Shown one piece after another: positions 1 through 64,000 of a DNA stretch of 64,000 nt. The DNA comes from Paenibacillus sp. L3-i20 (lineage in GTDB: Bacteria; Bacillota; Bacilli; Paenibacillales; Paenibacillaceae): NCBI RefSeq assembly GCF_022180385.2, contig NZ_BQME02000001.1, forward strand, positions 1,819,678 to 1,883,677. The letters are read 5' to 3'. Within the stretch, counting starts at the first letter, position 1, and each line of letters starts with the position of its first letter. Both the position numbers and the translations under genes were made by a program. The notes below the pieces were generated by a model. That model was not told where the DNA came from, searched no databases, and saw nothing but the letters and a program-made list of their open reading frames with translations.

Positions 1-196
1 CTCCGAATACATAGGCGTTACCTGCCGATTGTTTTAATTGAGCAGTTAAGATTTTAATTGTAGTCGTTTTGCCGGATCCGCTTGGGCCAAGGAATCCGAA
101 AATTTCACCTTTTTTCACGTTAAAGGATACGTCTTTTAGTGCTTTAGAATTTGCAAATGACTTCTCTAGTGATGTTACTTCAATGATATTTTCCAT
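1..196 (-). CDS. ABC transporter ATP-binding protein, N-terminal part (cut by window edge)
   Basis: Reading the minus strand from the ATG at 196 gives about 65 residues of an ABC ATPase. It starts MENIIEVTSLEKSF, then an A-loop region, then a Walker A motif GPSGSGKTT near residue 40. The rest lies left of the window, so neither the signature motif nor the partner permease can be seen. A good ribosome binding site (GGAGG, with the ATG 9-10 nt on) supports this start. The start resembles CcmA/NatA-type exporters or drug/peptide exporters, but substrate cannot be inferred. Confidence 0.85.
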   Translation of the reverse strand, partial: MENIIEVTSLEKSFANSKALKDVSFNVKKGEIFGFLGPSGSGKTTTIKILTAQLKQSAGNAYVFG

Positions 197-938
197 TGCG
201 TTGTTAACCTCCGCTTTCGTTTTCTGTTGTGCCTTCATCTTAGGACAAATCCAGCAGTGGCGCATTATAATCGCAACGAAAGGAGCGTGAAGAGGGGTCA
301 ATGCTGCGTATTTGGAGCCAAATGGCGCATAGAACACTCTGTTTGGAGCAACAAAATGAGTGAGTGGAGCTATTTATTTGAGTGCATTATTTCTTTGAGT
401 GAAGTATAGAGATTATTAAATCAAACGTAGCTCTTATGCTGGGTGAAGATAAATCGAGTAAGTCGCTTTCTAAATAATGACAAGTTTTTTGCAACTTTCC
501 TTGCGGGGCTGGGGTTTAAATATATGTGTGCAGACGATTTTATTCAGTGCGCTTAGGTTCGATAAGGCCTCGGTTACATTGAGTTTAGTTGTGCTAGTGA
601 TAAATAACCGGTCAGCAGAGTTCATGTTACCGGCCGCTCCGCTCCATGATAGTCGTCCATCATTCTTTTAACTGGGTTACGAATTGAAGCCTAGTGGCTG
701 ATTTATTCAAACATAGATTCTCATCATCAACTAATGTTACTAAATTCATGTAAGTAAAAAATCTTGAAAAACACCTTTTAAAAAGTATAATTATATAAAT
801 AATGGAAAGTAGAGTAAATTATAAAAAGGGAGACTGATAACTCATAATTTTTAGAATCAGTCATAATTAACCTGTATTACTGCGAGTGTGAGCGGGGGAA
901 TTAATATATGACAACTCAAAAAAAAGGAGAAATGGATA
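197..938. other. Intergenic region between divergent genes, 742 nt
   Basis: I see no convincing gene here. The short open frames lack both ribosome binding sites and protein-like composition. It must hold the promoter of the leftward ATPase gene and the promoter of the rightward gene at 939. The last 200 nt are very AT-rich. A strong ribosome binding site (AAAAGGAG) precedes the gene at 939. Confidence 0.5.
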
Positions 939-1322
939 ATGAAAAAACAAATGGTCAGCATAACTACCGCACTTTGTTTAACTTTCTTGTTGTCAGCTTC
1001 CGTATTTGCAGCGAATTTTGACTTTACGTTCACGCCGCCGTTTTTAGGGAGTTTGAAGTCTTCTTCCTCACAACTTGTACCTGTTGCTAGCTCTCCTTAC
1101 GTGAATCCTTCTCAGTCGTCAGCATCAACTACTTACTATTTGTCTCCATCTAATGCTACCACTACAGCTGCAACAAATTATCAATCTAGCCATAAATCAG
1201 GCACTCATAGCTTTACTTATCGTAGAGGTTACGGTGGTTCTGGTACATCGGTTAAGCTAAATGGGTATCCGACAAACGATAATTTTGAAAATTATACAAT
1301 AAATGGAACTTGGTCTCCGTAA
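939..1322 (+). CDS. Small secreted protein, bacteriocin-like cassette gene
   Basis: 127 residues with a clear Sec signal peptide: MKKQ start, hydrophobic core to about residue 20, cleavage predicted after SVFA. The mature part is about 100 residues, rich in Ser, Thr, Tyr, Asn and Gly, with no Cys, and ends in GTWSP. Size, composition and the aromatic C-terminus resemble the small exported proteins (DUF2712-like or lactococcin-972-like) that sit beside ABC transporters, but the family match is my impression, not a search result. It has a strong ribosome binding site and is followed by an 18-bp hairpin, then a lipoprotein, two membrane proteins and an ABC ATPase. A secreted toxin, signal or stress protein are all possible. 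Confidence 0.6.
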   Translation: MKKQMVSITTALCLTFLLSASVFAANFDFTFTPPFLGSLKSSSSQLVPVASSPYVNPSQSSASTTYYLSPSNATTTAATNYQSSHKSGTHSFTYRRGYGGSGTSVKLNGYPTNDNFENYTINGTWSP

Positions 1323-1345
1323 GCTTTGACAATAAGCACTACACC

Positions 1346-1392
1346 AAACGGATAACATGCAGGCGTACTCGCCACCTGCATGTTATCCGTTT
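1346..1392 (+). promoter_or_regulatory. 18-bp perfect stem-loop between the secreted peptide gene and the lipoprotein gene
   Basis: Bases 1346-1363 are the exact reverse complement of 1375-1392, with an 11-nt loop. No T-run follows, so this is not a typical terminator. An intercistronic hairpin after the first gene of an operon commonly protects the upstream mRNA or lowers expression of downstream genes, which would fit much more peptide than transporter. Confidence 0.7.
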
Positions 1393-1423
1393 ATGAGCTT
1401 AAAAAGGAGTGGGCAATCCAACG

Positions 1424-2617
1424 ATGAAAAAAATAACAATAGTACTGCTTTTAACCTTGTTGTCTCTATCCCTAGCGGCTTGCGAAACATCATCAAACAA
1501 AAACAAATTGGTCAAACACGAAGATTTAAAAATCTTTTTGCAAACTGTGAAGTTACCGAGCAATCTTTCTCTCTCGTTTGATGCGGGCAAAGTGAAATCT
1601 CCAACATCAGCTAAGACGTATAGCGTAAACTTTATGGAGTTTGACCCTGAACTTGTTTCGCAGCAGCTTCTGCGTCGAGAAATCGTAGAGAAAAAACCTA
1701 TGGCCGAGGGCCCATGGTACCAAACCGGAGATAAATCACTGCAAGAATTTCTTATCGTGTTCGACGGTGGGAAAGGCTTTAACATTAAAGATGGTGTAAA
1801 TGGGGGACTCTCCTATGTTACTTTTAAAGAAGGCTCCGACCGAAAACCAACAGTCATTGTGAGCAACGCTGGACCGCCAAATGTTAGTGAGCAACTAGAT
1901 AAGAGTCAACGGCGAAGCGACTACACTTCTTTTGCAGATTTGTCATTTATGAGCTACGTGGATGCACTAACTTCAGCAGAAAAACAATTGAAAGATCTTA
2001 ATTTCCCAAAGGTTAGCGTAGCGGAAGCATACTCCATGGATGTCGAGACGATGCAAGAACACTTTGATAGTTACGTTAATGATCCCCGTAACTCTGAAGA
2101 AAACCTTAAAGGGATTAGCTGGTCGAAAGACGATGAACAATACATGATCCATTTCCGACAAATAATAGACAATATTCCAGTAACCAACGTTTCATGGCAA
2201 TGGGGGAACGGAACAGCTACCGGCGCTGCCGGAAACGCGATGAAGGATACGAACATTAGCGTTAAGTATAGTAAAGATGGAATAAATACGATACACGCAG
2301 CTAACATTTACAATGTTGAAACTGCTAAAGTCAGCAAAGAAGAGCAGCTTATTAGTGCTGCTGACGCTTTACAAGTGTTATTGAACGAATATGCAGAGCT
2401 TATATTGGAGAAGGGGACAACCGTTACCACAGCAGAACTGGTTTATGTATCTATTCCAAAAGATGATAATTATGAGTTGATTCCTGCTTGGACCTTCAGC
2501 GTTGCGAAGCCCCAACTTCGGATCGATCAAACAAATGGTACAAAAACACCGTATAATGACTATAGTCATTATGTCGTAAACGCAATTACAGGCCAAAAGA
2601 TGTCCGATATGAGGTGA
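1424..2617 (+). CDS. Predicted lipoprotein of the first peptide/ABC cassette
   Basis: The chosen ATG at 1424 gives 397 residues beginning with a lipoprotein signal peptide; the lipobox LAAC has Cys at about residue 20. A GTG at 1409 would add five residues but overlaps the AAGGAG ribosome binding site. The C-terminal part contains a stretch (YELIPAWTF, then YVVNAITGQ) like the end of YycI/PepSY-type extracellular regulatory domains; that likeness is weak. It ends 7 nt before the next membrane protein gene, so it is in the operon. A surface immunity, sensor or substrate-capture role is inferred from position only. Confidence 0.6.
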   Translation: MKKITIVLLLTLLSLSLAACETSSNKNKLVKHEDLKIFLQTVKLPSNLSLSFDAGKVKSPTSAKTYSVNFMEFDPELVSQQLLRREIVEKKPMAEGPWYQTGDKSLQEFLIVFDGGKGFNIKDGVNGGLSYVTFKEGSDRKPTVIVSNAGPPNVSEQLDKSQRRSDYTSFADLSFMSYVDALTSAEKQLKDLNFPKVSVAEAYSMDVETMQEHFDSYVNDPRNSEENLKGISWSKDDEQYMIHFRQIIDNIPVTNVSWQWGNGTATGAAGNAMKDTNISVKYSKDGINTIHAANIYNVETAKVSKEEQLISAADALQVLLNEYAELILEKGTTVTTAELVYVSIPKDDNYELIPAWTFSVAKPQLRIDQTNGTKTPYNDYSHYVVNAITGQKMSDMR

Positions 2618-2624
2618 TGCCGGA

Positions 2625-3389
2625 ATGAATTTATTGATGTCCCTACTTCTCGTAAGCTTCCGTCGGGCTCTCTTCTCTGGGCGTTTTGCAATCAGCGTTG
2701 TCGGCGTAACGCTAGCTTTATTTCTTACATCTTACGGAATGATTAGCCCTCAATCCGATGTGCTCTCCGTGGTGATGTTATACGGGGGCGGGAATTTGAT
2801 ATTAATTGTAGGAATTTTGCCACTACTCCCGTTTGCAACGACGTTTGCATCGGAATGGGAGGAGCGTGCTGCCAGCTTCTGGATTGTGCGATCGGGCGTA
2901 CACTGCTATGCGATAGCGAAGGTGTTTGTAAGCGCAATCTCCGGCATATTGGTAACATTCGCGGGGATTACGTTATATGCGCTTTTACTGCTGACGAAGC
3001 TTCCTTTCTTCACCAAGTCGATGACGGGAGATGCGTATGCGCCGTTATTGGACGCAAATATGCCCTTATTATACTTTTTTAGCTCCGCAATACATTTGTC
3101 GTTGTCTTCCGCCTTATTTGCCGTAGCCGCGTTATGGATTTCAGCATTCATTCCGAACAGATTTACGGCCATGGCTTTCCCGGCTGTACTCTACTTTGTC
3201 ATTTTTCGCTTGACCAACTTTTGGGACATTCCCGAGTTTCTAAAGCTAAGTAAAATTGTAGGAGAAACTTATCATGCAGGTTCCCCATTAGCTTCGTTTC
3301 TACTTAAACTGGGTACGGTTACCGTATTGTGCCTACTTATGGGGTACGGTTCAGTTAGACAAATACGAAGGAGGGTGCAGCATGACTGA
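2625..3389 (+). CDS. Multi-pass membrane protein, probable ABC-2-type permease subunit
   Basis: 254 residues with about six hydrophobic segments. The stretch EWEERAASFWIVRSG about 80 residues in sits between two membrane segments, as in ABC-2 permeases where an amphipathic region follows the second helix. It overlaps the following membrane protein gene by 8 nt, and an ATPase follows that, so the three probably form one transporter with two different membrane subunits. No enzyme motif is visible. Substrate is unknown; export of, or protection against, the secreted protein encoded at 939 is the natural hypothesis. Confidence 0.6.
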   Translation: MNLLMSLLLVSFRRALFSGRFAISVVGVTLALFLTSYGMISPQSDVLSVVMLYGGGNLILIVGILPLLPFATTFASEWEERAASFWIVRSGVHCYAIAKVFVSAISGILVTFAGITLYALLLLTKLPFFTKSMTGDAYAPLLDANMPLLYFFSSAIHLSLSSALFAVAALWISAFIPNRFTAMAFPAVLYFVIFRLTNFWDIPEFLKLSKIVGETYHAGSPLASFLLKLGTVTVLCLLMGYGSVRQIRRRVQHD

Positions 3390-4260
3390 TTGGCGAACGA
3401 TCTGGCTTTGTGCTAGGGTCAATTTCAGCAAATGGGCTGTAACCCCCCGAATATATACGCTTGCAGCGGTCGTTGCAGCTTACTCAATCTGGCTCTACTC
3501 GTGGATTTCTGACTATGCATCTGCTGTTGGCATTCACGTAACACCATGGGTATTTCCGTTTTTGTTCACTATGCCTGTCGTGTTCACGATTTATGGCGGA
3601 CTGACTGCGTTGCTATACTGCGACGCCCCTTTCGTTGACACTCATACTCCCTTCCTTATCGTCAGAACTAGCCGCCTAAATTGGATGATGGGGCAACTCC
3701 TCTATATCGTACTATCTGGATTTGTATATACGTCTTTTTTTGCGTTGACGTCCATGGCGGCACTTGTCCCTAACTTGCAGTTTTCCGCAGGATGGGGAAT
3801 GGTGTTGAAAACGTTGGCTTATGATCCGAGCAGTCCTGATCGATACGGAATTACAGCATTTTTAGAAGTGGGCGGGCCAATGATGTCGATGTTCTCATCC
3901 ATAGAAGCAATGCTGATTAGCTTTGGTCTGTTTTGGCTCGTAACGGTATTTATTGGCGTGCTGATATTTTGCTTCAACGTTGTAATTGGGAGATTCAGCG
4001 GTCTGGTGGCGGCGGGTGTGTTTACCGGCATTGGGTACTTCTCTGTATACGTTGGGAAAATTTCCTACGGTAACATCATTTACTATTTGTCGCCTCTTAA
4101 TTGGATCAGCATGTCTTATTTAGATTGGGGTTATACAGGTAAGATGCCGACACCGACATACGCCATTTCTATTCTTATTGGAGCAATTCTGTTGATGAGT
4201 ATTGTTTCAATATTCGTTTTTTGCAAAAAAGATTTACGTATTCAGGAAAGGAGAACTTAA
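3382..4260 (+). CDS. Multi-pass membrane protein, second permease subunit of the first cassette
   Basis: 292 residues with about six membrane segments and a short basic C-terminus (KKDLRIQERR). It starts inside the end of the preceding permease gene (8-nt overlap, translational coupling) and ends 1 nt before the ATG of the ATPase gene. Weakly like ABC-2 permeases; no family name can be given from sequence alone. An AGGAAAGGAG ribosome binding site for the next gene lies in its last codons. Confidence 0.6.
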   Translation: MTDWRTIWLCARVNFSKWAVTPRIYTLAAVVAAYSIWLYSWISDYASAVGIHVTPWVFPFLFTMPVVFTIYGGLTALLYCDAPFVDTHTPFLIVRTSRLNWMMGQLLYIVLSGFVYTSFFALTSMAALVPNLQFSAGWGMVLKTLAYDPSSPDRYGITAFLEVGGPMMSMFSSIEAMLISFGLFWLVTVFIGVLIFCFNVVIGRFSGLVAAGVFTGIGYFSVYVGKISYGNIIYYLSPLNWISMSYLDWGYTGKMPTPTYAISILIGAILLMSIVSIFVFCKKDLRIQERRT

Positions 4261-4261
4261 T

Positions 4262-4900
4262 ATGACTGCCTACATGATAGAAGTATCCGACGCAGTGAAG
4301 AGCTTTAAAGAAACGACTGCGCTAAAGCGAGTGTCTGTCAAATTTGAGCGGGGCAAAATTCATGGGGTCATCGGTCGGAATGGCTCGGGGAAAACCGTGC
4401 TTTTTAAATGCGTTTGTGGCTTCATGCACCTTGATTCTGGTCGTATTCTCGTTGATGGACAACCTGTTAAGCCTGCCGCAGCGCAAGATATCGGTATAAT
4501 TATTGAGGAGCCCGGCTTCATCGGCTCGTTCAGCGGGTTCAAAAACTTGAAGCTGCTCGCCTCCATTCGCCGTGTCATCTCGGATGAACAAATCCGTCAA
4601 ACTTTACAGCTTGTTGGGCTTGATCCGCAGAGTAAAAAACAGGTAAGAAAATATTCGTTAGGCATGCGTCACAGGCTTGGTATTGCCCAAGCGATCATGG
4701 AAAAGCCGAAATTGCTCATTCTTGATGAACCGATGAGCGGCTTGGACAAACAAGGGGTATTGGAAATTCGTGAGGTACTCAAACAGTTGAAAAAGGAAGG
4801 AGTAACCATTGTTTTATCCTCACATTATGCGGAGGACATAGACGTATTATGCGATACCGTCTGCGAAATGGATGGCGGTGTATTGACAACAATTAAATAG
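4262..4900 (+). CDS. ABC transporter ATP-binding protein of the first cassette
   Basis: 212 residues starting at the ATG at 4262, which has an AAAGGAG ribosome binding site; an upstream in-frame ATG at 4202 lies within the permease gene and is not used. Motifs: Walker A GRNGSGKT near residue 40, a signature region YSLGMRHRLGIAQ (the SLGM variant typical of NatA/BcrA-like exporters rather than LSGGQ), Walker B LLILDEPMSGLD, and a switch His in LSSHYAED. It energises the two membrane proteins upstream. Short (no C-terminal extension), as usual for this group. Confidence 0.85.
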   Translation: MTAYMIEVSDAVKSFKETTALKRVSVKFERGKIHGVIGRNGSGKTVLFKCVCGFMHLDSGRILVDGQPVKPAAAQDIGIIIEEPGFIGSFSGFKNLKLLASIRRVISDEQIRQTLQLVGLDPQSKKQVRKYSLGMRHRLGIAQAIMEKPKLLILDEPMSGLDKQGVLEIREVLKQLKKEGVTIVLSSHYAEDIDVLCDTVCEMDGGVLTTIK

Positions 4901-5177
4901 ATGGATTGGCAAATGATTGTCGCTCACTTCCACTGGCAGTGATGTGCTTGATATCTTTGGTAAACTCAGTCAAGCTGGTAGTAGAAACATTCCCGAATCT
5001 GTTCTCATTGGGAATATTCCCGATCTGCTTGACTGATTCTTCTCTATGCTTCTTCACATCTGAAATAATTTCTATTCCATTTATCCTACGGAACGTATTG
5101 TCGTTTGGGGAAGCAATTCTCACATTAAAAAATCGCAGTCAAAGATAGAGCAATCCTCGCTGCCTGTGCCAGGCTAG
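4901..5177. other. Region after the first cassette, probable gene debris
   Basis: A minus-strand open frame of 76 residues covers 4893-5123 but overlaps the end of the ATPase gene and has no good ribosome binding site. Its translation (for example KDIKHITASGSERQSFANPS) looks protein-like, so it may be the tail of a decayed gene. I do not recognise it. Confidence 0.25.
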
Positions 5178-5497
5178 TCTATGAGTGAGGTCATGCAGGA
5201 GATTGGGCTTGGTCCATACAGCTATTCGCTTGGTCTATATATGGGTGGCGGTAAAAACACAGAAGCGACAGGAGAAATATATGATGTACTGCCTCCGATG
5301 GCACATTCTGTTGAGGAAGTTATGAAAGGTACGGGGCATAAGGATTCATTTGTTGATATGCGCTATGCAACTGCGGAAGCGGATAACTCATGGATGAGAC
5401 AGCCGATGGGATATCATGTTACGGGGGTATCACCGGTGAGCAGTATGACGGCATACTGTATATTGATCAGGTGACAGTTCCGAACTATTTTAAATAG
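5178..5497 (+). pseudogene. C-terminal remnant of an erythromycin-esterase-like protein, frameshifted
   Basis: The frame from 5181 encodes YSYSLGLYMGGGKNTEATG, then a segment with FVDMRYAT and a tryptophan-containing NSWM. This resembles the C-terminal part of Ere-type (erythromycin esterase family) proteins. The frame then goes out near 5425-5432; the neighbouring frame resumes with EQYDGILYIDQVTVPNYFK and a stop at 5497, which reads as the natural end of the same protein. The N-terminal two thirds are missing. Both the family call and the frameshift are read from the sequence by eye; a sequencing error at the GGGGG run near 5425 is an alternative to a true frameshift. Confidence 0.55.
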
Positions 5498-5572
5498 AAG
5501 ATTATAGAATTAATTTATATTGTATTTGAATGGAAATAAACACATTCTGACCCCTGAGCTGTGATTCCTGAG

Positions 5573-5600
5573 AAGGACACTTGGAAAAGAGTGTCTTTTT
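5573..5600 (+). terminator. Stem-loop with T-run after the esterase remnant
   Basis: AAGGACACT (5573-5581) pairs with AGTGTCTTT (5590-5598, two G-U pairs), followed by Ts. It is the inner part of a longer sequence (5555-5600) that resembles the hairpin element at 39703-39764. Confidence 0.5.
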
Positions 5601-5717
5601 AATGGTTTGCAGTTCACCTTAGTGGTCAATTGGGATGTGTTTTTTCTATTTTGAGTAGTGTTTAAAAATAGTGGAACTTAATTGGTATTTCCTGAACTAT
5701 TATCCAAAGTATAATGA

Positions 5718-5747
5718 TTGACAAGCTTCTACTCCATACATCATACT
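5718..5747 (+). promoter_or_regulatory. Probable SigA promoter of the lysine-riboswitch operon
   Basis: TTGACA at 5718-5723, an 18-nt spacer, then CATACT at 5742-5747. It lies about 30 nt upstream of the riboswitch aptamer, as expected for its promoter. Confidence 0.55.
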
Positions 5748-5779
5748 AAGCGTAATCGAATATAACCTCACGCAAATGG

Positions 5780-6025
5780 TGAGGTAGAGGTGCGGAATTT
5801 AACAGTTTATAGCAGAGTTTGAGAGACGATGACGCTATGAAGAAGGAGATGCCGCCGAAGCTAGTAATATACTCGGTATTACTTGCTGGGCCTGCAGTTA
5901 ACAACTGTAGGACTGTCTCAATAAACGTCCCAGTTTATTGAGTTGTGCTATCTTCCAAGGGATGCAAGGGGTATACATGTACTATTATATAGTGCGACCT
6001 GAGCTGATCTTGGGTCGCTTTTTTT
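5780..6025 (+). promoter_or_regulatory. Lysine riboswitch (L-box) with terminator
   Basis: The conserved L-box blocks are present in order: AGAGGTGCGGA (from 5786), AGAAGGAGATGCCGCCGAAG (from about 5840), TTGCTGGGCCTGCAG, and GGACTGTCTC (5910-5919). The closing helix P1 can form from 5780-5787 with 5913-5920, using two wobble pairs. Downstream are a perfect 10-bp hairpin (5917-5942) overlapping the 3' strand of P1, so a likely mutually exclusive structure, and a terminator GCGACC/GGTCGC with seven Ts (5994-6025). Binding of lysine should stabilise P1 and favour termination, turning off the ABC importer genes that follow. Family recognition is from the known L-box consensus. Confidence 0.9.
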
Positions 6026-6070
6026 GTTTTTTTGAATAAAAAATCGTATACATTACAGGAGGATAACAAT

Positions 6071-6931
6071 ATGAGAAAGAAAACAAAACTATTTACGACG
6101 GTACTAATTGCAGCAATGATTATGATAACGGGTTGCGGTGCAAATAATTCAGGATCGACGGGAAATGATGCTAGTAAAGGTTCAGGATCTACGGAAAAAG
6201 AAACTTTTAAAGTTGGAATGGAAGCGGGTTATGCTCCATTTAACTGGTCTCAAAACGATAATTCAAACGGTGCTGTCAGCATTTCTGGAACTTCTGAATT
6301 TGCAGGAGGCTATGACCTGGAGATGGCGAAGAAGATAGCAAACGGCTTAGGTAAGGAGCTTGTCATTGTGAAGACAGAGTGGGATGGGCTTGTACCAGCA
6401 CTCCAATCTGACAAAATTGACGGTATTATTGCTGGAATGTCCCCGACCGCAAAACGTAAGGAGTCGATTGACTTCTCAGACAACTACTACAAATCGAACT
6501 TAGTAATGGTCGTGAAAAAAGGCGGGAAGTATGAAGGTGCTACTTCCATTCAAGATTTTAACGGGGCTAAAATTACTGCTCAATTAAATACGTTCCATTA
6601 CTCTGTCATTGACCAAATTAATGGTGTGTCTAAACAAACTGCGATGGATAACTTCCCGGCCATGAGAGTAGCGCTTGAATCCGGCATTATTGACGGTTAT
6701 GTCTCGGAACGTCCAGAAGCAGTAAGTGCTTCGGCAGCTAATGAGAACTACGCAATGGTAGAATTTAAGGATGGATTCCAAACTTCCGAGGATGATACAG
6801 CAATTGCAGTCGGACTTAAAAAAGGCAGTGAATATACAACGAAAATCAATGATATTTTAAAAGGTATTACCGAAGAACAGCGCACAAGCATTATGGATAC
6901 AGCAATAAAAAATCAGCCTGCAGCAAAATAA
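6071..6931 (+). CDS. Amino acid ABC transporter substrate-binding lipoprotein, probably lysine
   Basis: 286 residues from the ATG at 6071, which has AGGAGG about 10 nt upstream; the in-frame TTG at 6032 lies upstream of that site and is rejected. Lipobox with Cys in IMITGCG near residue 23, a Ser/Gly linker, then a periplasmic-binding-protein family 3 fold: EAGYAPFNW near the start and GGYDLEMAKKIA, typical of polar amino acid binders. Lysine is inferred from the lysine riboswitch upstream. Followed by permease and ATPase genes. Confidence 0.88.
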   Translation: MRKKTKLFTTVLIAAMIMITGCGANNSGSTGNDASKGSGSTEKETFKVGMEAGYAPFNWSQNDNSNGAVSISGTSEFAGGYDLEMAKKIANGLGKELVIVKTEWDGLVPALQSDKIDGIIAGMSPTAKRKESIDFSDNYYKSNLVMVVKKGGKYEGATSIQDFNGAKITAQLNTFHYSVIDQINGVSKQTAMDNFPAMRVALESGIIDGYVSERPEAVSASAANENYAMVEFKDGFQTSEDDTAIAVGLKKGSEYTTKINDILKGITEEQRTSIMDTAIKNQPAAK

Positions 6932-6942
6932 TGACGACTGTA

Positions 6943-6972
6943 AGCCGACTGTATCCGATACAGTCGGTTTTG
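6943..6972 (+). terminator. Intercistronic stem-loop after the binding-protein gene
   Basis: CCGACTGTAT (6945-6954) pairs exactly with 6958-6967, loop CCG, followed by TTTT. A partial terminator at this place would make more binding protein than permease and ATPase, as common for ABC importers. Confidence 0.65.
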
Positions 6973-6997
6973 TAATTAATAAAGTGGAGGCATTATC

Positions 6998-7741
6998 ATG
7001 AGTATTGAGTGGATTATAAACATTGTTGAAGAGAACTGGCAGATGTTCCTTCGCGGTGCGGGGTTGACGCTATTGATATCACTAGTGGGAACGATCTTTG
7101 GCGCTATCATCGGCGTATTAGCCGGAGTAATAAGAACGATACCTAGGCCAGGGAAAATGGTACAACGGATATTGCTTAAGATTGTAAATATTCTTTTGTC
7201 GGTATATATCGAAGTGTTCCGCGGAACACCGATGATCGTGCAAGCGATGGTCGTTTATTATGGATCAGCATTAGCTTTTGATATACATCTGAATGTCATT
7301 AACGCAGCAATATTCGTCGTTTCTATTAACACGGGAGCTTATATGGCGGAAATTGTTCGTGGCGGAATTTTATCTATTGATAAGGGTCAGTTTGAAGCGG
7401 CACGGGCAATCGGCATGAATCATATGCAAATGATGATGAACATTATTTTACCGCAAATGATTCGCAATATTTTACCCGCAACAGGAAATCAATTTGTTAT
7501 TAACATTAAAGATACCGCTGTTCTTAATGTTATTTCCGTTTCGGAGCTGTATTTCATGACCAAGTCAGTTGCAGGCAATAACTTCCGTTATTTTGAATCG
7601 TTTTTTGTGGCGTGTGTCATTTATTTTGTAATGACCTTTACCGTCACAAGAATATTGCGCTATTTCGAGCGGAGAATGAATGGAACTGAGAGCTACACGA
7701 TGGAAACGACTAGATCACCAAGAGGGGAAATGAACCTATGA
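6998..7741 (+). CDS. Polar amino acid ABC transporter permease (probable lysine importer)
   Basis: 247 residues, His/Glu/Gln/Arg-type permease (HisM family). Five predicted membrane helices. The EAA loop is visible as [22 protein letters not shown] near residue 130, and the N-terminal FRGTPMIVQ motif characteristic of this family lies near residue 75. GGAGG precedes the ATG. The end overlaps the ATPase gene by 4 nt (ATGA). It forms the membrane channel of the riboswitch-controlled importer. Confidence 0.9.
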
Positions 7742-8502
7742 AAAAAGTGATCGAAATTAAAAATCTAAATAAGAGCTACGGCGCAAACGAAGTACTAAAA
7801 AATATCGAGTTTAGTGTCAATCATGGCGAAGTGGTTACTATTATAGGTTCTTCAGGTTCAGGGAAATCCACTATGCTTCGCTGCATTAATTTGCTCGAAA
7901 CACCAAGTGGCGGGCAAATCTATTATCGCGGGCAAAATATACTAGATGGCAATTACAATATTCCTTCCTACCGTACAAAGCTTGGCATGGTGTTTCAACA
8001 ATTTAACCTGTTTGAAAATCATAATGTGCTCGGAAATTGTGTTGTAGGCCAAGTCAAAGTGTTAAAGCGCTCCAAGGAAGAAGCAGAACAAATAGCTAGA
8101 AAATATTTGAGCGTGGTAGGCATGGAGAGCTATATTAACGCTAAACCAAAGCAACTATCTGGCGGCCAGAAGCAACGTGTTGCGATTGCTAGAGCCTTGT
8201 CTATGGAGCCTGATGTCTTGTTGTTTGATGAACCTACATCTGCATTAGATCCTGAAATGGTAGGCGAGGTGCTCAAGGTTATGAAAGAACTCGCTGATTC
8301 TGGTCTGACGATGCTCATTGTCACACATGAAATGGATTTTGCAAAAGAAGTGTCGAATAGGGTAGTCTTTATGGATAAAGGCGTTATTGCCGAAGAAGGG
8401 CCACCGGAGCAGATTTTTTATCAGCCTAAGCAAGCTCGTACTAGAGAGTTCTTAAAGAGAACATTAGTTCATCATGACCGAGCTAATCATGGGCCAGCGT
8501 AG
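7738..8502 (+). CDS. Polar amino acid ABC transporter ATP-binding protein (probable lysine importer)
   Basis: 254 residues. Walker [10 protein letters not shown] near residue 40, Q-loop MVFQQFNLF, signature [15 protein letters not shown], Walker [15 protein letters not shown], and switch His in VTHEMDFA: a complete set typical of GlnQ/HisP-type ATPases. Its start codon overlaps the permease stop. Usual length for the family is about 240-255. Confidence 0.92.
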
Positions 8503-8556
8503 CCTAGAAAGTATAGTGTTAGAACTGACGTGGGGCTGACCCCACAATGTAAGACC

Positions 8557-8618
8557 AAACACCTTTAAGTTAAAAAACGGGGATTGTAAAATACTCGTGT
8601 AACTTAAAGGTGTTTTTT
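8557..8618 (+). terminator. Strong terminator after the amino acid importer operon
   Basis: Sixteen-base arms 8557-8572 and 8600-8615 are exact reverse complements, followed by more Ts. A smaller GTGGGGCTGACCCCAC hairpin lies just upstream, near 8531. Confidence 0.8.
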
Positions 8619-8978
8619 GTATGACAATAAAACTATGTATGCCAGCCAGAGATAGTTATTCAGTAGAAATAATCAGGCGGGTGATTGTATTAAAACTAGC
8701 TTCGGTATAACTTCTACTTACTCTTATTACTCAATGGGAATTAGAGTGGAGTTCCCTTTTATACAAGTTCCCAATATGTGATTAAGTATTACACAAGTTG
8801 GAATATGAAACCTGTAATAAAAACCCACTTAACAGTCAAACACCTCTAATTTGTTTTAATTTCCTAAATAAGGTTGTCATAATGGATTTGATAGTATATC
8901 ATTTCTAATATCTGGTCGAAATGAAATATCATGTACTTATAATTTTATAAACCAATAAAATACGAAAAGAGGAATATT
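8619..8978. other. Intergenic region upstream of the second bacteriocin-like cassette
   Basis: AT-rich, no gene seen. It contains one arm (8910-8922) of a 13-bp inverted repeat whose other arm lies after the bacteriocin-like gene. It should contain that gene's promoter, though I could not pick boxes with confidence. Confidence 0.4.
8910..8922 (+). repeat. Left arm of 13-bp inverted repeat flanking the bacteriocin-like gene
   Basis: ATCTGGTCGAAAT; the exact reverse complement ATTTCGACCAGAT is at 9344-9356. The arms lie 68 nt upstream and 44 nt downstream of the coding region. Confidence 0.8.
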
Positions 8979-9299
8979 ATGAAAAAACTTAGTAAATCAT
9001 TGAACATTAAACTTTTTGGTATTGCACTTGCTGCAATATTGATTGGCGTCACAACTGCTGCGCATGCCGCACCAACGTGGGGAAGTACAGTTAATGTGAG
9101 TGGAATTGGAAAGTATGGATTTGCTTGGACTAAAGATGCAGGACAAACAGTTGGCGCAAGAATTGTTATTAATGGAGAGGTTTCCGATGTAACTAGTACA
9201 GGTTATGCCCAGACAGATCAGGTTGATGGCTGGTCGTACAATATTGCCTATATTAATCATTCAGTAAATGGTGTCACTGTTGCTTGGGACGAGAAATAG
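8979..9299 (+). CDS. Lactococcin-972-like bacteriocin precursor (probable)
   Basis: 106 residues: basic start, hydrophobic core, and signal peptide ending TAAHA just before APTWGS at about residue 31. The mature peptide is about 75 residues, cysteine-free, Trp/Tyr/Gly-rich with alternating polar and aromatic residues ending VAWDEK, as expected of a small beta-sheet protein like lactococcin 972. The identification rests mainly on size, composition and the following genes: two MacB/FtsX-type membrane proteins and a matching ATPase, the arrangement known for lactococcin 972 (Sec-exported peptide plus ABC immunity/export proteins). Ribosome binding site AAGAGG. It could instead be a secreted signal or a non-toxic relative. 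Confidence 0.6.
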   Translation: MKKLSKSLNIKLFGIALAAILIGVTTAAHAAPTWGSTVNVSGIGKYGFAWTKDAGQTVGARIVINGEVSDVTSTGYAQTDQVDGWSYNIAYINHSVNGVTVAWDEK

Positions 9300-9343
9300 T
9301 ATTAATTTGGTATAAATAACCAGATTACAAGCAATTTTCATTA

Positions 9344-9356
9344 ATTTCGACCAGAT
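9344..9356 (-). repeat. Right arm of 13-bp inverted repeat flanking the bacteriocin-like gene
   Basis: Exact reverse complement of 8910-8922. A T-run (TTTTTTTT) follows shortly after, but no local hairpin forms with it. Confidence 0.8.
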
Positions 9357-9419
9357 GTTTTTTTTTAAAACCATGCCAAATGAACAATGTGAGATCGTTT
9401 TGTAGGAAGAGGTTAACTA

Positions 9420-10487
9420 ATGAAGCATAAGGCATTTATTTTAATTATTTTTTTTATAGTATCTTTATTTATGTCTGTCACGACGAATACATTGGAATCG
9501 GCCTATAAAAATATAGCAGAAATGAATGTATTGCAAAATAAAAATTCCATTTCCTTTGAGATTCTGGGAGCTAAATCAATATCTGGAACTAATTTTATAA
9601 CAGCACTAGATGCTGGAGATGATATTATTATTCAAAAAAATGGTTTGATACTAGGCCCATATTATGGTAAGGCAATTTATTTAAAAAGTGGTCATTCACT
9701 ACAGGTGCCGTTAATCTCGGGGCGGTTTGTAACAAGCCAGGATATGGGGCAAGGTCAGAAGGTTGCGGTGATTGGAAAGAATCTCGAATATTTGACGTTT
9801 ATGGAAAATGATCAAGAGTATATCAGATATGATGACGAGGACTATAATGTTATCGGAAAGCTAGGACACTCGAATAGAAGTTCGAGTTTCGACGATTTAT
9901 TTATACTGAATTTGGATCAATTATTATTGAAATCTGACAACCTACAGTATTACAGTGACTTATGGACGATTTACAATCTGAATTCTTCAACAGAAGAATC
10001 CTTTTATCATTTGAATAATCAGATCAAAAATATAAATAATCAAACAAGTTTAACACAACTAAATACTCAAACTTCAAATAGTTATTTGGAGGAACTACTT
10101 ACCAATCGATTGTTTTCATTGAGTATTACAGGGGTTATTATTATTTTACTGCTGATGAACATCTTGAACACAACCAATTTTTATATTGAAAGTAAGAGGA
10201 GAGAAATCGGCATTCGAAAAGCGGTTGGAGCAAGCAATTGGAATATATCTGTAAAGATATTAAAAGACTATATCTCACTTGCAATCGTAGCATATCTTAT
10301 CGCCCAAATAGTATATATTGGCGTAGTTAGATTTAAGATTACTCCGCTGATATTTGGAGATAGTATAAATCTATTTTCAACCACGGCGGGGTTTGTTCTT
10401 GTTCTAGTTGTCGGTTGCTTGGTAGCGGTTGTTCCGGTTGTTCAATCTATCAGACTACAGCCCAATGAAATAATTAAAGGGGGCTGA
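9420..10487 (+). CDS. MacB/FtsX-type permease, bacteriocin cassette membrane protein 1
   Basis: 355 residues: one N-terminal membrane helix (residues about 5-22), a large extracytoplasmic domain of about 200 residues, then three C-terminal helices. The FtsX-type hallmark KRREIGIRKAVGAS follows the second helix. Topology (1 + 3 helices) is that of MacB half-transporters. It is separated from the next permease gene by 4 nt. In lactococcin 972 systems the putative immunity protein is one long membrane protein; here there are two separate MacB-like halves. Function in export or self-protection is inferred from context. Confidence 0.75.
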   Translation: MKHKAFILIIFFIVSLFMSVTTNTLESAYKNIAEMNVLQNKNSISFEILGAKSISGTNFITALDAGDDIIIQKNGLILGPYYGKAIYLKSGHSLQVPLISGRFVTSQDMGQGQKVAVIGKNLEYLTFMENDQEYIRYDDEDYNVIGKLGHSNRSSSFDDLFILNLDQLLLKSDNLQYYSDLWTIYNLNSSTEESFYHLNNQIKNINNQTSLTQLNTQTSNSYLEELLTNRLFSLSITGVIIILLLMNILNTTNFYIESKRREIGIRKAVGASNWNISVKILKDYISLAIVAYLIAQIVYIGVVRFKITPLIFGDSINLFSTTAGFVLVLVVGCLVAVVPVVQSIRLQPNEIIKGG

Positions 10488-10491
10488 TAAT

Positions 10492-11796
10492 GTGAGAAAT
10501 ATAACATTTGCTATTCATAGTTTATCCAGAAGAGTAGGATTTATGATAATAGCGGTTCTGCAAATATCGGTATCCTTAATACTTTTGTATTCATCGATCC
10601 AAATAAATGAAGGGTTAAATCGTAGCAATAATACGGTTGTAAACTATTTTGATAAGAGAGAGATATATACTTTAAGTAATAACGAAGAGTATCAGAAAGA
10701 TTTATTTAATGATGTCAAACCGATTAGTTATGAAAAATTTAATAATTATCTAAAAACATCTACTGATTTCGTACATATAAGTTATCAGGGAGACCGATTA
10801 ATGGTAAAGGATTTTCGAAATAGCGATGATTTTGTTATGACTACTCAATATTTTTTAGAAGATCAAGGGAATAAATATGTAGCTGCGAATGCATTGATCA
10901 TTGAGGCTAATTACATAAAGTACTTTCCTCTGAAAGTATCAGAAGGAAGATCGTTTTCTGAAACCGACTTCACTCATAATAATGAGGAGCAAACGGTTCC
11001 CGTATTGCTAGGAGGAAATTATAAATATTTATTTAGTATTGGAGATATATGGGAACATAAGAATGAGCAAACAGGAGTTATTAGTAAACTTAAGATCATT
11101 GGTTTTCTAGAATCCAATCAATTCTTCACTGATGCGAAGCTTCCCCTTAATAACATTAAGAATTTAGAAAATTATATTGTGTTCCCTAAAAATGAGATTA
11201 GGTTGAATATTTCTAATGACGATAAGGTGCAAAAACAACAAAACATTAATTATAAACTTAATCTATATAATCATATTATGCATTCCATGGTTCTCATTAC
11301 CCAAGAAGAGCGACATAAGCAAATTATTCAGGAAATTACTGAAACATCAAGGGAGATGGGCTTTTATGATATTCGTGGAATAAATGCTATGAATCAGCTG
11401 GAAAAGCACAAAAAATTGTATCAGGAGCAGACAACTATTATTAATGCACTTTTTGTTATCATTATAGTTATCTCTTCTATTGGTATAGTGTCTAACATGT
11501 TGTATTCAATTATGAAGAGATACAATGAGTTTGGGATTCATATCCTAACGGGCGCCAGCATTTTTGATATTGTTTCAAGAATCATTTATGAAGTGCTTGT
11601 ACTTATTATCATCTCATTGATCTTAACATATGCCGGAATAACATTAGTTAGTGGTTCAGGATTTATTCACTTTGAGATCGCAACGTTTATCCAGCTATGC
11701 GGTATGGCAATAGTCCTTGGTTTATTAATTGCGGTCATACCTACGATTTATATCCTGAAGGTGCAGGCTAATCGTTTATTAAGGAGGATCCAATAA
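10492..11796 (+). CDS. MacB/FtsX-type permease, bacteriocin cassette membrane protein 2
   Basis: 434 residues from a GTG start at 10492; the nearby ATG is followed at once by a stop codon, and an AAAGGGGGC ribosome binding site supports the GTG. Topology is like the preceding protein: one N-terminal helix, a large outer domain, three C-terminal helices with KRYNEFGIHILTGAS in the position of the FtsX hallmark, a divergent version. Its stop overlaps the ATPase start by 1 nt (TAATG). The two unequal permeases probably form a heterodimer. Confidence 0.72.
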   Translation: MRNITFAIHSLSRRVGFMIIAVLQISVSLILLYSSIQINEGLNRSNNTVVNYFDKREIYTLSNNEEYQKDLFNDVKPISYEKFNNYLKTSTDFVHISYQGDRLMVKDFRNSDDFVMTTQYFLEDQGNKYVAANALIIEANYIKYFPLKVSEGRSFSETDFTHNNEEQTVPVLLGGNYKYLFSIGDIWEHKNEQTGVISKLKIIGFLESNQFFTDAKLPLNNIKNLENYIVFPKNEIRLNISNDDKVQKQQNINYKLNLYNHIMHSMVLITQEERHKQIIQEITETSREMGFYDIRGINAMNQLEKHKKLYQEQTTIINALFVIIIVISSIGIVSNMLYSIMKRYNEFGIHILTGASIFDIVSRIIYEVLVLIIISLILTYAGITLVSGSGFIHFEIATFIQLCGMAIVLGLLIAVIPTIYILKVQANRLLRRIQ

Positions 11797-12476
11797 TGAG
11801 TTTAATAATAATGAAAAATATAGGAAAAGTATTCGGACACGGTGATTCAAAACTTCAAGCATTATCAAATATCAATATAAATATTGAAAAAGGCGAAATG
11901 GTAGCTATCATGGGTCCTTCAGGTTCTGGAAAGTCAAGCTTGCTGAACATTCTCGGATGTATGGATAATAGTACAGAAGGAAAGTATTATTTGGAAGGCA
12001 AGGATTTATCTACTCTCAAAAGTAGAAAACTTGCCAAGGTCAGAAATCAGATGTTTGGATTCATTGTTCAGCATTTCGCGCTACTCGATGATTACGATGT
12101 CTATGAAAATATTGCACTTCCTCTGGAATATGCAGGTGTAAGGAAAAGATTTAGAAATGAAATTGTATTAAATCTTGCAAATGAGTTGGGTATCGCACAA
12201 AAGTTGAAAAGAAAGCCGAGAGAATTGTCTGGAGGTCAAAACCAAAGAGTAGCAATAGCCAGAGCTCTTGCAAATAATCCTGAAATTATTCTCGCCGATG
12301 AACCGACAGGTGCTTTAGATAAAAAGACGGGCGAAGAAGTGATGGGGATTTTCGAAGAATTGAGTCGAAATGGTAAAACGATTGTTATTGTAACTCATGA
12401 CGAGAACGTCGCAAAAAAGTGCAAAAGAATTATTAAAATCGAAGATGGTTCTGTCGCTATGAGTAAAGAAGAGTAG
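11796..12476 (+). CDS. ABC transporter ATP-binding protein, MacB/LolD type, bacteriocin cassette
   Basis: 226 residues. Walker A GPSGSGKSS near residue 40, Q-loop IVQHFALL, signature [15 protein letters not shown], Walker B IILADEPTGALD, switch His in VTHDENVA. This is the MacB/LolD/lactococcin-972-group ATPase pattern. Translationally coupled to the permease upstream by TAATG. It would power the pair of FtsX-type proteins, most likely for self-protection against, or release of, the peptide at 8979. Confidence 0.88.
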   Translation: MSLIIMKNIGKVFGHGDSKLQALSNININIEKGEMVAIMGPSGSGKSSLLNILGCMDNSTEGKYYLEGKDLSTLKSRKLAKVRNQMFGFIVQHFALLDDYDVYENIALPLEYAGVRKRFRNEIVLNLANELGIAQKLKRKPRELSGGQNQRVAIARALANNPEIILADEPTGALDKKTGEEVMGIFEELSRNGKTIVIVTHDENVAKKCKRIIKIEDGSVAMSKEE

Positions 12477-12529
12477 GAAATCCTTAGGCGGAGAAGGACT
12501 TATTCTGTAAAGTTAAATAGTATACACTT

Positions 12530-12665
12530 TTATATGATTTGTTGGGCATGAATCTGGTATTGAACTGGACTCATGCCTTTTAGTTTTACTTTTATTTGCT
12601 TTTGGTTGTAATAGTCAATGTATGAAACCCATTTATTTAATTTTTTAAACGAGTGAAAGTTTCCC
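12530..12665 (-). pseudogene. IS3-family (IS150-like) transposase remnant, C-terminal end
   Basis: Minus-strand translation ending at 12530 reads FHSFKKLNKWVSYIDYYNQ, then KQIKVKLKGMSPVQYQIHAQ. YIDYYN followed by KLKGMSPVQY is the well-known C-terminal signature of IS3/IS150-group OrfB integrases. Upstream in frame there is a stop near 12665, and no DDE residues remain. Only about 45 codons survive, so it is an inactive scar marking a past insertion right after the bacteriocin cassette. No matching inverted repeats were seen. Confidence 0.75.
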
Positions 12666-12881
12666 TACTAGTTATGTATTTAAGGTGCAAAGAAGAAGCC
12701 AGTTTTGGTAGAATTACAAGGTATTTTTCAAGAAGATTGTCCTGGTTCAGAGTCCATTGCATTGCAAGCGAATGTCCTTAACGTGCTGTATACACCTTTG
12801 TTTTTATAAACAACGTAGGCAATATATCCACAATAGTCGAATTGTGGTACTCTGAGTAAAAACATAGGGGAAGATGTCGAA

Positions 12882-14966
12882 ATGAGATTCAAACTATCAT
12901 ATTTATTTTTATCAGTGCTTCTTGCATTAACCACATTACTAGATTCGGGTAAAATACAGGCAGCTCCGCAAAAGACTGGTTACAAGCAGATTGAAGCAGG
13001 AGCTTTTTTTACGGCAGCATTAAAAAGTGACGGCACGCTGTCAATATGGGGGTATTTAGAAGGAATCCCTAGATTAAAGGGTTACGTTGAGTCATTAGGA
13101 AAAAAAGATTGGGCATATATTAGTGCGGGATTACATTTTTTGACGGCCATTAAAAAGGACGGGACAATGTGGAGCTGGGGATTTAATGATGCAGGTCAAC
13201 TTGGTAACGGGACAACAAAAAATGGTCAGAAGCCTGTTCAAATTGGTATCAATAAAAAGTGGAGAATGGTGTCGAGCAATTATGCTCATAGTGCAGCCAT
13301 TGCAACAGACGGTACATTATGGACATGGGGATTTAATCCATTCGGAGGACTAGGAACCGGTGATATTAGGAATCGATCTAAGCCTGTGCAGGTGGGCAAG
13401 GATAAGGACTGGAGCAACGTAATCGCAGGTGAGTTTCATATGATTGGCGTAAAAAAAGATGGGACGACCTACGGATGGGGAGTAAATTTAGAAGGAACTG
13501 TCGGCAATGGGAAAACGGCAGGGGCTCAAACGACTCCAGTGAAAATCGCCAAAGAAAGTTGGAAATCACTTACGGCTGGATTTGATCATACGTTGGCTCT
13601 AAAGCCGGATGGCTCACTATGGGGCTGGGGAGCTAATTTTGCTGGGCAAATTGAGAGGGGATTGGCTGAGAAAGTATTGAAAATTACTCGCATCGGTAAA
13701 GACAACGATTGGATAGATGTGATGGCGAGTGGGAATGACAGCTATGCTTTGAAGAAGGATGGGACAATTTGGGGCTGGGGTCAAGACTTTTCCGGCAAGC
13801 CTCGTCAAATGGGCTTGGATCGTGACTGGAGCAAGATTTCTAAACATGCATCTGGATCACAGCATGTTATTTTGCAAAAGAAGGACGGCTCATTATGGGG
13901 CTGGGGAAACAATAGCAGCGGGCAAATTATATACGGAAAAAGCACAGAACATTTGTTTGATATGTCAAAAATTCCGATGGAAGTATTCCCATCTGCAGGT
14001 CCAAGCAAGTGGGCATCCGCAGATATTGAAAAGGCAACGCTACATGGTCTCATCAACAAACACGATCTTGGATTTTATAAGTCAGATGTGACTCGTACTG
14101 TAGCTACAAGACAATTCATTCAATTGTACAAGTCATTGTCGGGTACTGATGAGATCGAGCAGAAGAAAGACGCATTTACTGATTATCCTTCGGATGACGA
14201 TGTATTGTCTTATCAAATGGGCTTTATTGAGACAAAATCTAAAAAACAATTTAAACCCTATGAACCTATAAAGAGGCAAGAGTTCTTATTGGGAATTTAT
14301 CGTATCATGAAAGCATCTGATCTTTCATTAGAGTCACTGCCAACTAAATGGAGCAAGCCCTATAAGGATACTAACGAAGTTAGCGCCAATGCGAAGGAAG
14401 CTTTGCAATATTTGGATCAAGCAGGACTATTGATTAGCGAACACAATCAAATAAAACCAAATGAAGCTATTTCCCGCGAGGAAGCTTCGGCTTATATATG
14501 GCGTACATATAATCGTTTTATGGCTAATACGAAATATTCGGATGCAGTTAAAGATTTATTTTATAGCAAGGGCTATCAGATTGATGTTGTGAATCAAAGT
14601 ACTAGTATAGGCTACAAAATTTTGGATAAGGGAAATGAAATCGTCGAAATCACTTATTTTGATGCAAAAAAATTAGACTATGTGCGTAATCGTTCACTTC
14701 CGGCAAAAGTTACTACACTATATACGCCCGGGAAAGATGATTATAAACTATCTTTGATTGCCGGTATTATTGAAAAAGATAGGAATGTTTCACTTCCAAT
14801 TTTCAAGGAATCATTACTTGAGCAGTTCAGTGAGCTGGAGATAGACAAGTTGCCTTATAAAAAGAGTACTTACGAACAATATATTACAGTGGATGGAAAT
14901 GAGTATTTGTTCATTTTATTTAATACAAGCAAAACCAAGGAACGGGATTTGGAGGTCAATTATTAA
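12882..14966 (+). CDS. Secreted RCC1-repeat protein with SLH-like C-terminal region
   Basis: 694 residues with a signal peptide (cleavage after IQA near residue 27). Seven RCC1-type repeats cover residues about 35-355, each with a core like KDGTxWxWGxNxxGQLGxG, which should fold as a beta-propeller. Residues about 375-550 contain two or three degenerate SLH-like segments (for example AISREEASAYIWRTYNRF and YKDTNEVSANAKEALQYL), suggesting cell-wall attachment. The last 130 residues are of unknown type. RCC1 propellers in Paenibacillaceae are typically surface proteins of unknown ligand. Ribosome binding site AGGGGAAG. It converges with the minus-strand gene at 15080 across a shared terminator. 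Confidence 0.8.
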   Translation: MRFKLSYLFLSVLLALTTLLDSGKIQAAPQKTGYKQIEAGAFFTAALKSDGTLSIWGYLEGIPRLKGYVESLGKKDWAYISAGLHFLTAIKKDGTMWSWGFNDAGQLGNGTTKNGQKPVQIGINKKWRMVSSNYAHSAAIATDGTLWTWGFNPFGGLGTGDIRNRSKPVQVGKDKDWSNVIAGEFHMIGVKKDGTTYGWGVNLEGTVGNGKTAGAQTTPVKIAKESWKSLTAGFDHTLALKPDGSLWGWGANFAGQIERGLAEKVLKITRIGKDNDWIDVMASGNDSYALKKDGTIWGWGQDFSGKPRQMGLDRDWSKISKHASGSQHVILQKKDGSLWGWGNNSSGQIIYGKSTEHLFDMSKIPMEVFPSAGPSKWASADIEKATLHGLINKHDLGFYKSDVTRTVATRQFIQLYKSLSGTDEIEQKKDAFTDYPSDDDVLSYQMGFIETKSKKQFKPYEPIKRQEFLLGIYRIMKASDLSLESLPTKWSKPYKDTNEVSANAKEALQYLDQAGLLISEHNQIKPNEAISREEASAYIWRTYNRFMANTKYSDAVKDLFYSKGYQIDVVNQSTSIGYKILDKGNEIVEITYFDAKKLDYVRNRSLPAKVTTLYTPGKDDYKLSLIAGIIEKDRNVSLPIFKESLLEQFSELEIDKLPYKKSTYEQYITVDGNEYLFILFNTSKTKERDLEVNY

Positions 14967-15027
14967 GGAATATGAATGAAAATAATCAACTATCTCCTAC
15001 CACCATAGACAGTTAAAAATAATATTA

Positions 15028-15065
15028 AGAGAAACGGGGCTGCGACTTAGCAGCCCCGTTTCTCT
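15028..15065. terminator. Bidirectional terminator between convergent genes
   Basis: Sixteen-base-pair perfect GC-rich stem (15028-15043 with 15050-15065) and a 6-nt loop. It sits 62 nt after the RCC1 gene and 14 nt from the end of the opposite gene, so it can serve both. Confidence 0.85.
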
Positions 15066-15079
15066 CTCCTTTTACCTTA

Positions 15080-16924
15080 CTAATCTTCGTTATCATCATC
15101 GTCATTCTCTTCATCATCTTCATCATCATTATCGTCGTCATCGTCGTCATCCTCATCATCATTATGCTGCTTGCTCTTCGTCACAGTAACAATGGCTGAT
15201 GATGTTGTGGTATTCCCGGCTTGATCGCTCACGGTATAGGTGATTAAATATTCACGTGATGTGTTCTTTTTGGAAACGTCGGCAAGAAGCTTAAAGGAAG
15301 TATCGTTTGTGCCGTAGTCGGCATTTTGAATATCAGAGGAGTTTTTTTTAGGTATATAAGCTTTTTTTGATTCAGTTATTGTAATGGAAGTTAACTCGAC
15401 CGCAGCTATTCCTGATCCATTGTCGGCACTGTCAACAGTGACTTCAATAGGTCTGAATTTACGGTTGACTGGTGAGAGTTTATACGTGTTAAGTTTAAGT
15501 TTCAGAGTTGGAAGTGTCTTATCGATATTTACTTCAACCGATTTCGTTGCTTCCGTATTGCCAGCTCGGTCCGTGCTTCGAAAGAGGAGAGTGTGCTTGC
15601 CATCTTCTTTAATTGCAATCGATTCACTATAAGGCAGCCAAGTGCTACCTTGATTATTGCTGTACTCGGTACGCTCCACACCAGATAATTGATCGTTAGA
15701 CGTTAGAGCTACAAGGGAATCTGAACGATACCAGTTGTCTTTAAGTACGTTACCCGATACAGACGCTTCTGTTACAGGGGCTGTTTTATCGATGCTAAGC
15801 GTGATGTTTCCGGTTCCTGTTAATCCTCCGCTATCCGTTGCGGAACCGCTTATGACTTGATTAGCTCCTTCTGTTGTTACTTGTATTGGAGGATCAATAG
15901 TAAGTTGCGAGTCCTCATCCTGCGCTGTAAAGGAGACTGTCACGTCCTTGTTATACCAGCCATTGCGATCTGGCGTTCGTTCTGCGTGCGCCTCCACAAC
16001 AGGGGGTTGATTACTTTTAATGAGCTTTAGTCGCAGTTGTTGTCTTCCGCCATTAATAACGATATTCTGTTCAAGGGGCAAATAGCCGGGCGCTATAACT
16101 TTAAGCGTGTGGTTGCCTCCCCGAAGTACATCTGCACTGAAGTAGTTCCCAGCTTGGAATATGGGTGTATTCGTCCCCACTAACGAAACAACGGCATTAT
16201 CAACAGGAACGTCCCATTGGTCAATAATTTCACCTTCTAAATACCCGTTTAAAAATGGTGGTCTTATGTCAGCTGTCTGATAATTAACAGTGCGATGTGC
16301 TCCCGGAAGTAGTTCAAATACTTGATCAAAATGATCATTAAATATTAATTTGAACATATTTGGTCCGTATACGGAATTAAATTGACCTGCTATGAATGAA
16401 AATGTGTAATTCCCTTCTGAGTCTGTTACGGTAGATGCGATATCTATTCTTCCTCCGTTACCAAGATATACGTTCAAGCGCAACGGATATCCAGCAATAG
16501 GTGTTTCGTACTCATCCATGTAGGTAATCTTCCCAGTTACTGTCGCTCTCTGTTGCGGTATTTGAAAGTTAAACGTTTCAGATTGCAATGTATTAATGAT
16601 CACATTTCCTTGTATAGTCAAAATGACGAATACTTCATCACCAAGATATCTTGTGTATGAAGGAACCGTATAATATCCGTTCACATCAGTGATAGCTGAA
16701 GCGACTATACGGAAGCCAAGTCCGGCAGTATAAGCACCTACTTCGATTTTGGCCCCTGCAACAGGCCCTCCGCTTTCATTCGTAATCGTTCCTTGAAGAG
16801 AACGGACAACTGTATCCCCACCATTTTGCGCGTGTCCAATATTTGTAGTTGTTGTCATGAATGCCAGAACCACTATCAGTATTACAAAAAGCTTTGTCCT
16901 GCGGAAACTAATCACATCGTTCAT
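15080..16924 (-). CDS. Secreted multidomain protein: carboxypeptidase-regulatory-like repeats, Ig-like domain, acidic tail
   Basis: 614 residues with a signal peptide (cleavage after GHAQ, about residue 33). Four carboxypeptidase-regulatory-like beta-sandwich repeats follow (starts such as LQGTITNESGGPVAGAKIEV, then ATVTGKITYMDEYETPIAGY, and LEGEIIDQWDVPVDNAVV) to about residue 305. Next come OmpL47/Ig-like domains with paired IDKTAPVTEA and NIDKTLPTLKL linkers and NWYRSD / SGVERTEYS motifs. The C-terminus is about 27 residues of almost only Asp, Glu and Asn. No catalytic motif is visible, so it is likely an adhesive or binding surface protein; the acidic tail may bind calcium. A GAGGGG ribosome binding site supports the start. 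Confidence 0.75.
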   Translation of the reverse strand: MNDVISFRRTKLFVILIVVLAFMTTTTNIGHAQNGGDTVVRSLQGTITNESGGPVAGAKIEVGAYTAGLGFRIVASAITDVNGYYTVPSYTRYLGDEVFVILTIQGNVIINTLQSETFNFQIPQQRATVTGKITYMDEYETPIAGYPLRLNVYLGNGGRIDIASTVTDSEGNYTFSFIAGQFNSVYGPNMFKLIFNDHFDQVFELLPGAHRTVNYQTADIRPPFLNGYLEGEIIDQWDVPVDNAVVSLVGTNTPIFQAGNYFSADVLRGGNHTLKVIAPGYLPLEQNIVINGGRQQLRLKLIKSNQPPVVEAHAERTPDRNGWYNKDVTVSFTAQDEDSQLTIDPPIQVTTEGANQVISGSATDSGGLTGTGNITLSIDKTAPVTEASVSGNVLKDNWYRSDSLVALTSNDQLSGVERTEYSNNQGSTWLPYSESIAIKEDGKHTLLFRSTDRAGNTEATKSVEVNIDKTLPTLKLKLNTYKLSPVNRKFRPIEVTVDSADNGSGIAAVELTSITITESKKAYIPKKNSSDIQNADYGTNDTSFKLLADVSKKNTSREYLITYTVSDQAGNTTTSSAIVTVTKSKQHNDDEDDDDDDDNDDEDDEENDDDDNED

Positions 16925-17226
16925 AAATTCCCCTCGCTTTTCATGAGTTTATAAAGAAGTGTTTGTTCTTAATAAAGAATACCATGTTGCCACTAAGTTT
17001 GTAAGGGCTTTGCATAGATAAGTTCAATTGGATATCACAAATATTCTAACTCGCCTAAACATCTTGTTGGTGGGTTCCTCCCAAACAAATTCCACCATCT
17101 ATGGTATGGATAGTTAATGATGAGCTTTGAAACAATATAAAGGAGAGATAGTTATTAGGTTTAATCGGTTACATAAGCCATGGATAATAGTAATAGTACA
17201 AATTCGGCCAAAAGGAAGGAGCTTCT
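16925..17226. other. Intergenic region between divergent genes, 302 nt
   Basis: It must hold promoters for the leftward surface protein and the rightward membrane protein. I see no gene and no strong structure. Confidence 0.4.
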
Positions 17227-17808
17227 ATGCCAGACAATGATAGAAATCATAGGTTAAATGTTGCTTTTGAAATAGTGCTTTATGTCATCTGCGGAGTATC
17301 AATTATTTATTTTGGCATGATCGGAGCTTATGGCAAATGTTTTCAAGCTGGTCTCATCATAATCGTCCTGCTGCTCTTTAGGGGTTTAATTACTTGGACA
17401 AAGAGTGAACTGCCTCCCCTGCTGCGCTTCTCGGTGCTGATCTTTATCGTGATTACGATGATGCTCGCAAATTTATTTAATTTGTATGCGGTAATCCCTT
17501 ATTTAGATAAAATTGAACATCTAATGTCTGGATTTATTTTATTTTTCGTAGGACAATTCCTTTTGAGCAAAATGGTTAAGCGTAATGGACTGAGTAGCCT
17601 GCCTTCCAATATCTTCATCTGGTTTTCCTTCTACTTCTCTGTTGCAATGGCTGGTGTATGGGAAATATATGAGTTTACGGTCGACCATATATTCGGACTT
17701 GTTTCGCAAAATGGGAGTTTAACGGACACGATGATTGATATCATCTGTGGAACGGTGGGCGCAGTGGGAGCAGTTATGTATCAATTTTATAATAAAAGGC
17801 GCGTTTGA
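17227..17808 (+). CDS. Multi-pass membrane protein, DUF2238/YjdF-like
   Basis: 193 residues with about six hydrophobic segments. The conserved polar residues DKIEHLMSG near residue 95, WEIYEF near residue 145 and GSLTDTMIDIICGTVGA near residue 170 match the pattern of small integral membrane proteins of the DUF2238/YjdF group (charged residues inside helices). AAGGAAGGAG precedes the ATG. Function is unknown; it appears monocistronic. Confidence 0.6.
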   Translation: MPDNDRNHRLNVAFEIVLYVICGVSIIYFGMIGAYGKCFQAGLIIIVLLLFRGLITWTKSELPPLLRFSVLIFIVITMMLANLFNLYAVIPYLDKIEHLMSGFILFFVGQFLLSKMVKRNGLSSLPSNIFIWFSFYFSVAMAGVWEIYEFTVDHIFGLVSQNGSLTDTMIDIICGTVGAVGAVMYQFYNKRRV

Positions 17809-17975
17809 CTTTGCGGAAATATGCATAACTTCATAATCTTTTTTTATCCAGTAAATAGGGTGATGAAAGAGCCTTTAGGATCGTTTTGTTCTTTTGCAAT
17901 GCTTCATTGCATGTTACAATAATTTGGAATCATAGTAGCAAGCCAGCTGGATTGGCTTGAAGGGAGAGATGTTTT

Positions 17976-18047
17976 ATGGAAGGTTTAACTGTTTTTGAAG
18001 GTGTCGTAGTCGGGGTCGCAGGAATCCTCTTTTTAAGCGAACAATAA
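17976..18047 (+). CDS. Possible 23-residue hydrophobic peptide
   Basis: A short open frame with a good ribosome binding site (AGGGAGAG, 8 nt before the ATG) encodes MEGLTVFEGVVVGVAGILFL plus SEQ. The peptide is one hydrophobic helix with acidic ends. It stands alone between the membrane protein gene and rsgA. The ribosome binding site and spacing are better than expected by chance, but I know no homologue. Confidence 0.35.
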   Translation: MEGLTVFEGVVVGVAGILFLSEQ

Positions 18048-18131
18048 TTTTGTTTTCCAAATGAGGATTCGACTGTGACTGGTCTTGGCGTTATTGCCAA
18101 ATGAATGAACCAATTACAGGGGGAATCCGTA

Positions 18132-19217
18132 GTGAATCAACAAACAACCTATACAGTATTACAATCGTTAGGCTGGAATGAGTATTTTTCCAAACTATTT
18201 GCCGCTTATGCTGAACAAGGCTACCATGTGGGCCGGATTACATTGGAGCATAAACGAATATACCGCCTGCTAAGTGAGTATGGCGAGCTCTTGGGCGAAG
18301 TAACAGGCAAGCTGCGTTTTGAAGCGACAGGTCGAGAAGATTTTCCTGCAGTTGGTGACTGGGTTGTCATAAAACCGCGTCCGGAGGAACAAAAAGCTTC
18401 GATTCACACTATACTTCCGCGTAAAAGTAAGTTTTCTCGCAAATTAGCTGGAGATACGGTAGAAGAGCAGATTGTAGCAGCGAACGTTGATACTGTATTT
18501 TTAGTAAATGCCTTAAATAATGACTTTAATATACGCAGGATGGAACGATATTTGATCCTGGCATGGGAAAGTGGCGCTACGCCGGTAATTGTGCTAAGCA
18601 AAGCAGACTTGTGTGAAGATCTGGATGCACGCATGGCAGAAGTAGAATCAATTGCGATTGGTGTACCTATTCATGTAGTCAGCGCCGCACAAGGAGAAGG
18701 GCTAGATCAGCTCGAACCTTACTTGGGCGTGGGTAACACTATTGCGTTGATAGGCTCATCGGGAGTAGGCAAATCTACTCTGATTAACACATTAAGCGGA
18801 ACTGACATGCTACGAGTTAATGGCGTTCGTGGTGGAGACGATCGTGGTCGCCATACGACGACACATCGCGAGCTCGTTCAATTACCGAGTGGCGCTCTGA
18901 TGATTGATACACCCGGTATGAGAGAATTGCAACTGCTCGAGGCCGATGAAGGTTTCCGTGGTGCATTTGACGATGTGGATTCGATTGTCGAGGCATGCCG
19001 ATTTAACGACTGTCAGCATGCGAAAGAGCCCGGCTGTGCTGTTCGTACGGCATTAGCGGACGGATCATTGGAACAAGCTCGTTTTGACAGTTATCTCAAA
19101 CTCCAACGTGAGCTGGCTTATGTAGCACGCAAAGAGAATGAAAGACTGGCAGCGAATGAAAAAGCAAAGTGGAAAAAGATTAGTATGGATCTAAGGCAAC
19201 GAAAGCCTAAGAGATAA
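18132..19217 (+). CDS. rsgA: Small ribosomal subunit biogenesis GTPase RsgA
   Basis: 361 residues from the GTG at 18132, which has AGGGGG 8 nt upstream; ATGs at 18101 and 18105 lie before that site. Circularly permuted GTPase: OB-fold to about residue 100, then G4 LSKADL, G1 GSSGVGKST, G3 DTPGMRE, and a zinc-binding C-terminus with the pattern Cys-x4-Cys-x-His-x5-Cys (CRFNDCQHAKEPGC). The RGGDDRGRHTTTHRE switch region is typical. It acts in late 30S maturation. Slightly longer than B. subtilis RsgA and with a longer N-terminus, so it may be the second paralogue often found in Paenibacillaceae. Confidence 0.9.
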   Translation: MNQQTTYTVLQSLGWNEYFSKLFAAYAEQGYHVGRITLEHKRIYRLLSEYGELLGEVTGKLRFEATGREDFPAVGDWVVIKPRPEEQKASIHTILPRKSKFSRKLAGDTVEEQIVAANVDTVFLVNALNNDFNIRRMERYLILAWESGATPVIVLSKADLCEDLDARMAEVESIAIGVPIHVVSAAQGEGLDQLEPYLGVGNTIALIGSSGVGKSTLINTLSGTDMLRVNGVRGGDDRGRHTTTHRELVQLPSGALMIDTPGMRELQLLEADEGFRGAFDDVDSIVEACRFNDCQHAKEPGCAVRTALADGSLEQARFDSYLKLQRELAYVARKENERLAANEKAKWKKISMDLRQRKPKR

Positions 19218-19278
19218 GTAAAGCGAAAGAGGACTGCTCCTTGTCTTTGAAACAGGGAACAATGCGCCTTTCAAGTTC

Positions 19279-19318
19279 AATAGCCAGTCGTCCTGAAATC
19301 AAGGGGCGACTGGCTATT
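19279..19318 (+). terminator. Terminator after rsgA
   Basis: AATAGCCAGTCG (19279-19290) pairs exactly with 19307-19318, followed by a T-rich stretch. Confidence 0.75.
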
Positions 19319-19370
19319 TATTTTCGATTGAATATGTATTGAGTTATCGTAATTGATATCAATAAGAAGC

Positions 19371-19417
19371 AAAAACCTCTGATATACACGTAGAAGATAC
19401 TAAGTTTATATCAGAGG
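19371..19417 (-). terminator. Terminator of the gnt operon
   Basis: On the minus strand the perfect 11-bp stem CCTCTGATATA/TATATCAGAGG (19376-19386 with 19407-19417) is followed by TTTTTGC. It lies about 20 nt beyond the gntP stop. No gntZ gene follows, unlike B. subtilis. Confidence 0.8.
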
Positions 19418-19438
19418 CTACTGCCTTGAAATATTGAT

Positions 19439-20785
19439 TTATACGACCAAACTTAGCAATAGAACGAATGCTAGTCCACATACAGAAACGATTGTTTCAA
19501 GCACTGTCCATGTTGCAAATGTTTCTTTCATAGTTAGACCAAAATACTCTTTAAACATCCAGAAACCAGCATCATTAACGTGGGAAGCGATCAAGCTTCC
19601 TGCGCCTGTTGCAAGCACGACCAAAGCAAGGTTAACGTCAGATTGTCCGAGCATCGGGATAACTAAACCAGCAGTTGTTAATGCTGCAACCGTTGCTGAA
19701 CCTAAGGAAATACGTAGAATTGCCGCGATCATCCATGCAAGCAGGATTGGTGACATAGAAGTTCCGTCGAACAACTCTGCTACATATTTGCCTACACCGC
19801 CATTAATCAATACTTGTTTGAGGGCTCCGCCTCCACCAATGATTAGAAGCATCATTCCAATATGACTAATTGAAGTTGTACAAGATTCCATAATCGATTT
19901 GATCGGAATTTTTCTCGCGATTCCCATTGTGTAAACTGCAACTAACAAAGAAATTAACATGGAAGTTGAAGCGTCGCCAAGGAAGCGAATAACTGCAAGC
20001 AGGCTGTTGTCTTCCCATCCTAACGTCTTTTGAAGCAAAGTAATAATAGTCGCAATCGACATTAGAATTACAGGGAGCATTGCCGTAAATACGCTGATGC
20101 CGAATCCAGGCGTATCTTCTAGTTTAAATTGTTTTTGTTCTCCTAATGAAGCGATATTGCCTGTTTTCGTAAATGAGTCAGGTACAAACTTTTTAGCAAG
20201 CTTAGTAAACAGGGGACCAGCAATAAGTACAGTTGGAATTGAAATAATGAAACCGTAAAGTAGAACCTCACCAATATCTGCGCCGTATTCACCCGCGATT
20301 ATTGTCGGACCTGGGTGAGGAGGCAAGAAACCGTGTGTGACAGACAAAGCGGCTGCCATCGGAATACCAAGGTATAGAATAGAAACTTTTAGCTGTCTTG
20401 AAATTGCGAATACAATTGGAATTAACAATACTAATCCTACTTCGAAGAATAGCGCCACACCGATAATGAAGGAAGCGGCTACAACAGCCCATTGGATATT
20501 TTTTTCGCCAAACTTGTGTACAAGAGTCATTGCAATTCGTTGTGCACCGCCTGAGTCGGCTATTAATTTACCCAACATTGCGCCGAGACCAAAGATTAGA
20601 GCTATGTGACCAAGAGTTCCGCCTATTCCAGCTTCAATTGTTTTTACAATTTCATCTAGCGGCATTCCAAGTGCTAAAGCGACACCGAACGAAACAATAA
20701 TTAATGAAATAAAGGTGTTTAATTTGAAAGCCATTATTAGAACTAATAATGCTAAAATTCCAATTCCTACAATAACTAATGGCAT
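19439..20785 (-). CDS. gntP: Gluconate permease GntP
   Basis: 448 residues, the same length as B. subtilis GntP as I recall it. About 12 membrane helices. GntP-family signatures are visible: LIADSGGAQRIAMTL near residue 75, SVTHGFLPPHPGPT near residue 150, and ASHVNDAGFWMFKEYFGL near the C-terminus. It imports gluconate (proton symport). It is the last gene of gntR-gntK-gntP, 24 nt after gntK, with the operon terminator behind it. Confidence 0.93.
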   Translation of the reverse strand: MPLVIVGIGILALLVLIMAFKLNTFISLIIVSFGVALALGMPLDEIVKTIEAGIGGTLGHIALIFGLGAMLGKLIADSGGAQRIAMTLVHKFGEKNIQWAVVAASFIIGVALFFEVGLVLLIPIVFAISRQLKVSILYLGIPMAAALSVTHGFLPPHPGPTIIAGEYGADIGEVLLYGFIISIPTVLIAGPLFTKLAKKFVPDSFTKTGNIASLGEQKQFKLEDTPGFGISVFTAMLPVILMSIATIITLLQKTLGWEDNSLLAVIRFLGDASTSMLISLLVAVYTMGIARKIPIKSIMESCTTSISHIGMMLLIIGGGGALKQVLINGGVGKYVAELFDGTSMSPILLAWMIAAILRISLGSATVAALTTAGLVIPMLGQSDVNLALVVLATGAGSLIASHVNDAGFWMFKEYFGLTMKETFATWTVLETIVSVCGLAFVLLLSLVV

Positions 20786-20809
20786 TGTAATTTCCCCCTG
20801 TGATTAAAT

Positions 20810-22351
20810 TCATAGTTGTTTTGTTAGCCCTCTTTGATAATTAGCAATCTTCGTGTAGTCCTCTTCTAGTACTCTGGATAGGCTAATGAAAATCGCAAGC
20901 AATTGACTATATTCTTTTGTTGCTTCTTCATTTGGTGTATGTTTGATGGTTGTGCCCACCATTTCGGAAACGACTTCGAATGATTCGATTTTCCCTGTGG
21001 CGTATAGGCCTAAAATACAAGCACCTAGACAAGAGCTTTCGTAGCTTTCTGGAACAACTACTTCGGAATCGAATATGTCAGACATCATTTGCCGCCAAAC
21101 ATCTGATCTTGCGAAGCCGCCAGTAGCTTGAATTCGAGTCACAGGACCGTCCATACATTCGAGCAGTGCTAAAAATACGGTGTATAAATTATATATAACC
21201 CCTTCTAGGGCTGCTCGAATCATATGTTCTTTTTTGTGTGACATTGTTAAACCAAAAAATGAGCCGCGTACGTCCGGGTTCCATAATGGAGCACGCTCAC
21301 CAGAGAGGTATGGATGGAATAACAATCCATCAGATCCAGGTCTTACACGTTCAGCAATCTTAGTCAAAACATCATATGGATCAATTCCTAGTCTTTTCGC
21401 TGTTTCTACTTCTGATGAGGCAAGTTCATCACGGATCCAGCGAAGAACCATTCCCCCATTGTTCACCGGCCCGCCAATCACCCAATGGTTTTCAGTTAGG
21501 GCATAACAGAATATCCTTCCTTTCTCGTCAGTTTGCGGTTTGTCGATAATGGTGCGAATAGCACCGCTTGTCCCGATTGTGACGGCAATTTCTCCTTTTC
21601 GTATTGCATTTACACCCAAGTTAGATAGGACACCATCGCTAGCACCGATGACAAATGGTGTTTGCGGATCAATACCAATCTGTTTTGCTAAATCTGAATC
21701 ACAGTTGGTAAATATCTTAGTTGTTGGTACGAGCTCAGACAGCTGCGCAGATGTTATACCAGCAATTTGTAAAGCTTCTTCGTCCCAATCGAGTGTGTGG
21801 AGATTCATTAAACCCATAGCTGAAGCTAGGGAATGATCGACAACGTATTGATTAAAGAACTTTTTGAAAACATATTCTTTAATTCCGATATATTTTTTAA
21901 CCTTGACAGCGATTTCAGGTAGGTCATTCACTATCCAAGCTATTTTAGTCAATGGTGACATAGGGTGGATCGGTGTTCCTGTCCGTTTATACACTTCATG
22001 ACCATTTAGCTCAGCTTTAATTTTTCGTGCCCATGCTTCACTTCGGTTATCAGCCCAGGTGATACAAGGCGTTAGCGGCAAGTCACTTTCATCCATTGCA
22101 ATGACACTATGCATGGCACTGCTAAAAGAAACAAACAATAATCTCTTTTGTGAATGATGTTTCATAATATTTGAAACGGCCTGTAGTACTGCCTGAAAAA
22201 TCTCTTCTGGATCTTGTTCAGCTGTTGATATATCAGGTGTATAAAGCGGGTATCCTATGTTTTGTTGCGCGATGACGTCACCTTGTTCACTATATAAAAC
22301 AGCTTTTGTACTTGTAGTTCCGATGTCGATAGCTAACATATAGTTAGTCAT
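20810..22351 (-). CDS. gntK: Gluconokinase GntK
   Basis: 513 residues, FGGY sugar kinase family, the usual length for Bacillus GntK. N-terminal phosphate motif AIDIGTTSTKAVLY, substrate-loop region TWADNRSEAW, adenosine motif SGERAPLWNPDVRGSFFGL near residue 350 and ATGGFARSDVWRQM near residue 410. It phosphorylates gluconate to 6-phosphogluconate, which feeds the pentose phosphate pathway. Its ATG overlaps the end of gntR by 8 nt, so the genes are translationally coupled. Confidence 0.93.
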   Translation of the reverse strand: MTNYMLAIDIGTTSTKAVLYSEQGDVIAQQNIGYPLYTPDISTAEQDPEEIFQAVLQAVSNIMKHHSQKRLLFVSFSSAMHSVIAMDESDLPLTPCITWADNRSEAWARKIKAELNGHEVYKRTGTPIHPMSPLTKIAWIVNDLPEIAVKVKKYIGIKEYVFKKFFNQYVVDHSLASAMGLMNLHTLDWDEEALQIAGITSAQLSELVPTTKIFTNCDSDLAKQIGIDPQTPFVIGASDGVLSNLGVNAIRKGEIAVTIGTSGAIRTIIDKPQTDEKGRIFCYALTENHWVIGGPVNNGGMVLRWIRDELASSEVETAKRLGIDPYDVLTKIAERVRPGSDGLLFHPYLSGERAPLWNPDVRGSFFGLTMSHKKEHMIRAALEGVIYNLYTVFLALLECMDGPVTRIQATGGFARSDVWRQMMSDIFDSEVVVPESYESSCLGACILGLYATGKIESFEVVSEMVGTTIKHTPNEEATKEYSQLLAIFISLSRVLEEDYTKIANYQRGLTKQL

Positions 22352-23075
22352 TTGGTTGTACTACTCCCTTAGAAAGCATTTGCTGAGAAATCCATAAATC
22401 GTCTACTCTACCTTGAACATCATCAAAGTTTTGATGTAACGATTTAATCATGAGATCTCTATCTTTTGTTTTAATCGCTTCAATATAAAGCTCATGATTT
22501 TTTATAATCCGTGTAAAGTCTTCAACCTTTTCTTTTAAACGAACACGCATCGACATAAGAATCAGGCTTTCCATTACGGGTTTCAAATTATTCCAGATCA
22601 TTAGGATGTGTGAATGTTTTACTGCACGAACAATTGTTTCATGGAACAACACATCTTGATATGAAAACTCATCAGCATCATTATATTTGATTGAAACTTT
22701 CATCATTTCAAGTATTTTGCTAAGTTCCGTTGCTAATTCATTCGTATCTATTTTTACAAGTCGTTCAAATACAAATGATTCTATAAGTAAACGGACATCA
22801 TAAATTTCTTCTATTTCTTTCTCGGACAAACCAATTACAACGGCGCCCATTCTTTCTAAACGAATGATATTTTCAGATGCCAGTGTTTTTAACGCTTCAC
22901 GAATTGGTGAGCGACTGACAGCAAAATCCGCAGCTAATTTGTTTTCAGATAATATGGTACCGCTTCCAATCTCCCCGCAAATAATGCGCATTCTAAGTTC
23001 GCAGGATACGCGATCACCAGCTGAAGCTTTTGAAAGCCATTTGGATGGATATAGAAATTCCCGAGCTTCGGTCAT
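22344..23075 (-). CDS. gntR: Gluconate operon repressor GntR (FadR subfamily)
   Basis: 243 residues from the ATG at 23075, the length of B. subtilis GntR, which likewise begins with a short leader before LLYPAKWLSKAS; here FLYPSKWLSKAS. A TTG at 23111 would extend it, but that codon lies inside the operator, so it is not the start. N-terminal winged helix (ILSENKLAADFAVSRSPIREALK) and C-terminal all-helical FCD effector domain with His-rich pocket (VLFHETIVRAVKHSH). It represses the operon until gluconate binds. GGGGCGAT serves as ribosome binding site. Confidence 0.94.
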   Translation of the reverse strand: MTEAREFLYPSKWLSKASAGDRVSCELRMRIICGEIGSGTILSENKLAADFAVSRSPIREALKTLASENIIRLERMGAVVIGLSEKEIEEIYDVRLLIESFVFERLVKIDTNELATELSKILEMMKVSIKYNDADEFSYQDVLFHETIVRAVKHSHILMIWNNLKPVMESLILMSMRVRLKEKVEDFTRIIKNHELYIEAIKTKDRDLMIKSLHQNFDDVQGRVDDLWISQQMLSKGVVQPND

Positions 23076-23097
23076 AAATTCATCGCCCCAATCTAGT

Positions 23098-23122
23098 ATA
23101 CTTGTATACAAGTATTATTATA
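23098..23122 (-). promoter_or_regulatory. GntR operator and -10 box of the gnt promoter
   Basis: ATACTTGTATACAAGTAT at 23098-23115 is an 18-bp perfect palindrome identical to the GntR operator described in B. subtilis. A TATAAT (minus strand, 23117-23122) lies directly upstream, so the operator covers the predicted transcription start. A weak -35 (TTGCAA, 23139-23144) has 16-nt spacing. Confidence 0.9.
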
Positions 23123-23139
23123 GCGAATACTTTTAATTT

Positions 23140-23153
23140 TGCAAGCGCTTTTA
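23140..23153 (-). promoter_or_regulatory. Possible catabolite response element (cre) at the gnt -35
   Basis: TGCAAGCGCTTTTA on the plus strand carries the AAGCGCTT core of CcpA sites with two departures from the consensus ends. It overlaps the likely -35 box, which would give glucose repression of the gnt operon. Confidence 0.5.
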
Positions 23154-23290
23154 CCAGGTCACTTTTTGCCATAACTAATTCTCTCTTATAGCTTAATTGA
23201 ATCTTCAATTTCTTTCTAAATTAGGATTTAACCGCCTCTGCCTTACATTTCCCTATATACGTTTGAAGTATCTCTCCTTACCTAATTATA

Positions 23291-23367
23291 AAAATATCCC
23301 CTCCAAATGTTCACTCATTCCTCATACATACATGATGGTCTTTTGAGTGTTTATTTGAAGGGGATAT
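23291..23367 (-). terminator. Long imperfect hairpin, probable terminator of the chemoreceptor gene
   Basis: Arms 23294-23317 and 23344-23367 pair at 20 of 24 positions with a central bulge; outer part ATATCCCC/GGGGATAT. Read on the minus strand the stem is followed by TTTTATAA, fitting a terminator about 85 nt past the gene. Confidence 0.5.
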
Positions 23368-23451
23368 AACTATAATGCAAAGCGTTATGTTCACATTGCA
23401 TTAGCTTGTATTGAATTTGTTACTGACAACAGATCACTATATCTATTACAT

Positions 23452-25428
23452 CTACTTCAATTTGAATCGAAGTACCAGTGACTGGAGTTCTTCAGCAATT
23501 CCAGCAAGATGTGAGGCAGAGGCAGCAACTTCCTCCATCGAAGCGTTCTGTTCTTCGCTGGCAGCAGCGACGAGTTCGACTTCTTGTGACGTCGTCTTAC
23601 TCAAGGTGCTCGATTCATCGAACGCCACAATCATCGCTTCATTCGATTGCGTAAGCCGCTTACCTACGCTAGCTACTTGGCTGAGTTGGTCGACGATACG
23701 ACCAATTGCTTCATACATCTCCGTGAACTGTTGTTCGACTGATTGGGTCATAGCATTTCCGGCGGCAGCAGATACTACACCTTCCTCCATGCGGTCAACC
23801 ATGTTGCGGGTTCGACCCTGTACATCTCCAATTAAGACAGCAATTTTATCGGCGGCAGCACCTGTCTGATCAGCAAGCTTTCTTACTTCTAGAGCAACTA
23901 CGGCGAACCCACGGCCATCGTGACCAGCTCGTGCAGCTTCAATAGAAGCGTTTAGTGCAAGTAAATTCGTTTGCGAAGCAATCCCTTGTATAAAGCTAGT
24001 TACCTCGTTAATTTCTCCTGCGACCCGGTTCAACTCCAATGTTTCATGTTTTGAACGGGTAGAATGCTCGACAATCGTATTCATTTGTTGTCTTGTAGCA
24101 GAAAGAGATTTCTCGCCTTTATTGGCTAGGCCATTAATTAATTGCGACAGCTCGGTGCTCTCATGTATGATGTCTATTGCATTTCCTAGTTCTTGTTTAG
24201 CAAGTCCAGCTGTTCGCTTAACACTGCCCATGCTTTCATTCATATCGGAGGACATAAATGATATTTCTTGCATAGAGTTAGCGACTTGTTCGAGCGTTAT
24301 AACATTTTGCTCTGAATTTGCCGATAGTTGCTGCGATGAAGCAGCTACTTGCTCCGAATGATCGGCAATTTGCAGCAATACATTGGACAATGACTGCGAC
24401 ATTGTATTGAAGTTGGATTGCAATTGCCCTATTTCATCTACTCTTTGGTTACCGACGAACCGTACGGTCATATCGCCATTAGCGATAGAGTCAGTCAGTT
24501 TCTTCAATTGCAGGATGGGTTGTACTGTCTTCTTCATGAATATCCATGTAAACAAGGCAATAAGGAAAAGCAGTAGCACGATGAACAGGATTGAAGTAAG
24601 TAATAAAGATTTTGTCTTCTGTTCGATTTCGTTCCAATTAATGACCGAAACTACATTTAGTCCGAGTGAATTTTCCTTGTTAAATTGATAATACTCGCTA
24701 AGCTCTCCTTCTCCGAACATGAAAGAACCTTGATTTTGGTTGCGCATCACGTCGAAGCGCTCGTCTTGAAGCGGCTCACCTTGCTTGAATCGTGGATGCG
24801 ACATGGTTACGTTGTTCTGATCGAACAAACTGACATAGCCCTGATCTCCGATCTTATATGTACTTACCAATTCATTTAAATGATCGAGGGCGATATCAAT
24901 TCCAGCTACGCCCGAACCATCAGAGAGCGTCTTGGCAAACGTAATGACGTAACTTTTCGTTACTTCATCGATATAGGGTGGAGTCATTATAACTTGACCT
25001 TTATTTTGAATCGCTTTTTTGTACCATTCACGAGTAGTGGGATCAAAAGATGCCCTTTGCGCTTGAGTAGAGTTGTAGTATTGCTTGTTATAATACATGA
25101 ATGCGGCCAATACGTTGTCAATATCTCCCTCAATATGGACGATTCGATCTTGGATATGCGCCTCTGGGCTTTCTCCAGAAGCTATACGTAAATCTGCAAA
25201 ACTATCAATTGTAACGGAATAATCGCTGTAAGAATTGTTAAGAACCTGTGTAATCATCGTTGTTACGGCTTCGACTTGGGCCAACTGTTCGCGCTCCAAT
25301 TGGCTACGTGCAATATGCGTTAAGGATAGACTTAGAGCGACGGTGGGGATAACAATAAGCAAAACAAGGAATAACATCATTTGTTTTGATATTGATGATT
25401 TATAGCCGGTAAACAATTTTTTGATCAT
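23452..25428 (-). CDS. Methyl-accepting chemotaxis protein with extracellular Cache domain
   Basis: 658 residues from the ATG at 25428 (GAGAGGGG upstream; an extra in-frame start at 25464 lacks this). Layout: N-terminal helix about residues 17-38, a dCache_1-type sensor (for example [17 protein letters not shown] and [22 protein letters not shown]) to about residue 265, second helix, HAMP domain ([20 protein letters not shown]), then the signalling hairpin with the tip [21 protein letters not shown]. Directly after the tip it reads [12 protein letters not shown], where most receptors have Asp in place of this Leu. Ligand unknown; dCache domains often bind amino acids. Transcribed alone. Confidence 0.9.
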
Positions 25429-25501
25429 CTGTGATGACCCCTCTCTGATGGTGTAAGACAACAAGTTGCTGGGGTGATTTTATAATTATTCCATTCTGTA
25501 T

Positions 25502-25528
25502 TTATCGGACATTAAAAATAAAAGTTAA
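25502..25528 (-). promoter_or_regulatory. Possible SigD (flagellar) promoter of the chemoreceptor gene
   Basis: On the minus strand TCCGATAA (25502-25509) resembles the SigD -10 GCCGATAA, with TTAA (25525-25528) 15 nt upstream in place of TAAA. This fits a motility gene. Confidence 0.4.
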
Positions 25529-25690
25529 TATAAAAAGAATCGTTTCATAAGAAAATAAATTAAATATGAATGAATTAGAGGGTTCTGGGTGTAATCATCT
25601 TTTTTTGAAATAAATTTTCATAGATTATCCAGAAAGGAAGCTCTATACTACTTAATTATAGGCAGCATAAGACTATGGAGGATGGTAACT

Positions 25691-26329
25691 ATGAATAATT
25701 TAGAGACACTCATTAAGTCAAGACGCTCAGCTATGAAGTTTGTAAGTGGAGTCGAGATTCCAAAGTCTGATTTGGACGAAATATTTTCTATTTCAAAATT
25801 TGCTCCTTCAGCGTTTAATACTCAGCCTACGCACTATGTGGTTGTGACAGACAATGACCTTAAAGAAAAAGTGTATGAAGCTGCCTACAAGCAATATAAA
25901 GTTAAAACAGCATCTGCATTAATCATTGCTTTGGGAGACACAAAAGCTTACAAAGAAATATCTCGTATTAATGAAGGAATGCTCCATCTTGGTATATTAA
26001 GCAAACAGGAATTTGATAAAGAAGTTGAAGATGTTAACAACTTTTACGATAGCCGGGGAGAAACATTCCAGAAGGAAGATGCCATTCGTAATGCGTGCTT
26101 GTCAGCTATGCAGCTCATGTTAATTGCTAAGGATAAAGGATGGGATACTTGTCCCATGATCGGGTTTGATCCTGATGTTCTTCGTCAAATATTAAATATT
26201 CCGGACCAGTATGTTCCTGCACTACTCATTGCGATGGGTAAAGCAGATACAACAAAGGAAAGAGCGCGTGGATATCGCAAGCCAGTAGGAGAGTTTGTAT
26301 CGTACAATTCTTCGCCTGTTCAACAATAA
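25691..26329 (+). CDS. Nitroreductase-family flavoprotein
   Basis: 212 residues from the ATG at 25691, 9 nt after GGAGG; the ATG at 25682 directly abuts that site and is not used. N-terminal RRSAMKF, the FAPSAFNTQPTHYVVV motif near residue 35 that binds FMN phosphate, and the C-terminal GWDTCPMIGFDPDVLRQIL then PALLIAMGKAD. These are typical of NfsB/YdgI-type NAD(P)H-dependent oxidoreductases reducing nitro compounds or quinones. Monocistronic with its own terminator. Confidence 0.9.
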   Translation: MNNLETLIKSRRSAMKFVSGVEIPKSDLDEIFSISKFAPSAFNTQPTHYVVVTDNDLKEKVYEAAYKQYKVKTASALIIALGDTKAYKEISRINEGMLHLGILSKQEFDKEVEDVNNFYDSRGETFQKEDAIRNACLSAMQLMLIAKDKGWDTCPMIGFDPDVLRQILNIPDQYVPALLIAMGKADTTKERARGYRKPVGEFVSYNSSPVQQ

Positions 26330-26351
26330 GCTAGTAAATGGCTAAATATAA

Positions 26352-26396
26352 GGGGCTTCTACGTACGGCTAACGCCGAATAGTAGAGGTCTCTTTT
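26352..26396 (+). terminator. Terminator after the nitroreductase gene
   Basis: Eleven-base-pair stem with three wobble pairs (26352-26362 with 26382-26392), inner CGGC/GCCG pairing, then TTTT. Confidence 0.6.
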
Positions 26397-26504
26397 GTTA
26401 TAGGTTAATTTCATATAAAATGGTAATTATGAATGGAATGATTGGTGCAGAATGATAGAGTACATATGAAAGATAGTTTATTACGGATTATACAAGGAGA
26501 TTAG

Positions 26505-27200
26505 ATGGACAATTCGATACATATTCTCGTTGCCGAGGACGATGACGACATCAGTAAGCTGCTATGTAACATTATAAGAAAGAGTGGTTATATTCCACAG
26601 CCCGCGTTCTCCGGCACGGAGGCGCTTATTTATTTGGAGCAACGACAATGGAACATGGTACTGCTTGATTTAATGTTACCGGGTATGACAGGTGAGGAGT
26701 TACTCGGGCGGATATGCGAAATGGGGCATATACCGGTTATTATCATTTCGGCTAAGGGTGAGCAGCAGACTAAGGTGTCGCTGCTACGAAGCGGCGCGGA
26801 TGATTTCATTACGAAGCCGTTCGATATCGAGGAAGTATCGGCACGAATTGATTCCCATCTGCGTCGGTATGCACAGAAAGTTCAGCCGGCTGTGCAAGGC
26901 ATGATACTATTCCACAAGGAACTTGTACTGGACCGTGATACGAAATCGGTGACTGCCGATGGGATGGAGCTTGCACTGACCGCAATGGAGTATGAGATTC
27001 TCGCCGTGCTTCTCTCCGCACCGAAAAAGGTATTCACAAAAGCAAATCTATACGAAAGCGTATGGGGCGAGCCATTTTATGGAGATGACAACACGGTCAA
27101 CGTCCATATGAGTAATTTGCGCAGCAAGCTGGCAAAGGCTGCACCTGGTAGCGAATTTATCGAAACGATATGGGGTATTGGATATCGGCTTAAGCCTTAA
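26505..27200 (+). CDS. OmpR-family response regulator
   Basis: 231 residues. Receiver domain: acidic pair EDDDD near residue 12, phosphoacceptor Asp in VLLDLMLPGM near residue 53, Lys in ITKPFD. C-terminal winged helix with VFTKANLYESVWGEPF and VNVHMSNLRSKLAK. AAGGAG ribosome binding site. First gene of a four-gene set (regulator, ABC ATPase, permease, kinase) that resembles peptide-antibiotic sensing and resistance modules. It probably regulates the ABC genes just downstream. Confidence 0.9.
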   Translation: MDNSIHILVAEDDDDISKLLCNIIRKSGYIPQPAFSGTEALIYLEQRQWNMVLLDLMLPGMTGEELLGRICEMGHIPVIIISAKGEQQTKVSLLRSGADDFITKPFDIEEVSARIDSHLRRYAQKVQPAVQGMILFHKELVLDRDTKSVTADGMELALTAMEYEILAVLLSAPKKVFTKANLYESVWGEPFYGDDNTVNVHMSNLRSKLAKAAPGSEFIETIWGIGYRLKP

Positions 27201-27277
27201 GACATTCTTAAGTATTCGCTTTAGCTTCTCTTAAGTTTTCGTTTATATTCTTGGTCTATCACATAAGGGAGGCCAAG

Positions 27278-28207
27278 ATGGCGATGAGTGAATATGTATT
27301 ACGAACGAATCAGTTATCAAAGAAATTCAAAGGCAGTACAGCACTAGACAAAGTGAATTTGTCTATACGTAAAGGCGCCATTTATGGCTTTATTGGGCAA
27401 AATGGAGCAGGCAAATCGACGCTTATACGCATCGTGACCGGACTTGCTTTTCCGACCAATGGTACGATCGAGCTGTTCGGCGCTAGCGACGAGAAATCGT
27501 TAATCGAAGCTCGTAAACGAATCGGTTCGATTATCGAAAGCCCTGCGTTGTTTCCTCATATGACCGCCTTTGAGAATGTAGAAGCGAATCGAATTCTTCG
27601 TGGTATCCCCGGTAAGGATTCTGTCAGAGATATACTTGGACTAGTCGGTTTGGAAGGAACGGGTAGAAAAAAAGCGAAAAATTTCTCACTCGGTATGAAG
27701 CAGCGGCTTGGACTTGCAATCGCTCTACTGGGTGATCCAGAATTTATAATTTTGGATGAGCCGACCAACGGGCTCGATCCGATGGGCGTCATCGAAATGC
27801 GTGAACTGCTTAAGCGGCTTAATCGTGAGCGAGGGATTACCATTCTAATCTCCAGTCATATTCTAAGCGAGCTGTCCTTGCTTGCTAGCCATTACGGAAT
27901 CATTCACCAAGGTCAGTTGCTAGAGCAGCTTACTGCTCAGGAATTATACGGGAAATGCCAGCAGTACGTACTGATAAAGGTGGATAATCCCGATAAGGCG
28001 ACAACGGTTATTCAGACTGAGCTCGGTACAACCGATTACGAAGTGATGCCAGATGGTGCTATTAAGCTATACAGCGCCATTGAACAACCAAGCAAAGTTT
28101 CATCGGTACTATTCTCTGCGGGCCTTGCAATCGAGCAGTTTATGCCGATGGGTGAAGATCTGGAGAGCTTTTTCACGAAACGCATCGGGGGTGTCCCTCA
28201 TGTATAA
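27278..28207 (+). CDS. ABC transporter ATP-binding protein, BcrA-like
   Basis: 309 residues from the ATG at 27278, with AAGGGAGG upstream; the earlier ATG at 27251 precedes that site. Walker A GQNGAGKST near residue 40, signature FSLGMKQRLGLAIAL, Walker B FIILDEPTNGLDPMG, switch His in LISSHILSEL. The C-terminal 90 residues form the extra domain seen in BcrA/lantibiotic-protection ATPases. It overlaps the permease gene by 8 nt. Probable exporter or protection pump for peptide antibiotics such as bacitracin or lantibiotics; substrate unproven. Confidence 0.88.
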   Translation: MAMSEYVLRTNQLSKKFKGSTALDKVNLSIRKGAIYGFIGQNGAGKSTLIRIVTGLAFPTNGTIELFGASDEKSLIEARKRIGSIIESPALFPHMTAFENVEANRILRGIPGKDSVRDILGLVGLEGTGRKKAKNFSLGMKQRLGLAIALLGDPEFIILDEPTNGLDPMGVIEMRELLKRLNRERGITILISSHILSELSLLASHYGIIHQGQLLEQLTAQELYGKCQQYVLIKVDNPDKATTVIQTELGTTDYEVMPDGAIKLYSAIEQPSKVSSVLFSAGLAIEQFMPMGEDLESFFTKRIGGVPHV

Positions 28208-28961
28208 TCTGATCAAAGCCGAGCTGTTCAAGCTGCGCAAGGATAGAGTATTCCGGACAATGATACTTATAATAGCGATTCTTTCACTGGTGTACCCACT
28301 GCTCTACTATTTCGATAATTTGTCCCAAGGCTCACCGCAGATGACAGGAGTACAATTTCTGTTTAACTTTATTACAGGCAATACTCTAATTGTTAAATTC
28401 AGCATAGCGGTTCTGGCGGGTTTCTTCATTTCTAGTGAATATTCAACAGGCGTAATGAAGACAATTGCATCATCAGGCAACGTGCGGGCAAAGTTGTACA
28501 TTGCCAAGCTGATCGGATTTTCGCTTGGAGCAATGATTCTCTCTCTTGTATTTCCAATTGTAAGCACACTCGAAGTATCGCTGCTTTCTGGTTTCGGACA
28601 TTTGCCAGAGGGAGCTGAAGCTTCTTTTATACCGAGAGCAATTGGGCTTACATTATTGTTTACGGTGGCCTTCGCATCGATTGGAGCGCTGTTTACTGTC
28701 GTATTTACTGACAGCGGTAAGACGATCGGATTTTCATTAATTTTTTTCCTAATGATCGATACAGTTTTAGTCGGTTTAGGTAAGAAAATTGCTTTTTTTT
28801 CAACATTGTATGATTACTCGATCTTTAAGCTAGTCGGTTATATCGGCCAGACCAGTATCGATAGTGGAGATATTCCAAAACTTCTGATCGTTCCATTGGT
28901 GACAATTGTCGTATCGGGGCTACTTGGTATTCTTGTGTTCCGCAGGAAGGAAATTAAATAA
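28200..28961 (+). CDS. ABC-2-type permease, partner of the BcrA-like ATPase
   Basis: 253 residues from the ATG at 28200 (GGGGGTG upstream, overlapping the ATPase stop). Starts MYNLIKAELFKLRKDRVFR, a hallmark of ABC-2 permeases of the BcrB/lantibiotic-protection type, followed by six membrane helices; FISSEYSTGVMKTIASSG follows the second helix, as usual. It ends with basic RRKEIK. Long upstream extensions of the open frame lie inside the ATPase gene and are not coding. Confidence 0.85.
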   Translation: MYNLIKAELFKLRKDRVFRTMILIIAILSLVYPLLYYFDNLSQGSPQMTGVQFLFNFITGNTLIVKFSIAVLAGFFISSEYSTGVMKTIASSGNVRAKLYIAKLIGFSLGAMILSLVFPIVSTLEVSLLSGFGHLPEGAEASFIPRAIGLTLLFTVAFASIGALFTVVFTDSGKTIGFSLIFFLMIDTVLVGLGKKIAFFSTLYDYSIFKLVGYIGQTSIDSGDIPKLLIVPLVTIVVSGLLGILVFRRKEIK

Positions 28962-28984
28962 CGATTAAGAGGGGCGAGGGAGTC

Positions 28985-29881
28985 TTGCTAATCATAACAA
29001 TCGTATCGATTGCTGTAGCGGCTCTCTTGCTTGTCCGTCTACTTCTGCTTAGAAGGGAAATGGGACGGATGACGGAGCAGCTACGTTGCTACAACGAACG
29101 GACCACCGACAAAAAAATCGACGTATCTCTATTCGATAGGAGGCTAGAGGCGCTCGCAGTACAAATTAATGATCAAGCCAATCTCGTGATCGAGGCGGAG
29201 GCACGTAGAAGACGAACCGAAAATGAGCTTCGACAGGCGATTGCGAACATTTCCCATGATATTCGTACTCCGCTGACGTCCATATTCGGCTATATTCAAC
29301 TGCTAGAAGCTAAGTCCATTACGCCTGAGGAGAAGCTTGAGTACATTACAATCGTCAAAAATAGGACGAAACGACTGCAAGCGCTCCTGAACGATTTCTT
29401 CGAGTTGTCTGTAGTTGAATCATCAGATTATAGGCTTAGAACCGAGCGGATTGGGATGACAGTTCTGTTGTCCGACATTCTGATCGGTTTCTATGACCAA
29501 TTTAACGAGCGCGACATTACACCGGACATCCGGTTGCCGGAAGAAGAGGTCACTATATACGCCGATGAATCGGCTGTTCGGAGAGTCGTCGAAAATTTAC
29601 TAGTGAATACGATCAAGTATGCGGTCGGAGGGGTAGAAATTCGCTTTACGCGGCAAGAGAAGATAGCGAGCCTGACGATTGTGAATGAAGCGAGGGGTTT
29701 GTTTAGCAGCGACGTGAGCCTGCTTTTTGACCGCTTCTATACAGCCGACAGAACCCGATCCACCCAAGGATCGGGGCTTGGACTTTCCATCGCCAAAAGC
29801 TTGATGGACAAGATGGGCGGTACGCTGACAGCGGAACTGCAAGGAGATAGGTTAACGATGACCTGTCGTTGGAAGTTGTAA
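28985..29881 (+). CDS. Sensor histidine kinase with one membrane helix
   Basis: 298 residues from a TTG start at 28985 with GGGGCGAGGG just upstream. One N-terminal helix (residues 1-20), no extracellular sensor domain, a short linker, H-box ANISHDIRTPLTSI near residue 97, N-box ENLLVNTIKYA near residue 200, and G-box GSGLGLSIAKSL. Kinases with almost no outer part beside a BcrA-type ABC transporter usually monitor the transporter or the membrane rather than a free ligand. It probably phosphorylates the regulator encoded at 26505. The kinase is last and the regulator first, with the transporter between. Confidence 0.88.
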   Translation: MLIITIVSIAVAALLLVRLLLLRREMGRMTEQLRCYNERTTDKKIDVSLFDRRLEALAVQINDQANLVIEAEARRRRTENELRQAIANISHDIRTPLTSIFGYIQLLEAKSITPEEKLEYITIVKNRTKRLQALLNDFFELSVVESSDYRLRTERIGMTVLLSDILIGFYDQFNERDITPDIRLPEEEVTIYADESAVRRVVENLLVNTIKYAVGGVEIRFTRQEKIASLTIVNEARGLFSSDVSLLFDRFYTADRTRSTQGSGLGLSIAKSLMDKMGGTLTAELQGDRLTMTCRWKL

Positions 29882-30021
29882 GCACTAGGCGCCGAAATGA
29901 TCAATCATAACCCCAAAATTTATTCAATCTAAATAGCTGTTGTTGTGTTATACAATGAATTAATAGAGCCATTATTATAAAGTTCTCTCACATCGAATGA
30001 TTTATTTCACTCTATACTTCC

Positions 30022-30657
30022 TCATTTTTTTTGATAAAACATACAGTAAACAGGTACATGATTAATTTGTGTTTCTCGTTTCAAAATAAACCCAAATCTT
30101 TGATACAAGTTTACGTTTTCTATATTTTCAGTATCTAAAGCTACCCCTTGAGATGTATCACTCATATTTATTTTATTTAATAGGTGCAGCAACAAGGATT
30201 TACCGACTCCTTTTCCCTGAACTTCCGGTTTTACTCCAATCATAATGAGGTAGTGATGCGTTAATGAGGGGGAAGCGGGTCTGGTGATGCGCATATACGT
30301 ATTAAGGAGGCTCAATGCTTTTTCCGATATTTTAGGAATCAATCGAATCAAATAGAGGACTGTAAATAGTGTACCCTTTATATTCTGTAGCTTACTTACT
30401 GAAGGTTTCTCAATAAGGTAAGTGCCAAGCAAGTTATCACTTTCGAAAATACCCCACGCTTCCTCGTTAGGCAAAAAACTTTTATCAAACATAAAGGAAA
30501 CAAAGGCTACCATACTATTTTTTGCTTTCTCATCGAGCTCAGAATCACCAAACAAGTGTAAGAACAGCGGATCTCTGGCAAATGCCTCACTCATAAGTGA
30601 CACGAATGCAGGTTTGTCCCCCGTTGTTAGTCTGCAAATTTTATACGGAGCGCTCAT
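30022..30657 (-). CDS. GNAT-family N-acetyltransferase
   Basis: 211 residues. The acetyl-CoA loop is visible as GVKPEVQGKGVGKSLLLHLL near residue 145, followed by LDTENIENVNLYQRFGF, typical of GNAT motif B. Substrate unknown. Its start overlaps the end of the membrane protein gene at 30654-31223 by 4 nt, so the two are co-transcribed, leftward from the regulatory region at 31224-31407. Confidence 0.85.
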   Translation of the reverse strand: MSAPYKICRLTTGDKPAFVSLMSEAFARDPLFLHLFGDSELDEKAKNSMVAFVSFMFDKSFLPNEEAWGIFESDNLLGTYLIEKPSVSKLQNIKGTLFTVLYLIRLIPKISEKALSLLNTYMRITRPASPSLTHHYLIMIGVKPEVQGKGVGKSLLLHLLNKINMSDTSQGVALDTENIENVNLYQRFGFILKRETQINHVPVYCMFYQKK

Positions 30658-31223
30658 GCTTCGTCACCAATGTTAGTTATAGCTTTACTATAATGATCTA
30701 CGGCAAAGCTAAATAACACTTTGAGCACAAATAATAAATAGATGGTCTGCATATAGGGTTGTATATCTGGCAGTAGTGGAATGCCTCCGAGTGCAATAGA
30801 CAGGAGCACGCCTGCAACAAAGAGTTGCGAACGTTTACCGATTAGCGCATTGACGATAAATGCCCCCGTTATTGTATAAGCCCAAACTCCAATGGAGTAC
30901 CAGATATCTGTCCCTAATAGAAGTGCAACAAGCACGATATGAAAATGAATGGTAATAAATACGATCCGATTCTTTTTTCTAGCTGCATAAAAGTTACTGG
31001 TCGAGGCTGTGAAATTAGCTATACACCCGGAAAATATATCGAAAATGAATAGTAGTGCAAGTAGGGTGCGCCATAATGGCAAATTATCTGTTAGCCCAGG
31101 GAATATGACATACAAAGTAGCGGTCAACAGCCCGCCAGAAAGCAATATCGTCATAATAGAGGCAAGAGACTGTCTCTCACCAAAAATATCGTGCAAAAAT
31201 AAAGGAATTTGCAGTTGTTTCAA
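30654..31223 (-). CDS. Small multi-pass membrane protein of unknown function
   Basis: 189 residues from a TTG start with GGGAG 9 nt upstream. About five or six hydrophobic segments; TASTSNFYAARKKNRIVFITIHFHIV in the middle carries the main polar residues. I do not recognise a family. It is coupled to the acetyltransferase gene and divergent from a TetR regulator with inverted repeats in between, which suggests that regulator controls the pair. Confidence 0.6.
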   Translation of the reverse strand: MKQLQIPLFLHDIFGERQSLASIMTILLSGGLLTATLYVIFPGLTDNLPLWRTLLALLFIFDIFSGCIANFTASTSNFYAARKKNRIVFITIHFHIVLVALLLGTDIWYSIGVWAYTITGAFIVNALIGKRSQLFVAGVLLSIALGGIPLLPDIQPYMQTIYLLFVLKVLFSFAVDHYSKAITNIGDEA

Positions 31224-31278
31224 TTGAACACACTCCCATCATGAATTTTACATGCAAACGCTACTTGTACCTATATAG

Positions 31279-31310
31279 TTTTAGAGTAATCGTTTGTATT
31301 TACTCTAAAA
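31279..31310. promoter_or_regulatory. Inverted-repeat operator, probably for the TetR regulator
   Basis: TTTTAGAGTAA (31279-31289) and TTACTCTAAAA (31300-31310) are perfect inverted repeats with a 10-nt spacer. A third exact copy of TTACTCTAAAA lies at 31366-31376, 32 nt before the TetR start, with a partial partner TTTTATACTCAA to its left. Confidence 0.75.
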
Positions 31311-31407
31311 TTATTGTAATTTCATACTATGGGAAATGCAATAGTTTTATACTCAATTTATTGAATTACTCTAAAACTTGGATTAAACTGGAGTTGAGGT
31401 GAAAAAG

Positions 31408-32001
31408 ATGGATGGCTACGAACGACGTAAACGAAAAAAAATGGAGCAGATATTCAGCGTCTCCTATCAATTATTTGCAAAACACGGATTTCAGAAGGTC
31501 AGTGTGCATGAGATTGCCCAGCAGGCCAATGTATCAGCTGCGACTATTTATAATTATTTCGGAACAAAAGAGCAGTTATATAGCGATATGCTTATGAATT
31601 GGATGGACAAGCAGTTAGAACAATATGAGTGCATTTTCCATTCAGAGCTTTCCTTTCCTCAGAAGACCAAGGAAATTATGCTTTTGGAGGTTCGAAATTT
31701 ATCGATGTTATCGGCGGAGCTACCGAAAGTATCATCCGAGATAACGAGTATCGCATATTTAATGGACCGGTTTAACGAGCAAAAGGCAATGCCCTTTTTT
31801 ATAAAGTTTGTCGCATTAGGGAAACACGAGGGTTATATTCATCAGGATCAAACGGAAGAGATGACAATGTTTTATTTCACAATGTTCAAAAATGAGCTGA
31901 GTCGCTATTGGGAAGGTTCAAATGATGAACGTATAGCTGGGGGCATGGAGCAACTGCTGGAATTGTTTTTCTATGGACTAGTTGGACAGAAGAGGACGTA
32001 G
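31408..32001 (+). CDS. TetR-family transcriptional regulator
   Basis: 197 residues from the ATG at 31408 (GAGGTG 6 nt upstream; a GTG at 31399 is the alternative). N-terminal helix-turn-helix: FAKHGFQKVSVHEIAQQANV and SAATIYNYFGTKEQLYSDM, the classic TetR signature. The C-terminal ligand domain is not recognisable. Divergent from the membrane protein/acetyltransferase pair with a multi-copy inverted repeat between, so probable repressor of both directions. Confidence 0.9.
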   Translation: MDGYERRKRKKMEQIFSVSYQLFAKHGFQKVSVHEIAQQANVSAATIYNYFGTKEQLYSDMLMNWMDKQLEQYECIFHSELSFPQKTKEIMLLEVRNLSMLSAELPKVSSEITSIAYLMDRFNEQKAMPFFIKFVALGKHEGYIHQDQTEEMTMFYFTMFKNELSRYWEGSNDERIAGGMEQLLELFFYGLVGQKRT

Positions 32002-32130
32002 TAACAAAAAGGTTACTGCCATAAATGATAGTTGGAGAGAAGTTGGAGTTCGATAAAAAGCGCATAGAATAGCTCTTGTAGAAATTCCCCCAAGAGCTGG
32101 TTCTTGTTTGCTGTTGCTAATAATGGTTAA

Positions 32131-33012
32131 TTACAACCATGATTTTTTTTGTATAAATCGCTTAGCTACCTCGCCTGCAACCTTTGGAAGTTGCATCCAA
32201 ACATAAGCGTGGATAGAGGTTTCTATCACTTCAATTTCATATGAATCTAGTAAACTCGCAAACGTATGGAGACTGCTTTTAATGGTCTCATTCGCCCACT
32301 CTTCTTCACTAGGAAGAAATAGAACGGGACATTGCACCTTTTTATAATATTCCTCGAATTTCAGGTCCCAATATTTTTGAATATATTCGGTTCTTACACG
32401 GTTTAGGTAGCAATAAGTAAAGGTTCCATTGTTCAGCGGTTGTAGATTGTTTGCAAAGAAGGATAGGAAATATTCATTCCATATGCCCTGCTCAGTCAGT
32501 TTTGCTTGTTCTTCTCTAATATAATCTTCTTTCGTATCGTATATCCGCTCGATTCTTTGGGCTAATTGAACCTGCTGAATGGCTTTTTTCTGTTTTATTT
32601 CTTCGGCTGTCCCATTGTATAAACCATGTTCCCCAAACTCGTTGTATATAGCACCCTCACATAATAAGGATTGAACAATTTCTGGATGTGACGCAGCAAA
32701 ACTGAGTCCAATCTCTGCTCCCATGGAGCTGCCTATAATATGGCATTGTTTGACGCTTAAATGGTGCAACAGTAAATAAAGATCATGAGCCATATCATCG
32801 ATGTGATATCCAGTTATAGGTTTGTCGGATTTACCGTGACCTCGAAAATCAGGAGCGATGATGCTGTACTTCTGTTCGAATTGTGGTAGGATACCGTCCC
32901 ACATGTTCAGATTCCCACCACTAAAGTGTAGAAATAGAACAACTGGTTTATCCGTTATTGCATACTTTACGTTCAATCCAATGTCGTCTAGTTGGATCAT
33001 TTCCTCTATCAT
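32131..33012 (-). CDS. Alpha/beta-hydrolase
   Basis: 293 residues. HFSGGNLNMWDGI near residue 29 forms the oxyanion region, DFRGHGKSDKP follows, the nucleophile elbow is GSSMGAEIGL near residue 95, and the catalytic His is probably in SIHAYVWMQLP near residue 270. Typical of the large esterase/haloperoxidase-like group; substrate unknown. A GGGGGCG ribosome binding site precedes the ATG. Monocistronic. Confidence 0.85.
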   Translation of the reverse strand: MIEEMIQLDDIGLNVKYAITDKPVVLFLHFSGGNLNMWDGILPQFEQKYSIIAPDFRGHGKSDKPITGYHIDDMAHDLYLLLHHLSVKQCHIIGSSMGAEIGLSFAASHPEIVQSLLCEGAIYNEFGEHGLYNGTAEEIKQKKAIQQVQLAQRIERIYDTKEDYIREEQAKLTEQGIWNEYFLSFFANNLQPLNNGTFTYCYLNRVRTEYIQKYWDLKFEEYYKKVQCPVLFLPSEEEWANETIKSSLHTFASLLDSYEIEVIETSIHAYVWMQLPKVAGEVAKRFIQKKSWL

Positions 33013-33202
33013 TTGTGTCGCCCCCGAAGTTGGTAATATCTCTTTTTATTTTGTTTATATAGGGTTTATATAACTCTATTACCATATCATAGATATTTGA
33101 CCTAGTCTTCGATTATAAATGAAAAATACCACTTTAGGTTCATAAGCAAGTGTGGAAGAAGATGAAAGGCTGACAATTAACATAATTATGAACGAAGTAT
33201 AT

Positions 33203-33913
33203 TTAGTAATGAAAAAGGAGGATGCCTGCAACAAACGTAATAGTGCCGATTATAGCCAATAATATTTCAGTTTTGACAATGGATGTTTTCGAAAATTTGA
33301 AGGTGGCTAAATTCAAGAAGCTGTGCAAAGGAATGAGTATCGCTACCGTCCAAGGGTGCTTTGCTACTATTAATGTACAGCCAATATGAAATGCGCTTGC
33401 AAAAACTCGTTCTATGACGCCCCATAACGGGCTTTTGTTCAAATTTCCTTGCAGCTTGAGCATTTCTTTCGCTTGCATCGATTTATCATCTGTACGTTTA
33501 GCTAGTGATGCCATAACAATGAGGTTGATGACCGTGAAGAGTACTTCCACAGCTGCCCAGCCTTGGCCGATGGAAAGTGCCCAAGAATACGACATGCTAG
33601 TTAGTAATAGCAGGGCAACACGAATACTTTCTTCAAACACGCCTGAAGAACCTATAATAATTTTGGCGGCTTTGTCCTTTGGCATTTTCATGACAATTGC
33701 ACTTAGTGGTCCTCTTAGAAAAAGGGCAATTGTCCATCCGAGAGCGCCTAAACCAAACGCTTTCCATTCCATTTCTGTACCACTGTAATGGAATATTAAC
33801 CAGAAGGCCGCGGGAACTAATAAATACAAAGGAATAAAGTACATTGCCCTTTTTACTGCAGTTTGAAACTGTTGTTGAGTCTCGTTTCGATCAGCTGAAC
33901 TAGTGGATGTCAT
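33203..33913 (-). CDS. YhfC-type integral membrane protein, possible intramembrane protease
   Basis: 236 residues from the ATG at 33913 (GAGGAG 10 nt upstream). About seven hydrophobic segments. Conserved polar motifs inside helices are FEESIRVALLLL near residue 90, GWAAVEVLF, ERVFASAFHIGCTL and HSFLNLATF: the Glu-Glu-x3-Arg, Glu-Arg and His pattern of the YhfC family related to CAAX-type (glutamic) proteases. The gene begins 25 nt after the HTH regulator gene, so the two form an operon. Proteolytic function is inferred from the family only. Confidence 0.65.
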   Translation of the reverse strand: MTSTSSADRNETQQQFQTAVKRAMYFIPLYLLVPAAFWLIFHYSGTEMEWKAFGLGALGWTIALFLRGPLSAIVMKMPKDKAAKIIIGSSGVFEESIRVALLLLTSMSYSWALSIGQGWAAVEVLFTVINLIVMASLAKRTDDKSMQAKEMLKLQGNLNKSPLWGVIERVFASAFHIGCTLIVAKHPWTVAILIPLHSFLNLATFKFSKTSIVKTEILLAIIGTITFVAGILLFHY

Positions 33914-33938
33914 CAACTATCATCTCCTCAAATGGAAG

Positions 33939-34478
33939 TTAATTATGCTTCACTCCAGGAATAACCATCGTCACAATATTTCTTCTTCTGCGCTCGTTAG
34001 TAGGCTTATTTTCGATATGTTTTGCCATTTGTGCCCGCATTCCTTGAAGCAATTCCATATATTCTTCATCCGTTAAATGAAGCTCTAGTTGTCTTAGCGA
34101 AACGCCATCTTGTTCGAGATCATAGTTTTCCTGCTGAAGATATGTTCCATAATCTCCAATTAAGGAAGCGACAAACTTCATGAATAGTTCCATATGCGCT
34201 TCGGAGCTCATCATTTTTAAATCTTGAGTCGGAATTTCTCCTCCGTTCGAAGTTAGGACATACACTTTCATCATAGTTCCCCGCACTTGGATTTGTTCGA
34301 TGACTTCAATTAGTTTAGCTTTAAGCAGTTTGTTCAAATGGCGGTACATCGTCGCTTGTGGAATATCTGGCATTCGTTCTGATATTTGCAAGGTGGTTAA
34401 TTGCGCCCCGCCAACTAAGGTTTGAATAATTCGCATTCGTATGGGATGGAGGATTAAATCTGCTCTTGATTCGCTCAA
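33939..34478 (-). CDS. Winged-helix regulator in operon with the YhfC-type protein
   Basis: About 179 residues if read from the TTG at 34478 (AAAGG about 11 nt upstream). The open frame continues upstream through a perfect 40-bp palindrome, whose translation (FNVIIIDNDNIK) is a by-product of symmetry, so the upstream ATG at 34577 is unlikely. Helix-turn-helix: HPIRMRIIQTLVGGAQLTTLQISERM then PQATMYRHLNKLLKAKLIE, the ArsR/PadR-like pattern. The C-terminal half is helical. It likely binds the palindrome and represses its own operon. Confidence 0.75.
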   Translation of the reverse strand: MSESRADLILHPIRMRIIQTLVGGAQLTTLQISERMPDIPQATMYRHLNKLLKAKLIEVIEQIQVRGTMMKVYVLTSNGGEIPTQDLKMMSSEAHMELFMKFVASLIGDYGTYLQQENYDLEQDGVSLRQLELHLTDEEYMELLQGMRAQMAKHIENKPTNERRRRNIVTMVIPGVKHN

Positions 34479-34500
34479 TTTGTATAACAACCTTTCTGAT

Positions 34501-34540
34501 GGTTTAATGTTATCATTATCGATAATGATAACATTAAACC
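34501..34540. promoter_or_regulatory. Perfect 40-bp palindrome upstream of the HTH/YhfC operon
   Basis: All 40 bases equal their reverse complement, centred on ATCGAT between 34520 and 34521. It lies just upstream of the probable start of the regulator gene. Half-site elements GATAAT-GATAAC are repeated in each arm. Best explained as a regulator operator; as RNA it could also form a 20-bp hairpin in the leader. Confidence 0.75.
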
Positions 34541-34594
34541 AAAAAAATTCAAGCCCTTTTTTCGGCGCTAAGATCAACCTTCGTAGGAGTTGCT

Positions 34595-35095
34595 TTAACG
34601 TTCTTCACATACGTAGGTCATCGATACAAATTCAGTTTCCTGACCATTTATCATGCTTGTAAAATGGACCTCTTTTTTAAACCCAACGCGCTCATATACG
34701 TTAATAGCTCTTTCGTTAAAAGTCGCAACAACGAGCTGAAATTGCTGGGCGTTATGATGTGTATTTAAGAAACGAAGCGCGTGGGATAAGAAATCTACAC
34801 CTTTACCTTTGCCAGTCAAGTCAGGATCAAGTCCTAATCCAATATCTACGAGCTTGTCATTATTATAAATACCTGCGGGGTAACCGCCTGGAACACGAGC
34901 AGAATTTCCACTGCAAATGAAACCGATGAGGGTGTTTTTACTATTCAATGTACAATAGTACTCATCGCTCATGAGTTCATTTATTGTTTCGTCGCTGCCA
35001 TCCAAATTGTAAATGGAATAGGGTTCGTCATACTTCCAACTGCAAATTTGAGATGCGTATTCTTTGGTCATTGGACGAAAATAATAAGAGAGCAT
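34595..35095 (-). CDS. GNAT-family N-acetyltransferase
   Basis: 166 residues from the ATG at 35095, which has GAAAGGA 8-9 nt upstream; an ATG at 35113 lacks a site. Starts LSYYFRPMTKEYASQICSW, then an acetyl-CoA loop region GLDPDLTGKGKGVDFLSHAL near residue 100 and VATFNERAINVYERVGFKKE near residue 130. Resembles RimJ/YkkB-like acetyltransferases. Substrate unknown. Divergent from the SRPBCC gene at 35147. Confidence 0.87.
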   Translation of the reverse strand: MLSYYFRPMTKEYASQICSWKYDEPYSIYNLDGSDETINELMSDEYYCTLNSKNTLIGFICSGNSARVPGGYPAGIYNNDKLVDIGLGLDPDLTGKGKGVDFLSHALRFLNTHHNAQQFQLVVATFNERAINVYERVGFKKEVHFTSMINGQETEFVSMTYVCEER

Positions 35096-35146
35096 ATAAT
35101 TAAGTCCTTTCATCTACATAAATTTGATTTTAACAAAGGGGTAAAT

Positions 35147-35617
35147 ATGCTGAAGCGATGGTCAAAGGAAATTGAAATAAACGCTCCAATCGAACAGATA
35201 TGGTCTTATTTTGACGGTTCACTGGAAGAAATGCAAAAGATTATGCCCCCAGTAGTGGAGAACACACCAATCAAAATAACGAAAGAAGGCGTTGGTAGCA
35301 TATACCGCCAAAAGTATAAAGAAGGAAATCGTATTGAAGAATATGATGTTCATACGCTGCAATATTCGAATGAGCCAGATAATAAAAAAGTGCAGATCGG
35401 ATTCACGCTGGCGAACATGTTTGAAATTACAGCATTATACGAATTCGGTAAAATACACGACAGCAAAACAATGCTCAGATACACAGCTACTAACAAACCA
35501 TTGAAATGGTATGTGAAGCTGTTTATGCTGTTTGCAACGGAAAAGGTCGTAGTTAAGTTTCTGGAAAAAGTGAAAACTGTCGCCGAATCAGAATTTCAAA
35601 CAGGGGTAGCGGAGTAG
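35147..35617 (+). CDS. SRPBCC-superfamily (START-like) protein
   Basis: 156 residues from the ATG at 35147 with AAAGGGG 5-6 nt upstream; the open frame upstream of that is not coding. Starts with WSKEIEINAPIEQIWSYFDG, the typical first strand and helix of polyketide-cyclase/START-like ligand-binding proteins, and continues as a beta-rich domain ending in a long helix. No enzyme activity can be assigned. It has its own terminator. Confidence 0.75.
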   Translation: MLKRWSKEIEINAPIEQIWSYFDGSLEEMQKIMPPVVENTPIKITKEGVGSIYRQKYKEGNRIEEYDVHTLQYSNEPDNKKVQIGFTLANMFEITALYEFGKIHDSKTMLRYTATNKPLKWYVKLFMLFATEKVVVKFLEKVKTVAESEFQTGVAE

Positions 35618-35618
35618 G

Positions 35619-35646
35619 TAGGAGCAGACTTATTTGTCTGCTCCTA
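35619..35646 (+). terminator. Terminator after the SRPBCC gene
   Basis: Perfect 11-bp stem TAGGAGCAGAC with 35636-35646, 6-nt loop; only a weak T-rich tail follows. Confidence 0.65.
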
Positions 35647-35990
35647 TCGTTCTATCTAGCTCTAATGTCAAAAAGGCATAGTCACCATTCCGAGCTCTAG
35701 TCCAGCGATTTGCGTTACTTTATCATGCCAGCACCCAAGAGAGGCATGTCCAAATCCCCAGTGACTAGCACTTCTGCGTCGTTAACCTTAGCATTATGCA
35801 GTAGACACACGGATTTTTCTTAATAATCTGTCCAACTCGAAGCTGAAGTGTATAGGGGGAAAACTGATAGAGTTAACTTGCGCTCGTATAAGTTCCAGAG
35901 GAATACCATGGGATCGTGAGCGTGTCCCTTCCTCTTCCAACATGACGATTTTACTTGTCATTATGTATCTATTATATTCTGAAAAGCTTC
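35647..35990. other. Intergenic region upstream of proS, possible decayed gene
   Basis: No intact gene. On the minus strand near 35719-35808 a frame reads LHNAKVNDAEVLVTGDLDMP before several stops. It looks like old coding DNA, but I do not recognise it. Confidence 0.25.
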
Positions 35991-35994
35991 AACC

Positions 35995-36023
35995 TTGACG
36001 TAAGTTTGCTTATGTTTTATTAT
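35995..36023 (+). promoter_or_regulatory. Promoter of proS
   Basis: TTGACG (35995-36000), 17-nt spacer, TATTAT (36018-36023), located just upstream of the T-box leader. Confidence 0.75.
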
Positions 36024-36039
36024 CTAATACAATATATTA

Positions 36040-36270
36040 CAAATGCTTTGATCAAGGACATATTGTTTCGTTTACGACGTTTCAGAGAAGGTGCTTATTG
36101 GTGAGAGGCATTTAACGTTGTAGAGACATCCCTACCTTGAGAGCAGCAGTGGTGGAAGTAGCGAATCACTGTCGACGCCGGTCGTTATTCGGATTAAGGA
36201 TTGTCATTGTTGGCAATTAAAAAAGGGTGGTACCACGAACATATTCGTCCCTGACGAATGTGTTTTTTTG
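36040..36270 (+). promoter_or_regulatory. T-box riboswitch sensing tRNA-Pro
   Basis: The leader has the AG motif CAGAGAAGG (from 36085) and GGTGAGAGG, then a specifier loop CCTACCTTGAGAG (36131 on) in which CCT, a proline codon, occupies the specifier position before the usual ACCTTGAG. The T-box itself is AAGGGTGGTACCACG at 36223-36237. The terminator hairpin 36240-36249 with 36253-36262 (one wobble) and seven Ts follows. Uncharged tRNA-Pro should pair with the specifier and the GGTACC-containing bulge and allow proS transcription. Confidence 0.93.
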
Positions 36271-36298
36271 TTTTTCAAAATGAACAGGAGGCCAGTCC

Positions 36299-38002
36299 AT
36301 GCGGCAATCAAACCTATTTTTAAACACGTTACGGGAGGCTCCTTCCGAGGCAGAAGCTGCAAGTCATAACCTTTTGTTGAGAGCGGGATTTATTAGGCAG
36401 CTTGCAGCAGGTGTTTATTCCTACCTGCCCTTAGGATGGCGTGTATTGCGTAAAGTTGAGCAAATTGTTCGTGAGGAGTTAGAACGTGCAGGAGCGCAAG
36501 AGATATTAATGCCAGTTTTGCAACCTACCGAGCTTTGGAAGGAATCCGGGCGATACAGTGTTTACGGACCAGAACTCATTAGATTAAAGGATCGGCATGA
36601 TCGTGAATTTGCTTTGGGCCCTACTCATGAAGAAGTTATTACTACTCTTGTTAAAAACGAAATTAGTTCTTATCGCAAATTACCCGTTACGCTCTACCAA
36701 ATTCAAACGAAGTTTCGTGATGAGCGAAGGCCTCGCTTTGGTTTGTTGCGTGGCAGAGAGTTTCTAATGAAGGACGCTTATTCCTTTGATAAGGATCAAG
36801 AGGGACTAGATCAATCCTATAAGACGATGTATGAAGCTTACTTTAACATTTTTAGGCGTTGCGGATTAGATTTCAGGGTTGTGGAGGCTGATGGTGGTGT
36901 AATAAGTGGTGAAGGTGATACCCACGAGTTTATGGCACTTGCAGATATCGGCGAGGATACAATCGCTGCTTGCAGTTCTTGTAAGTACGCAGCTAATTTG
37001 GAGAAGGCACAGTCAGGTGAACTATCTATTATGAGCACAACAGAACAGATCGGCGTTGTACAAAAAGTGCATACTCCAGAGGTTCGTACAGTTGAACAAG
37101 TAGCTGATTATTTTAAAACGGGAGCTCAACGTATTTTTAAGACGCTTATTTATACAGCAAATGATAAGCCATTGGCAGTTGTTGTTCGTGGTGATCATGA
37201 GGTAAACGAAATAAAATTAAAAAACTATCTTGGTGTGGAAATGCTAGTACTCGCAGATGCTGAGAGGACTGTTGCTGCAACAGGTGTACCTACTGGTTTT
37301 GTTGGTCCTGTGGGTTTGAAGATCCCTGTTCTTGTCGATATTGCAGTATTGCAACAAGGTGTTGGTATTACGGGGGCCAATATAGCGGATCATCACTTTA
37401 AAAATGTCGTTCCAGGTCGTGATTTCCCTGCTCTGCAACAAGGGGATTTCCGAAATGTAATAGAAGGGGACTCATGCCCTCATTGTACAGGAGGCGAGCT
37501 CCAATTTTTTAAGGGTATTGAAGTGGGACATGTGTTTAAGTTAGGTACTAAATATAGTGAAGCATTAGGGGCACGTTTTCTTGATGCCAACGGAAGAGAA
37601 CAAGCAATGATTATGGGTTGTTATGGAATAGGTGTCTCTCGGATATTAGCTGCCATTGTGGAACAAAATCATGATGAACGGGGGATGATTTGGCCGAAAA
37701 GCCTTGCTCCGTATGCGGTACATCTCGTACCTGTATCTACAAAAGACGAAGTTCAAACGATGATCGCCAATGATCTTTACGACAAGCTGCGAAGTCATGG
37801 TGTTGATGTGCTTCTTGACGATAGAGATGAACGTGCAGGTGTTAAATTTAATGATTCTGATCTAATAGGCATACCTGTTCGGATCGTTATTGGTAAGGAT
37901 GCAGTCAACGGGCAAGTGGAATATGTCGAGCGTAGAAGCAGCGGAAAACAAACGTTACCAATTGATGAAGCGATAGCTAGAATCATCGATTTAGCTCATT
38001 AA
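36299..38002 (+). CDS. proS: Prolyl-tRNA synthetase, bacterial type
   Basis: 567 residues, the usual length of bacterial-type ProRS with an editing insertion. Class II motif 1 region LLRAGFIRQLAAGVYSYLPL near the start, motif 2 TKFRDERRPRFGLLRGREFLMKDAYSF near residue 140 and motif 3 GCYGIGVSRILAAIVEQ near residue 440. The INS editing domain lies at about residues 225-405, and the C-terminal anticodon-binding domain follows (VLLDDRDERAGVKFNDSDLIGIP). It charges tRNA-Pro. Expression is controlled by the Pro T-box immediately upstream. AGGAGG precedes the ATG. Confidence 0.97.
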   Translation: MRQSNLFLNTLREAPSEAEAASHNLLLRAGFIRQLAAGVYSYLPLGWRVLRKVEQIVREELERAGAQEILMPVLQPTELWKESGRYSVYGPELIRLKDRHDREFALGPTHEEVITTLVKNEISSYRKLPVTLYQIQTKFRDERRPRFGLLRGREFLMKDAYSFDKDQEGLDQSYKTMYEAYFNIFRRCGLDFRVVEADGGVISGEGDTHEFMALADIGEDTIAACSSCKYAANLEKAQSGELSIMSTTEQIGVVQKVHTPEVRTVEQVADYFKTGAQRIFKTLIYTANDKPLAVVVRGDHEVNEIKLKNYLGVEMLVLADAERTVAATGVPTGFVGPVGLKIPVLVDIAVLQQGVGITGANIADHHFKNVVPGRDFPALQQGDFRNVIEGDSCPHCTGGELQFFKGIEVGHVFKLGTKYSEALGARFLDANGREQAMIMGCYGIGVSRILAAIVEQNHDERGMIWPKSLAPYAVHLVPVSTKDEVQTMIANDLYDKLRSHGVDVLLDDRDERAGVKFNDSDLIGIPVRIVIGKDAVNGQVEYVERRSSGKQTLPIDEAIARIIDLAH

Positions 38003-38074
38003 TATTACGTTAAATCAACTTATAGTATTGGGGTTTTTAAGAAAGCGGGATATCGTAAACCTTTACGGAAGTAA

Positions 38075-38114
38075 AAAATGACCGGTAGCAACTTCTGTTA
38101 TATCCGGTCATTTT
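38075..38114. terminator. Terminator between proS and the convergent flavin reductase gene
   Basis: AAAATGACCGG (38075-38085) pairs exactly with 38104-38114. A-rich on one side and T-rich on the other, so usable from both directions. Confidence 0.8.
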
Positions 38115-38138
38115 AATTTACTTTTTAACATCAGATTT

Positions 38139-38759
38139 TTATGTTGTAGCCCGAAAGGATTTCCCAAGTTCTTTACCTAGTCCGAAGTAATGGCGGAAGT
38201 TGTAGATGAGGGGACTCCATTTCTGCGGATCGATATGATTCCCTTCAATAATTATTTCCTTATGGGCATGTACATGTACAGCTTTTGTCTCGATAATGGC
38301 GAAGTTGGGAGAATGCTCAGGGATTCGAATATGTTTAACGACAGCTTCAACTTGTATCGGACATTCCATGATTCGAGTTGGCTTTACCGTCACAGACCGA
38401 GCAGGAGTTAATTCACTTATTCCATACTTGTCCTTTTGATAGGAATATCCAATCGATCTCTTATAGTCAGGAACGTTGGTTTTCCCTGTATAGGGGGCTA
38501 GTTTCTCAACATTCTCCCAAAGAGAAGGACCTGGAATATTAATGACACACTCTGGATGTCGTTCTATATTTTCGAATGCTTTACCTCCGATACCAATTCC
38601 CAAAATGATGCAGTCTCCTAATGCCCATGATGATGAAAGCGGGCTAATATTCACTGTCCCATCTTCATTCAGAGTACTTAACAAAACAACCGGAGTTCCA
38701 TAGTACAAAATGCTAGGTTTAATTAGTTCTGATTTTAACGCATGATTCATATCATCCAC
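38139..38759 (-). CDS. Flavin reductase-like FMN-binding split-barrel protein
   Basis: 206 residues from a GTG at 38759 with AGGGGG 9 nt upstream. PVVLLSTLNEDGTVNISPLSS near residue 24 and GKAFENIERHPECVINIP near residue 58 match the flavin reductase-like split barrel that binds FMN. It probably reduces flavin or acts on a small substrate; partner unknown. Divergent from the ArsR-like regulator gene at 38852, which may regulate it. Confidence 0.8.
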   Translation of the reverse strand: MDDMNHALKSELIKPSILYYGTPVVLLSTLNEDGTVNISPLSSSWALGDCIILGIGIGGKAFENIERHPECVINIPGPSLWENVEKLAPYTGKTNVPDYKRSIGYSYQKDKYGISELTPARSVTVKPTRIMECPIQVEAVVKHIRIPEHSPNFAIIETKAVHVHAHKEIIIEGNHIDPQKWSPLIYNFRHYFGLGKELGKSFRATT

Positions 38760-38851
38760 TTTATTTGTCCCCCTATGTATTCGTATGCCCTCATTCTATA
38801 ATAGGAATAGTTCAATATTCATCGAAGTATGGATTACAAATGGAGGTCAAC

Positions 38852-39547
38852 ATGAAAGTGCATTCGAATGCAGCTTTAATCGCTTCTCTAGTAAGTGAAG
38901 CATCCCGCGCAGCTATATTAACTGTCTTATTAGATGGGAGATTCCATGCAGCTGGTGAGTTAGCGTATATGGCAGGAATCCAGCCCCAAACAGCAAGCTT
39001 CCATCTAGCGAAGATGGTCAATGCTAATGTCGTTACCGTCCAAAAGCAAGGAAGGCATCGATACTATGGCATTCAAAGTCCAGAAGTAGCCGATGTAATG
39101 GAAAGCTTATTATCGATAGCTCCGCCAGTTGAAATTAAATCTCTAAAGCAATCATCAGAAGATAAAGCGCTACGCCTCGCAAGGACTTGTTATGACCATC
39201 TCGCAGGAAGTTTGGGTGTGCAATTAACAAATGCACTTCTTACAATGGGCGTTTTGCATGAAGAAAAGGATAATTTTATAGTTACCGAACAAGGCAAAAT
39301 TTTTCTCACAAACTTTGAAATTGACCTTGAGTCGAGTATGAAAAAGCGGCGTTCTTTCTCACATAAATGTCTAGATTGGAGTGAAAGGCGCCATCATCTT
39401 GCGGGAGCATTAGGAAATGCCCTACTGGAAAGGCTGTTGCAGTTAAATTGGGTGAAACGTATGCCCAAAACACGAGCTATACAAATTACTCCAGAGGGAC
39501 TAATAGGATTAAGAGAAGTGTTCTTATATGATTTTGAAAACAATTAA
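38852..39547 (+). CDS. ArsR-family winged-helix regulator
   Basis: 231 residues from the ATG at 38852, just after TGGAGGTC; the open frame upstream overlaps the divergent promoter. The HTH lies at residues about 10-75: ASRAAILTVLLDGRFHAAGELAYMAGIQPQTASFHLAKMV, the ArsR-type helix pair. It is longer than a classical ArsR protein, with a C-terminal domain of about 140 residues containing Cys and His (HKCLDWSERRHHLAG). Similar to ArsR-like regulators of detoxification genes; target probably the divergent flavin reductase gene. Confidence 0.85.
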   Translation: MKVHSNAALIASLVSEASRAAILTVLLDGRFHAAGELAYMAGIQPQTASFHLAKMVNANVVTVQKQGRHRYYGIQSPEVADVMESLLSIAPPVEIKSLKQSSEDKALRLARTCYDHLAGSLGVQLTNALLTMGVLHEEKDNFIVTEQGKIFLTNFEIDLESSMKKRRSFSHKCLDWSERRHHLAGALGNALLERLLQLNWVKRMPKTRAIQITPEGLIGLREVFLYDFENN

Positions 39548-39564
39548 GATGAGTGGAGGACAAC

Positions 39565-39705
39565 ATGAAGCGAATATTGTTCGACTATTTGACTCGTTAT
39601 ACTACACTAAGTGAAGAGGAACAAAGGGCGATTGTTGATGAACTGCGTATTGAACAATACAAAAAAGGAACAGTGCTCCTTAAACAAGGTGATGTTCCTA
39701 CTTGA
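39565..39705 (+). pseudogene. Truncated Crp/Fnr-type (cyclic-nucleotide-binding-fold) protein, N-terminal 46 codons
   Basis: Starts with a good ribosome binding site (GTGGAGGAC) and reads MKRILFDYLTRYTTLSEEEQ then EQYKKGTVLLKQGDVPT. The last part is the typical first strands of a cNMP-binding jelly roll (GTxLLxQGDxxx). The frame ends at a stop formed by the first bases of a 62-nt hairpin element (39703-39764), and no continuation is seen beyond it. The gene was probably cut by insertion or deletion at this element. It lies 17 nt after the ArsR-like gene. Confidence 0.65.
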
Positions 39706-39764
39706 ACTGTGACCCACAAGAAAGACACTTTAAAAAAAGTGCCCTTCTTGTGGGTCACAGTTCA
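39703..39764. repeat. 62-nt hairpin element with perfect 20-bp arms
   Basis: TGAACTGTGACCCACAAGAA (39703-39722) is the exact reverse complement of 39745-39764; an inner CACTTT/AAAGTG stem (39726-39731 with 39736-39741) extends it. It resembles 5555-5600 (GAGCTGTGATTCCTGAGAAG, then GACACTT). It may act as a bidirectional terminator or be a miniature mobile element. Confidence 0.8.
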
Positions 39765-39786
39765 TCCCGAAGTTGGGGTTGTTTTG

Positions 39787-40392
39787 TTACTTTGCAGGTA
39801 CACAAAGATCTTCTAGATGTCGGGTCACAATATATGTTATTTTCTCCGCTGACACATAGTTCGGGTGAAGGTAGCAATGCATAGATAATCCGTCTACTAA
39901 AGCAAATAGCCGATCAATTTCATACTGTGCTTCAATAGTAGGCTTGGCCATCTGCAAGTGAATGAGTGCATCGATGACCAGCTTGAAGAGCAAATAGGAA
40001 CCCTCATAATTCATTTTATTTAACGGTTGTAATTCTGGTGTGCTGGGCACCTTGGCATGGAACCAAAGCCAAACCTCCATTTCTGTTTTCGTTTCGTTAT
40101 GAATGGGCAACAGCTGCATAGTAAGGTCGACGAGTTGTTGGAAAGTAGGTGAAGATGTGGTGGCGATCATAGATTCAATGCGTTTCTTCGCCTTGGCATT
40201 TACGAGTTCCATGAGATAGATACACAGCTCTGCTTGGCTGCGGAAATAATGACGCATGGAGCCCATAGATAATCCGGCTTCCTTCGCAATATTCCTTACA
40301 CTGGCTGCATCTACACCATCCCTACTCACAATTCTCCAAGCTACTTCCGCTATCATTTCTCTTTGTTCATTATGGTTCACGATTTTTGGCAT
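39787..40392 (-). CDS. TetR-family transcriptional regulator
   Basis: 201 residues. HTH: DGVDAASVRNIAKEAGLSMG then SMRHYFRSQAELCIYLMELV, the TetR signature in its BetI/PksA-like version. Residues 140-180 (LALVDGLSMHCYLHP region) fit the C-terminal ligand domain of that subgroup (DGLxxH). A 15-bp palindrome lies 29 nt upstream. Divergent from the ydbS/ydbT-like genes, which it may regulate. Confidence 0.9.
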   Translation of the reverse strand: MPKIVNHNEQREMIAEVAWRIVSRDGVDAASVRNIAKEAGLSMGSMRHYFRSQAELCIYLMELVNAKAKKRIESMIATTSSPTFQQLVDLTMQLLPIHNETKTEMEVWLWFHAKVPSTPELQPLNKMNYEGSYLLFKLVIDALIHLQMAKPTIEAQYEIDRLFALVDGLSMHCYLHPNYVSAEKITYIVTRHLEDLCVPAK

Positions 40393-40420
40393 GTCATTAG
40401 TATAACACGCTTGATCTATT

Positions 40421-40435
40421 TAGCACACCGTGCTA
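40421..40435. promoter_or_regulatory. Palindrome TAGCACACCGTGCTA, likely TetR operator
   Basis: Six-base arms with a 3-nt spacer, in the divergent promoter region of the TetR gene and the ydbS-like gene. Confidence 0.55.
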
Positions 40436-40478
40436 TATTGTATCCAATCATTGGAACTGAAAGGGGATTTATAGAATA

Positions 40479-40958
40479 ATGCGCAAGGAACTGGATGGGA
40501 AAATCAACAAAAATGCACTTATCGTCTGGCGACTGACAGCAGCGATCATTCTTTCGCCTACTATTTTGATATTGGCGGGATTGTTCGTGTTATCTTTATT
40601 CGCAAATTGGCCATTTTGGATCTTTACGGGGACCCTAATCTTGACCATAATTTCTGTCATTATTCTCGTTCTTATCGTGCCGCGCCTTCGCTACAACCGA
40701 TGGTCCTATACATTTAATGAACAGGAAGTCGAGCTACATCACGGCATTTGGTTAAGAAAACGAACAATAATTCCTATGGTACGCGTTCAACATGTGGATA
40801 TGAAGCAAGGACCTTTGCTTCGTCATTATGGTTTAGCATCCATTACCCTTGCGACGGCAGCAGGCAGCCATCAAATTCCGGCGTTAACGGAACAAAAAGC
40901 CGATACCATTCGAAGAAAGATAGCAGACTACGCGGGGGTTTCGCATGAAGATATCTAA
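40479..40958 (+). CDS. YdbS-like bacterial PH-domain membrane protein
   Basis: 159 residues: two membrane helices near residues 18-40 and 45-68, then a bacterial Pleckstrin-like (DUF304) domain with YTFNEQEVELHHGIWLRKRTIIPMVRVQHVDM and GLASITLATAAGSHQIPAL. This is the pattern of B. subtilis YdbS. It overlaps the next gene, a YdbT-like protein, by 14 nt, as in the known ydbS-ydbT pair, implicated in resistance to a competitor peptide in B. subtilis relatives. Function not established. Confidence 0.8.
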   Translation: MRKELDGKINKNALIVWRLTAAIILSPTILILAGLFVLSLFANWPFWIFTGTLILTIISVIILVLIVPRLRYNRWSYTFNEQEVELHHGIWLRKRTIIPMVRVQHVDMKQGPLLRHYGLASITLATAAGSHQIPALTEQKADTIRRKIADYAGVSHEDI

Positions 40959-42393
40959 TTCTGATACATCAGCTGCGTTGCAGCGGTTGCATCCTTTATC
41001 GTTGCTATTTTTTGCAGCCAGAACAGTAAAAGAAGGGGTTCATGCTCTGCCGTTTATCCCCTTGATCATACTTCTTATTTCATTCATCTACGGTGACAAC
41101 GTCAGTTGGATAACGGTATCTTCCATAGTCATCGGGGTAGTACTCTGCATCGTTTTTACTTTTGGATTTATGTGTTGGTACCGGTTCAAATATGCTTTGG
41201 AGAAGGAAAGTTTGTACATTGAGCAAGGTGTTTTATTTCGCAAAAAAACGTGGCTCCCTAAGAAACGGGTGTTGTCGATTGATTCTACTGCGAGCCTATA
41301 TCTCCGGCCGCTCGGCTTGGTGAATCTGAAGCTTAGTACAGCAGGAGCTAATGGTATGGCTACTGAACTTAGTGCAATCAGCAGGGCTCAAGCAGAGCTA
41401 ATACGAGATGCATTGAAGTTATCCCCGGGTGAGACGAGAGAAGCACAGGCAACTGATACTCAAAACAAGCTAACGATTTCGTTTGGAGATTTGTTGAACT
41501 ACAGCGTAACTTCAGGTCGAATGGGACTTATACTTGCAGTGTTTGGGGCTATTATTTCTCGATTCGATGATGTGAGATCTGTTTTTGATATTTGGAAATT
41601 CATTTCTTACGAGCTAGGAACACTTTGGTTTGTTTGGTTCTCGATTATAGTATTGGCATTAGCGTGGATCGTGACTATCATTTTATCTATCCTCATTGAT
41701 TACAAGTTTCGACTGGAGCGGAGTGGAGACAAGCTCCTTATAAACAAAGGGCTGCTCGACAAAAAGTCGATTACCGTTCCGCTTAATCGGATTCAAGCTG
41801 TTCATATTGTGGGGAACCTGTTCCGCAGACCATTTGGTCTAGTGGGCATTCGTATAGTGGTTGCTGGAATGACGGATGCAGAAGCACGCTCTATGATTCT
41901 ATTTCCTCTTTTAAAAGCTTCTAAATTAGACGATTTTTTGGATCGTTTCGTTCCCGGATATGTGATGCCGCAGCAGTGGTCTGAACGCCCTAACCCGTCG
42001 GCACGGAGTCAATTTATGATGCTCCCAACATTACTTGGATCATTATTCATTGTTCCAGGGATTATTTGGCTGCAGGGTTATTATTGGTTACTAACACTCC
42101 TACTTCCGATATTTGCAGTCTTCTGGGGTCACCTAAGGTATAATCAAGCTGCATGGGTAGTACAGGAAGGTCAAATAGCGATCCGCTATGGTGGGTTTAC
42201 GGTGCATAAAGCTATCGTTTCGAAGAAACGGATGCAATGGTACCGAGTATTACAGACGGTTTTCCAAGAGAAAAAAGGGAATGCTACTTTAAAAATTGCA
42301 GTTGCTGCAGGAAAAGAGCCTGCCGTATTTAAGGTTCGGCATGCGCCGGAAGCTAAAGTAGAAGAGATAACGAAATGGTTAACAACAAAATAA
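40945..42393 (+). CDS. YdbT-like membrane protein with repeated PH domains
   Basis: 482 residues with six membrane helices in three pairs, each pair followed by a bacterial PH (DUF304) domain: YALEKESLYIEQGVLFRKKTWLPKKRV, YKFRLERSGDKLLINKGLL with KSITVPLNRIQAV, and a third near the C-terminus. This is the architecture of YdbT. Translationally coupled to the YdbS-like gene. It probably assembles with that protein in the membrane. Confidence 0.8.
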   Translation: MKISNSDTSAALQRLHPLSLLFFAARTVKEGVHALPFIPLIILLISFIYGDNVSWITVSSIVIGVVLCIVFTFGFMCWYRFKYALEKESLYIEQGVLFRKKTWLPKKRVLSIDSTASLYLRPLGLVNLKLSTAGANGMATELSAISRAQAELIRDALKLSPGETREAQATDTQNKLTISFGDLLNYSVTSGRMGLILAVFGAIISRFDDVRSVFDIWKFISYELGTLWFVWFSIIVLALAWIVTIILSILIDYKFRLERSGDKLLINKGLLDKKSITVPLNRIQAVHIVGNLFRRPFGLVGIRIVVAGMTDAEARSMILFPLLKASKLDDFLDRFVPGYVMPQQWSERPNPSARSQFMMLPTLLGSLFIVPGIIWLQGYYWLLTLLLPIFAVFWGHLRYNQAAWVVQEGQIAIRYGGFTVHKAIVSKKRMQWYRVLQTVFQEKKGNATLKIAVAAGKEPAVFKVRHAPEAKVEEITKWLTTK

Positions 42394-42433
42394 AGCGTGA
42401 TAACATGGTTATGATGATGAGAGGTGTTCCTAG

Positions 42434-43027
42434 ATGACAAATAGTGCAACGAATGCTAAGGTAGATGGATTTTTAAGAAAAACTAAAAAGTGGAAAGAAG
42501 AATATGAGCAATTAAGAAAAATTGTGCTTGATTGTGAGCTTACTGAGGATTTTAAGTGGATGCATCCTTGCTATACGTTGGATCAAAAAAACATCGTTTT
42601 AATACATGGATTTAAAGAATATTGTGCGCTTCTGTTTCACAAAGGTGCCCTGTTGAAGGATACCCAGGGCATTCTAATCCAACAAACGGAGAATGTACAA
42701 GCGGCACGCCAAATTCGGTTTACCAATGTTCAAGAAATAGTCCAAATGGAACCAATCTTGAAAGCCTATATTCGTGAAGCCATTGAAGTTGAAAAGGCCG
42801 GATTGGAAGTGGAGTTAAAAAAGCATGCAGACTATACTATTCCTGAAGAACTTCAAACTAAATTTGATGCAACACCTGCTTTGAAAACTGCTTTTGAAGC
42901 TTTGACGCCCGGACGGCAAAGAGCATATATGATGTATTTTTCTGAGCCCAAGCAATCCAAAACGCGTGAGTCAAGGGTTGAAAAATATATAGGGCACATT
43001 CTTGATGGAAAAGGGTTAAAAGATTAG
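42434..43027 (+). CDS. YdeI-family protein (DUF1801-like)
   Basis: 197 residues. N-terminal DUF1801-like domain: LRKIVLDCELTEDFKWMHPCYTLDQKNIVLIHGFKEYCALLFHKGA. The C-terminal region with PEELQTKFDATPALKTAFEALTPGRQRAYMMYF then ESRVEKYI matches the YdeI/OmpD-associated C-terminal domain. Biochemical role unknown; B. subtilis YdeI is a close match as I recall. GAGGTG precedes the ATG. Confidence 0.85.
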   Translation: MTNSATNAKVDGFLRKTKKWKEEYEQLRKIVLDCELTEDFKWMHPCYTLDQKNIVLIHGFKEYCALLFHKGALLKDTQGILIQQTENVQAARQIRFTNVQEIVQMEPILKAYIREAIEVEKAGLEVELKKHADYTIPEELQTKFDATPALKTAFEALTPGRQRAYMMYFSEPKQSKTRESRVEKYIGHILDGKGLKD

Positions 43028-43052
43028 GATGTGTTTGCAGTCGACGAATAGA

Positions 43053-43105
43053 TATCCCGAAAGGTAGATACTTGTTTACAAGTGTCCATCCTTCGGGTTA
43101 TTTTG
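43053..43105. terminator. Hairpin between the YdeI-like gene and mgsA
   Basis: CCCGAAAGG pairs with CCTTCGGG across a loop that itself contains ACTTGTTTACAAGT. It separates convergent genes. Confidence 0.55.
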
Positions 43106-43112
43106 CATTAGG

Positions 43113-43622
43113 CTATTGAGATTCTGCAATGGGAAGGTTAGTCACATCGACATCATACTTGATTTGCTCAGTAGGTTTGAAATCCGTTGGTTTAAGTTTT
43201 CTGTGTGCAATATTCGTTGGTCGGCATTGATGAATGAGCTCACGCCAGTTGAGATCGCCTCGTTGCAGGGAGTGTACAAGTAACTCTGCAGTTGCCATAT
43301 TCGTTGCCACGGGGATACCATATACATCACATAAGCGGAGTAAAGCAGTAATATCGGGTTCATGAGGCTGTGAGACGAGGGGATCACGAAAAAATAGTAA
43401 TAAGTCCAATTCATTGCTCGCCACCATAGAGCCAATTTGTTGATCACCGCCAAGTGGACCTGACATAAACCTTACGATAGGTAACGTTGTGTTTTCCATA
43501 ATCAATCTTCCCGTTGTGCCGGTAGCGAAAAGGGTGTGTGCTTGGAATAACGACTGGTAGGCAATCGTGAACTGAATCATTTCATCTTTTTTGTTATCAT
43601 GAGCTACAAAAGCTACATTCAT
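43113..43622 (-). CDS. mgsA: Methylglyoxal synthase
   Basis: 169 residues. [19 protein letters not shown] at the start, the phosphate loop [10 protein letters not shown] near residue 35, and [30 protein letters not shown] with [27 protein letters not shown]: the full MgsA pattern, including the catalytic Asp of GGD and His of QPHEPD. It converts dihydroxyacetone phosphate to methylglyoxal and phosphate. The C-terminal tail (about 37 residues after LNWRELIHQ) is longer than in most MgsA proteins (137-152 residues in B. subtilis and E. coli). GAGGGTGG precedes the ATG. Confidence 0.94.
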
Positions 43623-43942
43623 CGCAAAACCACCCTCTGTTTTTAGAGTATGTAAGATTATCTAACATAATAATAAAGGATTATCCACGAATAAACAAGA
43701 TATTTACGAAAATTCAGATAATTTCGTATAAAGTCAGCTAATTTAGCTTTCATGTTTGTTGGAATATGACATGTACATGACGCAAACAAGGTATGAACAT
43801 AACTTCAAATTCACATGTAATTCTATGGATTGTCATTTGAAGAGAAAAATGCTAGCGTACTGAATAGGTTAGATGGTTATTCGAATAATGAATAGTTAAC
43901 GCTACAATAATAGGTGTGTTGTATAGAATGGGGGTTTAGCAT
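43623..43942. other. Intergenic region between divergent mgsA and Eis-like genes, 320 nt
   Basis: AT-rich with no gene seen. Must hold promoters for both genes. A GGGGG ribosome binding site precedes the rightward gene. Confidence 0.4.
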
Positions 43943-45163
43943 ATGAGTCGCCGAAAACTGCATGAAAGGCTCAAATTAAAAAAGATTGAAACTCAGCATG
44001 GTGAGCAATTCAACAATTTATTGCGCTATGTTTTTCAAGTGACGAATGGTGATTTACAAACCTTTGGCTGGGAAAATAGAGAAATAACACAATCCAAGCT
44101 GCCCGTTCTCCAGTATGCCGACGTTCAAGGATGGTTCGATGGCGATAAGCTTATCTCTCAGCTTGCTGTTTACCCATTTCAGGTGAACATTTATGGGCGT
44201 ATTTATGAGATGGGGGGATTAACGGGAGTTGGAACTTATCCTGAATATGCTAATTTAGGACTAATGAACAAACTTATGTTGTTTGCCCTCAGCAAAATGC
44301 GTGAACGGAAGCAATCGATTTCCTATTTATATCCCTATTCAATCCCTTATTACAGACGTAAGGGTTGGGAAATTATATCGAACAAAATATCCTTTGAAGT
44401 TCCGGACACGCAGCTTCCGAAGCTAAAGAACGTATCTGGTCATGTCGAGCGAGTAACGATTGATCATCCGGATATTCGATCGATATATGAGCAATTCGCC
44501 CAGCTTCGCCACGGAGCAATGCTGCGTAATAAGCTCGCTTGGGCAGAATATTTGCGCTGGGATTTGGACGATATGACAGTTGCGATTTACTACGACAACA
44601 ATGATGTCCCTATGGGGTACTTGCTCTATTGGATCGCTGAGGAAATTTTTCAAATGAAAGAAATGGTCTTCATTAATGAGGAAGCTCGTACAGGTCTTTG
44701 GAACTTTGTTAGTGCCCATTTCTCGATGGTTACACTAGTAAAAGGGGATATTTATAATGATGAGCCGCTTGCGTTCATCTTAGATGATGGAGATATTAAG
44801 GAGACGATTGCTCCTTACTATATGGCGCGCATTGTAGATCTCGTATTATTCATTGAACAATATCCGTTTCAAAGTGGAGAGAAGGAGTGCAGACTTGTCC
44901 TGAATGTGCATGATCCGATGCTGGAGTGGAATCAAGGAACATTCACTTTAACGGTAGACGCAGCAGGGAAAGGATCGATAAAGCCTGGAGGTCCAGCACC
45001 ATCAGTTACGATAGATATTCCTACGCTAACGACGATGTTGATGGGCTACAAACGACCAACTTATTTGGCGAAGATAGGGCGTATACAGTCCGATGAAACC
45101 TCTATTCGCATATTGGAAGGGTTGATTAATCAGGAGCGCCCCTACTTCTCAGACTATTTTTGA
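43943..45163 (+). CDS. Eis-like GNAT acetyltransferase
   Basis: 406 residues, the length of Eis-family proteins. The tandem GNAT region runs to about residue 290 with GGLTGVGTYPEYANLGLMNKLM (acetyl-CoA loop, near residue 95) and YLYPYSIPYYRRKGWE. The C-terminal sterol-carrier-like domain (residues about 300-400) ends ERPYFSDYF, and Eis proteins place their catalytic C-terminal carboxylate there. Probably acetylates amines (aminoglycosides or other substrates); unproven. Confidence 0.87.
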   Translation: MSRRKLHERLKLKKIETQHGEQFNNLLRYVFQVTNGDLQTFGWENREITQSKLPVLQYADVQGWFDGDKLISQLAVYPFQVNIYGRIYEMGGLTGVGTYPEYANLGLMNKLMLFALSKMRERKQSISYLYPYSIPYYRRKGWEIISNKISFEVPDTQLPKLKNVSGHVERVTIDHPDIRSIYEQFAQLRHGAMLRNKLAWAEYLRWDLDDMTVAIYYDNNDVPMGYLLYWIAEEIFQMKEMVFINEEARTGLWNFVSAHFSMVTLVKGDIYNDEPLAFILDDGDIKETIAPYYMARIVDLVLFIEQYPFQSGEKECRLVLNVHDPMLEWNQGTFTLTVDAAGKGSIKPGGPAPSVTIDIPTLTTMLMGYKRPTYLAKIGRIQSDETSIRILEGLINQERPYFSDYF

Positions 45164-45195
45164 ATAAAGCATGTATCTGTAATGGCGTGGAACCT

Positions 45196-45247
45196 ACCTC
45201 TAAATGTAGTCATTCATTTTTGGATGACCTCGGTTAGAGGTTTTTTG
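45196..45247 (+). terminator. Terminator after the Eis-like gene
   Basis: ACCTCTAA (45196-45203) pairs with TTAGAGGT (45234-45241), with inner GTCAT/ATGAC pairing and TTTTTT after. Confidence 0.75.
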
Positions 45248-45366
45248 TTATGTAAAAAAAGAATATGGGCTGACCAGTCCATGTGAATATATTTTGGAAA
45301 CGAAAGGAATGATACCCATACAAATGTTCAAACGTTACCTAAAGTCTACGAGTAGGAGGGGTTAAG

Positions 45367-46695
45367 GTGAGTACGGTCGATTGGAGTCGCGGATTAACAG
45401 AAATGACTCTTGCCTTTCACATTTTGTTCGCCACAGTGGGGGTTGGTATACCGCTTTTCGTTTCGATTGCTGAATTTATTGGAATTAGGAAAAAGGATCC
45501 TCATTATTTGCTGATGGCAAGGCGCTGGACCCGCGGGTTTGTTATTACTGTAGCCGTAGGCGTTGTTACCGGAACATGTATCGGGTTGCTGCTTAGTCTT
45601 CTGTGGCCGGAATTTATGCGATTTGCTGGTAATGTAGTCAGTTTGCCGCTGTTTCTGGAAACCTTTGCGTTTTTCTTCGAAGCTATCTTTCTCGGTATCT
45701 ACCTGTATACATGGAACCGCTTTTCCAATCCGTATATTCATTGGCTATTAACTCTTCCAATCGTAATCGGAGCCTCTGCATCTGCCTTGTTTATTACGAT
45801 GGTGAATGCTTTTATGAACACGCCACAAGGCTTTACGCTGGAAGATGGCAAGCTGACCAACCTTGATCCACTTGCTGCGATGTTTAATCCAGCGACGCCA
45901 TCCAAAGTGGCTCATGTATTGTCTTCTGCGTACTTAACAGGAGCCTTTTTACTCGCGATGATTGCTGCTTTCGCCATGCTGAGAGGACGGAATAATGATT
46001 ACAACAAAAAGTCAATTCGCCTTAATATGACGACCGGACTGATCCTTGCTGTTGCTACGATCGTGATAGGGGATTCTTCGGCCGTATTTCTGGCAAAGGC
46101 ACAGCCAGAGAAGCTTGCTGCAGCAGAATGGCACTTCGAGACGAGCAGTCAGGCTCCATTAGTAATTGGTGGTAGAGTGGACCCTGTCACAAATGAGATT
46201 ACCGGGGCGATCACCATTCCATGGGCGCTTAGTCTTCTTGCTACTCATGATCCAAATGGAACAGTTATTGGACTGAACGATATTCCAAGGGATGAGTGGC
46301 CTCCGCTATATGTTCACTATTTGTTTGACTCCATGGTTAGCATTGGATTTTATTTGCTCGCTATTCCTGTGCTATTTCTCATAATGACAAGAGTGAAGCG
46401 CTGGAATGCATACAATTGGCTCATGCTTATCGGAATTATTGCTGGGGGACCGTTATCGTTACTCGCCATTGAGCTCGGTTGGTTTTACGCAGAAGTGGGC
46501 AGGCAACCGTGGATTATTAGGGGGTACATGCGTGTGTCGGAAGCGGCGACAACGAATCCCCATGTCGATGTTACGTTTTGGATGTTTGCTGCCTTATATC
46601 TCGTATTAGGTGTTGTTTGTCTGTTCGTCCTCAGCCGTTTGTTCCGTAACAAACCAGCAGAGCTCGAGCTTGAGGAACGTCGAATTATATTGTAG
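45367..46695 (+). CDS. ythA: Cytochrome bd-type quinol oxidase subunit I (YthA/CydA type)
   Basis: 442 residues from a GTG with GGAGGGG upstream. Nine-helix bd oxidase subunit I: heme ligand His in TLAFHILFATVGVG near residue 18, LETFAFFFEAIFLG near residue 98 carrying the two conserved Glu, a short Q-loop, and IELGWFYAEVGRQPWIIRG near residue 375. The short Q-loop and 442-residue length match the YthA/cyanide-insensitive-like branch. It takes electrons from menaquinol and reduces oxygen. First gene of ythA-ythB plus a small gene. Confidence 0.92.
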   Translation: MSTVDWSRGLTEMTLAFHILFATVGVGIPLFVSIAEFIGIRKKDPHYLLMARRWTRGFVITVAVGVVTGTCIGLLLSLLWPEFMRFAGNVVSLPLFLETFAFFFEAIFLGIYLYTWNRFSNPYIHWLLTLPIVIGASASALFITMVNAFMNTPQGFTLEDGKLTNLDPLAAMFNPATPSKVAHVLSSAYLTGAFLLAMIAAFAMLRGRNNDYNKKSIRLNMTTGLILAVATIVIGDSSAVFLAKAQPEKLAAAEWHFETSSQAPLVIGGRVDPVTNEITGAITIPWALSLLATHDPNGTVIGLNDIPRDEWPPLYVHYLFDSMVSIGFYLLAIPVLFLIMTRVKRWNAYNWLMLIGIIAGGPLSLLAIELGWFYAEVGRQPWIIRGYMRVSEAATTNPHVDVTFWMFAALYLVLGVVCLFVLSRLFRNKPAELELEERRIIL

Positions 46696-46707
46696 GAGGC
46701 TAACGGA

Positions 46708-47724
46708 ATGTCGCTCGAACACATCGGAATAACGGTTCTTTGGACCTTTCTTTATGGATACTTAATTGTTGCATCCATCGATTTCGGTGCCGGATTTTAC
46801 TCTTATTATGGCAGAGTAATTGGAATCGAATCAGTTATCAGTCCCATCATATCGAGGTATTTGTCACCAGTATGGGAAGTTACGAATGTTTTTCTAGTGT
46901 TTTTCTTCGTTGGGATCGTCGGTTTTTTCCCGGAAACGGCTTTTTATTATGGAACAGCTTTGCTAGTCCCAGGGAGCGTTGCACTCATTTTGCTTGCTAT
47001 TCGGGGATCATTCTATGCATTTGCTAATTATGGAGCTCGGAAAAGCAATTTGTATCTACTCGCTTACGGAGCAACGGGACTACTCATCCCGGCAGCTTTA
47101 TCGACGGTGTTTACCATTTCGGAAGGTGGATTTCTGACTGTAAGCGGGAAAACCGTAACATTGCATTTGGAGGAGCTGTTCTTCAGCACTTACTCTTGGG
47201 CTGTCGTGCTGCTTGCTGTTTCAAGTGTGTTGTTTATTAGTTCGACTTTCTTGACGTATTACGCTGATCATGCGGAAGACAAGAGGGCGCTTGAATGGCT
47301 TCGGTCCTTTGCATTATGGGGAGGCGTGCCAACAATTATTTCGAGCTTGTTCGTTTTTATTGCGCTTCGGAATCATAATTTGGAGCATTTTGAAAATACG
47401 CTTGAAATATGGTGGATGTTCGGCTTCTCGTTGGTAAGTTTTATTATTGCATTCGGGCTCATTTGGCGGCGGAGAAATTATGGTACAGCCTTTATTATGG
47501 TGATGCTTCAATTCGCTTTTGCTTTCTTTGGTTATGGCATATCTCATCTTCCATACTTGCTGTATCCATACCTGATTCTTTCGAATAGTGTTACTCATGA
47601 TACGATGGGAAGGGCGCTAGTGATCACTTTTTTAGCAGGACTTGTTCTGCTTATACCAGCACTTGTTCTATTGCTCAGACTGTTCTTATTTAATGCGAAG
47701 TATGTGAAGGGAGAATCTTCATGA
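46708..47724 (+). CDS. ythB: Cytochrome bd-type quinol oxidase subunit II (YthB/CydB type)
   Basis: 338 residues, about eight helices. TFLYGYLIVASIDFGAGFYSYYG near residue 13 carries the conserved Asp-Phe-Gly in helix 1 of CydB proteins, and HDTMGRALVITFLAG near the end fits the helix 8 region. TAGGAGG precedes the ATG, 13 nt after subunit I. Its stop codon overlaps the ATG of a 32-codon membrane peptide gene. Confidence 0.88.
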   Translation: MSLEHIGITVLWTFLYGYLIVASIDFGAGFYSYYGRVIGIESVISPIISRYLSPVWEVTNVFLVFFFVGIVGFFPETAFYYGTALLVPGSVALILLAIRGSFYAFANYGARKSNLYLLAYGATGLLIPAALSTVFTISEGGFLTVSGKTVTLHLEELFFSTYSWAVVLLAVSSVLFISSTFLTYYADHAEDKRALEWLRSFALWGGVPTIISSLFVFIALRNHNLEHFENTLEIWWMFGFSLVSFIIAFGLIWRRRNYGTAFIMVMLQFAFAFFGYGISHLPYLLYPYLILSNSVTHDTMGRALVITFLAGLVLLIPALVLLLRLFLFNAKYVKGESS

Positions 47725-47819
47725 GTGTTTTTGAACGTCACGATAAATGGTTAATGCGACTTTGTTTTGTGATCGCTGGTTTGCTTTTGTTGTCGGCATT
47801 GCGTTTTTTATTTAAATAA
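47721..47819 (+). CDS. Small single-helix membrane peptide, possible CydS/CydX-like subunit of the bd oxidase
   Basis: 32 residues: a polar N-terminus MSVFERHDKWLMR, then one hydrophobic helix CFVIAGLLLLSALRFLF, then Lys. The ATG overlaps the TGA of subunit II (ATGA), and GGGAGAA lies about 8 nt upstream, so it is coupled. bd oxidases are known to have small single-helix subunits (CydX in E. coli; CydS, 33 residues, in Geobacillus). Similarity in sequence to those was not seen; the assignment rests on size, topology and position. Too short for most gene callers. Confidence 0.65.
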   Translation: MSVFERHDKWLMRLCFVIAGLLLLSALRFLFK

Positions 47820-47910
47820 ACCGTAGGTCGGTTATATTTTATATCGGCTAAGATTTTTGGTTCATTTCACAACTAAAAAATCCCATATTTCGCTCCCGGC
47901 GTGCAAGTAA

Positions 47911-47937
47911 CGGCAACAAAGTTGCTGTTTTTTTTTT
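47911..47937 (+). terminator. Terminator of the bd oxidase operon
   Basis: Stem CGGCAAC/GTTGCTG (one wobble) with 3-nt loop, then about ten Ts. Confidence 0.8.
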
Positions 47938-47951
47938 GCTTCTGATATAAT
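47922..47951 (+). promoter_or_regulatory. Possible promoter of the alanine:cation symporter gene
   Basis: TATAAT at 47946-47951 with TTGCTG 18 nt upstream (47922-47927) within the end of the terminator. Confidence 0.4.
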
Positions 47952-48034
47952 GGCAGTTATGTTTGAAGATATTAAAGTAGAAAATGTTTCACATGTCACG
48001 CATCTGGGTATCGGCATAAGAGAGGTGGATTTAC

Positions 48035-49447
48035 ATGCAGCAATTCGTACATGATTTAGTTATTGTAATTAACGAGTTCCTTTGGGCGAAAATTTTGATT
48101 GCCCTTCTCATTACGTGTGGTCTTTACTTCACCATTGGATCGAAATTTGTACAGTTCAGTATGTTCAAGGAAATGTTTGTTGTTCTTAGAGGATCGACTG
48201 AAAAGTCTAAAGATGGAATATCGGCGTTCCAAGCATTCTGCATTAGTATGGCGGCGCGGGTTGGGACAGGAAATATAACGGGCGTGGCAATTGCGATTTC
48301 ATTAGGCGGACCCGGAGCCGTTTTTTGGATGTGGCTTATCGCGGTCATCGGCTCAGCTTCAAGCTTTATTGAAAGCACATTAGCACAAATCTATAAAATA
48401 AAAGATAAAAATGGATTCCGCGGCGGTCCTGCCTATTACATGGAGCAGGGTTTGAAAAAACGGTGGATGGGATCGTTATTCGCTATACTGATTACATTAT
48501 CTTTTGGCCTTGTGTTTAATGCGGTTCAGTCCAACACGATCACAGTTGCGTTTGAAAACTCATTTGGCACTAATCGTGTTGCCCTTGGTCTCGTAATGGC
48601 TCTTGCCTTTGCAGGAATTATATTCGGCGGTGTGAAACGTATCGCCAAAATGTCCGAGTACATCGTAATTGTTATGGCAGTTATTTATATTGGTGCAGCA
48701 ATCGTTATCGTGCTAATCAATATTGCGGAATTGCCCGAAGTGATGAGCATTATTTTTAAAAATGCTTTCGGCCTAGAACAGTTTGCGGGCGGTACGTTTG
48801 GCGCTATGATTTTGCAAGGTGTGAAGCGAGGTTTGTTCTCGAACGAAGCGGGTATGGGTAGCTCGCCGAATGCTGCGGCAACTGCAACGACAAGTCATCC
48901 CGTCAAGCAAGGGCTAATGCAAGCGCTTGGTGTACTTGTAGATACGCTACTTGTTTGTACTAGTACGGCATTTATAATATTGTTTTCAGATGCGTATAAA
49001 CAAACTGGACTTGATGGTATTGCACTAACGCAAGCTGCATTAAGTGAACATATCGGCTCATGGGCATCGGGATCGCTTGCGATTATGATATTACTGTTTG
49101 CATTCAGTACGCTGATTGGAAATTATTATTATGGTGAGACTAACATAGAGTTTCTGAAGTCGAGAAAATCGGTGCTCTATTTCTACAGAGCCAGTGTGTT
49201 GGCTATGATCATATTTGGTTCGATTGCGAAGGTTCAATTGGTATGGGATTTGGCCGACTTATTTATGGGTTTAATGGTTATCGTTAACTTAATCGCCATT
49301 ACGCTGTTATCTAAAGTTGCCTTTGCTGCGCTAAAGGATTACAAGCAACAGAAGCAAGCGGGTAAAGATCCTGTGTTTTATAAGGACAGCATTAAAGGTC
49401 TGGATGAGGTTGAATGCTGGGACAATAAATCAACCCTAAACAAGTAG
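48035..49447 (+). CDS. Alanine/glycine:cation symporter, AgcS family
   Basis: 470 residues, about 11 helices. Family signatures: SMAARVGTGNITGVAIAISLGGPGAVFWMWL near residue 70, FRGGPAYYMEQGL near residue 128, and GVKRGLFSNEAGMGSSPNAAATA near residue 265. AgcS proteins import alanine or glycine (some glutamine) with sodium or protons; exact substrate cannot be read. AGAGGTGG lies upstream of the ATG. Followed by a strong terminator. Confidence 0.93.
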   Translation: MQQFVHDLVIVINEFLWAKILIALLITCGLYFTIGSKFVQFSMFKEMFVVLRGSTEKSKDGISAFQAFCISMAARVGTGNITGVAIAISLGGPGAVFWMWLIAVIGSASSFIESTLAQIYKIKDKNGFRGGPAYYMEQGLKKRWMGSLFAILITLSFGLVFNAVQSNTITVAFENSFGTNRVALGLVMALAFAGIIFGGVKRIAKMSEYIVIVMAVIYIGAAIVIVLINIAELPEVMSIIFKNAFGLEQFAGGTFGAMILQGVKRGLFSNEAGMGSSPNAAATATTSHPVKQGLMQALGVLVDTLLVCTSTAFIILFSDAYKQTGLDGIALTQAALSEHIGSWASGSLAIMILLFAFSTLIGNYYYGETNIEFLKSRKSVLYFYRASVLAMIIFGSIAKVQLVWDLADLFMGLMVIVNLIAITLLSKVAFAALKDYKQQKQAGKDPVFYKDSIKGLDEVECWDNKSTLNK

Positions 49448-49504
49448 GTATACATATGTCTGAGGGATTCAGTTAGATGTATCCTTAGACATGTTATAGT
49501 AGAG

Positions 49505-49548
49505 AAGGCTCTCCGAGGTAACGATATTTCGTTACCTCGGAGAGCCTT
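49505..49548 (+). terminator. Very strong terminator after the symporter gene
   Basis: A perfect 20-bp stem (49505-49524 with 49529-49548), 4-nt loop, followed by TTTTCG. It lies 23 nt from the end of the convergent pirin gene and may serve it as well. Confidence 0.85.
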
Positions 49549-49570
49549 TTTCGTTGCTCCATAGTACTAT

Positions 49571-50455
49571 TTAGAAGTTAGGATTACCCATCTTACCGTC
49601 TTGGAAATCTTGAAAAGCTTTAATAATCTCTTCTTCACTGTTCATGACAAATGGTCCATGCTGAAAAATGGGTTCGTTGATAGGTTCACCGCTTAGAACA
49701 ATCACAAGCGTATCGTCGGTCTGGCCTTCAATGACGATCTCTCCTGAACTATTGGTGAAGAGAACAAAATCTCCTTCTTGGGCGATTTTTTGGTCATTCA
49801 CTTTGGCCGACCCTTTTAACACCAATGCTGCGGTATTGAAAGTTGAAGGAAGCTCAAACTGAGCTTTGCCAGTCGTCTTGAATGAAATATCGAACATGTG
49901 AATGGGTGTAAACGTTTGTGCAGGTCCTTTAGTGCCTTTGTATTCACCAGCTATGATCCGAACCTCTCCCCCATCATCTGGAAGCTCCACCCTTCCCATA
50001 TTCCCGCCCAGTAATTCTTGATATTTAGGTGCATGCATCTTATTGGCACGGGGTAGATTAACCCATAGTTGAATCATTTGGAACAAACCGCCGCGTTTCG
50101 AAAACTCCTGTTCATGGTATTCCTTGTGCAATAGTCCAGAACCAGCCGTCATCCATTGTACATCTCCGGGTCCAATGATACCGTGATTGCCATGGTTGTC
50201 ATTATGCTCAACGAAGCCTTCATAAGCAATCGTTACCGTCTCAAAACCGCGATGTGGATGTGCGCCTACCCCTTTTGTATGCTCGCTTGGCGGGAAGACG
50301 AATGGTGCGTTGTAATCCATTAGAATAAATGGGCTGAACCTTTGCCCGAAGTTTGTGCCAGAGGGAAAGTAGTTTGATACTCGGAATCCATCTCCAACCA
50401 TATGAAATGGAGCGCCTTTAAAAATGCCTTCAATTGTGCGATATTTTGTAGTCAT
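49571..50455 (-). CDS. Pirin-family protein
   Basis: 294 residues, bicupin. Metal-binding N-terminal motif GVGAHPHRGFETVTIAYEG near residue 63, with a further His/Glu set in HNDNHGNHGIIGPGDVQWMTAGSGLLHKEYHE near residue 100. C-terminal RmlC-like domain ends with HGPFVMNSEEEIIKAFQDFQDGKMG, the typical pirin end. Pirins are often quercetin-dioxygenase-like or regulatory; role here unknown. AAGGAG precedes the ATG. Confidence 0.92.
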   Translation of the reverse strand: MTTKYRTIEGIFKGAPFHMVGDGFRVSNYFPSGTNFGQRFSPFILMDYNAPFVFPPSEHTKGVGAHPHRGFETVTIAYEGFVEHNDNHGNHGIIGPGDVQWMTAGSGLLHKEYHEQEFSKRGGLFQMIQLWVNLPRANKMHAPKYQELLGGNMGRVELPDDGGEVRIIAGEYKGTKGPAQTFTPIHMFDISFKTTGKAQFELPSTFNTAALVLKGSAKVNDQKIAQEGDFVLFTNSSGEIVIEGQTDDTLVIVLSGEPINEPIFQHGPFVMNSEEEIIKAFQDFQDGKMGNPNF

Positions 50456-50613
50456 GTTAGTTAGCTCCTTAGGTTATATTTTTAAATTAAATATCTTAAA
50501 TTAAAGATAAATGATTAATATAAACTTGTCAAGTAATCGATTACGAGTGGATGTCCTTTGAATTGAAAAATTGGCATGCACCCATGAATAATAGGCGCAT
50601 GCCAATCGATGAA

Positions 50614-52731
50614 TTAACGGCTAAATTCCTTATCAAAGATTTTATCATGGTTCGGATCTACTTCTGGTCCTACAGCATTGGTGTTAAGTATCATAATATG
50701 CTCCCCGCCCAGAGGGCCGCCCACAAGTGTTGAGAATCCGATCGTTCCGCCTGCAGCTGCCCAATAGGACTCCCCATTCGATAGCTTTTTCTCCATAATT
50801 CCTAATCCGAAATTTCCAAAAGGCGAGGGGTGACCTGTCGTCATCTCCTTCATCATCTCGTCATTTAATAATTTTCCGCCTAGTAGGGCGCTCATGAAGG
50901 TTACAAGATCATCCGCAGTTGATACCATATCCCCAGCAGCATTTCCCCACGAAGGGTTGAACTCTGTGAAGTCATACAGCTTCATTGATCTATCTATGTT
51001 ATACCCTCTAGCATGATCCCCTGGGATATGCGGATTACTGCCGCGCACAGATGTCCCTGTAAGTTCCAACGGGTCGATAAACCGTTTCTTTATTTGCTCT
51101 GCATACGTTTCTCCTGTTACTTTTTCAATAATAAGACCAGCGAGCACGGTATTTGTATTTGAGTAGTCAAAATTCGTTCCTGGCGCAAATACAGGTGGTT
51201 TTGCCAACCCTTTGTCTACGAGCTCTTTGGTTGTATAGTAACGATATGGATTTTGAGGTATTGTAATGTCTCGGAAATCGAGATCCGTATAGCTAGCAAT
51301 TCCGCTGCGATGATTTAATAATTGAGAAATCAGAACTTTGTTACCGTCATATCCATTACCCTTAACGACACCTGGGAGCCATTTTTCTACAGAGTCATCC
51401 AAGTTTAACTTCTTCTCCTGAGCTAACTGCAATATTACGGCAGCAACAAACGTCTTTGTGACGCTTCCGACTCGGAAAGAAAAGTGAGGTTCCATTGGAT
51501 ATGAATCTTCCATACTAGCTAGACCTGAAGCATAAGACCATCTTTCTCCGTTCTGTAGTCCTCCTGCCACTATTCCCGGTATATACTTGCTTTTTACCGA
51601 TTCATCGATTAGATTTTTGATTTCGTTTCGATTCGCTTCTCCTGAAAATTCCGCTGATTGAATGCTCGTTAGATGAGGTACCGGATTACCTAGCGCATTT
51701 ATATTTATCGAAATGACATGATTACCATCCTTGGTACCGCCTGCAAAATTAGCAAATCCCGGAATGCCGCCGCCATGCCCCCATATGGTGACGCCATTTG
51801 GCAACGTTACGTCATGCAGACCTAGCCCGTAATTCCCGATTGGTGTTTCAACAGTAGTCATCATTTCCTTCATAAGCGTAGGCTTCAATAACTTCCCACC
51901 CAGTAATGCACGGAAAAATGTTGTCATATCGTTGCCAGTCGAGATCATTTCCCCTGCTGCTCCGGTAAACGAAGGATTAAGTTTGGTAATATCGACTAAT
52001 GTACCATTCACCTCAATGTACCCACTTGCATGTTGTTTAGGGATAATGGTTGAGCTGCCGGGAAATGATGTCTCTTTAAGCCCAAGCGGCTCAATAATTC
52101 TTTTTTTAATCTGCTTCGCATATGTCTCTCCTGTGGCCTTCTGGATAATGAGCCCCATAATAACTGTATTCGTATTTGAATAATGCCAACCTTTGACTGG
52201 TTTTTTCTTTAATCCCATAGTAATGAGCTGTTCGACGGAATAATTTTGAGTAGGGTTCTTGATTAGTTTTTGTTTGAGATCGTCATCTAAGTAGTCTGCA
52301 ATTCCACTTGTATGATTTAATAACTGACGAATTGTAATTTTATTGCCGTCATGCCCATTACCCTTAACGATACCCGGGAGCCACTTCTCTACCATATCAT
52401 CGAGACTTAATTTCTTCTCCGAAGCGAGCTGCAAAACAACCGTTGCAACGAATGTTTTTGTCGTACTGCCGATTCGGAAATAGTAGTCATCTTCTAACTT
52501 ATGATTACTTTTTATATTAGCTTCGCCCGAAGCATAAGACCAACTCTTATCACCCTTCTTCACGGATACGATTACACCCGGTACATTTTTGCTGTTTGCG
52601 GCTGTGTCGATGGCCTGTCGGGTTGGAATTCCACTCGCATTTACATAACTATGGGCTGGCAGTGCGAGGGTGCTGATTAACAAGGCGGATAAAGTAAGTC
52701 TCAGTCCTTTTTTGATAGTGAATTGTTTCAT
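50614..52731 (-). CDS. Secreted tandem beta-lactamase-fold serine hydrolase (two domains in one chain)
   Basis: 705 residues with a signal peptide (cleavage near residue 27-32). Two homologous class-C-like/D,D-peptidase domains in tandem: domain 1 about 35-355, with S89-T-T-K92 (FRIGSTTKTFVA), YSNTN, and WGHGGGIPGFANF; domain 2 about 370-700, with FRVGSVTKTFVA, YSNTN, and at the third motif YWAAAGGTIGFSTLVGG. The H-x-G motif of domain 1 is therefore replaced by AAGG in domain 2. The domains share long stretches (KKLxLDDxVEKWLPGxVKGNG), so this is a gene duplication and fusion. Likely a D-alanyl-D-alanine carboxypeptidase or esterase. Confidence 0.88.
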   Translation of the reverse strand: MKQFTIKKGLRLTLSALLISTLALPAHSYVNASGIPTRQAIDTAANSKNVPGVIVSVKKGDKSWSYASGEANIKSNHKLEDDYYFRIGSTTKTFVATVVLQLASEKKLSLDDMVEKWLPGIVKGNGHDGNKITIRQLLNHTSGIADYLDDDLKQKLIKNPTQNYSVEQLITMGLKKKPVKGWHYSNTNTVIMGLIIQKATGETYAKQIKKRIIEPLGLKETSFPGSSTIIPKQHASGYIEVNGTLVDITKLNPSFTGAAGEMISTGNDMTTFFRALLGGKLLKPTLMKEMMTTVETPIGNYGLGLHDVTLPNGVTIWGHGGGIPGFANFAGGTKDGNHVISININALGNPVPHLTSIQSAEFSGEANRNEIKNLIDESVKSKYIPGIVAGGLQNGERWSYASGLASMEDSYPMEPHFSFRVGSVTKTFVAAVILQLAQEKKLNLDDSVEKWLPGVVKGNGYDGNKVLISQLLNHRSGIASYTDLDFRDITIPQNPYRYYTTKELVDKGLAKPPVFAPGTNFDYSNTNTVLAGLIIEKVTGETYAEQIKKRFIDPLELTGTSVRGSNPHIPGDHARGYNIDRSMKLYDFTEFNPSWGNAAGDMVSTADDLVTFMSALLGGKLLNDEMMKEMTTGHPSPFGNFGLGIMEKKLSNGESYWAAAGGTIGFSTLVGGPLGGEHIMILNTNAVGPEVDPNHDKIFDKEFSR

Positions 52732-52996
52732 CTTTCATCGCTCCTATACTTTTCGAATGTGTTGTTTCACCCCCTTAATGTAAAGCATATGTTGTTAGAA
52801 ATGACATTGACGAAACCGCATCAGTTTTTGATGACATCGCCTTAAATCCTGTCAACTAATCGGACTGACGAATTGTCATCTGTCAGGAGTGACAATGTAT
52901 CTGGAGCTTGACGGAAACGGAAAAAATGGTGCATGATGAATCAGAATTACTTGATTCTTCACGTATCTTTTTAACATTGGCAGGTGTACATAGAAC
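52732..52996. promoter_or_regulatory. Divergent promoter region with TGACA/TGTCA repeats
   Basis: ATTGTCA (52872-52878) and TGACAAT (52890-52896) form a 7-bp inverted repeat with an 11-nt spacer; more TGACA or TGTCA words lie to the left (near 52801, 52831, 52849) and between the arms. This may be a binding site for the kinase-regulator fusion encoded at 52997. Confidence 0.4.
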
Positions 52997-54778
52997 ATGA
53001 TAGATATAATAAAAAAGTGGTTTTGGTATGATTGGATGGCAGTTGGTTTACGAACAATATGGTTGTTCATTGTCGCCATTGCTAGTTTTGTGAACCCTTC
53101 ACAAGCCGTTGCACCGGTTTGGACAATCATCTTTGTCTTATTGGTTTACCTCATTCCGCTTATGGTCAAATATAGGAGTGAAAACAAATACCTAGTTGTC
53201 GAAGTGATATCGGCGGGTTTCTTTTATCTCTACATTGCCTATGTAGCGTCAGATTTGCTTTGGTCCTTTGCTATATTTGTCCTTATTATCGGCTTAGCTA
53301 GCAATCGAAAAACGTATGTATGGACGGGTATTAGCGGTGTTCTTATCTTCCCTATCTTGAATGGTTGGATTTCGAATCAGCTTCCATTAGAGTTTGTTGT
53401 TAGTTGCAGTATCAGTTTTATTATAGGATTTGCGTTTAATGTACTCATTCAATCTCACAATCAAGCTGGAATTATTCAAGAGCAGAAGCAATTACTGGAA
53501 CAGCATCTTTCAAAGATAGAAGAGCTCACCCTTAAGGAGGAGCGGAATAGGCTGTCACATGAGTTGCATGATACGATCGGTCATTCGCTAACTTCATTGA
53601 TTGTTGGTGTAGAGTCACTTCGATCGTCCCTCCCTGCCTCACAGATTGAACGGGTCGATACTCTTGTTTCAATAGGACAGCGCAGTCTAGATAATATCCG
53701 AAAGCATTTGCACCAGCTCTCGGATACTCCATCAAATCATTCCTTAAGTGAATCAATTCAGCAATTAACACAAGAGTTTATGAAGTCTACAGGTATTACC
53801 GTTCATTTCCGTGTGATCGGTAGTGAGACACTTGTTATGCAGAAAATGAATTTTTGCCTGTATCGCTGTCTTCAAGAATCGCTTACGAATGCAGTTCGTC
53901 ACGGTCAAGCGAGTAAGGTGTCTGTAGATCTGTATTTCGATAGTCAGCATCTTCGGCTGCAGATAGAGGATAATGGAAGTGGAATGGAGACAAGCCAGTT
54001 CGGATTTGGTCTGCAAGGTATGAAGGAACGACTTAATCTGTTGCATGGTTCGTTGTCTGTTCATTCTGGACCGCAGCAAGGAACTATCGTCATCTGTACG
54101 ATTCCTTTGCAGATTGAGCTTGTACAAGGTACTATCCGTTTGCTCATTGTAGACGATCAAGTCATCATAGCGGATAGTTTAAAGCATATTTTGGATCAGC
54201 ATACAGACTTTCTTGTTGTTGGTACAGCTGGAAATGGGCATGACGCTTTAACACTTTGTGAGCAATCCCAACCAGATATTGTGCTGATGGATGTTCATAT
54301 GCAGGGAATGAATGGGCTTGAAGCGTTACAAGAGATGAAGAGACGTTGGTCTACCATGAAGATTGTGCTTATGACGACGTTTGAGGATACGAAGCAGGCA
54401 GCAACAGCACTGGAGAATGGCGTTGAAGGATATATGTTAAAGTCGATTCATCCGAAAGAGATGATTGAAGCAATGAAACTCATCTATAACGGAGGAACTT
54501 GGATTGATCAGACAGTTGCTGCGAGAGTATTTGAAGAGATGAAACGTCAGCGCGAGGTACTAGAGAAGATCGGCCCTAATGATCCGTATGGGCTAACGAA
54601 AAGAGATAGGGAGATTCTAGAGCAATTGTCTAATGGGATGCGATACAAGTCGATTGCTGCCAATCTCTTTTTGACGGAGGGGACAGTACGTAACTATTGT
54701 TCGACGCTTTACTCGAAGCTCGGCGTTAGCAACCGTGAGGAAGCGGTTGAACGTGCTCGATCAGAGAATCTATTATAA
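52997..54778 (+). CDS. Histidine kinase and NarL-type response regulator fused in one chain
   Basis: 593 residues. Residues 1-155: about five membrane helices. Residues 160-375: HisKA_3 dimerisation domain with EERNRLSHELHDTIGH (phospho-His about 191) and ATPase domain (NAVRHGQASKV, DNGSGM, GFGLQGMKERL). The chain continues without a stop through IPLQIELVQGTIRLLIVDDQ into a receiver domain (phospho-Asp in VLMDVHMQGMNG) and a C-terminal LuxR-type HTH (LTKRDREILEQLSNGMRYKSIA). Normally these are two proteins (LiaS/DesK-like kinase and its regulator). Here the DNA-binding domain would be tethered to the membrane unless cleaved. It is divergent from the tandem hydrolase gene. Weak CAGGTG ribosome binding site. 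Confidence 0.9.
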   Translation: MIDIIKKWFWYDWMAVGLRTIWLFIVAIASFVNPSQAVAPVWTIIFVLLVYLIPLMVKYRSENKYLVVEVISAGFFYLYIAYVASDLLWSFAIFVLIIGLASNRKTYVWTGISGVLIFPILNGWISNQLPLEFVVSCSISFIIGFAFNVLIQSHNQAGIIQEQKQLLEQHLSKIEELTLKEERNRLSHELHDTIGHSLTSLIVGVESLRSSLPASQIERVDTLVSIGQRSLDNIRKHLHQLSDTPSNHSLSESIQQLTQEFMKSTGITVHFRVIGSETLVMQKMNFCLYRCLQESLTNAVRHGQASKVSVDLYFDSQHLRLQIEDNGSGMETSQFGFGLQGMKERLNLLHGSLSVHSGPQQGTIVICTIPLQIELVQGTIRLLIVDDQVIIADSLKHILDQHTDFLVVGTAGNGHDALTLCEQSQPDIVLMDVHMQGMNGLEALQEMKRRWSTMKIVLMTTFEDTKQAATALENGVEGYMLKSIHPKEMIEAMKLIYNGGTWIDQTVAARVFEEMKRQREVLEKIGPNDPYGLTKRDREILEQLSNGMRYKSIAANLFLTEGTVRNYCSTLYSKLGVSNREEAVERARSENLL

Positions 54779-55146
54779 GCCTTGCCACGGGCGTTGCATA
54801 AAGCTCAGACATAGAAAGGTCTGAAAATTAATAAAGTATTTTTCGAAGAAATATCCAAAAGGTCGAGTACTTCTTAAAGGTCACCCCATTGATCTGTTTA
54901 TTTTATGTATAAGTGTTTGTCAATGATAGTTACTTTAGACTCAAAATAGCTCTCGTTTTCACTCAGTTGATGTTCTGCTTGGCGTGAGATTCAGTAGTGC
55001 AAGCCACACATTATTGATCAATAAGTAACAGCCCTCTAAGCATGAAAAGCGGGAAGTTAGTTTTGAAGATAGGTATTATAAAACAAGGCTTTTCTTCCGA
55101 TATTAGTATAAAATCCATTTGTGAATGGAATTAGGAGGAACTTTCC
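54779..55146. other. Intergenic region, 368 nt
   Basis: AT-rich with no gene or strong structure recognised. An AGGAGG site ends it before the next gene. Confidence 0.4.
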
Positions 55147-55881
55147 ATGTCTTATATGTCTAGTGTTTCGAATTCTGCTAGAGGGTCCAAAGGGATGACT
55201 TCATACTCTGTGCAGGACAAGAAAATACAGCAACTGAATAAAGAACTGGCAAGAATGCAGGAAGAGTTAGGCAATGTGAATAACAACCAAGATCTAGACC
55301 CTAAGTTGAAGATGGAACGAGTAAAAGCATTAACGAGCAGTATTCAGGAAATTGAATCTAGAATCTCCGAGAGTAAGATGGAGGATGTTAAAAAGAAAGT
55401 TTCTGAGTCACAATCGACTGATTCGCGACCTTCTCGTTCAAAATCTGAACATGATCCCGATCTTGCTATCATTGTTGAGAAGAGTGCTTCTCTATCTCAG
55501 CTAAATAAAATGGCTGGTCAACGAACTAAGACGGAGGGTGAAATTAAAACCCTTGAGGGTGGCGTTCGACTTGACCGAACAAACTTGGAATCAGGATCAT
55601 CCAACGATTCAGGAAGATCAGAGATGCTTCAAAATGCTGAAAACACAGTATTCAAGCTGAAGCGTGAAATGGTGCAAGAAAAACAGGATCAACTTAAAGT
55701 CACGGATCAGAAAATGAGTGAGCTTGTCTCATCGATAAATGAACCTGTTGAGGGTGGAGATAAGCCTGCTAACATAGAGGAAACAGCCCCTACAAATGCT
55801 GAAAATGTAGGCAACCCTTCGGGTACGAAGGAACAGAAAGTGAAGGACCGAGCCTCAACTACTATAGATATTAGGGTATAG
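55147..55881 (+). CDS. Coiled-coil hydrophilic protein of unknown function
   Basis: 244 residues, no signal peptide or membrane helix, highly charged. Predicted coiled-coil segments: residues 25-80 (KKIQQLNKELARMQEELG and KMERVKALTSSIQEIESRI) and 165-210 (KLKREMVQEKQDQLKVTDQKMSELVSS). The central and C-terminal parts are Ser/Asn/Pro-rich and disordered. The first segment resembles FlxA-like small coiled-coil proteins, but I would not name it. Strong AGGAGGA ribosome binding site. Monocistronic with a strong terminator. Confidence 0.7.
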   Translation: MSYMSSVSNSARGSKGMTSYSVQDKKIQQLNKELARMQEELGNVNNNQDLDPKLKMERVKALTSSIQEIESRISESKMEDVKKKVSESQSTDSRPSRSKSEHDPDLAIIVEKSASLSQLNKMAGQRTKTEGEIKTLEGGVRLDRTNLESGSSNDSGRSEMLQNAENTVFKLKREMVQEKQDQLKVTDQKMSELVSSINEPVEGGDKPANIEETAPTNAENVGNPSGTKEQKVKDRASTTIDIRV

Positions 55882-55900
55882 CTATTTTTAAAAATATAAT

Positions 55901-55941
55901 AATGACCGGCAGCTCTTTTTTTTTGAGGGTTGCCGGTCATT
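55901..55941 (+). terminator. Terminator after the coiled-coil gene
   Basis: AATGACCGGCA (55901-55911) pairs exactly with 55931-55941. The stem base AATGACCGG is the same as in the terminator at 38075-38114. Confidence 0.8.
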
Positions 55942-56262
55942 TTAGTTCAATCATACTTGCGCGATGTATTTATTCACTGTGATACATATTTATACATTCA
56001 AAAAGTAATCGCATTATGGTATTGTTGCATAATGCCATTAGCATTTTGACACGCTAGAACTCTGCGAGCAGGTTCTAATTTTTTTGAATTCATGCATTGA
56101 AATAGATATTGATGGTTTTGTATGGTGATATTAGGGAAGCTTAAAATAGATAATAAGCTTGAATACGTCTTATTTAGAGGAATGAATTGTGATCTATGCT
56201 CTGAGCTTAGTTAACGAGTATGAGATGCAGTTCATGGTTTAGAGAGGAAGAAGGAAGACAAC
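55942..56262 (+). promoter_or_regulatory. Upstream region of the amino acid permease gene, with a terminator-like hairpin
   Basis: TAGAAC (56055-56060) pairs with GTTCTA (56072-56077), followed by AATTTTTTT, about 180 nt before the permease ATG. This could be an attenuator or a terminator of an unseen short transcript. No known riboswitch consensus was recognised. Confidence 0.4.
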
Positions 56263-57723
56263 ATGAGCAACCAGAGCAGTCAGAAGAAGCAGGGGAACGA
56301 ACAATTGGTGCGTGGACTGAAATCACGCCATTTGACAATGATTTCATTAGGCGGATCAATTGGAACAGGACTATTTTTGGCAAGTGGCGGTGCTATTCAT
56401 ACGGCGGGTCCTGGTGGAGCGCTTGTCGCTTATGCGGCAATTGGGTTTATGGTTTATTTTCTAATGACGAGTTTAGGTGAAATGGCTGCTTATATGCCTG
56501 TTTCTGGTTCATTCAGCACCTATGCAGGAAGATTTGTTGATCCAGCGCTTGGCTTTGCGCTCGGATGGAACTATTGGTTTAACTGGGCCATTACGATTGC
56601 TGCTGAAATTTCGGCTGCCAGTCTAATCGTGAAATATTGGTTGCCCGAATCCTCTTCGCTTCTGTGGAGCGCATTGTTTCTCGGTATTATTGTGTTTATC
56701 AATTACTTGTCCGTTCAGGCATTTGGCGAGTCGGAGTATTGGTTCTCCATGATTAAAGTTGCTACCGTCCTTATATTTATCGTTGTTGGCATTCTAATGA
56801 TTGTTGGAATTATGGGTGACAATGAAGCAGGTTTCAGCAACCTGACAGCGGGTGCAGCGCCGTTTAATGGCGGGTTCATGGCGCTGCTGGGTGTATTTAT
56901 GACAGCAGGGTTCTCCTTTCAAGGTACGGAGTTAATTGGTGTTACGGCTGGTGAAAGTGAAGATCCGGCTAAAAATGTGCCAAAAGCCGTTAAGCAAATT
57001 TTTTGGCGCATATTATTATTTTACATCCTGTCCATCTTTGTCATCGGTACATTGATTTCTTATCAAGATCCGATGCTGCTTAATGCAGATATAACGAATA
57101 TTGCAGTTAGTCCATTTACAATTGTATTTGAAAAAGCAGGTTTTGCTTTCGCCGCATCAGTGATGAATGCAATTATTTTGACCTCGGTGCTGTCAGCAGG
57201 AAGTTCCGGTCTATATGCGTCTACCCGTATGTTGTGGGTGCTTGCTAAGGAGGGCAAGGCGCCAAGTTGGCTGAAGCGTCTCAACAAAAGGGGCATACCA
57301 ATTGCTGCCCTCTTCGTTACTGCTGCGATTGGCATGTTAGCGTTCTTTGCTTCGTTATTCGGGGAGGGCGTAGTCTATATGTGGCTGCTTAATGCTTCCG
57401 GTATGTGCGGATTTATTACATGGCTTGGCATTGCAATTAGCCATTATCGATTCCGCAAGGCATTCGTCTTGCAGGGTCACAGCTTGGACGAGCTGCCTTA
57501 CAGAGCAAGATGGTTCCCATTCGGACCAATCGTTGCGTTCGTCGTTTGTCTTATCGTTATTTTGGGTCAAGGTTATTCCATGTTCCGTGAAGGGAACGTT
57601 AATGTGTATGGCTTGCTCGCTACTTATATTGGTCTTCCGCTATTCCTTGCCATGTTCATCGGATACAAAGTGAAGCATAAAACGCGACTTCTTACTCTGG
57701 AGGAGTGCCGGATTGAGGACTAA
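56263..57723 (+). CDS. Amino acid permease, APC superfamily (LysP/GabP/AroP-like)
   Basis: 486 residues, 12 helices. LKSRHLTMISLGGSIGTGLFLASGGAI at the N-terminus, the amino acid transporter (AAT) family start, then GFMVYFLMTSLGEMAAYMPVSGSFSTYA and FQGTELIGVTAGESEDPAKNVPKAVKQ. Length and motifs fit the amino acid:proton symporter group of basic, aromatic or GABA permeases; substrate cannot be read. Ribosome binding site AGGAAG. Confidence 0.9.
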   Translation: MSNQSSQKKQGNEQLVRGLKSRHLTMISLGGSIGTGLFLASGGAIHTAGPGGALVAYAAIGFMVYFLMTSLGEMAAYMPVSGSFSTYAGRFVDPALGFALGWNYWFNWAITIAAEISAASLIVKYWLPESSSLLWSALFLGIIVFINYLSVQAFGESEYWFSMIKVATVLIFIVVGILMIVGIMGDNEAGFSNLTAGAAPFNGGFMALLGVFMTAGFSFQGTELIGVTAGESEDPAKNVPKAVKQIFWRILLFYILSIFVIGTLISYQDPMLLNADITNIAVSPFTIVFEKAGFAFAASVMNAIILTSVLSAGSSGLYASTRMLWVLAKEGKAPSWLKRLNKRGIPIAALFVTAAIGMLAFFASLFGEGVVYMWLLNASGMCGFITWLGIAISHYRFRKAFVLQGHSLDELPYRARWFPFGPIVAFVVCLIVILGQGYSMFREGNVNVYGLLATYIGLPLFLAMFIGYKVKHKTRLLTLEECRIED

Positions 57724-57855
57724 AGATAGCATAAGGTGCGGTCAACCCGTGTAACTTTTCCTATTTTTTATGAAGCGAGCTGTATCCTCAAGATTGACCT
57801 AAATTCAACAAAATAACAAAAGCTTTGCGGGGCTATAGATACCCTTTATTAAGGG

Positions 57856-58758
57856 TTATTTGTTGCCAATAAGGTGATGATGGAGAAACGTAATTTGATC
57901 TGAAATCACTTGTTGACGTATATGAGAGCGATAGAAATCGAAATGGGCAACCGGGTAGCTTTTGAGTGTAACATTAGAGATATTCACTACGATTTGCTTT
58001 GTTAAATCCCCTACAGTTTCTTGGTCGAATTCGGCCATAGAAACCAAGACAGGCATTTTGATAAGATGAGCACTGTTACTAGGTTTATATCTCATCATCT
58101 CCAAGAGGGCTCGAGGTGCCACTTCGTTTCGCCAGTGCTTACTTGTCATGACATCAATCGTTTTTTTGGCATCTGAACTAGCCATTACTGCTAATTCACC
58201 AGTGTTCCCTACGGCAGGTATGTAATGCGGGGCTCTACCTAGTAAGCCGCGAAGCTTGTCTTTGAATATGGCTACTGCAATTTTCCGTGTGTCTTTGGAA
58301 GAACGACCTTCTACTTGCTTTGGAAAACCATTAAAGGGTATTTGTGATAATACAGCTGCTAGTCGTGAATCTTTTGCGGCGACTGTTATGACATGCCCAC
58401 CCCCTAACGAAGACCCCCACAGCACAACTTTTTCTGGATCAATAGCGTCATGGTTTCGAACATAGTGGATCGCTGCATGAAAGTCTTCGACCTGTCCTTT
58501 TATACTAACGAGTTGACGTGGTTCACCATCGCTCTCCCCAAAGCTTCGATAGTCGAAAGTTAGTGCAGCGATTCCAGATTCTGCGAAGGAGGTAGCGTTG
58601 GAAATGATTGATGGCGTATCTTGAGTGCCGCCAAAACCAGAACCCATTACTACGCATGGAAGATTTGCATTTAGTTTTGAGGGGAAGTAGAGGTATCCGG
58701 TGCAATTCATCCCCCCTGAAGCAAAAGAAATTTTCGTACGTTTAATGATGTCAGTCAT
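57856..58758 (-). CDS. Alpha/beta-hydrolase (dienelactone hydrolase/peptidase-like)
   Basis: 300 residues. CVVMGSGFGGTQ near residue 35, FDYRSFGESDGEPR near residue 67, nucleophile elbow WGSSLGGGHVI near residue 115, catalytic Asp probably in AEFDQET and His in YPVAHFDFYRS near the end. Similar to the group sometimes called xylanase/esterase-related or dienelactone hydrolase-like proteins. Substrate unknown. AAAGGAG precedes the ATG. The stop lies in a small hairpin (ACCCTT/AAGGGT). Confidence 0.85.
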   Translation of the reverse strand: MTDIIKRTKISFASGGMNCTGYLYFPSKLNANLPCVVMGSGFGGTQDTPSIISNATSFAESGIAALTFDYRSFGESDGEPRQLVSIKGQVEDFHAAIHYVRNHDAIDPEKVVLWGSSLGGGHVITVAAKDSRLAAVLSQIPFNGFPKQVEGRSSKDTRKIAVAIFKDKLRGLLGRAPHYIPAVGNTGELAVMASSDAKKTIDVMTSKHWRNEVAPRALLEMMRYKPSNSAHLIKMPVLVSMAEFDQETVGDLTKQIVVNISNVTLKSYPVAHFDFYRSHIRQQVISDQITFLHHHLIGNK

Positions 58759-58937
58759 GGATTAGTATCTCCTTTGAGAGTAAAATCGGAAATTATTACT
58801 TAATTATATTATAAAAAGTAAGAATGATTATCTCTTGTTCACAAAAAAACGCTTTTTTAAAAGAACTAAACCCGAAGTGGAAAACAAAAAGGCCGGTCTC
58901 AGCAACATGCCAAGGCCAACCTTTTGCAAACGTATTA

Positions 58938-60386
58938 TTAGCTTTTATTTCCGCGACGAACTTTTAATAACTTGCCTTTGATTGTCGTATTTTTCATCAA
59001 TTCAAGTACAAGCGATCCTTTACCATTCAGAATCTCTACATCTGTTACATGATCGAGAATCGTAATGATGCCGATATCGTCGGCGTTTACACCTTCTAGC
59101 TTCGCAATTGTGCCAACGAAGTCGACCGCTCTAAACTTCTTTTTCTTGCCGCCATTAAAGTTAAGCTTCATAATTTGTTTGTTTAATTGCTCGCGTCTGT
59201 CTTTTTTGAGTTCAGGCTTAGCGTTGTTTTTCTGGTCAAACTCTTCTCTGCGGCGATCTACAGCCTCATCAGAAGGAGCTTTTACCTTTGTAATTTCAAA
59301 GCCGATATAAGCTTCAATATCTGCTAATCGTCGGCCATCATTTTTCGTGACGAAAGTAATTGCTTTACCCGTCTTGCCTGCTCGTCCCGTACGTCCTGTG
59401 CGATGAACATAACTTTCCTTTTCAAGTGGAATGTCGTAGTTAATGACATGGGTAATATTCGAAATATCGATCCCTCTAGCAGCTACATCCGTTGCGATCA
59501 AGTAACGGAATTGTCCTCGTCTGAAGGCAGTCATAACCTCGAAGCGCTCTTCCTGCTCCATGCCGCCATGAATACGATCACATGGATAATCAAGATTAGC
59601 CATTTCTCTAAATAATTTATCCACATTCTCCTGTGTACGACAGAACACAATACAGCTGTCTGGATTTTCTACAATGAGTAGATTTTGCAACAGTGTAAGC
59701 TTGTCCGTTTCCGTAGTTTGAATAAGAGAATGTTCGATGGTAGCCGTCGTAAGGCCGCTCGCCTTGATCTCAATTTGAACAGGGTTGTCCATATATTTGC
59801 GTGATAGCTTAGCTACATCTTCAGGGAACGTAGCAGAGAACAACATCGTAACCCGTTCACGAGGAAGCGCTCCAATGATGGACTGGACTTGCTCAATAAA
59901 GCCCATGTTCAACATCTCATCCGCTTCATCAATAACGAGGTAAGAGATCCGTTCAAGTGACAGCGTGCCACGTTCAATATGGTCAAGTACACGACCGGGC
60001 GTGCCCACAACCATATGTGTTCTTTGTCTTAGCTCCGCCTTTTGCATATGAAAAGGATGTTTACCATAAAGAGGTGTTGACTTGATTCGCTTAAAACGCC
60101 CGATATTCGTCAAGTCTTCGTTGACCTGAACAGCAAGCTCACGGGTTGGTGTCAAAATCAATGCTTGCGGCTTATTTTCGTTCCAATCAACGAGTTCGCA
60201 AAGTGGAATACCGTAAGCGGCTGTTTTGCCGCTGCCTGTTTGCGATTTGACTACAAGATCCTTTTTCCCAAGTGCAACAGGAATAACTTCCGTTTGAACC
60301 TCTGTTGGTGTTTCATAACCTAAGCTCGTTAGAGCTCTTACGATTTCTTCACTTAATTGATAGTCTGCAAATTGCTTCTCGCTCAT
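58938..60386 (-). CDS. dbpA: DEAD-box RNA helicase, DbpA/YxiN type
   Basis: 482 residues starting at the ATG at 60386 (AGAGG upstream; an ATG 3 nt earlier is the alternative). Q motif [26 protein letters not shown], Walker [37 protein letters not shown] box [11 protein letters not shown] motif LFSATFPED, and [15 protein letters not shown]. The C-terminal about 75 residues ([20 protein letters not shown] with [15 protein letters not shown]) form the RRM-like domain that binds the 23S rRNA hairpin 92 region in DbpA/YxiN. It acts in large-subunit assembly. Confidence 0.94.
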
Positions 60387-60552
60387 CATTAACCTCTTCT
60401 ACACTATATTCGAATACTCATACATACAGAGTTTCACCGTACATTTACCGTATACGTATCTATTATACTCTGAATGGCTGAACTTTTAACATGCGCGGAA
60501 AAAATGATAAGCACAAGTACCATATCGGTTGTGTATTCCGTTAGTAATGAGT

Positions 60553-61104
60553 TTATAGGAAATCCGGTACATGATCGGTTTCGGTGTAGATGGAGATGAG
60601 AATAATTGCAGGTTCTTCACCGATATTTCTGACCAAGTGGGGTGTGCAGGCATTCCAACTGAAAGAGTCGCCCTCTTTAAACTCAGCATGATCTTCCCCT
60701 TGTTCAGCGAAGATGGTTCCTTTCATTACAAAATGAACCTCCTCACCCTCATGGGCGTGAGGGGCATCTCCAGTTGCAGTGCCAGGAGGGAGTTCGACGA
60801 TCATCATTCTAACGTTTTTTGTGGAGCTTAAGTGCTCCACTTTTAAATGGGCAAGTCCGCTTTTAGTAATCCGTCGCTCATTCGCTCGGACAATATTCAT
60901 ACGCTCCTCTTGTTGAAGAAGTAAATAAGCAAGAGGTACTTTTAGCGCCTTTGCAATGCTTTCGAGCGTAGCGATAGAAGGTGAAGTTTTGTTTGTTTCA
61001 ACCTGACTCATAAAGCCTTGAGATAAACCGGTTTCCTCGCAGATTTGAGCGATCGTAATATTTTTCCGTTTTCGAATTGCTCGTATGGTGGCACCGATAT
61101 TCAT
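60553..61104 (-). CDS. XRE-family regulator with C-terminal cupin domain
   Basis: 183 residues from the ATG at 61104 (GAGGTG 8 nt upstream; the longer TTG start at 61122 would include that site). HTH: IGATIRAIRKRKNITIAQICEETGLSQGFMSQVETNKTSPSIATLESIAKALKV. The cupin domain has the metal-type motif PHAHEGEEVHFVMKG near residue 115 and HLVRNIGEEPAIILIS. Such regulators sense small molecules. Divergent from doxX and the dioxygenase gene, with a repeated 9-mer in the shared region. Confidence 0.92.
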   Translation of the reverse strand: MNIGATIRAIRKRKNITIAQICEETGLSQGFMSQVETNKTSPSIATLESIAKALKVPLAYLLLQQEERMNIVRANERRITKSGLAHLKVEHLSSTKNVRMMIVELPPGTATGDAPHAHEGEEVHFVMKGTIFAEQGEDHAEFKEGDSFSWNACTPHLVRNIGEEPAIILISIYTETDHVPDFL

Positions 61105-61130
61105 TGTATGTTCACCTCGCAAAATATTTG

Positions 61131-61208
61131 TAATACGAATGTTAAATTAATAATAACAATATTTTTGTTGACATGCTACATCATCGCATAATATATTATT
61201 AATACGAA
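61131..61208. promoter_or_regulatory. Shared regulatory region with direct repeats TAATACGAA and a SigA-like promoter
   Basis: TAATACGAA occurs at 61131-61139 and again at 61200-61208, bracketing a rightward promoter TTGACA (61168-61173), 18-nt spacer, TATATT (61192-61197). Likely binding sites of the XRE-cupin regulator. Confidence 0.6.
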
Positions 61209-61249
61209 ATAAACATTCTTATTACTTATAAAAAAGGAGATGAAAGAAT

Positions 61250-61654
61250 ATGAATAAAGGTACAGTGGCAACAACGATGATGCGTGTGGTGCTCGGAATT
61301 ATATTTCTAGCTCACGGAATTAGTAAATTGCAAATGGGTTTAGGTAATGTTGAGGGTTGGTTTAGTTCCTTAGGTATTCCCGGATTTTTGGCTTATGCCG
61401 TTGCTGTTCTCGAGCTAGTCGGGGGTGTGATGTTAATTGCAGGACTCTTTACCCGCTATGTTTCGCTACTTCTTGCTGTCATGCTTATTGGTGCGATCTT
61501 TACAACAAAGCTGTCCGCGGGACTACTTGGAAGCAGTGAGATGGCTGGTTATGAATTGGATCTAGCCCTTATGGTTATGGCGATTTATTTGATGGTTGCA
61601 GAAGCTTCGCCGCTATCGGTTGATCATGTAATCGCTAAAAAACGCAGCGTTTAA
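61250..61654 (+). CDS. DoxX-family membrane protein
   Basis: 134 residues, four helices. MRVVLGIIFLAHGISKLQMGL near the start and WFSSLGIPGFLAYAVAVLELVGGVMLIAGL match DoxX/YphA-like proteins. Related proteins (MhqP in B. subtilis) respond to quinones and electrophiles together with a ring-cleavage dioxygenase, and here a DODA-type dioxygenase follows directly. AAGGAGATG upstream of the ATG. Confidence 0.9.
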   Translation: MNKGTVATTMMRVVLGIIFLAHGISKLQMGLGNVEGWFSSLGIPGFLAYAVAVLELVGGVMLIAGLFTRYVSLLLAVMLIGAIFTTKLSAGLLGSSEMAGYELDLALMVMAIYLMVAEASPLSVDHVIAKKRSV

Positions 61655-61687
61655 TGCAAATACATTCAAGTAAGGAGTGAATAATAG

Positions 61688-62458
61688 ATGATGCCTTCCT
61701 ATTTTTTCGCGCATGGCGCACCTTCGATTGTGTTAGAACAAAATGACTACACAGATTTTATGAAAAGATTTGCGGAGAGTACACCGAAGCCTAAAGCGAT
61801 CGTACTTTTTTCGGCACATTGGGAACAAACAAAGCAGACGATCAGCTCTGTTGATACGTATAGCACCATTTACGATTTCGGTGGCTTTCAAGATGAGCTT
61901 TATCAGATGACCTATCCGGCCAAAGGAGATCGTTCGTTAAGCGAAGGGATTCATTCTTTGTTCGATAAACATGGCATTAAGGGCGTAATAGATGAAGAAA
62001 GAGGACTGGACCATGGTGCGTGGGCTGTTCTCAAATTACTTTACCCCGCTGCGGACATTCCGGTAGTTGGTTTATCTGTTAATCCTAATCTAACGAATGA
62101 GCAGCAGTATCATATCGGCAAAGCTTTGGCAGAGCTTCGCGAACAGGATGTCCTGGTTATAGGCAGCGGCGGGACAGTCCATAATTTGCGAAGGTTAAAC
62201 TGGCAGGGTGATGGGAACGACGAGTGGGCAGAATCCTTTGATAATTGGTTAAAGAGCAAGTTAGAAACGTGGGATGTCGATGCGCTGTTTAACTACAGAG
62301 AATTAGCACCTTATGCTGTGGATGCTGCACCGACTACGGAACACTTTATTCCCTTGTTGATTGCGATGGGGACAGGAGATAAGAGCCGTAAGGCGGAATT
62401 GCTTCATCAGAGTTATCAATTCGGCAACTTAAGCTTGAACTGTTGGCGATTTAATTGA
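61688..62458 (+). CDS. DODA-type extradiol aromatic ring-opening dioxygenase family protein
   Basis: 256 residues. SYFFAHGAPSIVLE near the start carries the first His of the metal site, LFSAHWEQTKQTIS near residue 40 the second, and LDHGAWAVLKLLYPAADIPVVGLSVN near residue 115 and GSGGTVHNLR the rest, as in 4,5-DOPA-dioxygenase/YgiD-like proteins. It lies 33 nt after doxX. The pair probably degrades catechol- or quinone-type compounds. AAGGAGTG ribosome binding site. Confidence 0.9.
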   Translation: MMPSYFFAHGAPSIVLEQNDYTDFMKRFAESTPKPKAIVLFSAHWEQTKQTISSVDTYSTIYDFGGFQDELYQMTYPAKGDRSLSEGIHSLFDKHGIKGVIDEERGLDHGAWAVLKLLYPAADIPVVGLSVNPNLTNEQQYHIGKALAELREQDVLVIGSGGTVHNLRRLNWQGDGNDEWAESFDNWLKSKLETWDVDALFNYRELAPYAVDAAPTTEHFIPLLIAMGTGDKSRKAELLHQSYQFGNLSLNCWRFN

Positions 62459-62527
62459 CGGTAATAAAAGAGAGTTGAATAGAAGTAATTGTTAAACGAA
62501 ATAAAGTGATAGACTTATCGAAATAAT

Positions 62528-62580
62528 AAAAACATCGGCAGTCAGGACTGAAAATAAACGCCTGATCCGCCGATGTTTTT
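62528..62580 (+). terminator. Terminator of the doxX-dioxygenase operon
   Basis: Perfect 12-bp stem (62528-62539 with 62569-62580) with an inner TCAGG/CCTGA pair; the 3' arm ends in Ts. Confidence 0.8.
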
Positions 62581-62691
62581 TGTGCTCATATTGTCTTTTA
62601 AGAGGACTATTCTCTTTCATCTTTGTGAACGAAATGCTGCTTCAAGTTAACCCTTTTAAGGCAAACGATTTTGTGTGAATGATCGTTCCAT

Positions 62692-62713
62692 AAAAAAGGT
62701 AGCGATTGCTACC
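62692..62713 (-). terminator. Terminator of the ada gene
   Basis: Directly after the ada stop: on the minus strand GGTAGCAATCGCTACC followed by TTTTTT. Confidence 0.8.
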
Positions 62714-63763
62714 CTAACAATTTTTTTGTTTTTCATGAGTTAACAGCCAGTTTTTCCGTGTTATTCCGCCACCGTACCCGCCTAAGTCGCCATTCGTATT
62801 AATGACACGATGACAAGGAACGATGATCGCAAGTTGATTGGCTCCGTTGGCTTGAGCTACAGCACGAAATGAGGTAGGTTTGCCAAGTGCTTTGGCGATA
62901 TCTAAATAAGACCTTGTTTCTCCTGCTGGTATGTTCATTAATTGCTCCCACACACTTTTTTGAAAGGGTGACCCTAATAAATGTATCGGAGTTTTAAAAT
63001 GGTTTAGAGAACCATTAAAGTATTGAGTCAGTTCCGCCTCAATGGATTGAATAGGTCCCGTCATGCCAGGAATAATCGCTGATTTTGTCCGCTTTCTAAG
63101 CCGCTCTACTTCTCGTTCTAGACCTCTTCGATCTACAAATTCCAATAGATGAAGCGCTTCTTCATCTCCAATCGCAATCATAGGTCCAAGACGCGTATCA
63201 ATCCAAGATGCTCGCAATATCTTTCCATCTTCTAATAAGGTGGGTGCTGCGCCCATGATGCGAGAGAATGCGTCTCTAAAACCGCTGCTTGATTCATATC
63301 CTGTCGATAGTTGAGTATCTATGATGGATTGCCCCTTTCTAATATTTTTCAGTGCAAGTCCCATGCGGCGTGCTCGTGCATATTCAACAAAAGTCATGCC
63401 GAATCGCTTTTTGAATTGGCGGCGCGCAGTGGATTCATCAACCGAGAGCTGTTTGAAATCTTGTCCCGTCCATCGTTTTTCAGGATTATGCTCAACCGCT
63501 TCAACAAGTACTCGGACAATCTCTGGCACGTGATTTGGATGTGATAAGGGACGGCATCTTTGGCAGGGTCGGAAGGAGGCTAGAAGTGCTTGCTGTGCGT
63601 TTTCGTAAAACTCACAGTTTTTGAACATTGGTTTCCGTGCTGGACAAGTCGGACGGCAAAATACACCCGTTGTTTTTACTCCGACATAAAATACGCCTTC
63701 GTATTCCGTGTTTTTCTCTACTAGAGCCCTGTAATATTCCTCATACTGTTCGACACCAATCAT
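62714..63763 (-). CDS. ada: Bifunctional Ada: DNA methylphosphotriester acceptor, AraC regulator and O6-methylguanine methyltransferase
   Basis: 349 residues, the length of E. coli Ada. N-terminal zinc domain with the Cys4 site (GVFCRPTCPARKPMFKNCEFY, then FRPCQRCRPLSHP) whose first Cys accepts methyl from phosphotriesters. AraC-type HTH about residues 85-180 (WTGQDFKQLSVDESTARRQFKKRFG). C-terminal methyltransferase with FQKSVWEQLMNIPAGETRSYLDIAKALGKP and active site IIVPCHRVINTNGDLGGYGGG. B. subtilis splits these functions into AdaA and AdaB; here they are fused. AGGATG upstream of the ATG. Confidence 0.95.
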   Translation of the reverse strand: MIGVEQYEEYYRALVEKNTEYEGVFYVGVKTTGVFCRPTCPARKPMFKNCEFYENAQQALLASFRPCQRCRPLSHPNHVPEIVRVLVEAVEHNPEKRWTGQDFKQLSVDESTARRQFKKRFGMTFVEYARARRMGLALKNIRKGQSIIDTQLSTGYESSSGFRDAFSRIMGAAPTLLEDGKILRASWIDTRLGPMIAIGDEEALHLLEFVDRRGLEREVERLRKRTKSAIIPGMTGPIQSIEAELTQYFNGSLNHFKTPIHLLGSPFQKSVWEQLMNIPAGETRSYLDIAKALGKPTSFRAVAQANGANQLAIIVPCHRVINTNGDLGGYGGGITRKNWLLTHEKQKNC

Positions 63764-63928
63764 AGCAGCACATCCTAACCGTGAAATGTTGTTTTAATTA
63801 TAAAGCAACCCCCAAATTGGCGTCGCCGAAAATCAGGCATTCATTTTTTATTGGTAAGCTGATAACGACGAGGGTAGTTCATGTATCAAGTGATCTCAAA
63901 AGATCGCTATTAGAAGGGATATGGTGTT

Positions 63929-64000
63929 TTGAAAGATTCGGGAGATGAATGGACTAACGTGCATAACGATGTCAGCCAGCTGCCAACGAGTGAAATTCGC
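63929..64000 (+). CDS. Possible start of a rightward gene, cut by window edge
   Basis: A TTG at 63929 follows AAGGGATATGG by about 10 nt and opens a frame to the window end reading KDSGDEWTNVHNDVSQLP then TSEIR. The translation is protein-like and hydrophilic. Too short to assign. Confidence 0.35.
   Translation, partial: MKDSGDEWTNVHNDVSQLPTSEIR

Follow-up and report, generated by a model that had tools for sequence, protein, structure and literature searches.

The DNA analysed here (the window) is a 64,000-nucleotide stretch of the genome of Paenibacillus sp. L3-i20 (contig NZ_BQME02000001.1), to which all coordinates refer unless a locus is named; the loci of relatives are designated by L numbers. 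The features of interest are a gene that joins a sensor kinase to a response regulator, a divergently transcribed peptidase gene and the region between them:

50614–52731, minus strand: divergent tandem S12-type serine peptidase, 705 aa, likely target (PF00144 in two stretches, PDB match, conserved neighbour).
52832–52836, no strand: further conserved TGACA half-site, part of GATGACATC and on the divergent gene's side (alignment, scan).
52850–52870, no strand: candidate operator inverted repeat 1, TGTCA-N11-TGACG (alignment, repeat scan).
52874–52894, no strand: second inverted repeat of the candidate operator, TGTCA-N11-TGACA, at 24 bases from the first (alignment, scan).
52908–52937, plus strand: likely promoter of the fusion gene, TTGACG-N18-CATGAT (CTTGAC-N17..20-GCATGAT in 28 of 30 close orthologues).
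52997–54778, plus strand: fused sensor kinase–response regulator, 593 aa (frame, Pfam, fused relatives).
52997–53449, plus strand: N-terminal membrane region, about six predicted helices, residues 1–151 (hydropathy and structure model).
53540–53725, plus strand: HisKA_3, phosphoacceptor His191 at 53567–53569 (Pfam).
53858–54112, plus strand: HATPase_c (Pfam).
54104–54133, plus strand: 10-residue linker (residues 370–379), last ATPase strand to first receiver strand (alignment, structure model).
54143–54475, plus strand: receiver domain, phosphoacceptor Asp432 at 54290–54292 (Pfam).
54593–54751, plus strand: LuxR/GerE helix-turn-helix (HTH) (Pfam).

The fusion gene is one uninterrupted frame of 593 codons, and the Pfam domains of its product follow one another in the order HisKA_3 (residues 182–243), HATPase_c (288–372), Response_reg (383–493) and GerE (533–585). 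The initial annotation had described a kinase and a DNA-binding regulator in a single chain with no stop between them, and this is borne out by the single frame, by the presence of all the domains and by 77 distinct fused relatives. Residues 1–181 are without a Pfam match at E ≤ 0.001. Residues 1–151 are largely hydrophobic, with hydropathy peaks grouped into five stretches (14–32, 38–56, 66–84, 83–101 and 133–151), and the structure model adds a sixth membrane helix at 107–125. In this model the loops between the predicted membrane helices are short and the last of these helices appears to continue into the kinase dimerisation helix. The model (pTM 0.33) gives the domains, while the arrangement between them is not trustworthy; in a fold search carried out with it, the best 50 rows were taken up by response regulators already known, by DesK and by the hybrid kinase ShkA. 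At the join, about 9–10 residues separate the last ATPase strand of the model (362–370) from the first receiver strand (380–385), and the linker measures 10 residues in 69 of the 77 fused members (11 in five, 9 in two, 12 in one), so that the six or so residues first proposed for it were too few. Linker residues 373–378 have a model confidence under 50 and, among the close orthologues, the linker is the least conserved part of the sequence (0.66, against 0.78 in the membrane part and 0.86–0.90 in the ATPase, receiver and HTH domains). The gene after the fusion (55147–55881) encodes a FlxA-like protein, with a Pfam match below the cut-off, and gives no sign of membership of the system.

The fusion is genuine and has been conserved. 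The same genome has three more fused genes, with identities of 58, 52 and 42%; within the genus, 42 of 51 genomes have a match at E ≤ 1e-40, fused and split architectures being pooled. In a survey of the order that scored at most three candidates per genome, a match at E ≤ 1e-70 was obtained in 95 of the 344 genomes sampled, and a stop is present in seven rows among the matches listed. Across the phylum, four of 398 genomes match at the level of the order search, namely the own genome, two of the same family and a distant one interrupted by a stop. The named orthologues belong to Paenibacillus and Brevibacillus, apart from two records, of which one bears the label Peribacillus and the other Bacillus. 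The 77 distinct fused proteins were obtained from the fetched loci, not from every row of the order-wide search, after the removal of duplicates (57 to 42 in one alignment) and of broken or partial members that failed the filter (L010/L051, L053, L082, L083, L084 and L085). The order-wide search also showed members with other sensors, in which the alignment does not begin before about residue 150; one of them was fetched, L149, and failed the filter. The same fusion, looked for in relatives as a check, has thus been found in these 77 proteins and in the three paralogues, and a missed stop is excluded.

The peptidases of family S12 are characterised by motifs of the SxxK, YxN and HxG type. In the product of the divergent gene, whose N-terminus resembles a signal peptide when judged by eye, SxxK and YxN are found in both halves, and the third motif reads GHGGG in the first half and AAGGT in the second, against H(A/S)GGT in 19 of 31 S12 neighbours. 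At the closest orthologue, L056, the S12 protein has a single domain and 411 aa; it shares 91% identity with the second half of the tandem protein and has the same AAGGT. The nearest PDB entry to the divergent product is the alkaline D-peptidase 4y7p (E 4e-107), followed by a DD-carboxypeptidase and an S12 peptidase, in agreement with its earlier description as a cell-wall-type hydrolase. An S-layer domain also occurs in two scanned S12 proteins, L040 and L042.

The S12 gene is divergent and within 310 bp of the fusion gene in 28 of 30 close orthologues (the exceptions being L057 and L071); L059, one of the 28, has an S12 gene broken into pieces. Among 47 more distant fused members, an S12 gene lies within 1300 bp in 23 and a PF13796 Sensor gene within 300 bp in 27, at least one of the two being present in 33, both in 17 and neither in 14; these neighbourhood counts, like those of palindromes given below, refer to 75 mutually related loci with limited flanks. 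The own genome contains 27 PF00144 matches, several of them being parts (halves or pieces) of the same gene; of its three PF13796 genes, two adjoin fused paralogues. A stand-alone gene for a PF13796 “Sensor” membrane protein accompanies fused regulators (L040:6193–6780, L078:5287–5955, L039:8974–9594), with its own GTCATATGAC-type site. A separate observation concerns the branch of L044, L045 and L046, where the divergent neighbour is another gene, of carbonic anhydrase type (Pfam) in L045 and of similar size in L044 and L046.

In the window, nine TGACA/TGTCA half-sites occur in the 300 bases upstream of the fusion gene, against 2.2 expected, and none of 300 shuffles reaches this number. When the upstream regions of 25 close orthologues are aligned (L071 was left out), the half-sites are found in a fixed register. 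Of 26 upstream regions, 25 of which were aligned for motif discovery, 22 contain at least one perfect repeat, 11 contain two and four contain none (L057, L060, L069 and L072). Four close members stood outside the motif definition: two have both repeats perfect and one has a single perfect repeat (L115, L116 and L117), and L113 has N10 spacing. The tandem operator is present in a single copy in the 5.3 Mb genome, even with 3 mismatches; a lone TGTCA-N11-TGACR lacks specificity, with 12 forward matches in the genome and 8 reverse ones, against 4 and 9 for the control. The suggestion that these repeats could be the target of the fusion, at first a guess, is strengthened by this phylogenetic footprint and by the single-copy tandem. 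On the peptidase side, no clear −35/−10 pair was recognised by eye in the upstream alignment.

The window-type repeat was found upstream of one of 16 distant members (L044), and the search then led to a palindrome. Many of the distant members carry TGTCATATGACA or a close variant, with the same half-site, between the S12 and Sensor genes; this type of palindrome precedes the Sensor gene whether the latter lies upstream or downstream of the fusion gene, and it is present near the start of 23 of 28 Sensor genes. As for the other five, L039 has CGTCATATGACG, L125 has TGTCACATGACA, the copy in L126 falls within a gene call that is too long, and none was found in L124 and L138. Over the 942,726 bp of the fused loci there are 34 palindromes against 0.37 expected, and 30 of the 34 lie within 350 bp of the start of an S12, Sensor or fusion gene; among eight control palindromes, seven have 0–2 copies and TGATCATGATCA has 12. 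The palindrome is absent from 23 split-system loci (117,551 bp) and from loci L087–L109 (254,117 bp), and none was found next to the fusion genes of the close orthologues themselves. The own genome has three YGTCATATGACR sites, two of them beside fused paralogues, and a single copy of the longer clade operator, which lies at the C2:936106 paralogue. The third YGTCATATGACR site (C1:919133–919144) adjoins none of the four fused genes and may be a further target or a chance occurrence. In Brevibacillus loci, a second S12 gene (L073:1788, L075:1781) has the distant-type palindrome upstream, which suggests a target apart from the fusion gene. The operator architectures of the close and distant members differ, an N11 tandem versus an N2 palindrome, and this difference was counted against the interpretation preferred below.

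The position of the repeats between both genes would also suit a fusion that represses the peptidase gene together with its own, the signal lifting this repression, as would the location of the palindrome near the S12 start in some distant members (8 bases from it in L040, where the called start is probably too far upstream). However, in all 24 close orthologues with both elements, the repeats are upstream of the −35 of the fusion gene and never over it, a placement typical of activators; moreover, the nearest regulators in the PDB include VraR and DesR, which are transcription activators, and repression seems rather unlikely. The distance from the repeat end to the −35 falls into three classes, 11–14 bases in seven of these orthologues, 40–47 in 13 and 62–65 in four, and this spread was counted against the preferred interpretation.

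A quick maximum-likelihood tree of 98 rows, in which long branches were flagged and from which L082 was left out, places the 77 fused members on one side of one branch and 21 split pairs on the opposite side (SH-aLRT 91), and because all 77 lie together with this support a single origin of the fused family is suggested. In the nearest split relatives, L054 and L055, the kinase and regulator genes overlap by 14 bases, with the regulator out of frame, and in split relatives the regulator has its own strong ribosome site (about −9). Two-gene relatives with an identical junction had been named in the initial annotation as a finding that would speak against the fusion; two-gene relatives do exist in L054 and L055, but their junction differs in the overlap, in the ribosome site and in the frame. 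An out-of-frame ATG is located eight bases before the receiver in 32 of the 77 fused genes, and the split relatives start nine bases before it. This ATG could be a fossil start codon, compatible with a change of frame by one base, but codon usage alone could produce it and it has been given no weight.

The region of the join also bears on the idea that the fusion is a precursor, from which a soluble receiver–HTH protein is freed by proteolysis, or which is bypassed through an internal start. In the window protein an in-frame TTG is found at residue 382; among the 77 fused genes, 40 have an in-frame ATG, GTG or TTG within 12 codons before the receiver (5 left out), and in eight an in-frame start near the join (residues 365–400, window numbering) scores −6.9 or better, as well as the median true start. 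To this may be added the low model confidence and low sequence conservation of the linker, and a CAAX-type protease gene that adjoins one distant member, L052. Nevertheless, fused members as a rule are without a ribosome site near the join comparable to that of the split regulators, the best energy of in-frame starts having a median of −2.7, whereas the true starts have −6.9 and the split pairs about −9, and the window gene scores −4.0 near the join against −9.3 at its own start. Furthermore, an ATG immediately precedes the receiver in 7 listed members and the length of the linker stays within 9–12 residues. A precursor role is thus considered quite improbable; the chain would remain uncleaved, and kinase and regulator would be held at a 1:1 stoichiometry, as had been proposed at the outset.

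The residues expected for phosphotransfer are kept in most of the 77 fused proteins: H191 in 75, N298 in 76, D386 in 77, D387 in 74, D432 in 72, T461 in 76 and K482 in 77. D432 is replaced by Glu in five members (L086, L113, L066, L069 and L074) and H191 by Asn in two (L071 and L116), while L052 is without several active-site residues. Given the five D432E and two H191N members, phosphotransfer is, to judge from the sequences, not universal in the family. These same replacements might indicate that phosphotransfer is not the main signal, and that a membrane signal is relayed mechanically via the kinase dimer to the tethered pair of HTH domains: both H191N members keep the repeats (L071 has no S12 neighbour), and L066, a D432E member, has in addition a gap of five residues close to the end of its ATPase domain. 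However, the active-site residues are retained in the window protein and in most members, and a mechanical relay as the main signal is regarded as very unlikely. Finally, a sequencing or assembly error that joined two genes, as a small frame change would do in the nearest split relatives with their 14-base out-of-frame overlap, is ruled out for practical purposes by 77 distinct fused proteins in many assemblies and by three paralogues in the same genome.

The interpretation that we favour, and judge to be probable, is that of a local membrane-tethered switch, composed of a DesK-type kinase and a NarL/LuxR-type regulator, which acts on the adjacent peptidase gene and on itself. A signal in or at the membrane would alter the kinase dimer; inside the dimer, a phosphoryl group would then cross the linker of about 10 residues and move from His191 to Asp432, and the pair of HTH domains, which the kinase dimer keeps at the membrane, would bind the two tandem inverted repeats TGTCA-N11-TGACR. 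As a result, transcription on both sides, of the peptidase gene and of the fusion gene, would change and most likely rise. Since the genome has a single copy of the tandem operator, the fusion probably serves mainly this one locus. The link with an S12 peptidase suggests that the signal is perhaps a D-amino-acid peptide, such as a non-ribosomal antibiotic, or else cell-wall stress or wall fragments. According to passages of one report, a D-stereospecific peptidase activity in a Bacillus culture supernatant, due to an enzyme not identified there, cleaves gramicidin A, and family S12 includes the resistance peptidase BogQ (PMC9541196). If the peptidase described here destroys D-amino-acid peptides, the locus would represent an inducible defence of soil bacteria against non-ribosomal antibiotics. 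A wider conjecture, speculative and rather doubtful, is that the order harbours a series of “one protein, one operator” switches, insulated by their tethers, in which each fused paralogue acts at its own locus on a near-unique operator, and that the branches with Asp432Glu or His191Asn have become mechanical and dropped phosphotransfer.

With the fused family, the union of a sensor kinase and its transcription factor in one predicted membrane protein is found in a lineage distant from Bacteroides. Its small size, the single-copy candidate operator, the one adjacent candidate target, the natural phosphosite variants and the two-gene relatives are useful traits, which make it possible to test by what means a factor tethered to the membrane reaches its DNA, and how the fusion affects signalling and insulation. 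No description of the family was found among the titles and abstracts listed from open-licence PMC literature on the regulator and the peptidase, which does not show it to be unpublished.

Fusions of a kinase, a regulator and a DNA-binding domain are already known, and the hybrid two-component systems (HTCS) of Bacteroides typically combine an AraC-type HTH with a HisKA kinase, in the place of which the fusion has GerE and HisKA_3. Like the fusion, the HTCS unite a membrane kinase, a receiver and a DNA-binding domain in one chain, and in both cases the tether should bring the DNA-binding domains together as a pair and keep paralogues insulated from one another. As the kinase dimer of the HTCS already pairs these domains, a paper on the HTCS notes that binding must be restrained by interdomain contacts (PMC11253607), a problem that, by analogy, would also apply to the Paenibacillus fusion. 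In contrast to the large extracytoplasmic Y_Y_Y-type sensor domain of the HTCS, named in PMC10269533, the fusion has six short predicted membrane helices and no Pfam sensor domain; its conserved neighbours are S12 peptidase and Sensor genes rather than polysaccharide loci, and its lineage is that of Paenibacillus and Brevibacillus rather than Bacteroides. A passage of PMC5320581 mentions a small number of hybrid two-component regulators from other Firmicutes (Roseburia/E. rectale). The predicted membrane segments, two-component domains and DNA-binding domain of the fusion fit the hybrid transmembrane transcription regulators outlined in passages of PMC10269533. These are characterised there as recent and not conserved at the level of genus, class or phylum (PMC10269533), whereas the fused family is spread through an order, with a single origin on the quick tree.

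From the perspective of classical systems, the C-terminal part corresponds to a NarL/FixJ regulator, a receiver followed by a GerE HTH with the D, D, D, T and K residues, but kinase and regulator are separate polypeptides in a NarL/FixJ pair and one chain here. The best solved relatives are NarL, DesR and VraR for the regulator and DesK for the kinase, with LiaR by fold, and the DesK–DesR, VraS–VraR and LiaR-type systems consist of two separate proteins. In comparison with the alkaline D-peptidase 4y7p and the DD-carboxypeptidases of family S12, the divergent product is distinguished by its tandem duplication and by AAGGT in its second half. Compared with the Bacteroides type, the fused family has another kinase, another sensor, another HTH, other neighbours and another lineage, and compared with the description of hybrid regulators in PMC10269533 it has a greater breadth.
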